38,962 nt of DNA. It comes from Candidatus Wolfebacteria bacterium. GTDB lineage: Bacteria; Patescibacteriota; Minisyncoccia; Phycocordibacterales; NVSU01. Below the pieces are notes generated by a model. The model had not been told where the DNA came from. It worked only from the letters and a program-made list of their open reading frames with translations, and did no database searches. A program made the position numbers and the translations under genes. The stretch lies in assembly GCA_002401345.1 (NCBI GenBank), contig NVSU01000011.1:54-39015 (forward strand), written 5' to 3'. This document shows positions 1-38,962 of this stretch, in pieces. Position 1 is the first letter of the stretch. Each line of letters begins with the position of its first letter.

Positions 1-861
1 CTTAGTGAGACAGTAGCTATCTTTGACTTCACAAACAATGGTGACAAGGATATTACCTTTGCATCAGCAGGAACTGATCAACTTGTGCTTCAGATTTCGA
101 CAGCAGGTACAGCTGATGATACTAGTGGGAGTGCTGAAGCAGTTACTATCTACGATCAAGACAATAATATACTTGATACAGATACAACTAACTGGCAAGC
201 AGCCGGAGTTGGAACACAAGCAATTGCATTCGACTTCTCAACTAAATCATGGACAATTCCAGCTGGTCAAACTAAGACATTGACCGTTAAGTTGGATACA
301 ACTGACCTTGAAGATGACGGAGACCTTGTTCAAGTATGGTTTGATGCTACTGGTGGAGTGCTCGCTTCGAGAACTCTTACAGTTGGCGCCGCATTTCCTA
401 CTCTTGCTAATGCAGAAACCATTACTATCGGTTCTTGTCTAATTGATTTTGTTCAAGATGGTGCAGGTATTGCTGCAGATGATGAATTAAACTGTGCTGA
501 TAATCTTGCTACTATTGACCTTGAACTAGATACTGGTGGAGCAGACGGAGCTGATAGAACTGCTGCTCAAATTTCAGCAGTTATCGACACACTTATCAAC
601 GTTTCAGATGCTACTCAAGGAGCACTTACAGTAGGTGCAGGAGGAGCTTCAACGACAGTATTTACAGCAGCAACAGCAATAAATGGAAACATTACATTTA
701 CTGATGGAACAACTGGAGATGTGACTGCAACTAATACTCCAGGTGTGCTTGCTGATGGTACTCTTATCTACAGTATTAACTCAGACGCAGGAGCATATAC
801 AGAAGGTGACGACGTATTTAAGGGCGACATCTTTGCAAACTCAATGACAAATCCTTCCTAA
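1..861 (+). CDS. Surface/S-layer-like protein, 3' part only
   Basis: The reading frame is open from the first base of the window, so the gene is cut at its 5' end; the tracked ORF at 85 is an internal methionine of the same frame. The 286 visible residues are rich in Ala, Thr, Gly and Asp, poor in Lys, Arg and Cys, and predict beta-strand structure with repeated Thr/Asp-rich stretches. This composition is typical of secreted cell-surface or S-layer-type proteins. No enzymatic motif or membrane anchor is visible in this part; any signal peptide would lie upstream of the window. A strong terminator follows about 70 bases downstream. The specific family is not recognised, and the surface role is an inference from composition. 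Confidence 0.7.
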   Translation, partial: LSETVAIFDFTNNGDKDITFASAGTDQLVLQISTAGTADDTSGSAEAVTIYDQDNNILDTDTTNWQAAGVGTQAIAFDFSTKSWTIPAGQTKTLTVKLDTTDLEDDGDLVQVWFDATGGVLASRTLTVGAAFPTLANAETITIGSCLIDFVQDGAGIAADDELNCADNLATIDLELDTGGADGADRTAAQISAVIDTLINVSDATQGALTVGAGGASTTVFTAATAINGNITFTDGTTGDVTATNTPGVLADGTLIYSINSDAGAYTEGDDVFKGDIFANSMTNPS

Positions 862-930
862 CTTAATTAGGTAAAGATTTCTCAAAATGAGAATGCACGT
901 ATAGCTACTAACTCTTCGTTAGTACTCAAC

Positions 931-969
931 AAAAACCCCACTCCGCCAATTGGCGGATGTGGGGTTTTT
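931..969 (+). terminator. Rho-independent terminator containing a 16-bp palindrome
   Basis: AAAAACCCCAC pairs with GTGGGGTTTTT. The stem top is the perfect palindrome TCCGCCAATTGGCGGA (942-957), a relative of palindromes found inside thrS and rplL. It ends the surface-protein transcript. A smaller hairpin (ACTAAC..GTTAGT) lies at 907-923. Confidence 0.85.
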
Positions 970-991
970 GTGTGTATGTTACAATTGCACT

Positions 992-1138
992 ATGTTTAAT
1001 AAGCACTTCTTTAAATTTACACTTGGTTTTATCGGTATGATTTTACTGGGATTAGTAGGCTTATTATTAGTGCAACTCTTTGGTTTCTCAGGCACAGACA
1101 ATGTCGCCAACATTTCATCAACTGAAATAACCAAATAA
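992..1138 (+). CDS. Small single-pass membrane protein (48 aa)
   Basis: The tracked ORF starts at 950 inside the terminator hairpin, so the ATG at 992 is the better start. The product has a short basic N-terminus (MFNKHFFKF), one hydrophobic helix of about 23 residues with Gly and Leu, and a polar Ser/Thr/Asn tail. It has the form of a small membrane peptide. No family is recognised and no partner gene is evident. It stands alone between a terminator and the RAYT element. Confidence 0.5.
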   Translation: MFNKHFFKFTLGFIGMILLGLVGLLLVQLFGFSGTDNVANISSTEITK

Positions 1139-1163
1139 ATTATTTATTTTAATTAACCTCCCC

Positions 1164-1200
1164 ATATACCACTTAGACGTCGGACGTCTAAGTGGTATAT
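1164..1200. repeat. RAYT-associated palindrome, upstream copy
   Basis: A perfect palindrome with 18-bp arms around one central G; the core is ACTTAGACGTC g GACGTCTAAGT. It lies 8 bp before the transposase ATG. It shares the 11-bp arm with the copies at 1381 and 1851, but the outer arm bases differ and remain paired in each copy. Confidence 0.9.
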
Positions 1201-1208
1201 TTATATAT

Positions 1209-1850
1209 ATGAGAAAAGTTCCATTTGTACAAGGCGAATTTTATCACATCTACAACAGAGGGGTTGATAAAAGAAATATTTTTCAAGATCAAAAAGATCT
1301 CAAGCGTTTCATTCAAAGTATGAAGGAATTTAATACAGTAGAACCAATAGGGAGTATTTATGCTAATTCTTTCGACAAAGACCAACTTAGACGTCCGACG
1401 TCTAAGTTGGTTAATTTTATATGTTATTGCTTAAATCCAAATCATTTTCACTTTATTTTAGAGCAACTAGAAGATAATGGAATAAGTGAATTTATGAAAC
1501 GTCTTGGTGGTTATACAAAATATTTTAATGAAAGATATAAAAGAAGTGGCACCTTATTTCAAGGAAAATTTAAATCGAAACACATTAATGATGATAATTA
1601 TTTACTACATTTGAGTGCATATATAAATTTGAATCACAAAGTTCACAAATATAATGATGATTTGTTAAAGTTGTCACATTCTAGTTGGGAAGAATATATT
1701 GGAGAGAGTTCAAATTTTTGTAGCAAAAATATTGTTATAGGGCAATTTGATGATAAAGAAGAGTACAGAAAATTTGCATTATCAGCATTAGAAAATATCT
1801 TGAATAAGAAGAAGGCAGACAAGGAACTAGATAAGTTATTGTTGGAATAA
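1209..1850 (+). CDS. REP-associated tyrosine transposase (RAYT, Y1_Tnp/IS200-like)
   Basis: A 213-residue protein of the Y1 single-strand DNA transposase superfamily (TnpA_REP branch). N-terminal YHIYNRGVDKRNIF is the typical RAYT opening. The HUH motif appears as NHFHF at about residues 78-82. The candidate catalytic tyrosine lies in GGYTKYFNERYKRSGTLFQG, around residues 95-105. RAYTs cut and join REP palindromes through a 5'-phosphotyrosine. Here palindromes sit 8 bp before the ATG and directly after the stop codon, and a third copy lies inside the coding region in frame, encoding QLRRPTSKLV at about residues 59-68. The frame is intact, so the protein may be functional. The internal palindrome sits between the N-terminal strand and the HUH motif, probably in a loop. 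No TnpB or cargo gene is adjacent. Confidence 0.9.
   Translation: MRKVPFVQGEFYHIYNRGVDKRNIFQDQKDLKRFIQSMKEFNTVEPIGSIYANSFDKDQLRRPTSKLVNFICYCLNPNHFHFILEQLEDNGISEFMKRLGGYTKYFNERYKRSGTLFQGKFKSKHINDDNYLLHLSAYINLNHKVHKYNDDLLKLSHSSWEEYIGESSNFCSKNIVIGQFDDKEEYRKFALSALENILNKKKADKELDKLLLE
1381..1411. repeat. RAYT-associated palindrome, copy inside the transposase gene
   Basis: 15-bp perfect arms around a central C, so it is inverted relative to the two outer copies, whose centre is G. It is read in frame through the transposase ORF without a stop. Confidence 0.9.
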
Positions 1851-1877
1851 TCACTTAGACGTCGGACGTCTAAGTGA
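1851..1877. repeat. RAYT-associated palindrome, downstream copy
   Basis: 13-bp perfect arms around a central G. It begins at the base after the transposase TAA, so the element ends tightly at the stop codon. Confidence 0.9.
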
Positions 1878-1897
1878 GGAAATTTGACAAATAATCC

Positions 1898-1903
1898 TAT
1901 AAT
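1898..1903 (+). promoter_or_regulatory. Promoter -10 box for the rplJ-rplL operon
   Basis: A TATAAT hexamer lies about 20 bp before the L10 leader core. The -35 region is weak: a TTGACA at 1884-1889 is too close (8 bp) to serve this -10 box. The downstream RAYT palindrome abuts this promoter. Confidence 0.55.
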
Positions 1904-1921
1904 GATAATCTTGTTTCATAA

Positions 1922-2026
1922 GCCGTAGAAGGCAGGCAATCAGAAGATTTTAATTAAGCCCCTAAATCCCACAACACGGGATCGGGCGAACAAATACTTT
2001 GTATTTGTTATAGCCTGCAGAGGTCG
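1922..2026 (+). promoter_or_regulatory. Ribosomal protein L10 (rplJ) mRNA leader
   Basis: The segment has the conserved features of the bacterial L10 leader: GCCGTAGAAGGCAGGC at the 5' side, with GCAGGC (1932-1937) pairing to GCCTGC (2013-2018), followed by AGAGGT. The internal arm AACAAATAC..GTATTTGTT forms a stable hairpin. In known examples the L10-L12 complex binds this kink-turn-containing leader and represses its own operon. Its position directly before rplJ agrees. The call rests on recognition of the motif, not on a covariance-model score. Confidence 0.75.
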
Positions 2027-2059
2027 AAAGTATCCTATCTATTAGGATTATTTACGCAC

Positions 2060-2082
2060 AGCGGTCATTATGACCGTTTTTT
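2060..2082 (+). terminator. Intrinsic terminator between the L10 leader and rplJ (attenuator)
   Basis: CGGTCAT-t-ATGACCG followed by six T lies 27 bp before the rplJ start. A terminator here implies premature termination when the leader is bound by L10-L12. A competing hairpin ATCCTA..TAGGAT (about 2032-2048) precedes it. Confidence 0.75.
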
Positions 2083-2108
2083 ATTTAGCCAAAATTTAAA
2101 CAATATAT

Positions 2109-2600
2109 ATGGCATTAACAAAAGATAAGAAAAAAGAAATACTTGGAGAGTTAAAAGACGCAGTAAAAGGTGCTATATCTATAGCATTTGTGAATTTTCA
2201 CAATCTTACCGTTGAGGATTCAACACAACTTCGATCACAACTTCGAGAGGAGGGTGTTTCATATAGAGTTGCAAAGAAGACGCTCATAAAGAAAGCTTTA
2301 GATGATCAAAAGATAGAAGGCGATATGCCACTATTAGAGGGTGAATTGGCACTTGCATACGGAAATGACCTAATTGCGCCTGCACGAAGTGTATATGCGT
2401 TCCAGAAGGATCATAAAGACATGATATCGATCGTAGGAGGTGTATTTGAAGGGAAATATATGGACATGACAGCAATGAATGAAATAGCCATGATCCCACC
2501 AACACCAATTCTTCGAGGTCAGTTTGTAAATGTGATAAATTCACCAATTCAAGGACTTGTAGTAGCACTTAATCAGATTGCTGAAAAGAAAGAGAGCTAA
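2109..2600 (+). CDS. rplJ: Ribosomal protein uL10
   Basis: A 163-residue protein, close to the usual 165-175. The N-terminal RNA-binding domain has the uL10 pattern: FVNFHNLTVEDSTQLRSQLR followed by YRVAKKTLIKKAL at about residues 51-63. The C-terminal helix INSPIQGLVVALNQIAEKKE is the platform where L12 dimers dock. uL10 anchors the L12 stalk on 23S rRNA next to uL11. It starts the L10-L12 operon with rplL next, 271 bp downstream. Expression is probably controlled by the leader and terminator upstream. rpoB and rpoC, common neighbours elsewhere, do not follow. Confidence 0.97.
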   Translation: MALTKDKKKEILGELKDAVKGAISIAFVNFHNLTVEDSTQLRSQLREEGVSYRVAKKTLIKKALDDQKIEGDMPLLEGELALAYGNDLIAPARSVYAFQKDHKDMISIVGGVFEGKYMDMTAMNEIAMIPPTPILRGQFVNVINSPIQGLVVALNQIAEKKES

Positions 2601-2659
2601 TACAAGTTTTAAACAAACGTGTCGCGTAGCGAGCTTTGCTCTACTATCGGGATTGCGGG

Positions 2660-2733
2660 CAAGAAGACAGCTTAAAATTGTCTTCAGTCCAGGAATCGCA
2701 GAGCGATTATCGGACAAGAAGACAGCTTAAAAT
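2660..2733 (+). repeat. 19-bp direct repeat between rplJ and rplL
   Basis: CAAGAAGACAGCTTAAAAT occurs at 2660-2678 and 2715-2733, each preceded by an ATCGG-like segment. The first copy can fold as GAAGACA..TGTCTTC. It may be a short duplicated regulatory or processing segment; its function is unknown. Confidence 0.7.
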
Positions 2734-2766
2734 ATTAATTAATGAGCGTGGTTTCTATTATTTTTT

Positions 2767-2832
2767 ACCCCAGTGAAATACCTTTTGAACAAGTTCAAAA
2801 GACGATTTGTATCACAAATCATTTCACAGGGT
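2767..2832. repeat. Three-way-junction palindromic element, copy A
   Basis: The outer stem ACCC..GTGAAAT pairs with ATTTCAC.GGGT. It encloses two perfect hairpins: CTTTTGAAC-aa-GTTCAAAAG (2782-2801) and GATTTGT-atc-ACAAATC (2804-2820). It lies just before the rplL start. A second element with the same outer motif but different hairpin sequences begins at 38889, so the shape is conserved rather than the hairpin sequence. Confidence 0.8.
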
Positions 2833-2871
2833 GATGATTTTAATAGTCGCTTCGCTCCTTTAAAATCAATC

Positions 2872-3366
2872 ATGGCAGACGAAAAAGATACAACACAAGA
2901 GGAGCAAAAGGCTGAGGCTCCTAAAGAGGAAGCTAATTCGCCAGCTGGCGAAGAAGCACCAGCAGAAGCTCCTAAGGAAGAGGCAGGGGAGGACGTAGAA
3001 GTACCAGCAAAATTCAAGGATATTGTTGAGAAAATTGAAACTATGTCAGTACTTGATTTGCACGAGCTAGTAAAGCTTTTTGAGAAGAAATTCGGTGTAT
3101 CAGCAGCAGCTGTTGCAGTAGCAGGAGGTGGAGCTGGAGAGGCTGCAGAAGAAAAAGACGAATTCACTGTAGAACTTACATCAGACGGTGGAGCAAAAAT
3201 CCCAGTTATGAAGGCTGTAAAGGAAATTCTTGCGCTTGGACTTAAAGAAGCAAAGGATATCGTAGAAGGAGCACCTTCAGTGTTAAAAGAAGGTGTAAAG
3301 AAAGAAGAAGCAGAAGAAATGAAGAAGAAAATCGAAGACGTTGGTGGAAAAGTTGAATTGAAATAG
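2872..3366 (+). CDS. rplL: Ribosomal protein bL12 (L7/L12) with acidic N-terminal extension
   Basis: 164 residues from the ATG at 2872 (MADEKDTT). The tracked start at 2773 lies inside the upstream junction element and would add a basic, unrelated peptide, so it was rejected. The usual bL12 is 120-130 residues; here an Ala/Glu/Pro/Lys-rich acidic extension of about 40 residues precedes the dimerisation helices ([20 protein letters not shown]). The Ala/Gly hinge and the factor-binding domain ([23 protein letters not shown] ... [14 protein letters not shown]) follow in the usual order. The extension holds the 16-bp palindrome encoding NSPAGE (residues 22-27). bL12 recruits translation GTPases to the stalk. 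A terminator follows. Confidence 0.95.
2937..2952. repeat. 16-bp palindrome TTCGCCAGCTGGCGAA inside rplL
   Basis: A perfect palindrome in frame in the acidic N-terminal extension. Its core CGCCAGCTGGCG is identical to the palindrome inside thrS at 37241. Confidence 0.9.
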
Positions 3367-3447
3367 CATTTCAATTCAACTCACCATCGTGTGAAAGGGT
3401 CGGAAAACGGTAGTTTTCCGCGATAGATTATAGCGACCATTGTATTG

Positions 3448-3485
3448 CAAAAAACCATCATGCCAACTGGCGGGTGGTTTTTTTG
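3448..3485 (+). terminator. Terminator of the rplJ-rplL operon
   Basis: GCAAAAAACCA..TGCCA pairs with TGGCGGGTGGTTTTTTTGC, with a T run of seven. The loop region again contains a GCCAnnTGGCGG-like palindrome. Confidence 0.85.
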
Positions 3486-3534
3486 CTTTTTTATGCTATA
3501 TTTCAAATGAAAATGCACATTTAAACATAAAATT

Positions 3535-3996
3535 ATGAAAAGTTATACCCCTTCTTCCTTTGTAGAGCTTATGGTGTTAGCTCCAAGCGTATTGGTGCTA
3601 CTTTTAATAATAAATCAGCTTGCCCCGATTTTGGAAACTTTAGTGCAAGATCATTTGGTATTTATTAAAAATAACATTATTGTGGGATTATTTTTTATTT
3701 TTATTGGACTACTGTTAGTATTGTCTCCAATTTTCTACTTAGTAAGAGGAACATATTTATCTTTTCCTCATAACTATGGAGTAAATTTTAATGGTAAGTA
3801 TTTCTGGAAAACAATACGGTCACAAGAAACACGCATTGATTTTGATGTTATTACAGAGATAACGTATAGATGGAGTCTCTTTGGCCCTGTTGTTATTGTT
3901 TACTACACTAAAGATAGTAAAAATAATACATTTAAGATGCATTATTTATTGCACTATAGACAGATCAGTGGTGAATTAGAACAATGTCTACGCTAG
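3535..3996 (+). CDS. Two-TM membrane protein, possible PH-like domain
   Basis: 153 residues. Two hydrophobic helices lie at about residues 11-30 and 47-70, followed by a polar beta-rich domain (YLSFPHNYGVNFNGKYF ... RIDFDVITEITYRWSLFGPVVIVYYT). The two-helix plus YDxI-like arrangement recalls bacterial membrane PH-domain (YdbT/DUF304-type) proteins, but the match is weak. It is a single gene between two terminators with a TATATT box about 35 bp upstream. No function can be assigned. Confidence 0.65.
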   Translation: MKSYTPSSFVELMVLAPSVLVLLLIINQLAPILETLVQDHLVFIKNNIIVGLFFIFIGLLLVLSPIFYLVRGTYLSFPHNYGVNFNGKYFWKTIRSQETRIDFDVITEITYRWSLFGPVVIVYYTKDSKNNTFKMHYLLHYRQISGELEQCLR

Positions 3997-4018
3997 ATAA
4001 GAGTTTACGCACTTTATG

Positions 4019-4051
4019 AAGCAGTTTCACCCTTGTGAAGCTGCTTTTTTT
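4019..4051 (+). terminator. Rho-independent terminator
   Basis: AGCAGTTTCAC-cctt-GTGAAGCTGCT followed by seven T. It ends the 3535-3996 gene. Confidence 0.88.
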
Positions 4052-4065
4052 GTATTAATTTTAAC

Positions 4066-4094
4066 TTGAAACCTTATCCATGATGGCATATACT
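4066..4094 (+). promoter_or_regulatory. Sigma-70-type promoter, near-leaderless
   Basis: TTGAAA (4066-4071), 17-bp spacer, TATACT (4089-4094). The expected start site is about 4101, three bases before the ATG at 4104. Confidence 0.75.
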
Positions 4095-4103
4095 AATAGT
4101 ATT

Positions 4104-4769
4104 ATGTCACTAGAAATACTAGGAAAACTCTTTAGCAGTAACGCGCTTGTGAAGATCATGCGTCTTTTTCTGTCAAATCAAGAACAGGGATTTGAACTTG
4201 CCGATATTGTTTCTCATAGCAAGGTACGGGCACCGGCGGCACGAGTTGAATTAACTCTTTTGAAATCAATAGGATTTGTAAAACAAAAGCAATTTAGTAA
4301 AGAAATTGAGTCAAAATCTCGAGCGAAAGGAAAAAATAAACAACCGCCCAAAATGATTAAAAAGAAAGTAACAGGATGGTTTTTAAATCCTTCTTTTAAA
4401 TATCTTCAGCAAATACAGGCACTATTAATAGATTCGACTTCACTTCCAAAAGAAGAAATAGCTCAAAAATTCAAGTCAGCTGGGAAGATCAAATTATTAC
4501 TTGTATCAGGTATTTTTATACGCGACAACAACAGCAGGGTAGATATATTGATTGTAGGAGACAAACTAAAAAACAGAGCAATTGATGAAACAGTAAAAAA
4601 TTTGGAAGCGGAAATAGGAAAAGAACTTAATTATGTCGTATTTGACACAGAAGAGTATTTGTACCGTCTCGATATGTATGACAAGTTGATAAGCGACATT
4701 TTAGACTTTCCTCATAAGAAGATATTAAATACCTTTGAGTTATCCACAAATTCTTCAAAAAAACCCTAA
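4104..4769 (+). CDS. Winged-helix regulator with nucleotidyltransferase-like C-terminal domain
   Basis: 221 residues from the ATG at 4104; the tracked start at 4080 falls in the spacer of a good promoter. The N-terminal part (LGKLFSSNALVKIMRLFLSN ... FELADIVSHSKVRAPAARVELTLLKSIGFVKQ) reads as a winged helix-turn-helix. A basic linker (SRAKGKNKQPPKMIKKK) follows. The C-terminal half (KIKLLLVSGIFIRDNNSRVDILIVGDKL) resembles the MNT/MJ0435-type nucleotidyltransferase fold, but without a clear catalytic GSxxxGxxxxxSDxDL motif. This two-domain layout is common in CPR genomes, where it is annotated as a transcriptional regulator. DNA binding is inferred; target unknown. Confidence 0.65.
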   Translation: MSLEILGKLFSSNALVKIMRLFLSNQEQGFELADIVSHSKVRAPAARVELTLLKSIGFVKQKQFSKEIESKSRAKGKNKQPPKMIKKKVTGWFLNPSFKYLQQIQALLIDSTSLPKEEIAQKFKSAGKIKLLLVSGIFIRDNNSRVDILIVGDKLKNRAIDETVKNLEAEIGKELNYVVFDTEEYLYRLDMYDKLISDILDFPHKKILNTFELSTNSSKKP

Positions 4770-4777
4770 AAAATTGA

Positions 4778-4947
4778 TATAATTATTTACGTAACTTTTT
4801 ACACCTCGAAAGTCGATGTTTGAGGTCGTTTGTAGTTTTATTTAATAATATGAATTTCTTTACTACGTAAGGAGGTTCGATCGTGTTTGCTTTTATACTA
4901 TTAATCTATTCAGATAGATATATAAAAGTGAACTAAAGATAGTTAGT
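4778..4947 (+). promoter_or_regulatory. Promoter (-10) and long structured 5' leader
   Basis: TATAAT at 4778-4783 begins a leader of roughly 160 nt before the gene at 4948. It contains ACCTC (about 4802) that can pair either with TGAGGT (about 4820) or with the AAGGAGG at 4868-4874. The leader is unusual here because most genes in the window have nearly none. Confidence 0.45.
4883..4936 (+). CDS. Possible 17-aa leader peptide with canonical Shine-Dalgarno
   Basis: GTG at 4883 follows AAGGAGG by 8 bases, among the best ribosome binding sites in the window. The frame reads MFAFILLIYSDRYIKVN and stops 11 bp before the next gene's ATG. It may be a translated upstream ORF controlling the membrane gene, or chance. 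Confidence 0.25.
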   Translation: MFAFILLIYSDRYIKVN

Positions 4948-5646
4948 ATGTTTATTCAAACATGGGGAGAGGTATTCAGAACATCTCTTCAAGGTCTATG
5001 GGTTGAATTTATCAACTTTGTACCAGATTTTCTTATCGCACTCATTATTTTTATTGTGGGATGGGTAGTAGGTGTTGTGATTGGTAAAGCAATCCAACAA
5101 ATTATTAATGCACTTAAGATCGACAAGCTTTTTGCTAACGTCGGTGCAGATGAATTGCTAGCGAAAGCTGGACTTCGACTTGATGTGGGAGGATTTCTTG
5201 GCTGGGTCACAAAGTGGTTCATTATCATAGTATTTTTGATGACATCACTCGAAATTCTTGGATTAACTCAAGTGAATGTATTCTTGCAGAATGTAGTATT
5301 GCAATATCTACCACAAGTGGTAATTGCAGCACTTATTCTTATACTTGCAAGTGTTATTTCTGATGGAATGAAAAAGATTGTTATTGCAGGAGCAAAAGCA
5401 GCTAATGTTGCTTCAGGATCAGCTAAATTCGCTGGATCAGTAGTTAAGTGGGCAATTTGGGTATTTGCAATTATTATTGTTCTCTCAGAGCTTGGAATTG
5501 CTGCTCAATTTATGCAAATCCTCTTCACTGGAATCGTAGCTATGCTCGCGATTGCTGGTGGACTTGCGTTCGGCCTTGGTGGAAAGGAGGTTGCAGGTAA
5601 ATCACTGCAAAATATACGAGATCAGATCTCTCGTCATGATGACTAG
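4948..5646 (+). CDS. MscS-like conserved TM-helix protein
   Basis: 232 residues with about four or five membrane helices. FLIALIIFIVGWVVGVVIGKAIQQII and a second related helix pair (VVIAALILILASVISDGMKKIV) match the TM-helix repeat found in small mechanosensitive-channel-like proteins. The C-terminal AMLAIAGGLAFGLGGKEVAGK is the glycine-rich pore-type helix of the MscS family. The soluble beta/alpha vestibule of full MscS is absent; the protein ends soon after the pore helix with IRDQISRHDD. Likely an inner-membrane channel responding to osmotic stress, by family analogy. Confidence 0.8.
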   Translation: MFIQTWGEVFRTSLQGLWVEFINFVPDFLIALIIFIVGWVVGVVIGKAIQQIINALKIDKLFANVGADELLAKAGLRLDVGGFLGWVTKWFIIIVFLMTSLEILGLTQVNVFLQNVVLQYLPQVVIAALILILASVISDGMKKIVIAGAKAANVASGSAKFAGSVVKWAIWVFAIIIVLSELGIAAQFMQILFTGIVAMLAIAGGLAFGLGGKEVAGKSLQNIRDQISRHDD

Positions 5647-5668
5647 TCTATAATCCACTCATTTTCAA

Positions 5669-5705
5669 CAAAAAAGGATGTCGAGATAACTTGACATCCT
5701 TTTTG
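5669..5705 (+). terminator. Rho-independent terminator overlapping the rRNA promoter
   Basis: AAAAAAGGATGTC..TGACATCCTTTTT. The 3' arm contains the TTGACA used as the -35 box of the next promoter. Confidence 0.85.
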
Positions 5706-5718
5706 TATTGTATATACT
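5691..5718 (+). promoter_or_regulatory. Promoter of the 23S-5S rRNA operon
   Basis: A perfect TTGACA (5691-5696), 16-bp spacer and TATACT (5713-5718). It is the strongest sigma-70 match upstream of the 23S gene and predicts a 250-nt leader starting near 5725. Confidence 0.7.
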
Positions 5719-5751
5719 TTTCCTTACGTATGAATAAATTTAAACAACTAG

Positions 5752-5813
5752 GACGGACAAAATAGAAAGTGTTTCGTTTTTTATTTTGTCCGCCTTAGTC
5801 GGCGGATTTTTGC
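5752..5813 (+). promoter_or_regulatory. Attenuator-like pair of competing hairpins in the 23S leader
   Basis: GGACAAAATA (5755-5764) pairs with TATTTTGTCC (5782-5791). The tail of that arm is also needed for TCCGCC-ttagtc-GGCGGA-TTTTT (5789-5811), a terminator-shaped hairpin. The two folds are mutually exclusive, as in attenuators. The rest of the gene-free stretch 5647-5975 holds the terminator, the promoter and one further hairpin. Confidence 0.5.
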
Positions 5814-5912
5814 TTATATCAATCTGATATAACATACGAATGATCATTAAAAACAACATCCTGTTCCGACCATACTTTTTTGTCTTTTTGTCTAGTAGGT
5901 TGGAAACAGATC

Positions 5913-5942
5913 ATCTCCTTTTACAGCGGTGTAAAAGGAGAT
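5913..5942 (+). other. 12-bp hairpin in the 23S leader
   Basis: ATCTCCTTTTAC-agcggt-GTAAAAGGAGAT, with no T run after it. It may be a processing or antitermination structure before the 23S processing stem. Confidence 0.6.
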
Positions 5943-6479
5943 ATATAAATTATATGTAAGTGATTTTTAAGTTTCCTAATAGGAAACAAGAGCATATGGT
6001 GGATGCCTTGACTCTAAAAGGCGATGAAGGACGTGGCTTGGCTGCGATAAGCTTCGGGGAGGTGCCTAGCGACCTTTGATCCGGAGATCTCCGAATGGGG
6101 AAACCTCATCCACTGAAAGTGGATGACTTCGATTTATTTCGAAGAGCGAACCCAGGGAAGTGAAACATCTCAGTACCTGGAGGAACAGAAAACAATGTCA
6201 CCTAGTGACGACATTCCCTAAGTAGCGGCGAGCGAAAAGGGAGGAGCCCAAACCCATCACTTCGGTGGTGGGGGTTGTAAGGTAACAACGTAGTTTTACT
6301 AGAGAAGTCAAAAAATACAATGTTAGTTGAAGTTGTTGGAAAGCAACGCCAAAGGAGGTGATAGCCCTGTAAGCGAAAACATTGAATCTTCTTTGTTGTT
6401 ATTCTTGAGTATCTCAAGACACGAATAGCTTGAGAGAATCTGCCAGCACTAACTGGTAAGGCTAAATACTTTTAGAGAT

Positions 6480-6518
<39 letters not shown>

Positions 6519-6598
6519 GTCCGATTAGGACAGTGAAATAGACCTGAAACCATATGCTTACAAGTAGTGGGAGTGGGCATCACATTGCATGTGATGCC

Positions 6599-6678
6599 GA
6601 ATTATGAATAAAGAATTATGAATTATGGGGGAAATTTGCTTCGCAAATTTCCCATTCCTGATTCATATTTCATGATTC
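6599..6678. repeat. Hairpin insertion in 23S rRNA (helix 25 region), copy 1
   Basis: GAATTATGAATAAAGAATTATGAATTAT-like sequence and a perfect GGGAAATTTGC-ttc-GCAAATTTCCC hairpin. It lies between two short hairpins (GGCATCACAT..ATGTGATGCC and GGACATCA..TGATGTCC). Flanking conserved sequence places it at E. coli helix 25. It shares its core with 7923-7986 in the opposite orientation. Confidence 0.75.
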
Positions 6679-7210
6679 GGACATCATGCGTAGTGTGATG
6701 TCCATGACCGCGTGCCTATTGAAGAATGAGCCAACGAGTTTATATATATTGCTTAGCTAAACCATACAGTGGTGGAGCTCTAGGGAAACCGAGTATTAAT
6801 AGTGCGAAATTTGTAGTATGTATAAGACCCGAAACCAAGTGAGCTTGCCATGAGCAGGGTGAACCCCGCAGAAATGTGGGAGGAGGCCCGAACCGGTTGG
6901 TCGTACAATTCCATCGGATGACTTGTGGTAAGGAGTGAAAAGCTAATCGAACTTGGTAATAGCTGGTTCTCTCCGAAATAGCTTTAGGGCTAGCGTCGTG
7001 TGTACCTTTTGGGGGTAGAGCACTGGAAGGTTTAAATAGGGGGAAACCTCGTTAAACCTATCAAACTCCGAATACCAAAAGTAAATTACGCGGCAGTTAG
7101 ACTACGGGGGCTAAGCTCCGTTAGTCGAAAGGGAAACAGCCCAGATCTCTAGATAAGGTCCCTAAATCTACACTAAGTGCAAACTAAGGATGTGAAATCT
7201 CATAGACAAT

Positions 7211-7254
<44 letters not shown>

Positions 7255-7922
7255 CAGCTCACTGATCAAGAGGTCTCGCGCCGAAAATAATCGGGGCTAA
7301 GTGTAGTACCGAATCTGAGGATTCATGATTACTTCGGTAATTGTGAGTGGTAGGAGAGTATTCCACTCCGCATTGAAGCCAAAGGGGTGACCCATGGTGG
7401 AGCGTGTGGAAGTAAGAATGTTGGCACAAGTAACCGCAACGCGGGTGAGATCCCCGCGCGCCGAAAGACTAAGGTTTCCTTGGCAATGATAATCAACCAA
7501 GGGTTAGTCGGGCCTAAGGCAATGGCGAAAGCCGCAGCCGATGGACACATGGTTAATATTCCATGACTTCTATATTGTTCGATGGGAGGACGGAGTTTAG
7601 TATGTATCGCGTATTATTGGATTTACGTTCGTACTGTAGGGAGGATGTGTAGGAAAATCCGCACATCATTAACTCCGAGCAGCGCGAAAATTCTTCACTT
7701 CGGTGAAGGAAATGATGCAAAGCAAGCTTCCAAGAAAATTCTCTAAGGATAACAATACAGAATCCGTACCGTAAACCAACACAGGTAGTCAGGTCGAGAA
7801 GACCAAGGCGAACGAGTGAGAGGTCCTCAAGGAACTCGGCAAAAAAGCAGCCGTAACTTCGGAATAAGGCTTGCCCGAGCATCTCACTGTCGTGAAATGC
7901 GGAATAATGAAGCATGAAGCAA

Positions 7923-7986
7923 GAATAATGAAATTAAAATTTGCGAAGCAAATTTTTTATAATTCATAATTCGTTATTCATAATTC
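7923..7986. repeat. Hairpin insertion in 23S rRNA (helix 63 region), copy 2
   Basis: The reverse complement reads GAATTATGAATAACGAATTATGAATTAT then AAATTTGCTTCGCAAATTT, nearly the same as copy 1. Flanks (CCGTAACTTCGG before, AAAGTATCCCTGGCGACTG after) place it at helix 63. Confidence 0.75.
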
Positions 7987-8193
7987 TGCAACGAACGAGA
8001 GTGAGATGCTTGGGCCGCAGCGAAAGTATCCCTGGCGACTGTTTATCAAAAACACAGCTCCCTGCGAACTAGTAATAGGATGTATAGGGGGTGACGCCTG
8101 ACCAATGCCAGAAGGTTAAATACGGGGGGTGCGTATCTCAGTATTCATAATTATTGTGAACACTGAGATGCGTGCTGATCTGTATAAGCCCTG

Positions 8194-8228
<35 letters not shown>

Positions 8229-8421
8229 TTACTACGTTTACAATTTGTAAGTGTAGTGAAGGACTGGGACTGTTATTCAGTGATAAACAGATACGCAAGT
8301 TACCTTCCACACAGTAATGTGTGAGTAGTCCAGTAACGATTAAATAGAGACCAACGTCGTTGCCCTACCTTGAAAAAGGAGGGATAAGATAGAGTCCATG
8401 ATGTGTTTTAAGGAATTCATG
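8229..8421 (+). ncRNA. Group I intron in 23S rRNA, E. coli position 1931
   Basis: 193 nt separate CGGTCCTAAGGT from AGCGAAATTCC, which are contiguous in ordinary 23S genes. The 5' exon ends in U and the intron ends in G, as expected. Core segments are recognisable: an R-like AAATAGAGACC, a P8 hairpin CCCTACCTTG..AAGGAGGG, and an S-like AAGATAGAGTCC. It has no ORF. The site is the helix 69 region also used by the Simkania-type intron and targeted by I-CeuI. Splicing should restore the normal sequence. Confidence 0.82.
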
Positions 8422-9084
8422 AGCGAAATTCCTTGTCTGGTAAGTTCAGACGTGCACGAATGGCGTAACGACTGGGGAACTGTCTCGAGGACTTGCTCGG
8501 TGAAAATACAATGCCGGTAAAGATGCCGGCTACCCACAGCTAGACGAAAAGACCCTAGAAGCTTTACTATAGCTTGATATTGGTTATGTTGTTTAACTGC
8601 GTAGAATAGGCGGGAGACTTTGAAGGACAGTTTTTGGATTGTCTGGAGTCGCCAGTGAAATACCGCTCTTTTAGACGGCATACCCTAATCCTTACGGTAA
8701 AAACGTAAAGAGACAGTATCTGGTAGGTAGTTTGTTTGGGGCGAATCCCTCCTAAAGAGTAACGGAGGGGCCTATTAAGGTCAGCTAGGCGCGAATGGAA
8801 ATCGTGCCGATAGTGTAATGGCATAAGCTGGCTTGACTGTAAGACGTACATGTCGAGCAGGTGCGAAAGCAGAGCATAGTGAACTGTTAGTACGCATTAG
8901 ATGCGGCTAACAATCAACGGATAAAAGCTACTCTAGGGATAACAGGCTAGTTCCGCCTAAGAGTTCATATCGACGGCGGAGTTCGGCACCTCGATGTCGG
9001 CTCAACTTATCCTGGGGCTGGAGAAGGTCCCAAGGGTTTGGCTGTTCGCCAATTAAAAAGTTACGCGAGCTGGGTTCAAACCGT

Positions 9085-9367
9085 TCAGGAGCTATAATAA
9101 TGGCTTTTGAATAGTTTGAATCCCTTCGAGATTTTTGTTTATGCAAAAGAAATAGGAACACAACCTTTCACGGCGGTCATAAAGAGTAATCTTTATGTCT
9201 AAAGTTGACTTATATCGGTGAAACCCTGATTAGAATCCAGGGCAATACCGAGGGAATTCATATATTTTTATTATATGAGGCCCGTAGAGACTGAATGTCA
9301 ACCTCCTTTATGTATTAAAGGATGAAGTTACAGTCCGTGCCATGTAGTAATACATGGGAAAATCATG
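9085..9367 (+). ncRNA. Group I intron in 23S rRNA, E. coli position 2593
   Basis: 283 nt separate GGGTTCAAACCGT from CGTGAGACAGG, which are adjacent in normal 23S genes; joining them restores the expected spacing. The core is clear: Q-like CCAGGGCAATACCGAGGGAA, R-like GTAGAGACTGAATG, P8 CTCCTTT..AAAGGA, S-like AAGTTACAGTCC, with P7 pairing GACTG to CAGTC. The intron ends in G. There is no ORF. The site is the peptidyl-transferase-proximal position known from the I-CreI intron. Confidence 0.9.
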
Positions 9368-9691
9368 CGTGAGACAGGTTGGTCTCCTATCTGCTGTGGG
9401 CGTTGATTCTTGAGAAGATCTGCTTCTAGTACGAGAGGACCGAAGTGGACTGACCTCTGGTGTATCGGCTGTCGTGCCAACGGCATTGCCGAGTAGCTAT
9501 GTTGGGAATGGATAACCTCTGAAAGCATCTAAGAGGGAAGCCAACTTCAAGATAAGGAATCGTTGAGAATCCTAGGAGATGACTAGGTTGATAGGCTCTA
9601 AGTGTACGCACAGTAATGTGTTCAGCTGAGGAGTACTAATTATTCGATTCCTATTAGGAAACTTGAAAATCACATATAATTAATGATCAAA

Positions 9692-9968
9692 TTTTGAAAG
9701 CTACTATTTGGGTTATGTAATCCAAAAAAAGAAAGCGAGCATTTTCGTTGAGTGTAGTACTGTCAGTTATTTTTTTAGAAAAATATTTACTGTGTTATTA
9801 CTGAAGATAAATAGTGGACACCTGGAACGTGACAATTGGGAAGTCTTACAAACTTCTCCAAAAAGGTACCAGTGATGTATTACTGCTCGCTCCCAATTCT
9901 AGTTCTTTCTATCTACAACATGTCGCGCGATCGAATGTTCGATCGCGCCCAAATAGTAGCTTTCAAAA
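9692..9968 (+). other. Structured 277-bp insert in the 23S-5S spacer, closed by a 21-bp stem
   Basis: TTTTGAAAGCTACTATTTGGG (9692-9712) is perfectly complementary to 9948-9968. The interior contains TTGGGAAG..CTTCTCCAA, a GCGAGCA/TGCTCGC pairing and GCGCGATCGAA..TTCGATCGCGC. Like the 23S and 5S genes, it appears enclosed by its own long processing-type stem. The tracked ORFs here lack coding character. The spacer also has ATGAAAAC-aa-GTTTTCAT at about 10004-10021. It may be an unrecognised RNA or a mobile insert. No target duplication was found. Confidence 0.6.
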
Positions 9969-10059
9969 AGTATGCAAAGCATATATTAGGTTCACTCGGA
10001 CGATATGAAAACAAGTTTTCATGTCGCTCCTCGTTGCCAAATATAGAATTGAATATTCT

Positions 10060-10169
10060 ATTCTGGTGGTTTGACGCGGTGGCCACACCTGTTCTCATTC
10101 CGAACACAGAAGTTAAGCACTGTAGTACCGATGATACTCTTTTAGGGGAAAGTAGGTAACTGCCAGAAT
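10060..10169 (+). rRNA. 5S ribosomal RNA
   Basis: 110 nt. The terminal stem ATTCTGG..CCAGAAT, the loop B/C region CCACACCTGTTCTCATTCCGAACACAG and AAGTTAAGCACTGTAG are diagnostic for bacterial 5S. The flanks extend the stem (TATTCT../..AGAGTA), suggesting a processing helix. It lies about 400 bp after the 23S gene, an unusually long spacer. Confidence 0.95.
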
Positions 10170-10185
10170 AGAGTATTTAATACCA

Positions 10186-10216
10186 CAAAAATCAGCTTTA
10201 AAAGGCTGGTTTTTTT
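10186..10216 (+). terminator. Terminator of the rRNA operon
   Basis: AAAAATCAGC..GGCTGGTTTTTTT directly after the 5S gene. The next promoter's -10 box begins three bases after the T run. Confidence 0.8.
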
Positions 10217-10218
10217 GG

Positions 10219-10224
10219 TATAAT
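10219..10224 (+). promoter_or_regulatory. -10 box of a leaderless promoter
   Basis: TATAAT ends 7 bp before the ATG at 10232, so transcription should begin at or next to the start codon. This decides against the tracked ATG at 10223, which lies within the box. Confidence 0.7.
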
Positions 10225-10231
10225 GGCGAAT

Positions 10232-10984
10232 ATGAGCAAACCTGGAATTAATGAATTTTTCGATATAAATAAATTTCCGAAAGAAAAGGGGATTTTGTTT
10301 TTTCCCTTATCTATTTCCAATTTAGACACCAAACAAAGACCGGAGATTCTTATTCAACACATCGTGGATTTTATCCCTAAAGTGGCTATGCCACAGATTG
10401 GTTTAAATTTTGTGTACAGTGATACACTTTACTTGCATTCAGATGAGCTTGCATATGTTTTGAAACAGAAACACATGGAAATGATAATCAGTCACCGGAA
10501 TGCAATCCGTAAATTGATTGAGAAAAAAAGAATGAATCTCCAAATTCAGCATGCTTTTTCTTTTGAAAGTTGGTCTCAATTGTATCTTGGAACAAGAGAT
10601 TTTTCTGATAAATTTAGAGAGATTAGAAAGTTGTATGAAAGAGATGAAAATCTACAGAAGTACGTGAATGAAGACTGTACTTATTTTGGGAAAGAATGTT
10701 CAGAAAATCAAATTAATTTTTTCTTGGAAGAGTCACTCATGGCGTATCTTGCAGTAAAAGGGAAGGTTAGATTCCAGAATGATTACATTGAAGATCAGCA
10801 AAAATGGATACTACAGGCGTATCCAGGATTTCCTCCAAAAACACAGGTATATTTATTTCAATTGAACCCATTTAAACTAGAAAACCCTGACAATTTTTAT
10901 GAAAATGCATTTTATGATCTTGAGAAGAAACAATTAATAGAGTATGACCGTGTAGATTTAGAAACATATAATTTAGATTCATAA
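10232..10984 (+). CDS. Possible cyclodipeptide synthase-like protein
   Basis: 250 residues, soluble, no signal peptide. Several features follow the order seen in tRNA-dependent cyclodipeptide synthases (CDPS): an early strand ending in FPLSISN (the family has a nucleophilic Ser in a GxSxxN-like motif), YSDTLYLHSDELAYVLKQKH, SHRNAIRKLIEKK, a W-containing helix FSFESWSQLYLG, and a late INFFLEESLMAYL helix where CDPSs have the YxxxE catalytic pair. CDPSs join amino acids from two aminoacyl-tRNAs. The similarity is judged by eye; key residues, notably the Tyr before the Glu (Phe here), are not all conserved. It is followed two bases later by a membrane protein gene, probably in one operon. It could equally be a novel fold. 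Confidence 0.4.
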   Translation: MSKPGINEFFDINKFPKEKGILFFPLSISNLDTKQRPEILIQHIVDFIPKVAMPQIGLNFVYSDTLYLHSDELAYVLKQKHMEMIISHRNAIRKLIEKKRMNLQIQHAFSFESWSQLYLGTRDFSDKFREIRKLYERDENLQKYVNEDCTYFGKECSENQINFFLEESLMAYLAVKGKVRFQNDYIEDQQKWILQAYPGFPPKTQVYLFQLNPFKLENPDNFYENAFYDLEKKQLIEYDRVDLETYNLDS

Positions 10985-10985
10985 T

Positions 10986-11765
10986 ATGAACTGGGCAAAT
11001 AAGCGTCAATTTATAATATTTGGAATAGTAGCAGTGGTAGTTTTAGTCCTCGCTCTTTTCTATATAGTCCCTCGAGCAACTAGGGCACCAACGTGTTTTG
11101 ATAATAAGCAAAATGGAAATGAGACAGGAGTTGATAGTGGAGGAGATTGTCCTAGATTCTCACCAGAAGAAATCAATGAAATAGGTATATTGTGGAGTAG
11201 GGCATTTGAAACAACCCCAAATATTTTCAATGTAGTCGCTTTTATAGAAAATAGAAATCCTGATGGAATAGTATTTGAAGTTCCATACGTATTTAAGATT
11301 TTTGATAAAGACAATGTGTTTATTGCTGATCGAGAAGGTACAACATTTATTGAACCCAATAAACGTTCGGCGATTTTTGAGGGGAATATAGATGTGGGTA
11401 ATAGAGTTCCGTTTCGTGCAACATTTAGTTTTCTTGAAAGTCCACAATGGATACGAGTCGACAGGCAAATCTTAGAAGACATACTAATTGTGGTACAAGA
11501 TGAAACACTTATAAATACATTCACAAGTCCTAAACTTTCTGCGACACTTACAAATAATTCACTCTATAATATTCCCAAATTAGAGGTAGTTGCGATTATT
11601 TTTGATGCTGATGATAATGCGATTGCCGTGAGTAAGACATTTGTGGATGTGCTTAAAAAGAAAAAATCACAAAAAGTATTCTTTACATGGCCTCAACCTT
11701 TTGAGGATACCGCAGTGAGAATTGAACTTATTCCACGTATAAACATATTTGAAATCGATTTTTAA
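10986..11765 (+). CDS. Membrane-anchored extracytoplasmic protein
   Basis: 259 residues. One N-terminal membrane helix (FIIFGIVAVVVLVLALFYIV, residues 9-28) follows a short basic N-terminus, giving an outside-facing C-terminal domain. Two cysteines frame a Asn/Gly/Asp-rich loop (CFDNKQNGNETGVDSGGDC), a motif seen in many Parcubacterial surface proteins and resembling small metal- or disulfide-stabilised loops. The rest is beta-rich and FxxxN-patterned (VVAFIENRNPDGIVFEVPYVFKIFD). Co-transcribed with the upstream gene (one-base gap). Function unknown; no enzyme motif. Confidence 0.7.
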   Translation: MNWANKRQFIIFGIVAVVVLVLALFYIVPRATRAPTCFDNKQNGNETGVDSGGDCPRFSPEEINEIGILWSRAFETTPNIFNVVAFIENRNPDGIVFEVPYVFKIFDKDNVFIADREGTTFIEPNKRSAIFEGNIDVGNRVPFRATFSFLESPQWIRVDRQILEDILIVVQDETLINTFTSPKLSATLTNNSLYNIPKLEVVAIIFDADDNAIAVSKTFVDVLKKKKSQKVFFTWPQPFEDTAVRIELIPRINIFEIDF

Positions 11766-11779
11766 AATAATCACATGAA

Positions 11780-11899
11780 TCCCGTTAGAGATCTAAACGT
11801 TATGTATTGGACTTTGTGGAGAATCTACAGATATAATAAAAACAATTAGAATTTATTACGAATTATACGGAAATCTTTGACTTCCTATCTCTAACGGGA
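11780..11899 (+). mobile_element. MITE-like element, TCCCGTTAGAGAT family, copy M1
   Basis: 120 bp with 13-bp terminal inverted repeats TCCCGTTAGAGAT/ATCTCTAACGGGA, flanked by TGAA on both sides (11776-11779 and 11900-11903). It has a subterminal hairpin (GGAAaTC-ttt-GAcTTCC) and an internal TATAAT. It differs at about five positions from M5 at 27178, which is in the opposite orientation. It carries no transposase, so it must move in trans. The gene-free stretch 11766-12155 is filled by M1, M2 and M3. Confidence 0.9.
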
Positions 11900-11903
11900 T
11901 GAA

Positions 11904-12022
11904 TCCCGTACGAAATGAATAAGTTATAGATTTGGTCTTGATGTGGTATAAATAATTTACTTTTATTATGAAGAATTATACAAATAATTTGCGGAAATCT
12001 TTGATTTCCTATCTCTAACGGG
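11904..12022 (+). mobile_element. MITE-like element, TCCCGTTAGAGAT family, copy M2 (left end degenerate)
   Basis: 119 bp between TGAA copies. The right end is intact (GGAAATC-ttt-GATTTCC hairpin then TATCTCTAACGGGA). The left end reads TCCCGTACGAAAT, so the terminal repeat is degenerate. It is inserted directly against M1's target duplication. Confidence 0.85.
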
Positions 12023-12026
12023 ATGA

Positions 12027-12156
12027 ATCCCGTAGTAGAAAATGACATTAGAGAAACATCATATTTTTTATGTATAATATAATTCAGCATTATAATAAAT
12101 TAATAAATCATGACATATATGCTCCACAAGGAGCGATGTCATTTTTCACTACGGGA
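12027..12156 (+). mobile_element. MITE-like element, TCCCGTAGT family, copy M3
   Basis: 130 bp with ends TCCCGTAGTAGAAAAtGACAT and ATGTCATTTTTCACTACGGGA, flanked by TGAA. The right subterminal part folds as ATGACAT..GCTCC-acaa-GGAGC..ATGTCAT. The interior has TATAAT and ATAATAAATTAA stretches that may act as a promoter. Its last base is the A of the rodA start codon. Confidence 0.88.
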
Positions 12157-13301
12157 TGAATGCTATTAAAAAATCAAAGTTATTTCGTGGAGTAGATTGG
12201 CTCCTCTTTTTTTTCATAGTTCCTCTTCTTGGGGCTGGACTTGTGACAATGAATTCATTTGTGACTACTCAGCTACAGGGTGGTTTTTTTGAGAAGCAAC
12301 TTTTATGGATTGCGCTTTCTTTGATAATCTTTTTTGTATTTTCAACTATTGATTTCAGGTTTTTAAAGCAAACTAATGTACTTGTGACACTTTATTTAAT
12401 TTTTACTGGTTTGTTGTTGTTTCTCTTTGTATTTGGAAGCACTATAAAGGGGGCAACGAGCTGGTTTGATTTAGGTGGATTCTCTTTTCAGCCGTCAGAT
12501 TTGATGAAGTTGATTGTGGTACTGATGTTGGCAAAATATTTTTCCCGTAGACACGTAGAGATAGCCAATGTTAAACATATCTTAGTATCAGGATTATATG
12601 CACTCATTCCTTTCGTATTAGTATTCTTGCAGCCTGATTTTGGATCGGCAGTCGTAATTTTTCTTATTTGGCTCGGTATGGTGATGGTGTCTGGAATATC
12701 AAAGAAACACCTTGCGGTGGTGTTTACGACAGTGGCACTTATTTCAGTATTTCTTTGGTCCTTTGTATTTCAGCCATATCAGAAAGCCCGAATTCAGTCA
12801 TTTATATATCCCCTTACAGACATAAGTGGCACTGGATACAATGCATATCAATCAACTATAGCGGTTGGCTCAGGACAGCTATTGGGCAAGGGAGTTGGAT
12901 ACGGCACACAATCACGACTTCAATTTTTGCCAGAATATGAAACCGACTTTATATTTGCAGCATTCGCTGAAGAGTGGGGCTTTGTCGGCTCGATTCTTGT
13001 GTTTATACTCTATGGACTGGTCATTTGGAGGATTCTCGCTAATGCATTACTAGGAGCGTCCAATTTTGAGATGTTGTATGGAATTGGAGTCGCGATATTT
13101 TTTATGAGCCACATTGTGATAAATATAGGTATGAATATTGGATTGCTGCCCGTCACCGGTATTACACTACCATTTATGAGTTATGGAGGGTCTCATCTCG
13201 TGACAGAATTTGCTGCACTTGGAATTCTTATGGGTATGCGTAATTACAGAAGAAGAACTCATAGAGATGATCTAAAAAATGAATTCTTAGGTATTGAGTA
13301 A
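12156..13301 (+). CDS. rodA: RodA/FtsW-family peptidoglycan glycosyltransferase
   Basis: 381 residues with about ten membrane helices. SEDS-family motifs are present: GATSWFDLGGFSFQPSDLMKLIVVLMLAKY (the QPSEhhK region), FLQPDFGSAVVI, and the C-terminal LPVTGITLPFMSYGGSHLV. These proteins polymerise lipid II into glycan strands together with a class B PBP. Glycine in GKGVGYGTQSRLQFLPEYETDFIFAAFAEEWGF matches the conserved extracellular segment with the catalytic-type Asp. RodA is preferred over FtsW by length and the Q(S)RLxFLPExxTDFIF wording. The ATG is created by the end of element M3 plus the TG of its target duplication; no Shine-Dalgarno precedes it. It leads a run of envelope and export genes. 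Confidence 0.93.
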   Translation: MNAIKKSKLFRGVDWLLFFFIVPLLGAGLVTMNSFVTTQLQGGFFEKQLLWIALSLIIFFVFSTIDFRFLKQTNVLVTLYLIFTGLLLFLFVFGSTIKGATSWFDLGGFSFQPSDLMKLIVVLMLAKYFSRRHVEIANVKHILVSGLYALIPFVLVFLQPDFGSAVVIFLIWLGMVMVSGISKKHLAVVFTTVALISVFLWSFVFQPYQKARIQSFIYPLTDISGTGYNAYQSTIAVGSGQLLGKGVGYGTQSRLQFLPEYETDFIFAAFAEEWGFVGSILVFILYGLVIWRILANALLGASNFEMLYGIGVAIFFMSHIVINIGMNIGLLPVTGITLPFMSYGGSHLVTEFAALGILMGMRNYRRRTHRDDLKNEFLGIE

Positions 13302-13304
13302 GAT

Positions 13305-13334
13305 AGTATAAGTATAAGTATAAGTATAAGTATT
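13305..13334 (+). repeat. AGTATA hexamer tandem repeat
   Basis: Four perfect AGTATA units and a fifth imperfect one (AGTATT) fill the space between rodA and the next ATG. A repeat of this kind can slip in replication and change promoter spacing. Confidence 0.85.
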
Positions 13335-13338
13335 TAGT

Positions 13339-13992
13339 ATGAGTATATTAGAAAAAAGGAAAATATTAACACGAGATGAGATAAATAGAGTAGAAGTGGT
13401 TGATAATGATGAATCACTTGTTGAAATAGAGGAAACTGAAAAACTTAAATTAAGCACAAAAAGAACAAGTATTTATTTTAATCGTAGGCAGGTTGTAGAA
13501 ATGCTTTATGAGGCAGCTGATCACTTGTTTAAAGATTATATGTTAGTACTTAGCGAAGGATATAGATCTCTTAAAAGACAGACAGTACTTTGGGAGAAAA
13601 CACTTCTAAGAATTAGAGAAAAATCGCCCAATCTTTCTGAAGATGAAATAAGAAGAAGAGCAAGAATGCTTATAGCTGAACCAACAAAACTTGGGCCACC
13701 TCATTCAACTGGTGGGGCTGTTGATGTTATGCTTGCATACAGCGATGGTACTGAAGTGGAAATGGGTGGAGAAATTGGGAAATCAGGAGGAAAAACGTGG
13801 ACTGCATCTGATGGACTTACAGAAGAAGAGGAAAAGAATAGAAAAATTCTTCTAGATGTTATGGAACAAGCAGGATTTATAAATTATCCAGGGGAGTGGT
13901 GGCATTATTCATACGGGGATAGAATGTGGGCTGCATATACAGGGAGTGACACGTGTTTTTATGATGGTCCACTTCCGGAACCAAAAGAATAA
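13339..13992 (+). CDS. D-Ala-D-Ala dipeptidase (VanX/DdpX, peptidase family M15D)
   Basis: 217 residues. Zinc-peptidase residues of the VanX family are in place: EGYRSLKRQ with Arg76 (VanX Arg71 equivalent), PHSTGGAVDV giving His122 and Asp129, and GEWWHY giving Glu186 and His189. The enzyme cleaves free D-alanyl-D-alanine, and in organisms without vancomycin exposure it usually recycles cell-wall peptides. There is no signal peptide, so it acts in the cytoplasm. It lies between rodA and folD on the same strand. Nothing suggests a vanHAX resistance cluster. Confidence 0.9.
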   Translation: MSILEKRKILTRDEINRVEVVDNDESLVEIEETEKLKLSTKRTSIYFNRRQVVEMLYEAADHLFKDYMLVLSEGYRSLKRQTVLWEKTLLRIREKSPNLSEDEIRRRARMLIAEPTKLGPPHSTGGAVDVMLAYSDGTEVEMGGEIGKSGGKTWTASDGLTEEEEKNRKILLDVMEQAGFINYPGEWWHYSYGDRMWAAYTGSDTCFYDGPLPEPKE

Positions 13993-14022
13993 CTTTATAA
14001 CTTTACAAACTTTATAACTTTT
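13991..14022 (+). repeat. 14-bp tandem direct repeat before folD
   Basis: AACTTTATAACTTT occurs twice, separated by three bases, and each unit itself contains two AACTTT. It occupies the whole folD upstream gap. Confidence 0.7.
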
Positions 14023-14026
14023 AACT

Positions 14027-14839
14027 ATGATAATTGATGGAAAAAAAATTTCAGAGGAAATAAAAAATGAGCTCAAAGAAAAAATCTCTACGCTCGGTCG
14101 CATTCCTACGCTTGGAATTGTCTATGTGGGCTCGGATCCAGTTATTGATCAGTTTTTGAATATAAAGAAAAAATTTGGTGCTGATATTGGAGTAGAAGTA
14201 CAGGTACATACTTTTGATGAGAATATAGACGCAGAAGAATTGAAAACTTCCATTAAAGAATTATCTGATCGTTATGATGGGTTACTTGTTCAACTTCCGC
14301 TTCCATTCACATTCTCAACGGATGATATCCTCAATTCAATTCCATTGGCGCGTGATGTAGATATGCTGTCTGCATCTTCAGCACAGGCATTTTTTGATAA
14401 TGAAACCACATTATTTCCTCCAGTAGTTGGTGCGATTAAAAAGATATTTGATATACATCATGTTGAATTGAGAGATAAATCTATTGTTGTGGTGGGGCAA
14501 GGTAGACTCGTTGGAGTTCCTATTATGGACTGGCTTAAGAGGGAACATATTAAATACGAACTTATTACCGAGGAGACGACTAATCGAGAAGAGAAATTTA
14601 AGCAGGCAGATGTTATAATGACTGGGGCTGGTAGTCCAGGTATGATTCAACCAGAAATGCTCACTCAAGGAGTACTACTCATAGATGCAGGCACAAGTGA
14701 GCACTCAGGGAAGATCAAAGGAGATGCAGATCCGGCATGCGCCTCAAAATGCAGTATATTTACTCCGGTACCCGGAGGAATAGGACCACTTACAGTTGCA
14801 CATTTATTTAAAAATTTATTAGAATTAATTTCAAAATAA
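14027..14839 (+). CDS. folD: Divergent FolD, methylenetetrahydrofolate dehydrogenase/cyclohydrolase
   Basis: 270 residues, slightly short of the usual 280-300. Recognisable motifs: YVGSDPV near residue 33, the catalytic-region lysines NIKKK, GLLVQLPLP (residues 86-94), the Rossmann stretch KSIVVVGQGRLVGVP, and PVPGGIGPLT near the C-terminus. Odd points: the active-site Tyr of the YxxxK motif appears to be Phe (QFLNIKKK), the usual DVDGFHP is DVDMLSA, and the NADP-binding GRSxxVG reads GQGRLVG. FolD interconverts 5,10-methylene-THF and 10-formyl-THF. The changes suggest altered cofactor use or partial loss of one activity. Family assignment is firm; full activity is uncertain. Confidence 0.85.
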   Translation: MIIDGKKISEEIKNELKEKISTLGRIPTLGIVYVGSDPVIDQFLNIKKKFGADIGVEVQVHTFDENIDAEELKTSIKELSDRYDGLLVQLPLPFTFSTDDILNSIPLARDVDMLSASSAQAFFDNETTLFPPVVGAIKKIFDIHHVELRDKSIVVVGQGRLVGVPIMDWLKREHIKYELITEETTNREEKFKQADVIMTGAGSPGMIQPEMLTQGVLLIDAGTSEHSGKIKGDADPACASKCSIFTPVPGGIGPLTVAHLFKNLLELISK

Positions 14840-14848
14840 TTGCATGAA

Positions 14849-14968
14849 TCCCGTTAGAGATCACAATGTTATATATACGGGAGGAAGTGTAATAGAAAAA
14901 ATAATTAACAATAATTACGATAGGCATGAGTTACACGGAAATGTAATCATTTCCTATCTCTAACGGGA
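14849..14968 (+). mobile_element. MITE-like element, TCCCGTTAGAGAT family, copy M4
   Basis: 120 bp with perfect 13-bp ends, flanked by TGAA (14845-14848 and 14969-14972). The subterminal hairpin is GGAAAT-gtaatc-ATTTCC. The middle differs from M1, but total length, ends and hairpin are kept. The last base supplies the A of the next gene's ATG; the displaced original ATG remains at 14844, reading MNPVRD into the element. Confidence 0.9.
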
Positions 14969-15525
14969 TGAATATAACACTTTTTTATTTTTTAAATGAT
15001 CTTGCATTTAGATCTCCAGTACTTGATGCCCTCATAATATTTTTTGCGACACACTTCGGAACACTATTGTTTGCAGGAGTAATTTTATTTTTAGTTGTCG
15101 AAAAATATCCAAAAGAACATAATCCACTTAGAATAATTAGATTGCGATTAAATAAATTCGCTGTTATTTTTGTGTCTGTAGTAGGGTCATGGGGGGTCGC
15201 AGGATTACTCAAGGAAATCTTGACGGTACCTCGACCATTTTTGTTTCTTGAAAATGTGAAGTTGCTTTTCGAGCATGGTGGCTTTGATTCATTTCCATCA
15301 GGACACGCTACGTTTTTTGCAGCATTGGCCATGGCACTTTACTATTATAATAAGAAATTAGGACTCATTTTTGGTGTGTCGGCACTCATCATTGGAGTAT
15401 CACGAGTGATTGCTGGTGTACATTTTCCAGTTGATATTATCGCAGGTTTTTTCATTGGAATCGTTGGAGCGTGGATAGTGCATCTTATTGCCGTTAAAGT
15501 TGCAAAACTCGAACAAACGCTGTAG
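14968..15525 (+). CDS. PAP2-family phosphatase, probable undecaprenyl-diphosphate phosphatase
   Basis: 185 residues with five or six membrane helices. The three PAP2 signature motifs are present: KEILTVPRP (KxxxxxxRP, about residues 81-89), PSGHA (about 110-114) and SRVIAGVHFPVD (SRxxxxxHxxxD, about 143-154). These residues form a histidine-based acid phosphatase site on the outer membrane face. In bacteria such enzymes (BcrC/PgpB type) recycle undecaprenyl diphosphate or act on phosphatidylglycerol phosphate. Proximity to rodA and the dipeptidase favours the cell-wall lipid carrier role. The ATG is formed by the end of element M4. secD follows 16 bp later. Confidence 0.88.
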   Translation: MNITLFYFLNDLAFRSPVLDALIIFFATHFGTLLFAGVILFLVVEKYPKEHNPLRIIRLRLNKFAVIFVSVVGSWGVAGLLKEILTVPRPFLFLENVKLLFEHGGFDSFPSGHATFFAALAMALYYYNKKLGLIFGVSALIIGVSRVIAGVHFPVDIIAGFFIGIVGAWIVHLIAVKVAKLEQTL

Positions 15526-15541
15526 AATATGGGCTAATACT

Positions 15542-16972
15542 ATGTGGAAGAAAAGAATTTTAGCATTACTTATATTGTTGATCGGAATAGGAATATCTTA
15601 CTCTGTATATAAATCAGAACCAGGATTATCTAAGTCATCTGACCTGTCCGCGGACGTGGAAAGGACAACATTTCTCTCAAAATTCCCCTTTAAATTAGGG
15701 CTTGATTTGTCGGGCGGTACACACCTTGTATATCGAGCTGATGTATCTGAAATAGCTGCGAGCGAAGTAACTAATTCAATGAATGCACTTCGTGATGTCA
15801 TAGAGCGTCGAGTGAATCTTTTTGGTGTGTCTGAAACAAATGTTTTTGTTCAAGAGGGAGGATTTGGTAGAGAAGGGGAAAATAGACTTGTAGTAGAGCT
15901 TCCCGGTGTAACCGATATAAACCAAGCGGTGACCATGATTGGTCAAACTCCGCTTCTAGAATTTAAAATTGAAAATCCAGAGTTTGATCCTCTTGCAGTT
16001 CAAGAGATTACAATAGATGCTCATTCCATTGGAGAGGATGGAAGCCTTATTATTCCGGCATTCGATAATGGCGGTGTTGAACGATTTATTAATACCGAAC
16101 TGACCGGAAAGTTTCTTGATCGAGCAATGCTTGAATTTTCCCAACAAGGAGGACACGGAGGAATTGGAGGTGAACCAATAGTATCTCTTAGATTTAATAA
16201 AGAAGGAGCAGAGTTATTCGAGCAGATTACGAGAGAAAATGTAGGTAAAGTTATCGCTATTTTTCTTGATGGAGCACCTATTTCTACACCTGTTGTAAAT
16301 CAAATAATTTCAGGTGGAGAAGCTCAAATCACCGGTAACTTTACTCCTGAGGAAGCAAAGTTATTAGTTGGACGACTTAATTCGGGTGCACTTCCTGTCC
16401 CTATTGAACTTATTTCAACTCAGACTATTGGTCCAACACTTGGTGAAAAGGCGATTGATGCGGGTGTAAAAGCGGGACTTATTGGATTTGTTATTCTAGC
16501 TATACTCTTCATTCTTTGGTATCGACTACCAGGTGTGATTGCTGTCATTGCACTCGCAATATACATTTCAATTATGTTCGCACTCTTTAAGCTCATTCCT
16601 GTCACACTTACTGCTGCCGGAATCGCAGGATTTATTATATCCCTTGGTATTGCAGTTGATGCCAATATTCTTATTTTTGAGCGTGTAAAAGAAGAACTCA
16701 AGAATGGAAGATCGATTATCGATTCGATAGAAGTTGGATTTGAGAGAGCATGGCTTTCTATTCGAGATGCAAATACATCAAGTATCATAAGCGCCTTTAT
16801 TTTATTCTGGTTTGGAACATCTCTTATAAAGGGGTTTGCATTAACATTTGGAATTGGAGTACTTGTCAGCATGATCTCAGCCATTACGTTTAGTCGAATA
16901 TTCTTACGAGCACTTGGTCGTGAATCAAGAGGGAAGGTAATGAGATTCTTGTTTAGTAGTGGAATAAAGTAA
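15542..16972 (+). CDS. secD: Protein translocase subunit SecD
   Basis: 476 residues from the ATG at 15542 (MWKKRIL); the tracked start at 15488 would overlap the PAP2 gene by 38 bp, so it was rejected. The N-terminal helix, the conserved FKLGLDLSGGTHLVYRAD (D1 motif), the P1 periplasmic domain with INQAVTMIGQTPLLEFKI, and five C-terminal helices with AGIAGFIISLGIAVDANILIFERVKEEL (D5 region) all match SecD. With SecF it uses the proton gradient to pull secreted proteins off SecYEG. A TAGAAT box lies in the upstream gap. secF begins four bases after the stop. Confidence 0.96.
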   Translation: MWKKRILALLILLIGIGISYSVYKSEPGLSKSSDLSADVERTTFLSKFPFKLGLDLSGGTHLVYRADVSEIAASEVTNSMNALRDVIERRVNLFGVSETNVFVQEGGFGREGENRLVVELPGVTDINQAVTMIGQTPLLEFKIENPEFDPLAVQEITIDAHSIGEDGSLIIPAFDNGGVERFINTELTGKFLDRAMLEFSQQGGHGGIGGEPIVSLRFNKEGAELFEQITRENVGKVIAIFLDGAPISTPVVNQIISGGEAQITGNFTPEEAKLLVGRLNSGALPVPIELISTQTIGPTLGEKAIDAGVKAGLIGFVILAILFILWYRLPGVIAVIALAIYISIMFALFKLIPVTLTAAGIAGFIISLGIAVDANILIFERVKEELKNGRSIIDSIEVGFERAWLSIRDANTSSIISAFILFWFGTSLIKGFALTFGIGVLVSMISAITFSRIFLRALGRESRGKVMRFLFSSGIK

Positions 16973-16976
16973 TATT

Positions 16977-17888
16977 ATGTTTGTAATTAATAATAAAAAA
17001 ACATTTGTACTTATATCGATTTCATTAATGATAATTTCTATCATTGCACTTTCTGTGTTTGGGTTGAAATTGGGAATTGATTTTAAGGGAGGAGCACTTT
17101 CAGAAGTATCATACCCAGGAGGACGTCCGGCTGTTGAGTTGATTCAAGAGCAGGTTGCAACGCTTGATATTGGCGAAGTATTAGTTCAGCCAACAGAAGA
17201 CGACTCATTTTTGATAAAGACAAAAGACCTGACTGAAGAAGAGCGACTCGCACTTTTTGCTTCGTTGACTCTTGATAATGAATATCCTCTCGAAGAAAAG
17301 AGCTTTACATCTATTGGTCCATCTGTGGGGAGGGAATTAACAAAGAAGGCGATTCTTGCGCTTATTATTGTATCGTTTGCTATAATCCTCTTCATTGCAT
17401 ACATATTTAGAAAAGTTTCTAAGCCAGTATCGTCATGGAAATATGGATTGATAGCGATCTTCGCCCTTGCACATGATGTATTACTGACCGCAGGGTTTTT
17501 CTCTATACTCTCACACTTTACTGGGGCAGAGGCAGGAACGCTCTTTGTTGTTGCGCTCTTAACGGTACTTGGACTTTCAGTGAATGATACTATTGTGGTC
17601 TTTGACCGTGTACGAGAAAATCTTACAGAAAAAATCTCTAAAGTGTTCGCAGAAACAGTAGGACATAGCTTGAAACAAACCATTACACGATCAATAAATA
17701 CATCACTATCAACTATCATAGTATTACTTGCGCTGTTCTTTGTCGGACCAGAAACAACAAAAGTATTTGCACTCACACTTGCAGTTGGAATGTTCTTTGG
17801 AACATATTCATCTATATTCTTGGCATCTCCACTTCTCGTATTAACTGAACAATATCAAAAAGCTAAAGAGCCAGAAGACGAAGAATAA
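16977..17888 (+). CDS. secF: Protein translocase subunit SecF
   Basis: 303 residues. LGLKLGIDFKGGALSEVSY matches the SecF entry motif (GxDFxGG). The C-terminal bundle holds FALAHDVLLTAGFFSIL and VLGLSVNDTIVVFDRVRENL, the proton-relay helices of SecF (Asp in NDTIVVFDR). It forms a complex with SecD, encoded four bases upstream, so one transcript is expected. A terminator follows 25 bp after the stop. Confidence 0.96.
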   Translation: MFVINNKKTFVLISISLMIISIIALSVFGLKLGIDFKGGALSEVSYPGGRPAVELIQEQVATLDIGEVLVQPTEDDSFLIKTKDLTEEERLALFASLTLDNEYPLEEKSFTSIGPSVGRELTKKAILALIIVSFAIILFIAYIFRKVSKPVSSWKYGLIAIFALAHDVLLTAGFFSILSHFTGAEAGTLFVVALLTVLGLSVNDTIVVFDRVRENLTEKISKVFAETVGHSLKQTITRSINTSLSTIIVLLALFFVGPETTKVFALTLAVGMFFGTYSSIFLASPLLVLTEQYQKAKEPEDEE

Positions 17889-17907
17889 ATTTGTATACAT
17901 AGGAAAT

Positions 17908-17937
17908 TAAAAAAAGCCGCACGTATGTGCGGCTTTA
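17908..17937. terminator. Bidirectional terminator between secF and a minus-strand gene
   Basis: GCCGCAC-gtat-GTGCGGC. The plus-strand tail has only three T, while the minus-strand tail has seven, so it serves both convergent genes and the minus gene best. Confidence 0.85.
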
Positions 17938-18216
17938 AATTTGTTGTGTACGTTCTTCTACATTTCTCCTTCTTTCTCGCCTTAGTTTTCTCATTTTATC
18001 TAACCAATTTTTTTGTTGAGTAATTGTTCTTTTTATTGCGAGAAGTGTCGCAATAATTAGTATTGTTTTTAATAACCAAAGAGGCGATGAGTTATTTACG
18101 AAAAAGTTACCTAACAGGGCACTTAGCATTAATCCTCCGATAATAAAGAATGGAAGATTAAAAATAAAATTGAAAGCAAACTTTCTGATTTTGGCAAACA
18201 ATCTCTTTATTTTCAT
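17935..18216 (-). CDS. Small basic two-TM membrane protein
   Basis: 93 residues. Two hydrophobic segments (FIFNLPFFIIGGLMLSALLGNF and LWLLKTILIIATLLAIK) lie between a very basic N-terminus (MKIKRLFAKIRKF) and a basic, Arg-rich C-terminus (KMRKLRRERRRNVEERTQQ). Its 3' end meets a terminator oriented for the minus strand, which supports that it is a real gene. No family recognised. It follows another small minus-strand membrane gene, from which it is separated by a terminator. Confidence 0.6.
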   Translation of the reverse strand: MKIKRLFAKIRKFAFNFIFNLPFFIIGGLMLSALLGNFFVNNSSPLWLLKTILIIATLLAIKRTITQQKNWLDKMRKLRRERRRNVEERTQQI

Positions 18217-18278
18217 TGTTCAAAGTGTTCTGGTTCATGTGTATTGTGACAAAAAATAGGGCTTTTGTAAATAATATA

Positions 18279-18303
18279 AAAAACCGCACCAAGGTGCGGT
18301 TTG
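18279..18303 (-). terminator. Terminator of the 18368-18691 minus-strand gene
   Basis: ACCGCACC-aa-GGTGCGGT, followed on the minus strand by six T. Confidence 0.82.
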
Positions 18304-18367
18304 TGTAAATAATTTAGAAATATTACCTGCCTCCACATTTCACATTGTCTACATATTCAGCATTTTT

Positions 18368-18691
18368 TTACCGTTTATATTTGATTTCCTCTTCTTGTAT
18401 TCGTTTTTCATACTTTAGGCGCATCAACATCTCTTTTTTAGTTCTCCTAGAGTTTATCAACCTTCTGATTCCTTTAGTGAGAGCTCCAAGGGCTAATAAA
18501 ATAGTTCCAAATATGATTAATAATACTGGCCCCCAATGTACCTCTCCTTTTTCAGGAAATCCATGGAGAAATTTAAAAATATAAATCCCCAAAACCAAAA
18601 ATACACTAATGCATATAATAGTAGACACCATTTGCCGTTTATATTGTTTTTGTAAGGTCTTGGAGTCATGTCCGAGTATTCTAGCTTCCAT
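18368..18691 (-). CDS. Small two-TM membrane protein with charged tail
   Basis: 107 residues. A polar N-terminus (MEARILGHDSKTLQKQYKRQ) is followed by a helix VSTIICISVFLVLGIYIFKFL, a short loop, a second helix WGPVLLIIFGTILLALGALT and a long Lys/Glu/Arg-rich tail that could form a coiled coil (RRTKKEMLMRLKYEKRIQEEEIKYK). A clean sigma-70 promoter precedes it and a terminator follows, so it is a single-gene transcript. Function unknown. Confidence 0.68.
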   Translation of the reverse strand: MEARILGHDSKTLQKQYKRQMVSTIICISVFLVLGIYIFKFLHGFPEKGEVHWGPVLLIIFGTILLALGALTKGIRRLINSRRTKKEMLMRLKYEKRIQEEEIKYKR

Positions 18692-18728
18692 ATTATTTGA
18701 TTGTTAAATTGTTTCAAATTCTGAACCA

Positions 18729-18757
18729 AGAATAACAACGCACACATGTATTGTCAA
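18729..18757 (-). promoter_or_regulatory. Sigma-70-type promoter of the 18368-18691 gene
   Basis: On the minus strand: TTGACA, 17-bp spacer, TATTCT. The predicted start site is about 30 nt before the ATG at 18691. Confidence 0.75.
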
Positions 18758-18850
18758 ATCAATCTTAAAAAAGTGTTTTGTGATATAATTCGCATATTAT
18801 CATTTAAGTAAATACTAGTTGCTAAAAGCTGGCTGCTAGGAGCTAAAAAT

Positions 18851-19408
18851 ATGACTATACTTATTATTATCCTTGCTGTTATTGTGTTTTGGTTTGTGCT
18901 GGCATATAACGGTTTTATTCGACTACGAACTCGTTCAAATGAAGCATGGGCTGATATTGACGTTCAACTCAAGCGTAGATATGATCTTATCCCTAATCTT
19001 ATAACTACAGTGCAAGGATATGCAGCTCATGAAAAGGAAGTGTTCACTCGTGTGACAGAGGCTCGTTCTCAGGCTATGCAAGCTGAGGCAACAGGAGACC
19101 CTGCGGCTACAGGGAGAGCAGAGAATATGCTCTCAGGTGCATTAAAATCATTGTTTGCAGTTTCAGAGGCATATCCAGACTTGAAAGCAAATCAAAATTT
19201 CTTGGAACTTCAACAAGAACTCTCAGATACAGAAAATAAGATTCAAGCAGCTAGGCGTTTTTATAACGGAAATGTCCGTGACCTTAATATCAAAGTTCAA
19301 AGTTTTCCAAGCAATCTAATTGCAAACTGGTTTAAGTTTACAAAAAAGGAATTCTTCGAACTCGAAGAAGATTCTGCCGCAAAAGACCCCGTGAAAGTAA
19401 ATTTCTAG
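18851..19408 (+). CDS. lemA: LemA family protein
   Basis: 185 residues. An N-terminal membrane helix (ILIIILAVIVFWFVLAYNGFI) is followed by the family signature RTRSNEAWADIDVQLKRRYDLIPNLITTVQGYAAHEKEVF and later ARRFYNGNVRDLN. LemA proteins are membrane-anchored helical bundles of unknown mechanism, often encoded beside HtpX or TPM-domain proteins. Here htpX begins six bases after the stop. AGGAG lies 9 bp before the ATG and TATAAT at 18784-18789, one of the few genes in the window with a Shine-Dalgarno-like site. Confidence 0.93.
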   Translation: MTILIIILAVIVFWFVLAYNGFIRLRTRSNEAWADIDVQLKRRYDLIPNLITTVQGYAAHEKEVFTRVTEARSQAMQAEATGDPAATGRAENMLSGALKSLFAVSEAYPDLKANQNFLELQQELSDTENKIQAARRFYNGNVRDLNIKVQSFPSNLIANWFKFTKKEFFELEEDSAAKDPVKVNF

Positions 19409-19414
19409 TTTTCA

Positions 19415-20311
19415 ATGGCAACATTATATTCACACCAAGATAAAAACATGCGAAAAACATGGGTTCTAATGACCCTGTTTTTTGTCGTAATTATTGGAAT
19501 CGGATGGGGCTTTAGTCTTATATATAATGCTCCGGAAATTATAGTGATTGCTATATCATTCAGTGTCATTATGAATGTGGTTGCGTATTGGTATTCAGAT
19601 AAGATCGTACTAAAAATGTCTGGTGCTCGACCAGTTACAAGAGAGGAGAATCGAGAACTCTACACTATGGTTGAGAATCTTGCTATTACTGCAGGACTTC
19701 CACTTCCTAAAATTTATATAATACATGATCAATCACCTAATGCATTTGCAACTGGAAGAAATAAAGAACATGCAGTAGTTGCAGTCACGACTGGACTTCT
19801 TTCAATGCTTGATAAAAATGAACTCGAAGGTGTAATTGCTCATGAACTCTCACATATAGGAAATAGAGATATACTTATTTCTACTATAGTAGTTGTCCTC
19901 GTAGGATTTATTACACTTCTTTCAGATTTCTTCTTGAGAATGACACTTTTTGGTGGTGGAAGGGGGGACAATAGGGGTGATGGTAGAATTCAGTTTATAA
20001 TGATTGTTGCAGGGTTAGCTCTGGCAATATTAGCTCCAATTGTGGCGACACTTATCCAGCTTGCGATATCACGTAAGAGAGAATTTCTAGCTGATGCCAG
20101 CGGTGCACTTCTTACTCGATATCCTGAAGGATTAGCGAGTGCATTAGAGAAAATAGCAGCTCATGGTGGGAGAATGAAGAAAGCAAATCACGCAACTGCA
20201 CATTTATTTATAAGTAATCCATTTGGAGCGAGGGCTAAAAAAGGATTTAATAGGTTGTTTCTTACGCATCCTCCCGCTGAAGAACGTATAAAGGCTTTAA
20301 GAAATTTATAG
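19415..20311 (+). CDS. htpX: Zinc metalloprotease HtpX
   Basis: 298 residues with four membrane helices. The M48 zinc site is HELSH (residues 143-147) in GVIAHELSHIGNRD, with the third ligand Glu in SRKREFLADASG (about residue 223). DQSPNAFATGRN upstream is also characteristic. The protein ends THPPAEERIKALRNL. HtpX degrades damaged or misassembled membrane proteins. It forms a two-gene unit with lemA. A second, separate copy of this C-terminal end lies 80 bp downstream, which marks a recombination scar. Confidence 0.95.
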   Translation: MATLYSHQDKNMRKTWVLMTLFFVVIIGIGWGFSLIYNAPEIIVIAISFSVIMNVVAYWYSDKIVLKMSGARPVTREENRELYTMVENLAITAGLPLPKIYIIHDQSPNAFATGRNKEHAVVAVTTGLLSMLDKNELEGVIAHELSHIGNRDILISTIVVVLVGFITLLSDFFLRMTLFGGGRGDNRGDGRIQFIMIVAGLALAILAPIVATLIQLAISRKREFLADASGALLTRYPEGLASALEKIAAHGGRMKKANHATAHLFISNPFGARAKKGFNRLFLTHPPAEERIKALRNL

Positions 20312-20342
20312 ACTTTTTACCTGGCCCCGTAGCTCGACTGAT

Positions 20343-20371
20343 CCGCCTCGTCTTCGTCTTGGCGAGACGGG
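20343..20371. repeat. CCGCC..GGCGAGAC hairpin repeat, intergenic copy
   Basis: CCGCCTCGTCTTCGTCTTGG followed by CGAGACGGG. It resembles the reverse complement of the insertion in msrB at 21121-21150 and lies beside the htpX tail remnant. Confidence 0.65.
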
Positions 20372-20373
20372 AA

Positions 20374-20448
20374 GGAGATGGTATTTGGGTGACTCATCCA
20401 CCAGCAGAAGAGAGGATTAAGGCTTTACGTGGAAATGTAGTAGAGTAG
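20374..20448 (+). pseudogene. Remnant of a second htpX 3' end
   Basis: In the frame ending at TAG 20448 the sequence reads GDGIWVTHPPAEERIKALRGNVVE, closely parallel to the true HtpX end (LTHPPAEERIKALRNL). There is no upstream coding part. The nucleotide sequence differs from the intact copy at many third positions, so it is a diverged second allele rather than a recent tandem copy. It suggests replacement of htpX by recombination from a related genome, leaving the old tail behind. Confidence 0.75.
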
Positions 20449-20454
20449 AAGTCT

Positions 20455-20481
20455 GGAGGAGTGGCTGAGTGGTTTAAGGCG
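20455..20481 (+). pseudogene. tRNA-Ser 5' fragment (27 nt) with adjoining hairpin
   Basis: The 27 nt from GGAGGAGTGGCTGAG to AAGGCG are identical to the first 27 nt of the intact tRNA at 20620, then the match stops. The following 20482-20619 has no gene, but folds as TGTTTGTCCAA..TTGG.ACAAACA within CTCCCTG..CAGGGAG (about 20508-20561). It is part of the gene-free stretch 20312-20619. Confidence 0.7.
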
Positions 20482-20619
20482 TGAGATTGTTCCCGATTTA
20501 CCCAAGCTCCCTGTTTGTCCAAGGGCGTAGCGATTGGCAACAAACAGCAGTGCAGGGAGATCTTCAGGTCGAGTCGTGAGCAGAGTGATTGGATGCAAAT
20601 CGCAATACCTGCATATAGC

Positions 20620-20704
20620 GGAGGAGTGGCTGAGTGGTTTAAGGCGCTCGCTTGGAAAGCGAGTTAGGAGTAATCCTACGCAGGTTCAAATCCTGTCTCC
20701 TCCG
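20620..20704 (+). tRNA. tRNA-Ser(GGA)
   Basis: 85 nt, class II. Acceptor GGAGGAG pairs with CTCCTCC; D arm GGCTGAGTGGTTTAAGGC; anticodon stem-loop CTCGCTTGGAAAGCGAG with anticodon GGA at 20654-20656; variable arm TTAGGAGTAATCCTAC; T arm CAGGTTCAAATCCTG. CCA is not encoded. It is flanked by partial copies of itself on both sides. Confidence 0.95.
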
Positions 20705-20716
20705 CTATGTACAGGA

Positions 20717-20741
20717 GAAAGCGAGTTAGGAGTAATCCTAC
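20717..20741 (+). repeat. Partial duplicate of the tRNA-Ser anticodon/variable arm
   Basis: 25 nt (GAAAGCGAGTTAGGAGTAAT and five more) identical to 20655-20679 in the tRNA, starting 13 bp after it. It cannot fold as a tRNA. Confidence 0.8.
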
Positions 20742-20797
20742 ACAAACACACATTTTAAAGAATCGAGGCGACTATAAAAAAATGGTAAAATAGAAGT

Positions 20798-21229
20798 ATG
20801 GACAACACTGAAAAAACAGAAGAAGAATGGAAAAAGGAACTCACACCGGAGCAGTATCGTGTATTGCGTGAGAAGGGAACGGAGCAGCCATTTACTGGAA
20901 AATTTGATAACTATTTTGAAAAGGGAAAGTATACATGCGCTGCATGTGATTCACCGATTTTTTCTTCGAATGATAAATATGATGCAAAATGTGGATGGCC
21001 CTCATTTGATCAAGCTATTCCAGGATCTGTAGAATTTCATGATGATACGAGTATCGGTATGCACCGAGTGGAGGTCACCTGTGCACACTGTGGAGGTCAT
21101 CTAGGTCATGTCTTCCCAGACCTGTCTCGCCGACAAGACAAGGCGGGTGGACCACAAGATACTACAGGTCAGCGATTTTGCATCAATTCAATCTCACTTG
21201 GATTCGAAAAAGAAAAAGAGCAAAAATAG
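20798..21229 (+). CDS. msrB: Peptide methionine-R-sulfoxide reductase MsrB with a 9-residue insertion
   Basis: 143 residues. Zinc cysteines lie in CAAC and CAHC, the substrate region in KCGWPSFDQAI, and the catalytic Cys128 in QRFCINSISLGF. MsrB reduces methionine-R-sulfoxide in oxidised proteins using thioredoxin. Compared with the usual HLGHVFPDGPxPTGxRYC order, residues 109-117 (LSRRQDKAG) interrupt between VFPD and GPQ; the inserted bases are a palindromic repeat found elsewhere. It lies just before the catalytic strand, in a surface loop. TAAAAT ends 6 bp before the ATG, so the mRNA is probably leaderless. Confidence 0.93.
   Translation: MDNTEKTEEEWKKELTPEQYRVLREKGTEQPFTGKFDNYFEKGKYTCAACDSPIFSSNDKYDAKCGWPSFDQAIPGSVEFHDDTSIGMHRVEVTCAHCGGHLGHVFPDLSRRQDKAGGPQDTTGQRFCINSISLGFEKEKEQK
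21121..21150. repeat. Hairpin repeat inserted in frame in msrB
   Basis: CCTGTCTCGCCGACAAGACA continuing AGGCGGGTGG; CTCGCC pairs with GGCGGG. Its reverse complement matches the intergenic copy at 20343-20371 at most positions. It adds 27 nt, nine codons, without breaking the frame. Confidence 0.75.
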
Positions 21230-21247
21230 CTTAAAGAACTCATTCTT

Positions 21248-21276
21248 AAAGACCTGCATTACATGCAGGTCTTTAT
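21248..21276 (+). terminator. Terminator of msrB
   Basis: AAAGACCTGCAT-tac-ATGCAGGTCTTT. The 3' arm and the 30 bases after it are nearly repeated at 22757-22793. Confidence 0.82.
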
Positions 21277-21309
21277 TGATAAAAATAGGAGAAAAGGTAA
21301 AATAAAGAC

Positions 21310-22041
21310 ATGTTAAAATATATTGCGTTCATTATTTTTATAGTATTGTCGTTAGTGTTTTTCTTGATAGAACCTCTAAGTTCTATCGACCTCAATTTAT
21401 CTAGTACGTTTCTCACCATCGCCACATTCTTATTTGCTATCTTTGCGGGCTTTTTTATTTCTCGTCAGGGGACACGGTATAGCACTATCAGGGACCAAAT
21501 TACCACATTTGATGGATCGATGTCAGCTATATTTCGCTTCTTTGGACATTTGGGTACTGAACCCCAAGAAGAGGCGAGGGGAATTATCAAATATCATTAT
21601 GAAACTATTTTAAAAGAGAAAGCGTGGGATTATCATTTTGTACACAAGTCTACAACTATCTCGTCGATGCATGATCTCCTTGAACGTGTAGTTGGAGACC
21701 ACACACTGCCGAGTCTCCGTAACTTTGCGCTACAGAGAATTCTTTTTAATTTGAGAATACTACAGGTGACACGGAAAAGTATGATTGCGCTTCATACTGA
21801 GAGAATTCCACGTTTTCAGTGGATGTTGATCATCTTCCTCGCAGCTATTTTATTGGTGGCGGTATCGCTTATCCCTTCTTTTCATAATGTACTCGGGGCA
21901 ATTTTAAAAGGTGCGTTTGGCAGCGCAGTGATTTTTGTGCTTATTCTGCTAAGTGAGTTTGATAAACTTAAATTCTTTGAAGGAACAATAGGAGAGCGAT
22001 CAGCTCAAGATATTTTAGATATTTTCAGCGGTAAAAAATAA
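21310..22041 (+). CDS. Four-TM membrane protein, possibly DUF4239/bestrophin-like
   Basis: 243 residues. Two N-terminal helices (IAFIIFIVLSLVFFLIEPL and FLTIATFLFAIFAGFFIS) and two C-terminal ones (WMLIIFLAAILLVAVSLIP and GAILKGAFGSAVIFVLILL) flank a cytoplasmic helical domain (RYSTIRDQITTFDGSMSAIFRFFGHLG ... FALQRILFNLRILQVTRKSM). This 2+2 layout with a central polar region resembles DUF4239 proteins, but by eye only. GAGAAAAGG lies upstream as a weak ribosome site. Function unknown. Confidence 0.6.
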   Translation: MLKYIAFIIFIVLSLVFFLIEPLSSIDLNLSSTFLTIATFLFAIFAGFFISRQGTRYSTIRDQITTFDGSMSAIFRFFGHLGTEPQEEARGIIKYHYETILKEKAWDYHFVHKSTTISSMHDLLERVVGDHTLPSLRNFALQRILFNLRILQVTRKSMIALHTERIPRFQWMLIIFLAAILLVAVSLIPSFHNVLGAILKGAFGSAVIFVLILLSEFDKLKFFEGTIGERSAQDILDIFSGKK

Positions 22042-22062
22042 AACAATACTAAAAGGTAGACT

Positions 22063-22091
22063 TTGACAAATGGTGGTTTTTAATGTACACT
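22063..22091 (+). promoter_or_regulatory. Sigma-70-type promoter
   Basis: TTGACA (22063-22068), 17-bp spacer, TACACT (22086-22091). The start site is about 22098. Confidence 0.75.
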
Positions 22092-22124
22092 GAAATCAGA
22101 AAATAGTTGATAATTAAATACAGA

Positions 22125-22736
22125 ATGAGTATGAAAGATCAGAGAACAACACCCGAAAAGATTCTACTTGTGACTGAAAAGATTGAAATGATTATTTATC
22201 CGAAAGAAGATGACCTGCTGTATAATGGCAAATCAATTCTGAAACTTTTTAAGGAAGCGTCACTGTGTTTACCTGAAGAGATTCAAAAATTAGCAATACA
22301 AGCATTTCCTCGGTATGTAGCATCACCCATTATTCTTGACGTCTTTGAAGACTTTGTTGATCCTGCTGTTCGAGATGCTCAACGGTATGATTTTGAGAAG
22401 ACATTACAAAAGGAGGGACTTATGGATGCATATGAGTTTTATAGAAGCAATAAACTGAGAAGAACACACATAAGCAATGTGCTTGTCATGTTTCCTCTCA
22501 TACATAAGACTATTGGAATAAATGATTTACTTCCAATAAGGCTCATTAGTAGAATTCATTCTCTCATATCAAGTAATCCAACTGTTGATAGAGAAAAAAA
22601 GGTATATAGGTTTGATAACTACGAAATGAAACTTTCTTTAAGGGAAAAACTTAAGGTTATCGAGTTTACTTCACAGTTAGCGTATACAGTATGTGTGCAT
22701 GTGATCGAGTACCATCAAAAACAGAATAAAAGTTAA
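22125..22736 (+). CDS. Uncharacterised soluble helical protein
   Basis: 203 residues from the ATG at 22125 (MSMKDQRTTPEK); the tracked TTG at 22107 is a poorer start. There is no signal peptide or membrane helix. It is mostly alpha-helical with charged patches (EKILLVTEKIEMIIYPKEDD, LREKLKVIEFTSQLAYTVCVHVIEYHQ) and no catalytic motif I can name. It has its own promoter and a terminator after it, so it is a single-gene unit between two membrane-protein genes. The helical pattern slightly recalls four-helix-bundle accessory proteins, but no family is assigned. Confidence 0.65.
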   Translation: MSMKDQRTTPEKILLVTEKIEMIIYPKEDDLLYNGKSILKLFKEASLCLPEEIQKLAIQAFPRYVASPIILDVFEDFVDPAVRDAQRYDFEKTLQKEGLMDAYEFYRSNKLRRTHISNVLVMFPLIHKTIGINDLLPIRLISRIHSLISSNPTVDREKKVYRFDNYEMKLSLREKLKVIEFTSQLAYTVCVHVIEYHQKQNKS

Positions 22737-22743
22737 TTATTAT

Positions 22744-22768
22744 AAAGCCTGCATTTATGCAGGCTTTT
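22744..22768 (+). terminator. Terminator after 22125-22736
   Basis: AAAGCCTGCAT-tt-ATGCAGGCTTTT. It is paralogous to the msrB terminator together with its downstream bases. Confidence 0.8.
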
Positions 22769-22804
22769 ATTGATAAAAATAAGAGAAAAGGATACTATAT
22801 ATAT

Positions 22805-23491
22805 ATGATTTCCGATATATTTAATAATACTTCAGGTGGCGAAAAGGAGGGGGCAGTTGAAAAATTGATTTCTCAGAGTACTCCAACAATAGACTTTTTC
22901 CTTATGGTGGCACTTTCGGTGTTCATGGCAGCATTCGGACTCTTGATAGATAGTTCTGCAATAGTGATTGGAGCTATGCTTATTGCGCCTGTGTTATATC
23001 CACTTCTTTCCTCATCAATGGGTATTGTGATGTTTAATAAAAAATTGATTCGATTATCTCTTACCACACTCTTAAAATCTATCGCGGTGGGAATTGGCGC
23101 AGCATTTATTGTGGGGATTTTCTTTGGCTCAAAAGAGGCACTGTTAGCAAATGAAATTATGTCTCGAACCAGTCCATCACTTATTGATGCGGCAATAGCT
23201 GTCGTTGCGGGATTCGCTGCATCTTTTGCACTCGTGAAACCTAAATTGAGCGAGACATTACCAGGAATAGCGATATCGGTATCACTTGTTCCACCGCTTG
23301 CGGTAACAGGACTTGGACTCGCATTTTTCGATGGTGCAATCATACGAGGATCACTTCTTTTATTTTTTGTAAATGTAATAGGAATTATGTTTGCAAGTGT
23401 GTTTGTATTCTCTGCAATGAATTTTTATATAAAAAGAGGGGCCGCAACTCAAGCTATCAAAAAAGAAGAAAAAGAAGAACACATGATTTAA
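22805..23491 (+). CDS. DUF389-family membrane protein
   Basis: 228 residues from the ATG at 22805 (MISDIFNN); the tracked start at 22757 lies in the terminator. DUF389 (TIGR00341-like) signature segments are present: FFLMVALSVFMAAFGLLIDSSAIVIGAMLIAPVLYPLLSSSMGI, ALVKPKLSETLPGIAISVSLVPPLAVTGLGLA and a series of six or so membrane helices. The family is of unknown function; proposals include transport. The C-terminus is a charged Lys/Glu tail. A terminator follows. Confidence 0.88.
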   Translation: MISDIFNNTSGGEKEGAVEKLISQSTPTIDFFLMVALSVFMAAFGLLIDSSAIVIGAMLIAPVLYPLLSSSMGIVMFNKKLIRLSLTTLLKSIAVGIGAAFIVGIFFGSKEALLANEIMSRTSPSLIDAAIAVVAGFAASFALVKPKLSETLPGIAISVSLVPPLAVTGLGLAFFDGAIIRGSLLLFFVNVIGIMFASVFVFSAMNFYIKRGAATQAIKKEEKEEHMI

Positions 23492-23504
23492 AAAGAAAAG
23501 AAAA

Positions 23505-23532
23505 AGCCAACACTATGTGTTGGCTTTTTTTG
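23505..23532. terminator. Bidirectional terminator between convergent genes
   Basis: AGCCAACAC-tat-GTGTTGGCT with T runs on both strands. Confidence 0.85.
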
Positions 23533-23533
23533 T

Positions 23534-23890
23534 TTAAGCTACTCTTGCGTATACCCTAATTCTTTTAGATTTTCTTGAACAGTTTACAAACTTTTGTTTG
23601 TTACCCTTGCCCACAACATAGCGTGGGTGAGTAGGAGTTTGTGACATGTGCCGCAAGCGTCTTAAATATGCTCTTGACCTTTCTTTTTTGCATCGCATTA
23701 GTTGATAGTAGCGAGTGTTAAATAATCGTAAATCATTTGCAGAAACAATAGATTCTAAAATTTCTAAATTATCATTCTCTATTCGCGCTTCGTAAATTAA
23801 TACATCTGCATTTTGTTGTTTTCTGTTATTTTTGTAAAACGTATACAACTTTGATAAGCATCGCGTAGTAGCTTCTGTGTCTGTGTGCAT
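23534..23890 (-). CDS. Uncharacterised small protein, basic C-terminus
   Basis: 118 residues, no membrane helix. A mixed N-terminal half (LSKLYTFYKNNRKQQNADVLIYEARIENDNLEILESIVSAND) precedes a strongly basic C-terminal half (MRCKKERSRAYLRRLRHMSQTPTH ... GKGNKQKFVNCSRKSKRIRVYARVA). The basic part may bind nucleic acid. A good promoter (TTGACC-16-TATAAT) lies upstream and a terminator downstream, supporting expression. No family recognised. Confidence 0.6.
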   Translation of the reverse strand: MHTDTEATTRCLSKLYTFYKNNRKQQNADVLIYEARIENDNLEILESIVSANDLRLFNTRYYQLMRCKKERSRAYLRRLRHMSQTPTHPRYVVGKGNKQKFVNCSRKSKRIRVYARVA

Positions 23891-23925
23891 GTATAAAATA
23901 TTTTATTAGAACATCTCTAATCATC

Positions 23926-23953
23926 ATTATACATAGAAAACTGTATTGGTCAA
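23926..23953 (-). promoter_or_regulatory. Promoter of the 23534-23890 gene, abutting element M6
   Basis: On the minus strand: TTGACC (23948-23953), 16-bp spacer, TATAAT (23926-23931). The first four bases of the -35 box are the target-duplication copy (TTGA) of M6. Confidence 0.7.
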
Positions 23954-24027
23954 TCCCGTAGTAGAAAACAGTACATTCTGGGAATAAAATACATATGTAA
24001 ACTGTGATTCTGTTTTTCACTACGGGA
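23954..24027 (+). mobile_element. MITE-like element, TCCCGTAGT family, copy M6 (74 bp)
   Basis: Ends TCCCGTAGTAGAAAACAG and CTGTTTTTCACTACGGGA, flanked by TCAA (23950-23953 and 24028-24031). It shares its ends with M3 (130 bp) but has a different, shorter interior. Confidence 0.88.
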
Positions 24028-24062
24028 TCAATGTGCGATAAACTTATAGTATAATATAACTC

Positions 24063-27047
24063 ATGTTAGAAAAGGCTTTTAATGATTATTATAAAATACT
24101 CAATAAAGAGCAGCGATTGGCTGTAGATACTATTGAGGGTCCTGTGATGGTAGTTGCAGGTCCTGGAACAGGTAAAACACAGATTTTGACACTTAGAATT
24201 GCTAACATATTACGAAAAACAGATGTCGATCCAGAAAATATTCTCGCACTTACATTCACTGAGTCAGGAGTTCATAGTATGAGAAAACGTTTAGCTAAGA
24301 TAATTGGAAGTAGAGCATATGCAGTTGAGATAAATACATTTCATGGATTTTGTAATGACGTGATCAAAAAGTATCCTGAGGAGTTCCCAAGGATTATCGG
24401 TTCCACACACATTAGTGAAGTTGATCAAATTAAAATTATTGAAGAAATTATAATGGAGTTACCACTTCAATATCTTAGGCCATTTGGAGATCAAATGTTT
24501 TATGTTCGATCAATTATCTCTTCAATTAATAATTTAAAAAGAGAAGGAGTTTCACCTGATGAGTTTTCTACTATCATTGCAAAGGAAATTGAGTCATTTG
24601 ATTTGATCTCTGATCTCTATCATGAGAAGGGGGCGTATAAAGATCAGATGAAGGGAGAATATCAAAAGCTTCAGAAAAAAATTTCCAAAAATAGCGAACT
24701 CAGCGAAGCGTATAAGAAGTATCAAGAGAAGTTGCAAGTACAAAGACTCTATGATTACAGTGACATGATCATTGAGGTATTGAGAGCGTTATCAGAAAAT
24801 AAAGATCTACTACTCATCCTTCAAGAAGAGCATCAATATATTTTGGTTGACGAACATCAAGATACAAATAATGCACAAAACAAAATAATGGAATTACTTG
24901 CAAGTTTTCATGATAATCCAAACATTTTTGTTGTAGGAGATGAGAAGCAGGCAATTTTTCGATTTCAAGGAGCTTCTGTAGAAAATTTTAATCGAATAAA
25001 AAATTTACATAAAAATGTATCAGTTGTCACACTTAAAAATAATTATAGATCATCTCAGAATATCTTAGATGCATCACACTCACTTTTAAAGGGCGATGAG
25101 GCACTTGTGTCTGGTAAGGTATCTCAGGGTACTAATGAAAAAATAAATCTCTATTCATTTGGCAGGGCAGAAGTGGAACATTATTTTATTGCACGTGATG
25201 TTGGCGAAAAAATCTCTCAAGGAGTTCAACCGCAGGAAATTGCCATTTTATATAGAAATAATAAGGATGCATTTGCTATAGCTAAAAGCCTTAGTGTACA
25301 GAACATTTCTTATTCCATTGAATCGGATCAGGATTTATTTACAGATTCAGATATTCGCAAAATTCTCATTTTACTTCAAATTATAAATTCATTTGGAGAT
25401 GAAGAATCCCTCTCTCAAGTACTTCATATTGATTTTCTTGGGATTGATCCATTGGATGTATACAAAATGGTGAAGTATGGTCGAGAACATTCGATACCTC
25501 TTTTCGATATTATTAAATCATCTTCCATGCTTGCAAAAGTTGGAGTGGAGTCTGAAAAAGAAATACGATCATTATATAAAAAACTCTCCAAGCTTGTAAC
25601 TATTAGTAAGAATAGTGATGTAACTACTTTTTTTGAACACTTCATTCAGGATTCAGGTTTTCTTGCATATATACTTGGGAAAGACGCTATTTCAGATAGA
25701 TTTGATGTGCTCAATAGTTTCTTCGCTGAAGTGAAGTCAATAGTTGAAACGCATCCGGATGCAAAACTCGCTGACTTTATGAATTATTTAAATACGCTTA
25801 GCTCACATGGTATTTTAATAAAAAAAAGAGGGGATGGACGAAATGAAAATTCAGTTCGACTTATGACAGTTCATAAATCAAAGGGCCAAGAGTTTGATTA
25901 TGTCTATATTGTAGGGGCGTACAATGGGCATTTTGGTAATAAGAGAAAAGTGAATCCACTAGAGATTTTACCGAGCGTATTTTCTAATGAGGTTTCAGAT
26001 TCTAAAAATAATAATGATGATGAGCGCAGACTGTTTTATGTTGCACTGACTCGCGCACGAGAAGGTATTTCATTAACATATACGAGGCAGAGTGATTCGG
26101 GAAAAGAACAATTACCATCACAATTTATAGAAGAAATTGATTCGGATTATATTAGCGTTGTTGATACGAGTGCAATAGAGCAAGAATATTATGATGATAC
26201 AGGAAGGAATTTCCCCGCTCCAGCAGAGGACGATGGAGAGAAAGATGTGTCTAATAAAGAATTGATCGCTGAATTATTTATAAAGAATGGTTTATCTGTA
26301 ACAGCTATAAATAATTATTTAACGTGTCCATGGAGATATTTTTATAATAACCTTATTCGTATTCCCCGGACATTCACAAAACACCAACTCTATGGAACTG
26401 CAATTCATAATACACTTGAGTCATTTTTTGAAAAACAAAAAGAAAATGAAGTGAGCAAAGAGACACTCATTGAAATGTTTATTCATTCTTTAAGTACACA
26501 GCCACTTACAAAGAACGACCATAAGGAAGTACTTGAAAAAGGGAAGCGAGCGCTTGATGGATATTATGATGCGTATAGTGCGTCTTGGAATTCAAATTTA
26601 CTTACAGAATTTTATATTAAGGGTGTGCTTTTAACACCTGATATACGTTTAACTGGAAAGATAGATAAAATAGAATTTCTTGATGATTCAAATAAGGCAC
26701 TTGTTATAGATTACAAAACAAAGAAGCCTGTATCGCGGCGTGAAATTGAAGGTCAGACAAAAAAAGGTAATGGAGACCTAAAACGACAACTGGTCTTTTA
26801 TAAACTTCTACTTGATAGATATGAGAATGGTAAATATGATATGAAGTATGGAGTTATAGATTTTATAGAACCCAATGAGAGAGGGAAGTATAAGAAGGAA
26901 GAATTTGAGATTACTGATGATGAAGTGATTGATCTTGAACACACAATAAAAAAAATCTCCGAAGAGATCTTATCATTATCATTTTGGGATACTCGATGTG
27001 GCGATAAAGAATGTGAATATTGTTCACTTCGAGAGTTAATGAAATAA
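24063..27047 (+). CDS. UvrD/Rep-type helicase fused to PD-(D/E)XK nuclease (AddA/RecB-like)
   Basis: 994 residues. Helicase motifs in order: Walker A AGPGTGKT (residues 32-39), motif II VDEHQDT (about 262-268; usually DEFQDT), GDEKQAIFRFQGA (III), NYRSS (IV), VRLMTVHKSKGQEFDYVY (V) and RRLFYVALTRARE (VI). The C-terminal part has LTGKIDKIE and VIDYKTKK, the Asp and Asp-X-Lys of a RecB-type nuclease. Four cysteines, LTCPWRYFY plus CGDKECEYC, match the Fe-S arrangement of AddB/Cas4-like nucleases. Likely role: processing DNA ends for recombination and repair. A single protein carries both activities; no separate AddB or RecC is adjacent. TATAAT ends 7 bp before the ATG (leaderless). Confidence 0.92.
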   Translation: MLEKAFNDYYKILNKEQRLAVDTIEGPVMVVAGPGTGKTQILTLRIANILRKTDVDPENILALTFTESGVHSMRKRLAKIIGSRAYAVEINTFHGFCNDVIKKYPEEFPRIIGSTHISEVDQIKIIEEIIMELPLQYLRPFGDQMFYVRSIISSINNLKREGVSPDEFSTIIAKEIESFDLISDLYHEKGAYKDQMKGEYQKLQKKISKNSELSEAYKKYQEKLQVQRLYDYSDMIIEVLRALSENKDLLLILQEEHQYILVDEHQDTNNAQNKIMELLASFHDNPNIFVVGDEKQAIFRFQGASVENFNRIKNLHKNVSVVTLKNNYRSSQNILDASHSLLKGDEALVSGKVSQGTNEKINLYSFGRAEVEHYFIARDVGEKISQGVQPQEIAILYRNNKDAFAIAKSLSVQNISYSIESDQDLFTDSDIRKILILLQIINSFGDEESLSQVLHIDFLGIDPLDVYKMVKYGREHSIPLFDIIKSSSMLAKVGVESEKEIRSLYKKLSKLVTISKNSDVTTFFEHFIQDSGFLAYILGKDAISDRFDVLNSFFAEVKSIVETHPDAKLADFMNYLNTLSSHGILIKKRGDGRNENSVRLMTVHKSKGQEFDYVYIVGAYNGHFGNKRKVNPLEILPSVFSNEVSDSKNNNDDERRLFYVALTRAREGISLTYTRQSDSGKEQLPSQFIEEIDSDYISVVDTSAIEQEYYDDTGRNFPAPAEDDGEKDVSNKELIAELFIKNGLSVTAINNYLTCPWRYFYNNLIRIPRTFTKHQLYGTAIHNTLESFFEKQKENEVSKETLIEMFIHSLSTQPLTKNDHKEVLEKGKRALDGYYDAYSASWNSNLLTEFYIKGVLLTPDIRLTGKIDKIEFLDDSNKALVIDYKTKKPVSRREIEGQTKKGNGDLKRQLVFYKLLLDRYENGKYDMKYGVIDFIEPNERGKYKKEEFEITDDEVIDLEHTIKKISEEILSLSFWDTRCGDKECEYCSLRELMK

Positions 27048-27066
27048 AAAGTTGAATCTAGTAGCG

Positions 27067-27156
27067 TTATATCTTATCAAGCACTCCTAAATAGTATCCG
27101 AGTGCAGCAAATACCAACAAAAGTATGAAGGCTATGATTTTCTCGTGTGTTCTCAT
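27067..27156 (-). CDS. 29-aa single-pass membrane peptide, leaderless
   Basis: Too short for the ORF track. The frame reads MRTHEKIIAFILLLVFAALG then YYLGVLDKI: a basic start, one clean membrane helix and a short tail. On the minus strand TATACT (27163-27168) ends 6 bp before the ATG, the same spacing seen at leaderless genes in this window. Element M5 is inserted just upstream. No family known. Confidence 0.5.
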   Translation of the reverse strand: MRTHEKIIAFILLLVFAALGYYLGVLDKI

Positions 27157-27177
27157 ATTCAAAGTATACAGGATGTA

Positions 27178-27297
27178 TCCCGTTAGAGATAGGAAGTCAA
27201 AGATTTCCGTATAATGTGTAATAAATCCTAATTGTTTTTATTATATCTGTAGATTCTCCATAAAGTCCAGTACATAACGTTTAGATCTCTAACGGGA
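27178..27297 (-). mobile_element. MITE-like element, TCCCGTTAGAGAT family, copy M5
   Basis: 120 bp with perfect 13-bp ends, flanked by TGTA (27174-27177 and 27298-27301). Its reverse complement matches M1 with about five differences over 120 bp. It lies between the minus-strand peptide and pheS. Near-identity with M1 over the whole interior shows recent copying. Confidence 0.92.
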
Positions 27298-27336
27298 TGT
27301 ACTTTGTTTTTAAAATGATATAATAATCAAATATCT

Positions 27337-28035
27337 ATGGAAAATAATGATAAAAAAGGGCATCTTCACCCGTTAACACAGGTTATGCAGGAAGTTACTA
27401 CTATTTTTGGGGAAATGGGATTTTCTATTGAAGTAGGTCCAGAAATTGAAGACGAATGGCATAATTTCGATGCACTCAATGTTCCCAAGGATCATCCGGC
27501 ACGTGACATGCAAGATACTTTTTTTGTAAAAGGTAAGAAAGAGACAGTCATGAGAACACATACATCACCTGTGCAGATTCACTACATGCAGGAACACGAA
27601 CCCCCAATCAAAATTATTGTTCCTGGAAAAGTATTTAGACACGAAGCGACCGATGCAACTCATGAAGCTCAATTTCATCAAATAGAGGGATTATATGTAG
27701 ACAAGGATGTTTCAATTGCACATTTGAAAGGTATCCTTTTGGAATTTTTTAAAAGGTTTTTAGGTGAAGAAGTTGAGATACGACTCCGTCCGGGGTATTT
27801 TCCATTTGTAGAACCTGGCGTTGAGGTGGATTTGAAATTTAAAGGGAAGTGGCTAGAAGTGCTCGGTGCAGGGATGGTACATCCAAATGTATTAAAAAAT
27901 GTAAATATAGATCCGGAAAAATATAAAGGACTTGCATTTGGTATTGGTCTCGATCGACTTATGATGATGAAATATAACATTCCGGATGTTCGACTTTCGT
28001 ATGAAGGAGATCTTCGGTTTGTTAATCAATTTTAA
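27337..28035 (+). CDS. pheS: Phenylalanyl-tRNA synthetase alpha subunit, catalytic core only
   Basis: 232 residues, against about 330-350 in most bacteria. The N-terminal tRNA-binding coiled coil is missing; the protein begins at the HPL-like start of the catalytic domain ([17 protein letters not shown]). Class II motifs are clear: motif 2 [23 protein letters not shown] and motif 3 [22 protein letters not shown]. PheS and PheT form an (alpha-beta)2 enzyme charging tRNA-Phe. pheT begins two bases after the stop. TATAAT lies 12 bp before the ATG. Such trimming is common in CPR bacteria. Confidence 0.95.
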
Positions 28036-28037
28036 TT

Positions 28038-29987
28038 ATGTTAGTTTCATATAATTGGCTGCAATCATATATAGAAGACACACTTCCTGATCCAGAATCA
28101 CTTGTGGATTCTCTGTCGCTTCATGCATTTGAAATTGAAGGTCTTGATCCCATTAGAATTGACGACTCTCAAGGAGAGTCTACTTCTAACGGGACAGGAC
28201 AGATCATTGATTGGGTTATTGATGTGGATGTACTGCCTAATCGGGCACACGATGCACTTTCACATTTTGGAATTGCTCGTGAGATTACCGTTATTTTAGG
28301 TCTTACGTTAAAGGAACGTACACGTAAGCAGATTGAGGCGAAAGATTCTGACTTGGAGATTGAAATTAAGAATAAAGATAAGTGTCGACGATACATTGGA
28401 CGCGAGATAGATAATATACAGGTTGGTCCTTCTCCAGACTGGCTTAAAAAAAGTCTAGAAACGATAGGACAAAAATCTATCAATAATGTTGTGGACGCCA
28501 CAAATTATGTGATGTTTTCTTTTGGTCAACCTTTGCATGCATTTGACGCTGATAAACTTGAGAGTAAAAAAATTATTATAAGAGACGCGAAAGAAGGTGA
28601 GAAAATAACACTGCTTACCGGGGAAGAAATTTCACTGTCTAGTTTACATCTTGTTATTGCTGATGAAGCTGGTGCACTTGCAATAGCTGGTGTAAAGGGA
28701 GGTACAAAAGCTGAAGTAGAAAAGAGTACGACGAATATAATAATAGAATCAGCTAACTTTGAACCTGTAAGTACAAGAAAAACAGCTCATGCATTACACA
28801 TTCATACTGATTCAGTAAAACGATTTGAAAATGAGATAAGTCCCGAATTTTCACAAATAGGAATGGACGAGGTAGTTGAACTTATTTCAGAAATAGCAGG
28901 AAGTCATAGTACAAAAATTAACACTCAAGTAGATGTATATCCTCATCCAGTAGAATCTTGGAGAGTACAATTACGTAGTGATGATATTTCAGCTGTATTG
29001 GGAGTTACTATTTCTTTACGTGAAGTCGAAGATATACTAAAGAGATTTGGTTTCGAATATAGTGAAGCGACAGGAATCTTTGATATTGCTATTCCATTCT
29101 ATAGACTTGATCTAAAAATAAAGGAAGACGTCATAGAAGAGATCGCGAGAATATATGGATATTCAAACATTAAAGGAATAATACCGAATGATACTGTTGA
29201 GAGAGAAGTAAATAAGAAGTTTTACTATGCATCAAAAATAAGAAAATTTTTAACTGAACATGCATATTCAGAAGTGTACACATATTCATTTGTACATTCT
29301 GGAGATGTAGAAATGATAAATCCATTAGCATCTGACAAGAAATTTTTGCGCAATAGTCTTGTTGAAGGATTGCAAAAAAGTGTAGAGTTAAACTCTCATA
29401 ACAAAGATTTACTGATGCTCGATGCTATAAAGATATTTGAAATAGGTACAGTATTTAAAAAGAATAGGGAACACATGTCGCTTGCACTTGCGTCAACTGA
29501 AAAACAAAAGGAATTAGAAAATAGCATTGAAATGCTCGGGGAGCATTTAGGAATAAAACTCAATGGGAAGCTTTTTGAGAATGTGCTCGAAATAGATCTT
29601 GATGATGCTATGGAGGTACTTCCAGATGTGGATGAATACGGTGATGTATTGAAAGTATCCGAAGTTACCACATTATTTTCACCAATTTCACAGTATCCAG
29701 TTATTTCAAGAGATATTGCAGTGTGGATTCCCAATAACCAATCAAAAGAAGACCTAGTCTCATTGATTAAAGATAGAGCTGGTACACTTCTAGTAACAGA
29801 GCCGAGGTTATTTGATCAATTTACCCCAGAAAAAGATTCTGGCAATAAATATGAAGGAAATACCTCATATGCGTACCGTTTAGTGTTTCAATCTCAAGAA
29901 AAAACGCTTTCAGACAATGAAGTGAACGTATTTATGGATGCAATAAATAAAGGAATTTCGTCTAAATCAGACTGGGAAGTGAGATAG
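28038..29987 (+). CDS. pheT: Phenylalanyl-tRNA synthetase beta subunit, no tRNA-bind domain
   Basis: 649 residues, against about 790-800 in E. coli. The EMAP-like tRNA-binding domain that normally follows residue 40 is absent; after FEIEGL the chain passes to VIDVDVLPNRAHDALSHFGIAREI. Next come the B3/4 editing domain (NNVVDATNYVMFSFGQPLHAFDADKL), the B5 domain with its DNA-binding-like fold, the catalytic-like core (LRNSLVEGLQKSVELN) and a C-terminal ferredoxin-fold anticodon domain (FSPISQYPVISRDIAVWI). Residues about 37-53 (PIRIDDSQGESTSNGT region) come from a 47-bp palindromic, MITE-like insertion read in frame. Confidence 0.95.
   Translation: MLVSYNWLQSYIEDTLPDPESLVDSLSLHAFEIEGLDPIRIDDSQGESTSNGTGQIIDWVIDVDVLPNRAHDALSHFGIAREITVILGLTLKERTRKQIEAKDSDLEIEIKNKDKCRRYIGREIDNIQVGPSPDWLKKSLETIGQKSINNVVDATNYVMFSFGQPLHAFDADKLESKKIIIRDAKEGEKITLLTGEEISLSSLHLVIADEAGALAIAGVKGGTKAEVEKSTTNIIIESANFEPVSTRKTAHALHIHTDSVKRFENEISPEFSQIGMDEVVELISEIAGSHSTKINTQVDVYPHPVESWRVQLRSDDISAVLGVTISLREVEDILKRFGFEYSEATGIFDIAIPFYRLDLKIKEDVIEEIARIYGYSNIKGIIPNDTVEREVNKKFYYASKIRKFLTEHAYSEVYTYSFVHSGDVEMINPLASDKKFLRNSLVEGLQKSVELNSHNKDLLMLDAIKIFEIGTVFKKNREHMSLALASTEKQKELENSIEMLGEHLGIKLNGKLFENVLEIDLDDAMEVLPDVDEYGDVLKVSEVTTLFSPISQYPVISRDIAVWIPNNQSKEDLVSLIKDRAGTLLVTEPRLFDQFTPEKDSGNKYEGNTSYAYRLVFQSQEKTLSDNEVNVFMDAINKGISSKSDWEVR
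28148..28194. repeat. MITE-like 47-bp palindrome inserted in frame in pheT
   Basis: Ends TCCCATTAGAA and TTCTAACGGGA, with ACTCTC..GAGAGT in the middle. Ends match the MITE termini with one or two changes. No target duplication is now visible (TTGA/CAGG). With 4 bp of duplication the insertion would be 51 bp, 17 codons. Confidence 0.65.
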
Positions 29988-30084
29988 AACCTTTTTTCAT
30001 ATATTGCTAGTCCACTATTGTTTTTAGAATAATCATTGTACTATTAGAATAATAGGTATTAATAATTTTCACTACATATAGTAT

Positions 30085-31422
30085 ATGCATACAAATAAAA
30101 TATATTTACACTACATTATTTCAAGTGTGATTCTACTGTCTTTTGCCTTTCTGTTACCGCTTACTACTCATGCTCAAGATAGCGCAACAAGAGCGGCAGG
30201 AGCAGATATTCAAGTGACTGCACAGTCAGTACAACAGCCAACAGTGGCAGCTGAGGAAAATGCGGCACGTCCAATTATATTGGAATTCCAAAGTCCGGTA
30301 GAGGCTCGTGGTTTATTGTTTAATATAGTTGTTATTAACAGCGATGGGGAAGTCGTGTTTGAGACTAAGACAGCACAAAATAGTGTGGAGCTGCCATTGT
30401 TACCACCAGGATTTTATACATGGAGAGTTAATACAACTGCAACTGGATATAAACCAAGTCCAGCCGTTGAGTCTAATTTTACTGTGAGCTCGAGACCTTC
30501 TATTTCAACAGGAATGCCTGCACCAATTACAACAAATGCAGTTGAAGATCGAAATATATTAAACAGACTATTCGATGGTGTTAAAAAGATACTCGGGAGT
30601 ATTGCTACTTTTGTTCAAGGAATTATAGGAATATCACCTTCTAAAGTTTTTGTTGATACGGAAGCTCCATTATCTAGTGATTTGTTTGGACAGGGTGGAT
30701 ATAATAAAATTCAAAAAATAGCCCAAAGTATAGAAGAGCCACCAACTCCTACATTCACGTTCAATAAGATTAGAACTAAGATTGGGAAATATCTTTCTCC
30801 CACTGATGGAGTCATTATTTCATTTCAAAATAATGATGCTTCAGGAAATTATGATGTTCCGGACAATAATCCGTTTGGTAGTGTGCTCGCATCTGCATCA
30901 GGAATAATCCCGGTACTTCAGAGTTATTCCCAAGGTGACCAACTTTCTAATTCTTATAGGAAGTCATTTTCATCTTTTTCTGTGGACATACCTGCTGATT
31001 TACAAAGTGGTGAAAAATTCTGGATAGTATTTGAAAGAAGTGGAGCATTTACAAGTTGTACCTTGGGAGATAGTGAGTGTTCATATTCACTTGCAAAACA
31101 AAGTGGAGACCCATATCCATCTAGTGTGAATCCAAGCGGAAAAGGAGAACAACTTAATTATATAGATTGTACCAATGATAATGTGAATAATCCTGATTGG
31201 CTTCCCGCGGGAGTTGACTGTAGTACTGTAATAGCTCAAGGAATAGGCAGTACTGGAACAATAGTTTCTCCAGGAGGAATAGGAGGTGAATTTCCAGGAA
31301 CTGGCGGGATAGTAGTCGTTGGGGGTGGATCATCAGGAAGCGTGGATGATGTTGATCTGCAGTTAATAGGTAAGACACCAAGATTAATACGGAAGAAAGA
31401 TTTAACTGAACAGGAGTTATAA
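30085..31422 (+). CDS. Secreted surface protein with signal peptide
   Basis: 445 residues. A Sec signal peptide (hydrophobic IISSVILLSFAFLLPLTTHA, likely cut before QDS) is followed by an Ala/Gln/Thr-rich stretch, then a beta-sandwich-like domain (PIILEFQSPVEARGLLFNIVVINSDGEVVFE ... LPPGFYTWRVNTTATGY) resembling a fibronectin-III or carbohydrate-regulatory fold. An amphipathic helix (LFDGVKKILGSIATFVQGIIG), a region with two Cys pairs (TSCTLGDSEC, YIDCTNDNV..VDC) and a Gly-rich C-terminal tail complete it. Next to another secreted protein gene. Function unknown; attachment or envelope structure is plausible. Confidence 0.7.
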   Translation: MHTNKIYLHYIISSVILLSFAFLLPLTTHAQDSATRAAGADIQVTAQSVQQPTVAAEENAARPIILEFQSPVEARGLLFNIVVINSDGEVVFETKTAQNSVELPLLPPGFYTWRVNTTATGYKPSPAVESNFTVSSRPSISTGMPAPITTNAVEDRNILNRLFDGVKKILGSIATFVQGIIGISPSKVFVDTEAPLSSDLFGQGGYNKIQKIAQSIEEPPTPTFTFNKIRTKIGKYLSPTDGVIISFQNNDASGNYDVPDNNPFGSVLASASGIIPVLQSYSQGDQLSNSYRKSFSSFSVDIPADLQSGEKFWIVFERSGAFTSCTLGDSECSYSLAKQSGDPYPSSVNPSGKGEQLNYIDCTNDNVNNPDWLPAGVDCSTVIAQGIGSTGTIVSPGGIGGEFPGTGGIVVVGGGSSGSVDDVDLQLIGKTPRLIRKKDLTEQEL

Positions 31423-31456
31423 TAACGTTGTAAGATAACATTAATAAAGTATATAC

Positions 31457-32656
31457 ATGAAACATCTTCTTAAAAAACATTTACTATCAGTAGTGGCAAT
31501 ATTGTTCCTTATAGGAATCTCTGTATTATTTTTGACAAAAGATGACATACTGGCAGCTGCACCATCAGGCGGATACGCTGCAGGAGCTACGTTAAATCCA
31601 GATTGTTTTCCAGATGTAGGAGATCCAGATTGTAAAGTGATCGCTGCAGGAGGAGATTTTGCTGACGCAGGTGAAGCAGGAACAGCAGATCGAACACTTG
31701 GTAACACTGATGCTTTTGATTTAGGTTTTATTACTGATGGTCTAACACGACTTCATATTCAGAGTGATGGTAATGTTGGTATTGGCGTATCGACGCCAGG
31801 GTATGACGTTACGATTAAATCAGATGATATGGATTATGGGCTAGTGCATACAGCCACTTCAATAGCCTCATCTGTGATAGCTGAAATAGGAACATGGATT
31901 GATGCCGATAACGAGGAAGATACGCATTTCGGAGGATTTATTGGTACAAAAACCAATCATCCATTTCATCTTTTTGCTAATGACGATGGTGATGCTAATC
32001 CAGATGGTCCTATTCCACGGTTAACAATTGAGAAGAATGGTAATGTGGGGATTGGAACAGATTTTGATTTTTCATATGGTAATACAGTAGAAGGAATAGG
32101 GGTGATTGGACTTTCGAACGCAACGACTGTTCCAATAGGAGCTATAACAAGCGGTGGAGGTGTGCTCTATTCTACAGGAGGCATATTGCATTGGCTGAAA
32201 CAAGATGGAACAGATGTAGATCTTACTGCTGGAGGTGGGGGAGGACCTTCGGTAGTAAATCAAGTGAAGGTATCTTTATCTGCTGCACAAATAGAAGCAT
32301 TTGATACTGTACCCGTTGAATTAGTTGCAGCACCAGGGGCAGGTTTTGCATTACAAGTTGTAAATGTGGCTGTAAGGTATAATTTTGTCTCTGAACAGTA
32401 TTCCTTTTCCTTTGGAGAAGCTTTGATAAAAAACCCAAGTGCCATAGGTGAACAAGCGAAATTTGATGAAAGTGTATTACAAGCTCTTTCATCAAATCTT
32501 CAGTCAATTCAAGTTGTTACAGGCGCAAGTGCCTCAAATAATATGGTGGAAGGCGAGAAATTGCAAATCAAAGCTATTGGTAGCTCAGCAACGTGTACTG
32601 GTACTTGTGATGGAACATTGGATATATACCTATCATATCGAACAATAACACTATAA
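31457..32656 (+). CDS. Secreted tail-fibre-like surface protein
   Basis: 399 residues. A signal peptide or membrane anchor (LLSVVAILFLIGISVLFL) comes first. Two copies of a DGNVGIG / NGNVGIG motif (LHIQSDGNVGIGVSTPG and LTIEKNGNVGIGTDFD) are the short strands typical of phage tail fibres and similar trimeric surface stalks. Then comes a Gly-rich hinge (DLTAGGGGGPS) and a beta-rich C-terminal domain with a CTGTC disulfide-type pair. CPR genomes often encode such proteins; an attachment role is inferred. It follows the previous secreted gene by 34 bp and ends with a terminator, so the two may form one unit. Confidence 0.72.
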   Translation: MKHLLKKHLLSVVAILFLIGISVLFLTKDDILAAAPSGGYAAGATLNPDCFPDVGDPDCKVIAAGGDFADAGEAGTADRTLGNTDAFDLGFITDGLTRLHIQSDGNVGIGVSTPGYDVTIKSDDMDYGLVHTATSIASSVIAEIGTWIDADNEEDTHFGGFIGTKTNHPFHLFANDDGDANPDGPIPRLTIEKNGNVGIGTDFDFSYGNTVEGIGVIGLSNATTVPIGAITSGGGVLYSTGGILHWLKQDGTDVDLTAGGGGGPSVVNQVKVSLSAAQIEAFDTVPVELVAAPGAGFALQVVNVAVRYNFVSEQYSFSFGEALIKNPSAIGEQAKFDESVLQALSSNLQSIQVVTGASASNNMVEGEKLQIKAIGSSATCTGTCDGTLDIYLSYRTITL

Positions 32657-32675
32657 ATAGATTAAATTGAAGTTG

Positions 32676-32702
32676 AAAAAGCCTCATTTATGAGGCTTTT
32701 TT
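32676..32702 (+). terminator. Rho-independent terminator
   Basis: AAAAAGCCTCA-ttta-TGAGGCTTTTTT after the secreted-protein gene. Confidence 0.87.
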
Positions 32703-32751
32703 AAATGCACAGTTTTGCCCAAAAACGCTTTATTTTAAAGTCTTTTTTTGC

Positions 32752-32814
32752 TAAAATAGCTATATGGAAAGAGCCACATTTTAAGATGATGGCTATTAAA
32801 TTTTAATCAAATAA
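32752..32814 (+). promoter_or_regulatory. gyrB promoter and leader with a 6-codon mini-ORF
   Basis: TAAAAT (32752-32757) ends 6 bp before ATG 32764, which opens MERATF-stop (32764-32784). AGCCA..TGGCT in the leader pairs across the mini-ORF's stop. gyrB itself begins 30 bp later at 32815. Confidence 0.45.
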
Positions 32815-34959
32815 ATGCCTAAAAAAGAGGTCAAAAAGGCCGTAAAAAAAGACATGAGTAAATATGGAGCCAAAGACATCTCAGTACTTGAGGGTCTTGA
32901 ACCTGTACGTAAGCGTCCGGGTATGTATATTGGTTCTACAGGACCAGATGGACTACATCACCTTATTATAGAGATCTTTGATAACTCTCGTGATGAGGCT
33001 ATGGCAGGGTTCTGTAACAATATTGAGATCGTGCTTCTTCCAGGTAATAGAGTTCGTGTAGCAGATAATGGGCGAGGAATTCCTGTTGACATACATCCCA
33101 AAACAAAAGTTTCAGCACTTGAAACTGTAATGACGACACTTCATGCAGGAGGAAAGTTCGGCGAGGGTGGATATGAAGTATCTGGGGGACTTCATGGTGT
33201 TGGTGCGTCTGTGGTAAATGCGCTCTCAACATTCGCACGGGCCGAAGTCCATCGAGATGGAGGTAAATATATTCAGGAATATAAGATTGGCCAAAAGAAA
33301 GCTGCAGTTAAAAAAATTGCACCTTCAAAGAAGAAAGGAACGATAATTACATTTGAACCTGACGTTAGTATATTCAAAGAAGTAATATTTGATATGAATA
33401 GACTCGTTGATCACATGCGTCAGCAAGCATATCTGGTAAAGGAACTTCGCATTACTGTACTCGATGCTCGAGAGTATGAGGGAAAAATTGATCTAGAAGA
33501 CAAAAAAGGAGGTGACCGTGTATTTTACTTTAAAGAATTAGGACTTGAGGTACCATCAAAAGCATTTTATTTTGAAGGCGGGTTAGTATCTTTGATTTCT
33601 TTTTATAATGAAACTCAAAAGCCGGTACACAAGCATATTTTTTATGTTGAGAAAAAGCATGAGGAAGAAGGGAAGGAAACTGTAGGTGTCGAAGTTGCGC
33701 TTCAATATGTGGATGATATCAGTGCTCGAATAGTTCCATTTGCAAACAATATTTATAACTCAGAAGGAGGAATGCATGTAACCGGATTCAAGACAGCACT
33801 TACGCGACATTTAAATAACTATGCGAAGAAAAGTAAGCTTGTAAAAGAAGCAGACGGTAATTTTACGGGTGATGACGTACTTGAAGGACTTACAGTAGTT
33901 ATTTCGCTTAAAATGCATGAGATTCAGTTTGAAGGGCAAACAAAGGCTAAATTGGGATCAACCGAGGCACGAGGGGCAGTAGAATCTATATTTGGGGAAG
34001 CATTTTCAGCATTCCTGGAGGAAAATCCAGATGACGCAAAAGCTATCATAAACAAAGTGACGTTGGCTCTACGGGCACGAAAAGCTGCTAAAGCTGCCAA
34101 GGACAGCGTGCTACGAAAGGGAGCACTCGAAGGAATGATGCTTCCTGGTAAACTTGCTGATTGTCAGACTAAGGATCCTAATGAGGCTGAAATCTTTATT
34201 GTTGAGGGAGATTCCGCCGGTGGTAGCGCAAAAATGGGACGAGATCGTAGAACTCAAGCAATTTTACCGCTTCGTGGAAAAATTTTGAATGTGGAGCGGG
34301 CGCGAATTGATAAAATGATTGCATCGAAGGAAATCAAAGCACTCGTGATTGCATTGGGAACATCTATTGGAGATACATTTGATGTGGAGAAAGTAAGATA
34401 TAAGAAACTGATTATCGCAACTGATGCCGATGTTGATGGTGCGCACATTACAACACTTCTGCTCACGTTATTTTATAGATACTTTAAGCCAGTTATAGAA
34501 GAGGGGTATTTGTATGTAGCTCAACCTCCGCTTTATAAAATCAAGCAAGGAAAGAAGATTCAATATGTGTACACAGAAGAAGAGAAAATAGCGATTGTTG
34601 GGACAGATATACCTGAAATAAGTGAAGATCAAGAGGATGAAGTTGAGGAGACAGAAGGCGACGAAATCCCGACTGAAAGCGTCGGGAAAGATACAAAAGG
34701 ATCAAAAGGGCCTGTCCGCGATAGTGGGAAAAAGAAAGCACAGAAGTTCCATATCCAAAGATATAAAGGTCTTGGTGAAATGAATCCAGAAGAATTATGG
34801 GAAACAACCATGGATCCTGAAACAAGGACACTGAAGCAAATTACTATCAAAGATGCACAAGGAGCTGATAAAATATTTGATACGCTCATGGGAGCTGAGG
34901 TTGCCCCGCGAAAGGCATTTATTCAAAACAATGCAAAACTCGCTGAAATTGATATTTAA
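32815..34959 (+). CDS. gyrB: DNA gyrase subunit B
   Basis: 714 residues. The GHKL ATPase part has LEPVRKRPGMYIGST, DNSRDEAMAG (metal-binding Asn), DNGRGIPVDIHP and GGLHGVGASVVNAL. The transducer domain follows, then the TOPRIM domain with IVEGDSAGGSAKMGRDRRTQAILPLRGKILNVE and TDADVDGAHI. The C-terminal QRYKGLGEMNPEELWETTMDPETRTL completes it. Between the TOPRIM core and that tail, about 40 acidic and Lys-rich residues (SEDQEDEVEETEGDE..) are inserted, holding a 21-bp palindrome. With GyrA (not in window) it supercoils DNA. PLRGKILNVE favours GyrB over ParE. Confidence 0.96.
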   Translation: MPKKEVKKAVKKDMSKYGAKDISVLEGLEPVRKRPGMYIGSTGPDGLHHLIIEIFDNSRDEAMAGFCNNIEIVLLPGNRVRVADNGRGIPVDIHPKTKVSALETVMTTLHAGGKFGEGGYEVSGGLHGVGASVVNALSTFARAEVHRDGGKYIQEYKIGQKKAAVKKIAPSKKKGTIITFEPDVSIFKEVIFDMNRLVDHMRQQAYLVKELRITVLDAREYEGKIDLEDKKGGDRVFYFKELGLEVPSKAFYFEGGLVSLISFYNETQKPVHKHIFYVEKKHEEEGKETVGVEVALQYVDDISARIVPFANNIYNSEGGMHVTGFKTALTRHLNNYAKKSKLVKEADGNFTGDDVLEGLTVVISLKMHEIQFEGQTKAKLGSTEARGAVESIFGEAFSAFLEENPDDAKAIINKVTLALRARKAAKAAKDSVLRKGALEGMMLPGKLADCQTKDPNEAEIFIVEGDSAGGSAKMGRDRRTQAILPLRGKILNVERARIDKMIASKEIKALVIALGTSIGDTFDVEKVRYKKLIIATDADVDGAHITTLLLTLFYRYFKPVIEEGYLYVAQPPLYKIKQGKKIQYVYTEEEKIAIVGTDIPEISEDQEDEVEETEGDEIPTESVGKDTKGSKGPVRDSGKKKAQKFHIQRYKGLGEMNPEELWETTMDPETRTLKQITIKDAQGADKIFDTLMGAEVAPRKAFIQNNAKLAEIDI
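34667..34687. repeat. 21-bp palindrome inside gyrB
   Basis: TCCCGAC-tgaaagc-GTCGGGA, in frame within the acidic insertion. It shares the TCCCG start with the MITE ends, but is otherwise different. Confidence 0.7.
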
Positions 34960-34974
34960 TGCTAAATTATACAC

Positions 34975-35442
34975 ATGGAAACACCTCCCAGAATTGAATC
35001 AGATCCAATAAGACTGAATGTAGAAGAACAAAAGGAGTTATTGGAAAATAATCTTTCAAATCTTTTAAATAACCTCGATTCATTTCCAGAACCAGGAACT
35101 AAAGTTTTTGAACTCTTTGAAGAGAAACTAATGAAAGATTCTGGTTATTTTGGAAGGGTTATAAATAACTTAACAAGTATATCTAATGCCTCTACATTAG
35201 CAAAAGTACTTTCTCTCGGTTCTGCATTTTGGGGTGTATCCGAAGGAGTACCCGATGTTTTCTCGGGTGTTGAATCCTCACAATACGGACTTACTTTTTC
35301 AGGACTTATCGAATTGGGATTAGGATTAGGTGTGGGGAAATTGCTACTCAATAAAGCTAGAAAACTGGAAAGTAAGTTTGATAGATTTAATAAAGTACTT
35401 CAGGATATATCAGAGAAAAATTTAAAAGGAAATGAAATATAG
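34975..35442 (+). CDS. Uncharacterised protein with a short hydrophobic region
   Basis: 155 residues. N-terminal charged helices (PIRLNVEEQKELLENNLSNLLNNLDSF), then FGRVINNLTSISNASTLAKVLSLGSAFWG, a moderately hydrophobic segment LTFSGLIELGLGLGVGKLLL and a basic, charged tail (NKARKLESKFDRFNKVLQDISEKN). No signal peptide. TAAATT ends 6 bp before the ATG (leaderless type). It is followed 3 bases later by a 49-residue ORF, likely co-transcribed. No family recognised. Confidence 0.6.
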   Translation: METPPRIESDPIRLNVEEQKELLENNLSNLLNNLDSFPEPGTKVFELFEEKLMKDSGYFGRVINNLTSISNASTLAKVLSLGSAFWGVSEGVPDVFSGVESSQYGLTFSGLIELGLGLGVGKLLLNKARKLESKFDRFNKVLQDISEKNLKGNEI

Positions 35443-35445
35443 TTT

Positions 35446-35595
35446 ATGAATAAAGATGACTTTTTACAATTAGCCCAAAAAATTAAGGATAATACAATAT
35501 CTGATACTGAAAAATTGTCCTTATTGAAATTTTTAAATTCAGAAATAGAAATGTTATCTCAAGTCTTTGGAGATTTTAAAAAAGAATTGGAATAA
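35446..35595 (+). CDS. Small acidic helical protein (49 aa)
   Basis: Below the ORF-track length. It reads MNKDDFLQLAQKIKDNTIS then DTEKLSLLKFLNSEIEMLSQ and ends GDFKKELE. It starts 3 bp after the previous stop, suggesting translational coupling. The predicted fold is two or three helices. The last codons lie in the left arm of a 61-bp palindrome. Confidence 0.6.
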   Translation: MNKDDFLQLAQKIKDNTISDTEKLSLLKFLNSEIEMLSQVFGDFKKELE

Positions 35596-35638
35596 AAAAA
35601 TCCCCGTGATGGGGATTTTTTTATTCCAATTCTTTTTT
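35578..35638. repeat. 61-bp palindrome spanning the 3' ends of two convergent genes, acts as terminator
   Basis: Perfect 28-bp arms with loop GTGAT. The core ATCCCC..GGGGAT with T runs on both sides is a bidirectional terminator. The outer arms extend through the stop codons, so both genes end with KKELE-stop from the same sequence. Confidence 0.88.
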
Positions 35639-35815
35639 GATGAGTTCCTTTAATTCTGTGATATGTTCTTCTTTGTCGTTGATCATTTTCTCCCAGAATA
35701 CTTTGCTCTCAGGTGAATTCTCAGAGTCTTTCACATAGTCTTTCTTTATTCTCCACAGGCTCTTATGTTCAATTGTAACTTGCATCATTAGATTATATAG
35801 ATTGTTTTCAAACAT
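35621..35815 (-). CDS. Small helical protein (64 aa)
   Basis: 64 residues: MFENNLYNLMMQVTIEHKSLWRIKKDYVKDSENSPESKVFWEKMINDKEEHITELKELIKKELE, shown here only in outline as a two-helix protein with E-H-K-S and H-I-T-E-L patterns. The helices with spaced Glu and His (IEHKSLWR, KEEHITEL) resemble one half of a rubrerythrin-like four-helix bundle, but the metal set is incomplete. It sits 6 bp downstream of thrS on the same strand, so it is probably read from the thrS transcript. It converges on the 49-aa ORF through the shared palindrome. Confidence 0.65.
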   Translation of the reverse strand: MFENNLYNLMMQVTIEHKSLWRIKKDYVKDSENSPESKVFWEKMINDKEEHITELKELIKKELE

Positions 35816-35821
35816 GATATA

Positions 35822-37591
35822 TTACTTTTTATTTTTAATTTTATTTTCCAATAACGTTATGAAATCTGCCATTGTAATGTATTCATGACGTTCATTGTCT
35901 CGACCTTCAACGGTTATTTTTTTATATTCGATTTCTTTGTCTCCAATTACAACCAAGTATGGAATTTTTTGCATCTTAGATTGACGAATTCTCTTACCAA
36001 GACTCTCACTTTCTCCCATCCACTCAACTCGTATTCCTAGCTTAAGAAGTGCATCGTACACTTCCTTTGCATACTCACCATGTTTATCTTCTGCAATTGG
36101 AAGCACTGCAACCTGAGTAGGGGAAAGCCATAGCGGGAAGCTTCCAGCGTAGTGTTCGATTAAAAATGCCATGATTCTCTCTATTGCCCCTACTGATGAA
36201 CGATGAATCACTATCGGTTCCTTTTCCTTGCCGTCACTATCTGTAAATGTAAGTTCAAACCGTTTTGGCATCACAAAATCATACTGTACTGTAAATGCAG
36301 TATCCTCTTTTCCAAGCACGTTTTTCATCTGAATATCAATTTTAGGGCCATAAAATGAGGCCTCATTTTGAGCTTCTACAAATGGAACCCTTCGCTTCTT
36401 TAATACATTTCGCAATATCCCTTCTGCTACATCCCATGCATTGTCATCCTTGAAGTATTTTTCTTCTTCATCTCTATTGCCGAGTGAGAGCCGGTAAGAA
36501 TAATTCTCGCCTAAATTTAATCCAAACACTTTTGCAATGTATTCTATAAGGTCAAGTGCTCCATCAACTTCTTCTTGTGCCTGTGTTGTATCTCGACAAA
36601 TAATATGAGCATCTGCGAGACAAAAGCTACGTACTCTCATGAGTCCGCTGAGTTCTCCTGATTGCTCATATCTATAGAGTTGTGCAAGTTCAGCTATGCG
36701 AAGTGGTAACTCTCTGTAACTTCGAGGCTTACTTAAATAGAGTTCAAAATGATGAGGACACGTCATTGGGCGAAGCATATATTCATCTTCATCAATTACC
36801 ATGGGGGTATACATAGAATCCTTATAGTACGGATAGTGGCCAGATTTTTTATAAAGGTCGATTCGTGCCATATCAGGAGTTCTCACATGTTTATAACCAC
36901 GTCGTATTTCTTCATCGACAATAAAACGCTCTACTTCTCGTCGTATCGTGGCACCTTTATCAGTCCATAAAGGCAGACCCTTTCCGACAATATCAGAAAA
37001 GACAAAGAGTCCTAATTCTTTACCAAGTTTTCTGTGATCTCTTTCTTTCGCTTCTGCGAGCATCTTTTCATATTCATCCAAATCTTTTTTTGTTTCAAAT
37101 GCGAGACCGTATATTCGTGTAAGTTGTGTATTATTTTCATCACCTCTCCAGTACGCCCCTGCAATATGACTCAATTTAAATGCATCGGCATTTATTTTCT
37201 TCATATCTTCTATGTGTCCGCCCTTACATAAATCCGTGAATCCGCCAGCTGGCGGACCAGATGTATAGAGTGTTATATCTTCTTTTTTTGAAACGATTTC
37301 ATCTATGAGTTCTTGCTTATAGGGATTGTCTTTAAAGAAATCTTTTGCTTCTTTCTCGGATACTTTTTTCTCTGAAAATGTATCCCATGTATTCAGCATT
37401 TTCTTCATTTTCTTTTGAATTACAGAAAGGTCTTTGTCGGAAAGTGGTTTTGAAAATTCGAAGTCATAATAGAATCCATTATCAATGGCTGGCCCAATCG
37501 CAGTTTTTGTATCTGGCCATAGTTCTAATACTGCAGCAGCAAGTAAATGTGCCAGTGAGTGTCTCATATTTTGTAAATCTTTTTTGTCCAT
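35822..37591 (-). CDS. thrS: Threonyl-tRNA synthetase lacking the TGS domain
   Basis: 589 residues, against about 640. The chain starts directly at the N2 editing domain (MRHSLAHLLAAAV, HxxxH), so the N-terminal TGS domain is missing. The catalytic core has zinc ligands in MTCPHHFELY, ADAHIICRD and the His in VIHRSSVGAIERIMAFLIEHY (motif 3). The C-terminal anticodon domain ends the protein (PTQVAVLPI ... YLVVIGDKEIE). In the normally continuous LYxxGxFxDLCxGxH segment, four residues PPAG (113-116) are inserted; they come from a 16-bp palindrome. TATAAT (37609-37614) lies 17 bp before the ATG. It is divergent from rpmF. Confidence 0.96.
   Translation of the reverse strand: MDKKDLQNMRHSLAHLLAAAVLELWPDTKTAIGPAIDNGFYYDFEFSKPLSDKDLSVIQKKMKKMLNTWDTFSEKKVSEKEAKDFFKDNPYKQELIDEIVSKKEDITLYTSGPPAGGFTDLCKGGHIEDMKKINADAFKLSHIAGAYWRGDENNTQLTRIYGLAFETKKDLDEYEKMLAEAKERDHRKLGKELGLFVFSDIVGKGLPLWTDKGATIRREVERFIVDEEIRRGYKHVRTPDMARIDLYKKSGHYPYYKDSMYTPMVIDEDEYMLRPMTCPHHFELYLSKPRSYRELPLRIAELAQLYRYEQSGELSGLMRVRSFCLADAHIICRDTTQAQEEVDGALDLIEYIAKVFGLNLGENYSYRLSLGNRDEEEKYFKDDNAWDVAEGILRNVLKKRRVPFVEAQNEASFYGPKIDIQMKNVLGKEDTAFTVQYDFVMPKRFELTFTDSDGKEKEPIVIHRSSVGAIERIMAFLIEHYAGSFPLWLSPTQVAVLPIAEDKHGEYAKEVYDALLKLGIRVEWMGESESLGKRIRQSKMQKIPYLVVIGDKEIEYKKITVEGRDNERHEYITMADFITLLENKIKNKK
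37241..37256. repeat. 16-bp palindrome TCCGCCAGCTGGCGGA inside thrS
   Basis: A perfect palindrome read in frame as PPAG plus the next Gly. Same core as in rplL (2937) and close to the terminator copy at 942 (TCCGCCAATTGGCGGA). Confidence 0.9.
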
Positions 37592-37652
37592 AACGTATAT
37601 CGTACCATATTATAGGTTGACCGAGTATATTGTGAATTTTGTGAAATAAGGC

Positions 37653-37681
37653 TTGATACTCAGATATAAATACGCTATACT
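37653..37681 (+). promoter_or_regulatory. rpmF promoter, leaderless
   Basis: TTGATA (37653-37658), 17-bp spacer, TATACT (37676-37681), then 8 bp to the ATG at 37690. Confidence 0.78.
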
Positions 37682-37689
37682 GGCCCCAT

Positions 37690-37920
37690 ATGGTAATACG
37701 AATGCGACATACGAGGGCTCATACAGCCAATAGACGTTCACATCATGCACTTAAAAGTGCAGCTATTTCCTCCTGTTCAAACTGTGGTCAATCTCATGTT
37801 CGACATACAGTATGTATAAAATGCGGATATTACAGAGGAAAACAAGTTATTAACATGGTACAAAAACTTGAGAAGAAACAAGCGAAGCTGAAGGCGAAGG
37901 AAAAAGAGGAACAGAAATAG
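37690..37920 (+). CDS. rpmF: Ribosomal protein bL32
   Basis: 76 residues. RMRHTRAHTANRRSHHAL is the bL32 N-terminus, followed by a four-Cys zinc ribbon CSNCGQSHVRHTVCIKCGYYRGKQVI and a Lys/Glu-rich tail. bL32 is a small protein of the large subunit near the exit region. ATG 37690 fits the leaderless promoter; ATG 37702 (MRHTR) is an alternative start. All four cysteines are kept, so this is a zinc-binding form. It is followed by nusB, 45 bp away with its own -10 box. Confidence 0.95.
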   Translation: MVIRMRHTRAHTANRRSHHALKSAAISSCSNCGQSHVRHTVCIKCGYYRGKQVINMVQKLEKKQAKLKAKEKEEQK

Positions 37921-37965
37921 TTAGACACTTACAAGTTTTCTAAATTTATTCTACAATATAACTAT

Positions 37966-38865
37966 ATGGCAAATAGGCACCTTTCAAGATCTATTGTTCT
38001 ACAAACTCTATTTGAGTGGGACTTTAATAATAAGAAAGACGATGAACTCGATATTATTCTCGATCGAGATATAAAAGAATTTGCTCCAGGCGTGGAGGAC
38101 TTTTCTTTTATGAAGGATCTTTCTAAACACATAATAAAGAAAAAGAAAGTAATTGATGAAATTATAGTAAAAGCTGCGCCCGAGTGGCCACTTGATAAAA
38201 TATCAGTAGTCGATCGAAATATTTTACGCATAGGTCTTTATGAGCTTTTATTTGGTGATCGCGAACAAGTTCCACCGAAAGTTGCCATCAACGAAGCTAT
38301 CGAACTTGCTAAAACATTTGGAGGCGAGAACAGTAGTAAATTCGTAAATGGAGTATTGGGTGCAGTGTATAAAGAAATCGGCGAGCCAGGAAAAGATGAT
38401 ACAAGAAAAAAGAAAAAAGAACCTATAGATATCTCTAAACTTCCTGTAGAGTTACTTGGTGGTGCGGTTGTATATAGTAGAGATGGTTCAGATATTTATC
38501 TTGCGCTTGTTCATGATGTATTTGGATTCTGGACACTTTCAAAAGGTCACATAGAAGAAGGTGAAGATGAGAAACAGGGAACTATTCGCGAAATAAAAGA
38601 GGAGATTGGACTGGATGTAAAAATTATAGAAAAACTAGGAGAAAATGAATATGTTGCATCTCATCCTGAAAAAGGTAAAATACGTAAACACGTGTCATAT
38701 TTTTTGACCGAGGCACCGTACAAGGAACTTACATTAGGAAGTTCTGGTGGTCTCGATGATACAAGGTGGTTTACGCTTGACGAAATAGGGAGTCTTAAAA
38801 TTTATGACGATATCGTCCCGCTTTTGACCCAAGCAATTGAAATTATTAGTTTAGAAAAAAAATAA
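37966..38865 (+). CDS. nusB: NusB antitermination factor fused to a NUDIX hydrolase
   Basis: 299 residues, about twice a normal NusB. Residues 1-145 are NusB: SRSIVLQTLFEWDF, VVDRNILRIGLYELLF, PPKVAINEAIELAKTFGGENSSKFVNGVLGAV. A Lys-rich linker (DDTRKKKKEP) leads to a NUDIX domain. Its box GHIEEGEDEKQGTIREIKEEIGL (from residue 194) fits Gx5Ex7REUxEExGU exactly. NusB binds boxA of rRNA with NusE (uS10) for antitermination; NUDIX enzymes hydrolyse nucleoside diphosphate derivatives, here possibly diadenosine polyphosphates or capped RNA ends. TACAAT ends 8 bp before the ATG (leaderless). Confidence 0.93.
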   Translation: MANRHLSRSIVLQTLFEWDFNNKKDDELDIILDRDIKEFAPGVEDFSFMKDLSKHIIKKKKVIDEIIVKAAPEWPLDKISVVDRNILRIGLYELLFGDREQVPPKVAINEAIELAKTFGGENSSKFVNGVLGAVYKEIGEPGKDDTRKKKKEPIDISKLPVELLGGAVVYSRDGSDIYLALVHDVFGFWTLSKGHIEEGEDEKQGTIREIKEEIGLDVKIIEKLGENEYVASHPEKGKIRKHVSYFLTEAPYKELTLGSSGGLDDTRWFTLDEIGSLKIYDDIVPLLTQAIEIISLEKK

Positions 38866-38888
38866 GCGAAGCGAACTTTATTTTTCTT

Positions 38889-38962
38889 AACCCCAGTGAA
38901 ATGATTTTCAACCTGAAAATCATTCTTCAAAATAATTTTATAATTATAAAATTATTTTGAAG
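38889..38962. repeat. Three-way-junction palindromic element, copy B (cut by window end)
   Basis: AACCCCAGTGAAAT, then hairpin ATGATTTTCA-acc-TGAAAATCAT, then a perfect 38-bp palindrome CTTCAAAATAATTTTATAA/TTATAAAATTATTTTGAAG reaching the last base. The outer left arm equals that of copy A (2767). The closing arm ATTTCAC is expected immediately after the window. Confidence 0.75.

Follow-up and report, generated by a model that had tools for sequence, protein, structure and literature searches.

What kind of RNA, if any, is specified by the strongly folded 277-nt unit (9692–9968) that stands between the 23S and 5S rRNA genes of a 92% complete draft genome (897 kb in 24 contigs) from the Patescibacteria/CPR? 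The window, that is, the whole stretch of 38,962 nt analysed here, holds one 23S gene (5976–9659) and one 5S gene (10062–10168), and no 16S gene. The following elements make up the region after 23S.

9652–9688, forward strand: 3′ strand of the 23S processing stem (5′ strand at ~5940–5985)
9692–9712, forward strand: 5′ arm of the closing stem, TTTTGAAAGCTACTATTTGGG, consensus-like for the ITS2 (23S–5S) units of the order
9713–9901, forward strand: cargo region, AT-rich, without recognisable RNA; relatives have tRNA genes at the same place
9840–9856, forward strand: anticodon-arm-like hairpin GAAGT-CTTACAA-ACTTC (5 bp, 7-nt loop), resembling Val(UAC), not significant
9902–9908, forward strand: GTTCTTT, a boxA-like motif over-represented in the 23S–5S spacers of the order, with a presumed boxA role
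9925–9948, forward strand: 10-bp GC-rich hairpin, GCGCGATCGA-ATGT-TCGATCGCGC, adjoining the inner edge of the 3′ arm
9948–9968, forward strand: 3′ arm of the closing stem, perfect complement of the 5′ arm
9970–10047, forward strand: dispersed palindromic repeat, GTATGCAAAGCATAT...TTCACTCGGACGA...TCGCTCCTCGTTGCC, separate from the unit
10048–10181, forward strand: 5S (10062–10168) with its enclosing stem (arms 10048–10071 and 10158–10181)

The two arms of the unit form a perfect inverted repeat (9692–9712 and 9948–9968; 21 nt, 100% complementary) that encloses 235 nt, exactly as the initial annotation of this DNA had described it. Its statement that 23S and 5S each lie within long stems of their own is borne out as well: 23S is closed by the pairing of ~5940–5985 with 9652–9688 (duplex energy −43.6 kcal/mol), 5S by that of 10048–10071 with 10158–10181, and the unit is located between these two processing stems. 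The 401-nt 23S–5S spacer is in effect a series of stem-loops, comprising the 23S stem, the 277-nt unit, the repeat at 9970–10047 and the 5S stem. The same annotation had denied the unit both a target duplication and an ORF of quality, and rightly so: the left flank (...TTAATGATCAAA) and the right flank (AGTATGCAAAGC) share no direct repeat, and the sole overlapping ORF of at least 80 aa (9836–10159, TTG start) continues into 5S and is without a match in Pfam. The 23S–5S spacer contains nothing resembling a promoter or a terminator, the single promoter-like match being situated downstream of 5S, which makes co-transcription the natural assumption.

Folding of the whole 277 nt yields −88.7 kcal/mol (z = −7.9 against dinucleotide shuffles), and for the segment 9685–9975 (z = −6.9) none of 200 shuffles reaches the native fold. 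When the arms are removed, the interior retains a z of −2.7; when the GC-rich hairpin is removed as well, the remaining 210 nt are no more stable than shuffles (z = −1.3), and the part 9800–9900 has a z of −0.5. The exceptional stability is due to the closing stem and the 9925–9948 hairpin, and the rest of the interior is ordinary. The internal helices claimed earlier are thereby reduced to one exceptional hairpin, the remainder being like shuffled sequence.

Searches for homologues returned no second copy of the unit in its own genome and no homologue of the interior among the 396 other genomes of the order (397 searched, including the own); the significant matches in other genomes map almost all to the adjacent 9970–10047 repeat and not to the unit. 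Plasmid and phage collections yielded no match to the unit; a 17-mer of one arm recurs in a single IMG/VR contig, where the partner arm is missing, and was judged a chance match. Rfam covariance models, applied at the gathering threshold and at E up to 10, matched only 5S meaningfully and assigned the unit to no family (6S, SRP, RNase P, tmRNA and others). A decayed 5S was rejected as an identity for the interior, its local similarity being equalled by 30 of 200 shuffles. Synteny was followed by means of the protein encoded downstream of 5S, and none of the six relatives found in this way has 23S or 5S nearby. That protein (10223–10984), which begins just after 5S and belongs to no known Pfam family, has its closest named relatives in Candidatus Nomurabacteria; its occurrence in Nomurabacteria and in Nanoarchaeota/Pacearchaeota (39–52% identity) suggests transfer between CPR and DPANN lineages.

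Several further elements were noted in the window. The imperfect palindrome at 9970–10047 is dispersed: many genomes of the order have homologous repeats (74–88%) at loci unrelated to this one, and it is probably mobile. Two palindromic insertions (6600–6690 and 7905–7990) reside within 23S rRNA and have in common AAATTTGC-TTC/GAA-GCAAATTT and AATTATGAAT-like arms, a pattern found nowhere else in the own genome. An IS200-like protein of the Y1_Tnp family is encoded at 1209–1850; possibly a REP-associated transposase, it is a candidate for mobilising the palindromes. Near the 3′ end of 23S, at 9157–9357, there is a match to a group I intron, and two other loci (L012 and L031) likewise have one in the 3′ part of 23S.

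The most informative evidence comes from the 23S–5S spacers of the order as a whole. Eighty loci, 29 further loci and the window gave 108 complete spacers, 107 from other genomes of the order and none from the same family as the window's genome, with lengths of 32–926 nt. Sixty spacers measure 140 nt or more, and in each of these the best ungapped stem with 40 nt or more inside it was sought and expressed as a z against shuffles; an enclosing stem with z of at least 5 is present in 30 of them, and the window's stem, with z 12.3, ranks sixth. A shell consisting of a 19–22 bp stem, frequently with a hairpin against the inside of its 3′ arm, occurs in about two dozen spacers from about 18 families of the order and is built to a common plan. 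It opens with a 5′ arm that often resembles TTTTGAAAACTA...GTGGGT; one or more tRNAs come soon afterwards, then a hairpin directly before the 3′ arm, and finally the 3′ arm itself. tRNA genes were recognised in 18 stem-enclosed units that fit this plan (L009, L015, L028, L075, L081, L082, L090, L109, L120, L122, L123, L125, L135, L136, L137, L140, L141 and L148), with T-arm plus acceptor scores of 19–23. Units without a scoring tRNA are those of the window, L012 and L031, and likewise of L098, L117 and L132, the last three carrying what by eye are degenerate or interrupted tRNA-like remains that stay below T-arm plus acceptor scoring. Six other strong stems (L011, L016, L027, L079, L083 and L131) seem unrelated to the family.

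The window's unit shares more with this family than the mere presence of a stem. Of the 30 strong stems, 16 have a hairpin against the inner edge of the 3′ arm and four have one against that of the 5′ arm, the mean abutting-hairpin scores being 15.5 and 8.2, respectively, against 7.2 in shuffles; the window's own 3′-arm hairpin scores 27 (shuffle maximum 11) and occupies the same place as in many tRNA-bearing units. When arms are chosen by pairing alone, the likeness of the window's 5′ arm to the other 29 is exceeded by just one of 2000 shuffled arms, and the mutual likeness of all arms together lies above every one of 100 shuffles. A profile built from ten TTGAAA-type arms finds its best match in the 39-kb window at 9692, a score reached by none of 2000 spacer shuffles; these ten arms were chosen by eye, a bias from which the stem z-search and the all-arm comparison are free. 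Among eleven aligned TTGAAA-type stems, the window included, pair positions 3–8 are nearly constant and positions 12–22 hold up to five pair types. Pairing is what the stem search selects, which biases the percentage of paired positions; the varied Watson–Crick pairs at positions 12–22 of these aligned sequences amount to compensatory change. The motif GTTCTTT, which we take to resemble the boxA antitermination element, occurs 25 times in the spacers and six times in shuffles, and is found in the unit at 9902–9908. Absence of the spacer from all relatives, named earlier as a sign of mobile insertion, was found for the interior sequence but not for the shell, which is present in relatives.

Two peculiarities of the relatives' spacers are recorded here. 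Their tRNAs (L010, L081, L009, L098 and L117) often seem to be interrupted in the D arm by stem-closed insertions of ~50–100 nt, and those of L010, L098 and L117 stay unmatched by Rfam at E values as high as 1. In addition, extra partial or interrupted 5S copies are found near or before the true 5S in the spacers of L005, L007, L008 and L011.

Does the window's unit itself contain a tRNA? Neither ARAGORN nor the Rfam tRNA model identified one in the unit, and the best T-arm plus acceptor score in the unit is 13, compared with a shuffle mean of 15.2 and with 19–23 in the 18 tRNA-bearing units. ARAGORN runs allowing anticodon-loop introns and relaxed thresholds produced just mutually overlapping, poorly paired fits, which were not accepted. 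A decayed tRNA was sought by local similarity to 49 tRNAs, where the best value was equalled by 13 of 100 shuffles; the Val(UAC)-like anticodon arm at 9840–9856 was equalled by seven of 100, and an intact tRNA-Val(UAC) is encoded elsewhere in the genome. As all four tests (ARAGORN, Rfam, T-arm plus acceptor, local similarity) are negative, the interior is not called a tRNA. Elsewhere in the own genome (contigs C3, C24 and C15; L182 381–580, L181, L183 and L184), several tRNA genes are just partly matched by the Rfam model: a tRNA-Val(GAC) has ~50 nt, forming two hairpins, inserted near position 10, and the 5′ acceptor halves of Met and Asp tRNAs were not found within ~400 nt upstream. These partial matches possibly reflect insertions outside the anticodon loop.

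Taken together, the segment 9692–9968 is probably a member of the family of stem-enclosed ITS2 units of this Patescibacteria/CPR order whose cargo tRNA has been lost, decayed or replaced. This reading is based on the anatomy, the shared shell, the compensatory changes, the tRNA cargo of relatives and the lack of a detectable tRNA in the unit. The shell is the sole ground for deriving the window's unit from one that bore a tRNA, the defining cargo being undetected in it. The unit would be co-transcribed with 23S and 5S; its long perfect stem, most likely a third stem for processing in the rRNA precursor, would present a likely RNase III-type site, and the short hairpin would stack inside, against the 3′ arm. 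Most relatives with such a shell have one or several tRNAs in it, and these would be freed from 23S and 5S when the stem is cut; in this genome the shell appears to have been kept and the tRNA to have been lost, to have decayed past recognition or to have been replaced. A decayed unit should lose its perfect stem in time, and the window's stem is therefore either still useful or the loss is recent. Probably it still separates and folds the pre-rRNA spacer.

Other readings share parts of this evidence. The initial annotation had envisaged a stable RNA; its third folded unit of the rRNA precursor, enclosed by a stem and recurrent in the order, is supported, and the RNA itself is a candidate of low probability. 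A new, stable, non-coding RNA (~210–280 nt) freed from the rRNA precursor, with the stem as its maturation signal, would accord with the perfect closing stem and the strong hairpin, with the use of the shell by relatives to carry real RNA genes, and with selection as suggested by a stem kept perfect. It is nevertheless unlikely, given that the interior minus arms and hairpin folds like shuffles, has no homologue in the 396 other genomes and obtains no Rfam match at E up to 10. Equally doubtful is the broader proposition that the third stem serves CPR bacteria as an exchangeable cargo slot, usually for tRNAs, which in this lineage would have passed to a new stable RNA set free along with ribosome components. 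A tRNA broken by insertion, or too divergent for ARAGORN and the Rfam model, might still be encoded in the unit, as spacer tRNAs of relatives (L010, L081, L009, L098 and L117) often seem to bear insertions in the D arm or elsewhere and can escape models, and the own tRNA-Val(GAC) is interrupted near position 10; the hairpin with CTTACAA at 9840–9856 and an 8-bp helix, AGCGAGCA/TGCTCGCT, before CCCA point the same way. The missing T-arm, a best T-arm plus acceptor score below the shuffle mean, the frequency with which shuffles equal both the hairpin and the similarity to known tRNAs, and the intact tRNA-Val(UAC) elsewhere nonetheless render a cryptic tRNA very unlikely.

A simple MITE-like mobile element with 21-bp terminal inverted repeats, inserted into the spacer, is disfavoured and in our estimation scarcely probable. 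The inverted repeat is indeed perfect, the region collects mobile palindromes (9970–10047 and the twin 19-nt palindromes in 23S) and a Y1_Tnp-family transposase gene lies at 1209–1850; yet there is no target duplication and no further copy in the genome or the order, and the arms fall within a stem family that is specific to spacers, shows compensatory changes and has tRNAs as its cargo. Chance or an assembly artefact, conceivable in a draft of 24 contigs and 92% completeness, is scarcely credible in view of the fold z of −7.9 and the same architecture in independent genomes.

Processing stems and spacer tRNAs are known kinds of element, and the proposed family can be set against them. Like the spacer tRNAs of bacterial rRNA operons (tRNA-Ile/Ala between 16S and 23S, and distal tRNAs), the tRNAs in the units of relatives are located between rRNA genes and share their strand; the difference is that the order's units sit between 23S and 5S in a dedicated third stem with an abutting hairpin, and the window's own unit has no recognisable tRNA. 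The stems at which RNase III processes the 16S and 23S precursors resemble the unit's long, near-perfect stem of flanking sequence, which stands beside the 23S stem of the same transcript but encloses neither 16S nor 23S, and whose cleavage is a prediction. With the intervening sequences of 23S rRNA, the unit shares a stem-closed, non-coding character within an rRNA transcript, whereas it is a spacer element, external to the mature rRNA. Inverted-repeat ends also mark the MITE/REP-like palindromic elements of CPR genomes, one of which follows at 9970–10047, but the unit is single copy, without target duplication, and its stem sequence is shared by units in the spacers of other families. According to a meeting report (PMC10714607), CPR rRNA genes contain numerous introns of groups I and II; these are a different thing from stem-enclosed spacer units.

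Among the open-licence papers searched, none was found to describe a dedicated and conserved stem that holds tRNAs between 23S and 5S and has a hairpin abutting it. On the reading as a family member, a puzzling structured spacer becomes an instance of an arrangement that recurs within a large order, most of it uncultured: a third rRNA-precursor stem that carries tRNAs, sometimes interrupted or degenerate, which can be lost. It also serves as a warning that standard models can miss tRNAs in such 23S–5S spacers, and it would bear on pre-rRNA and tRNA processing in bacteria with very reduced genomes.
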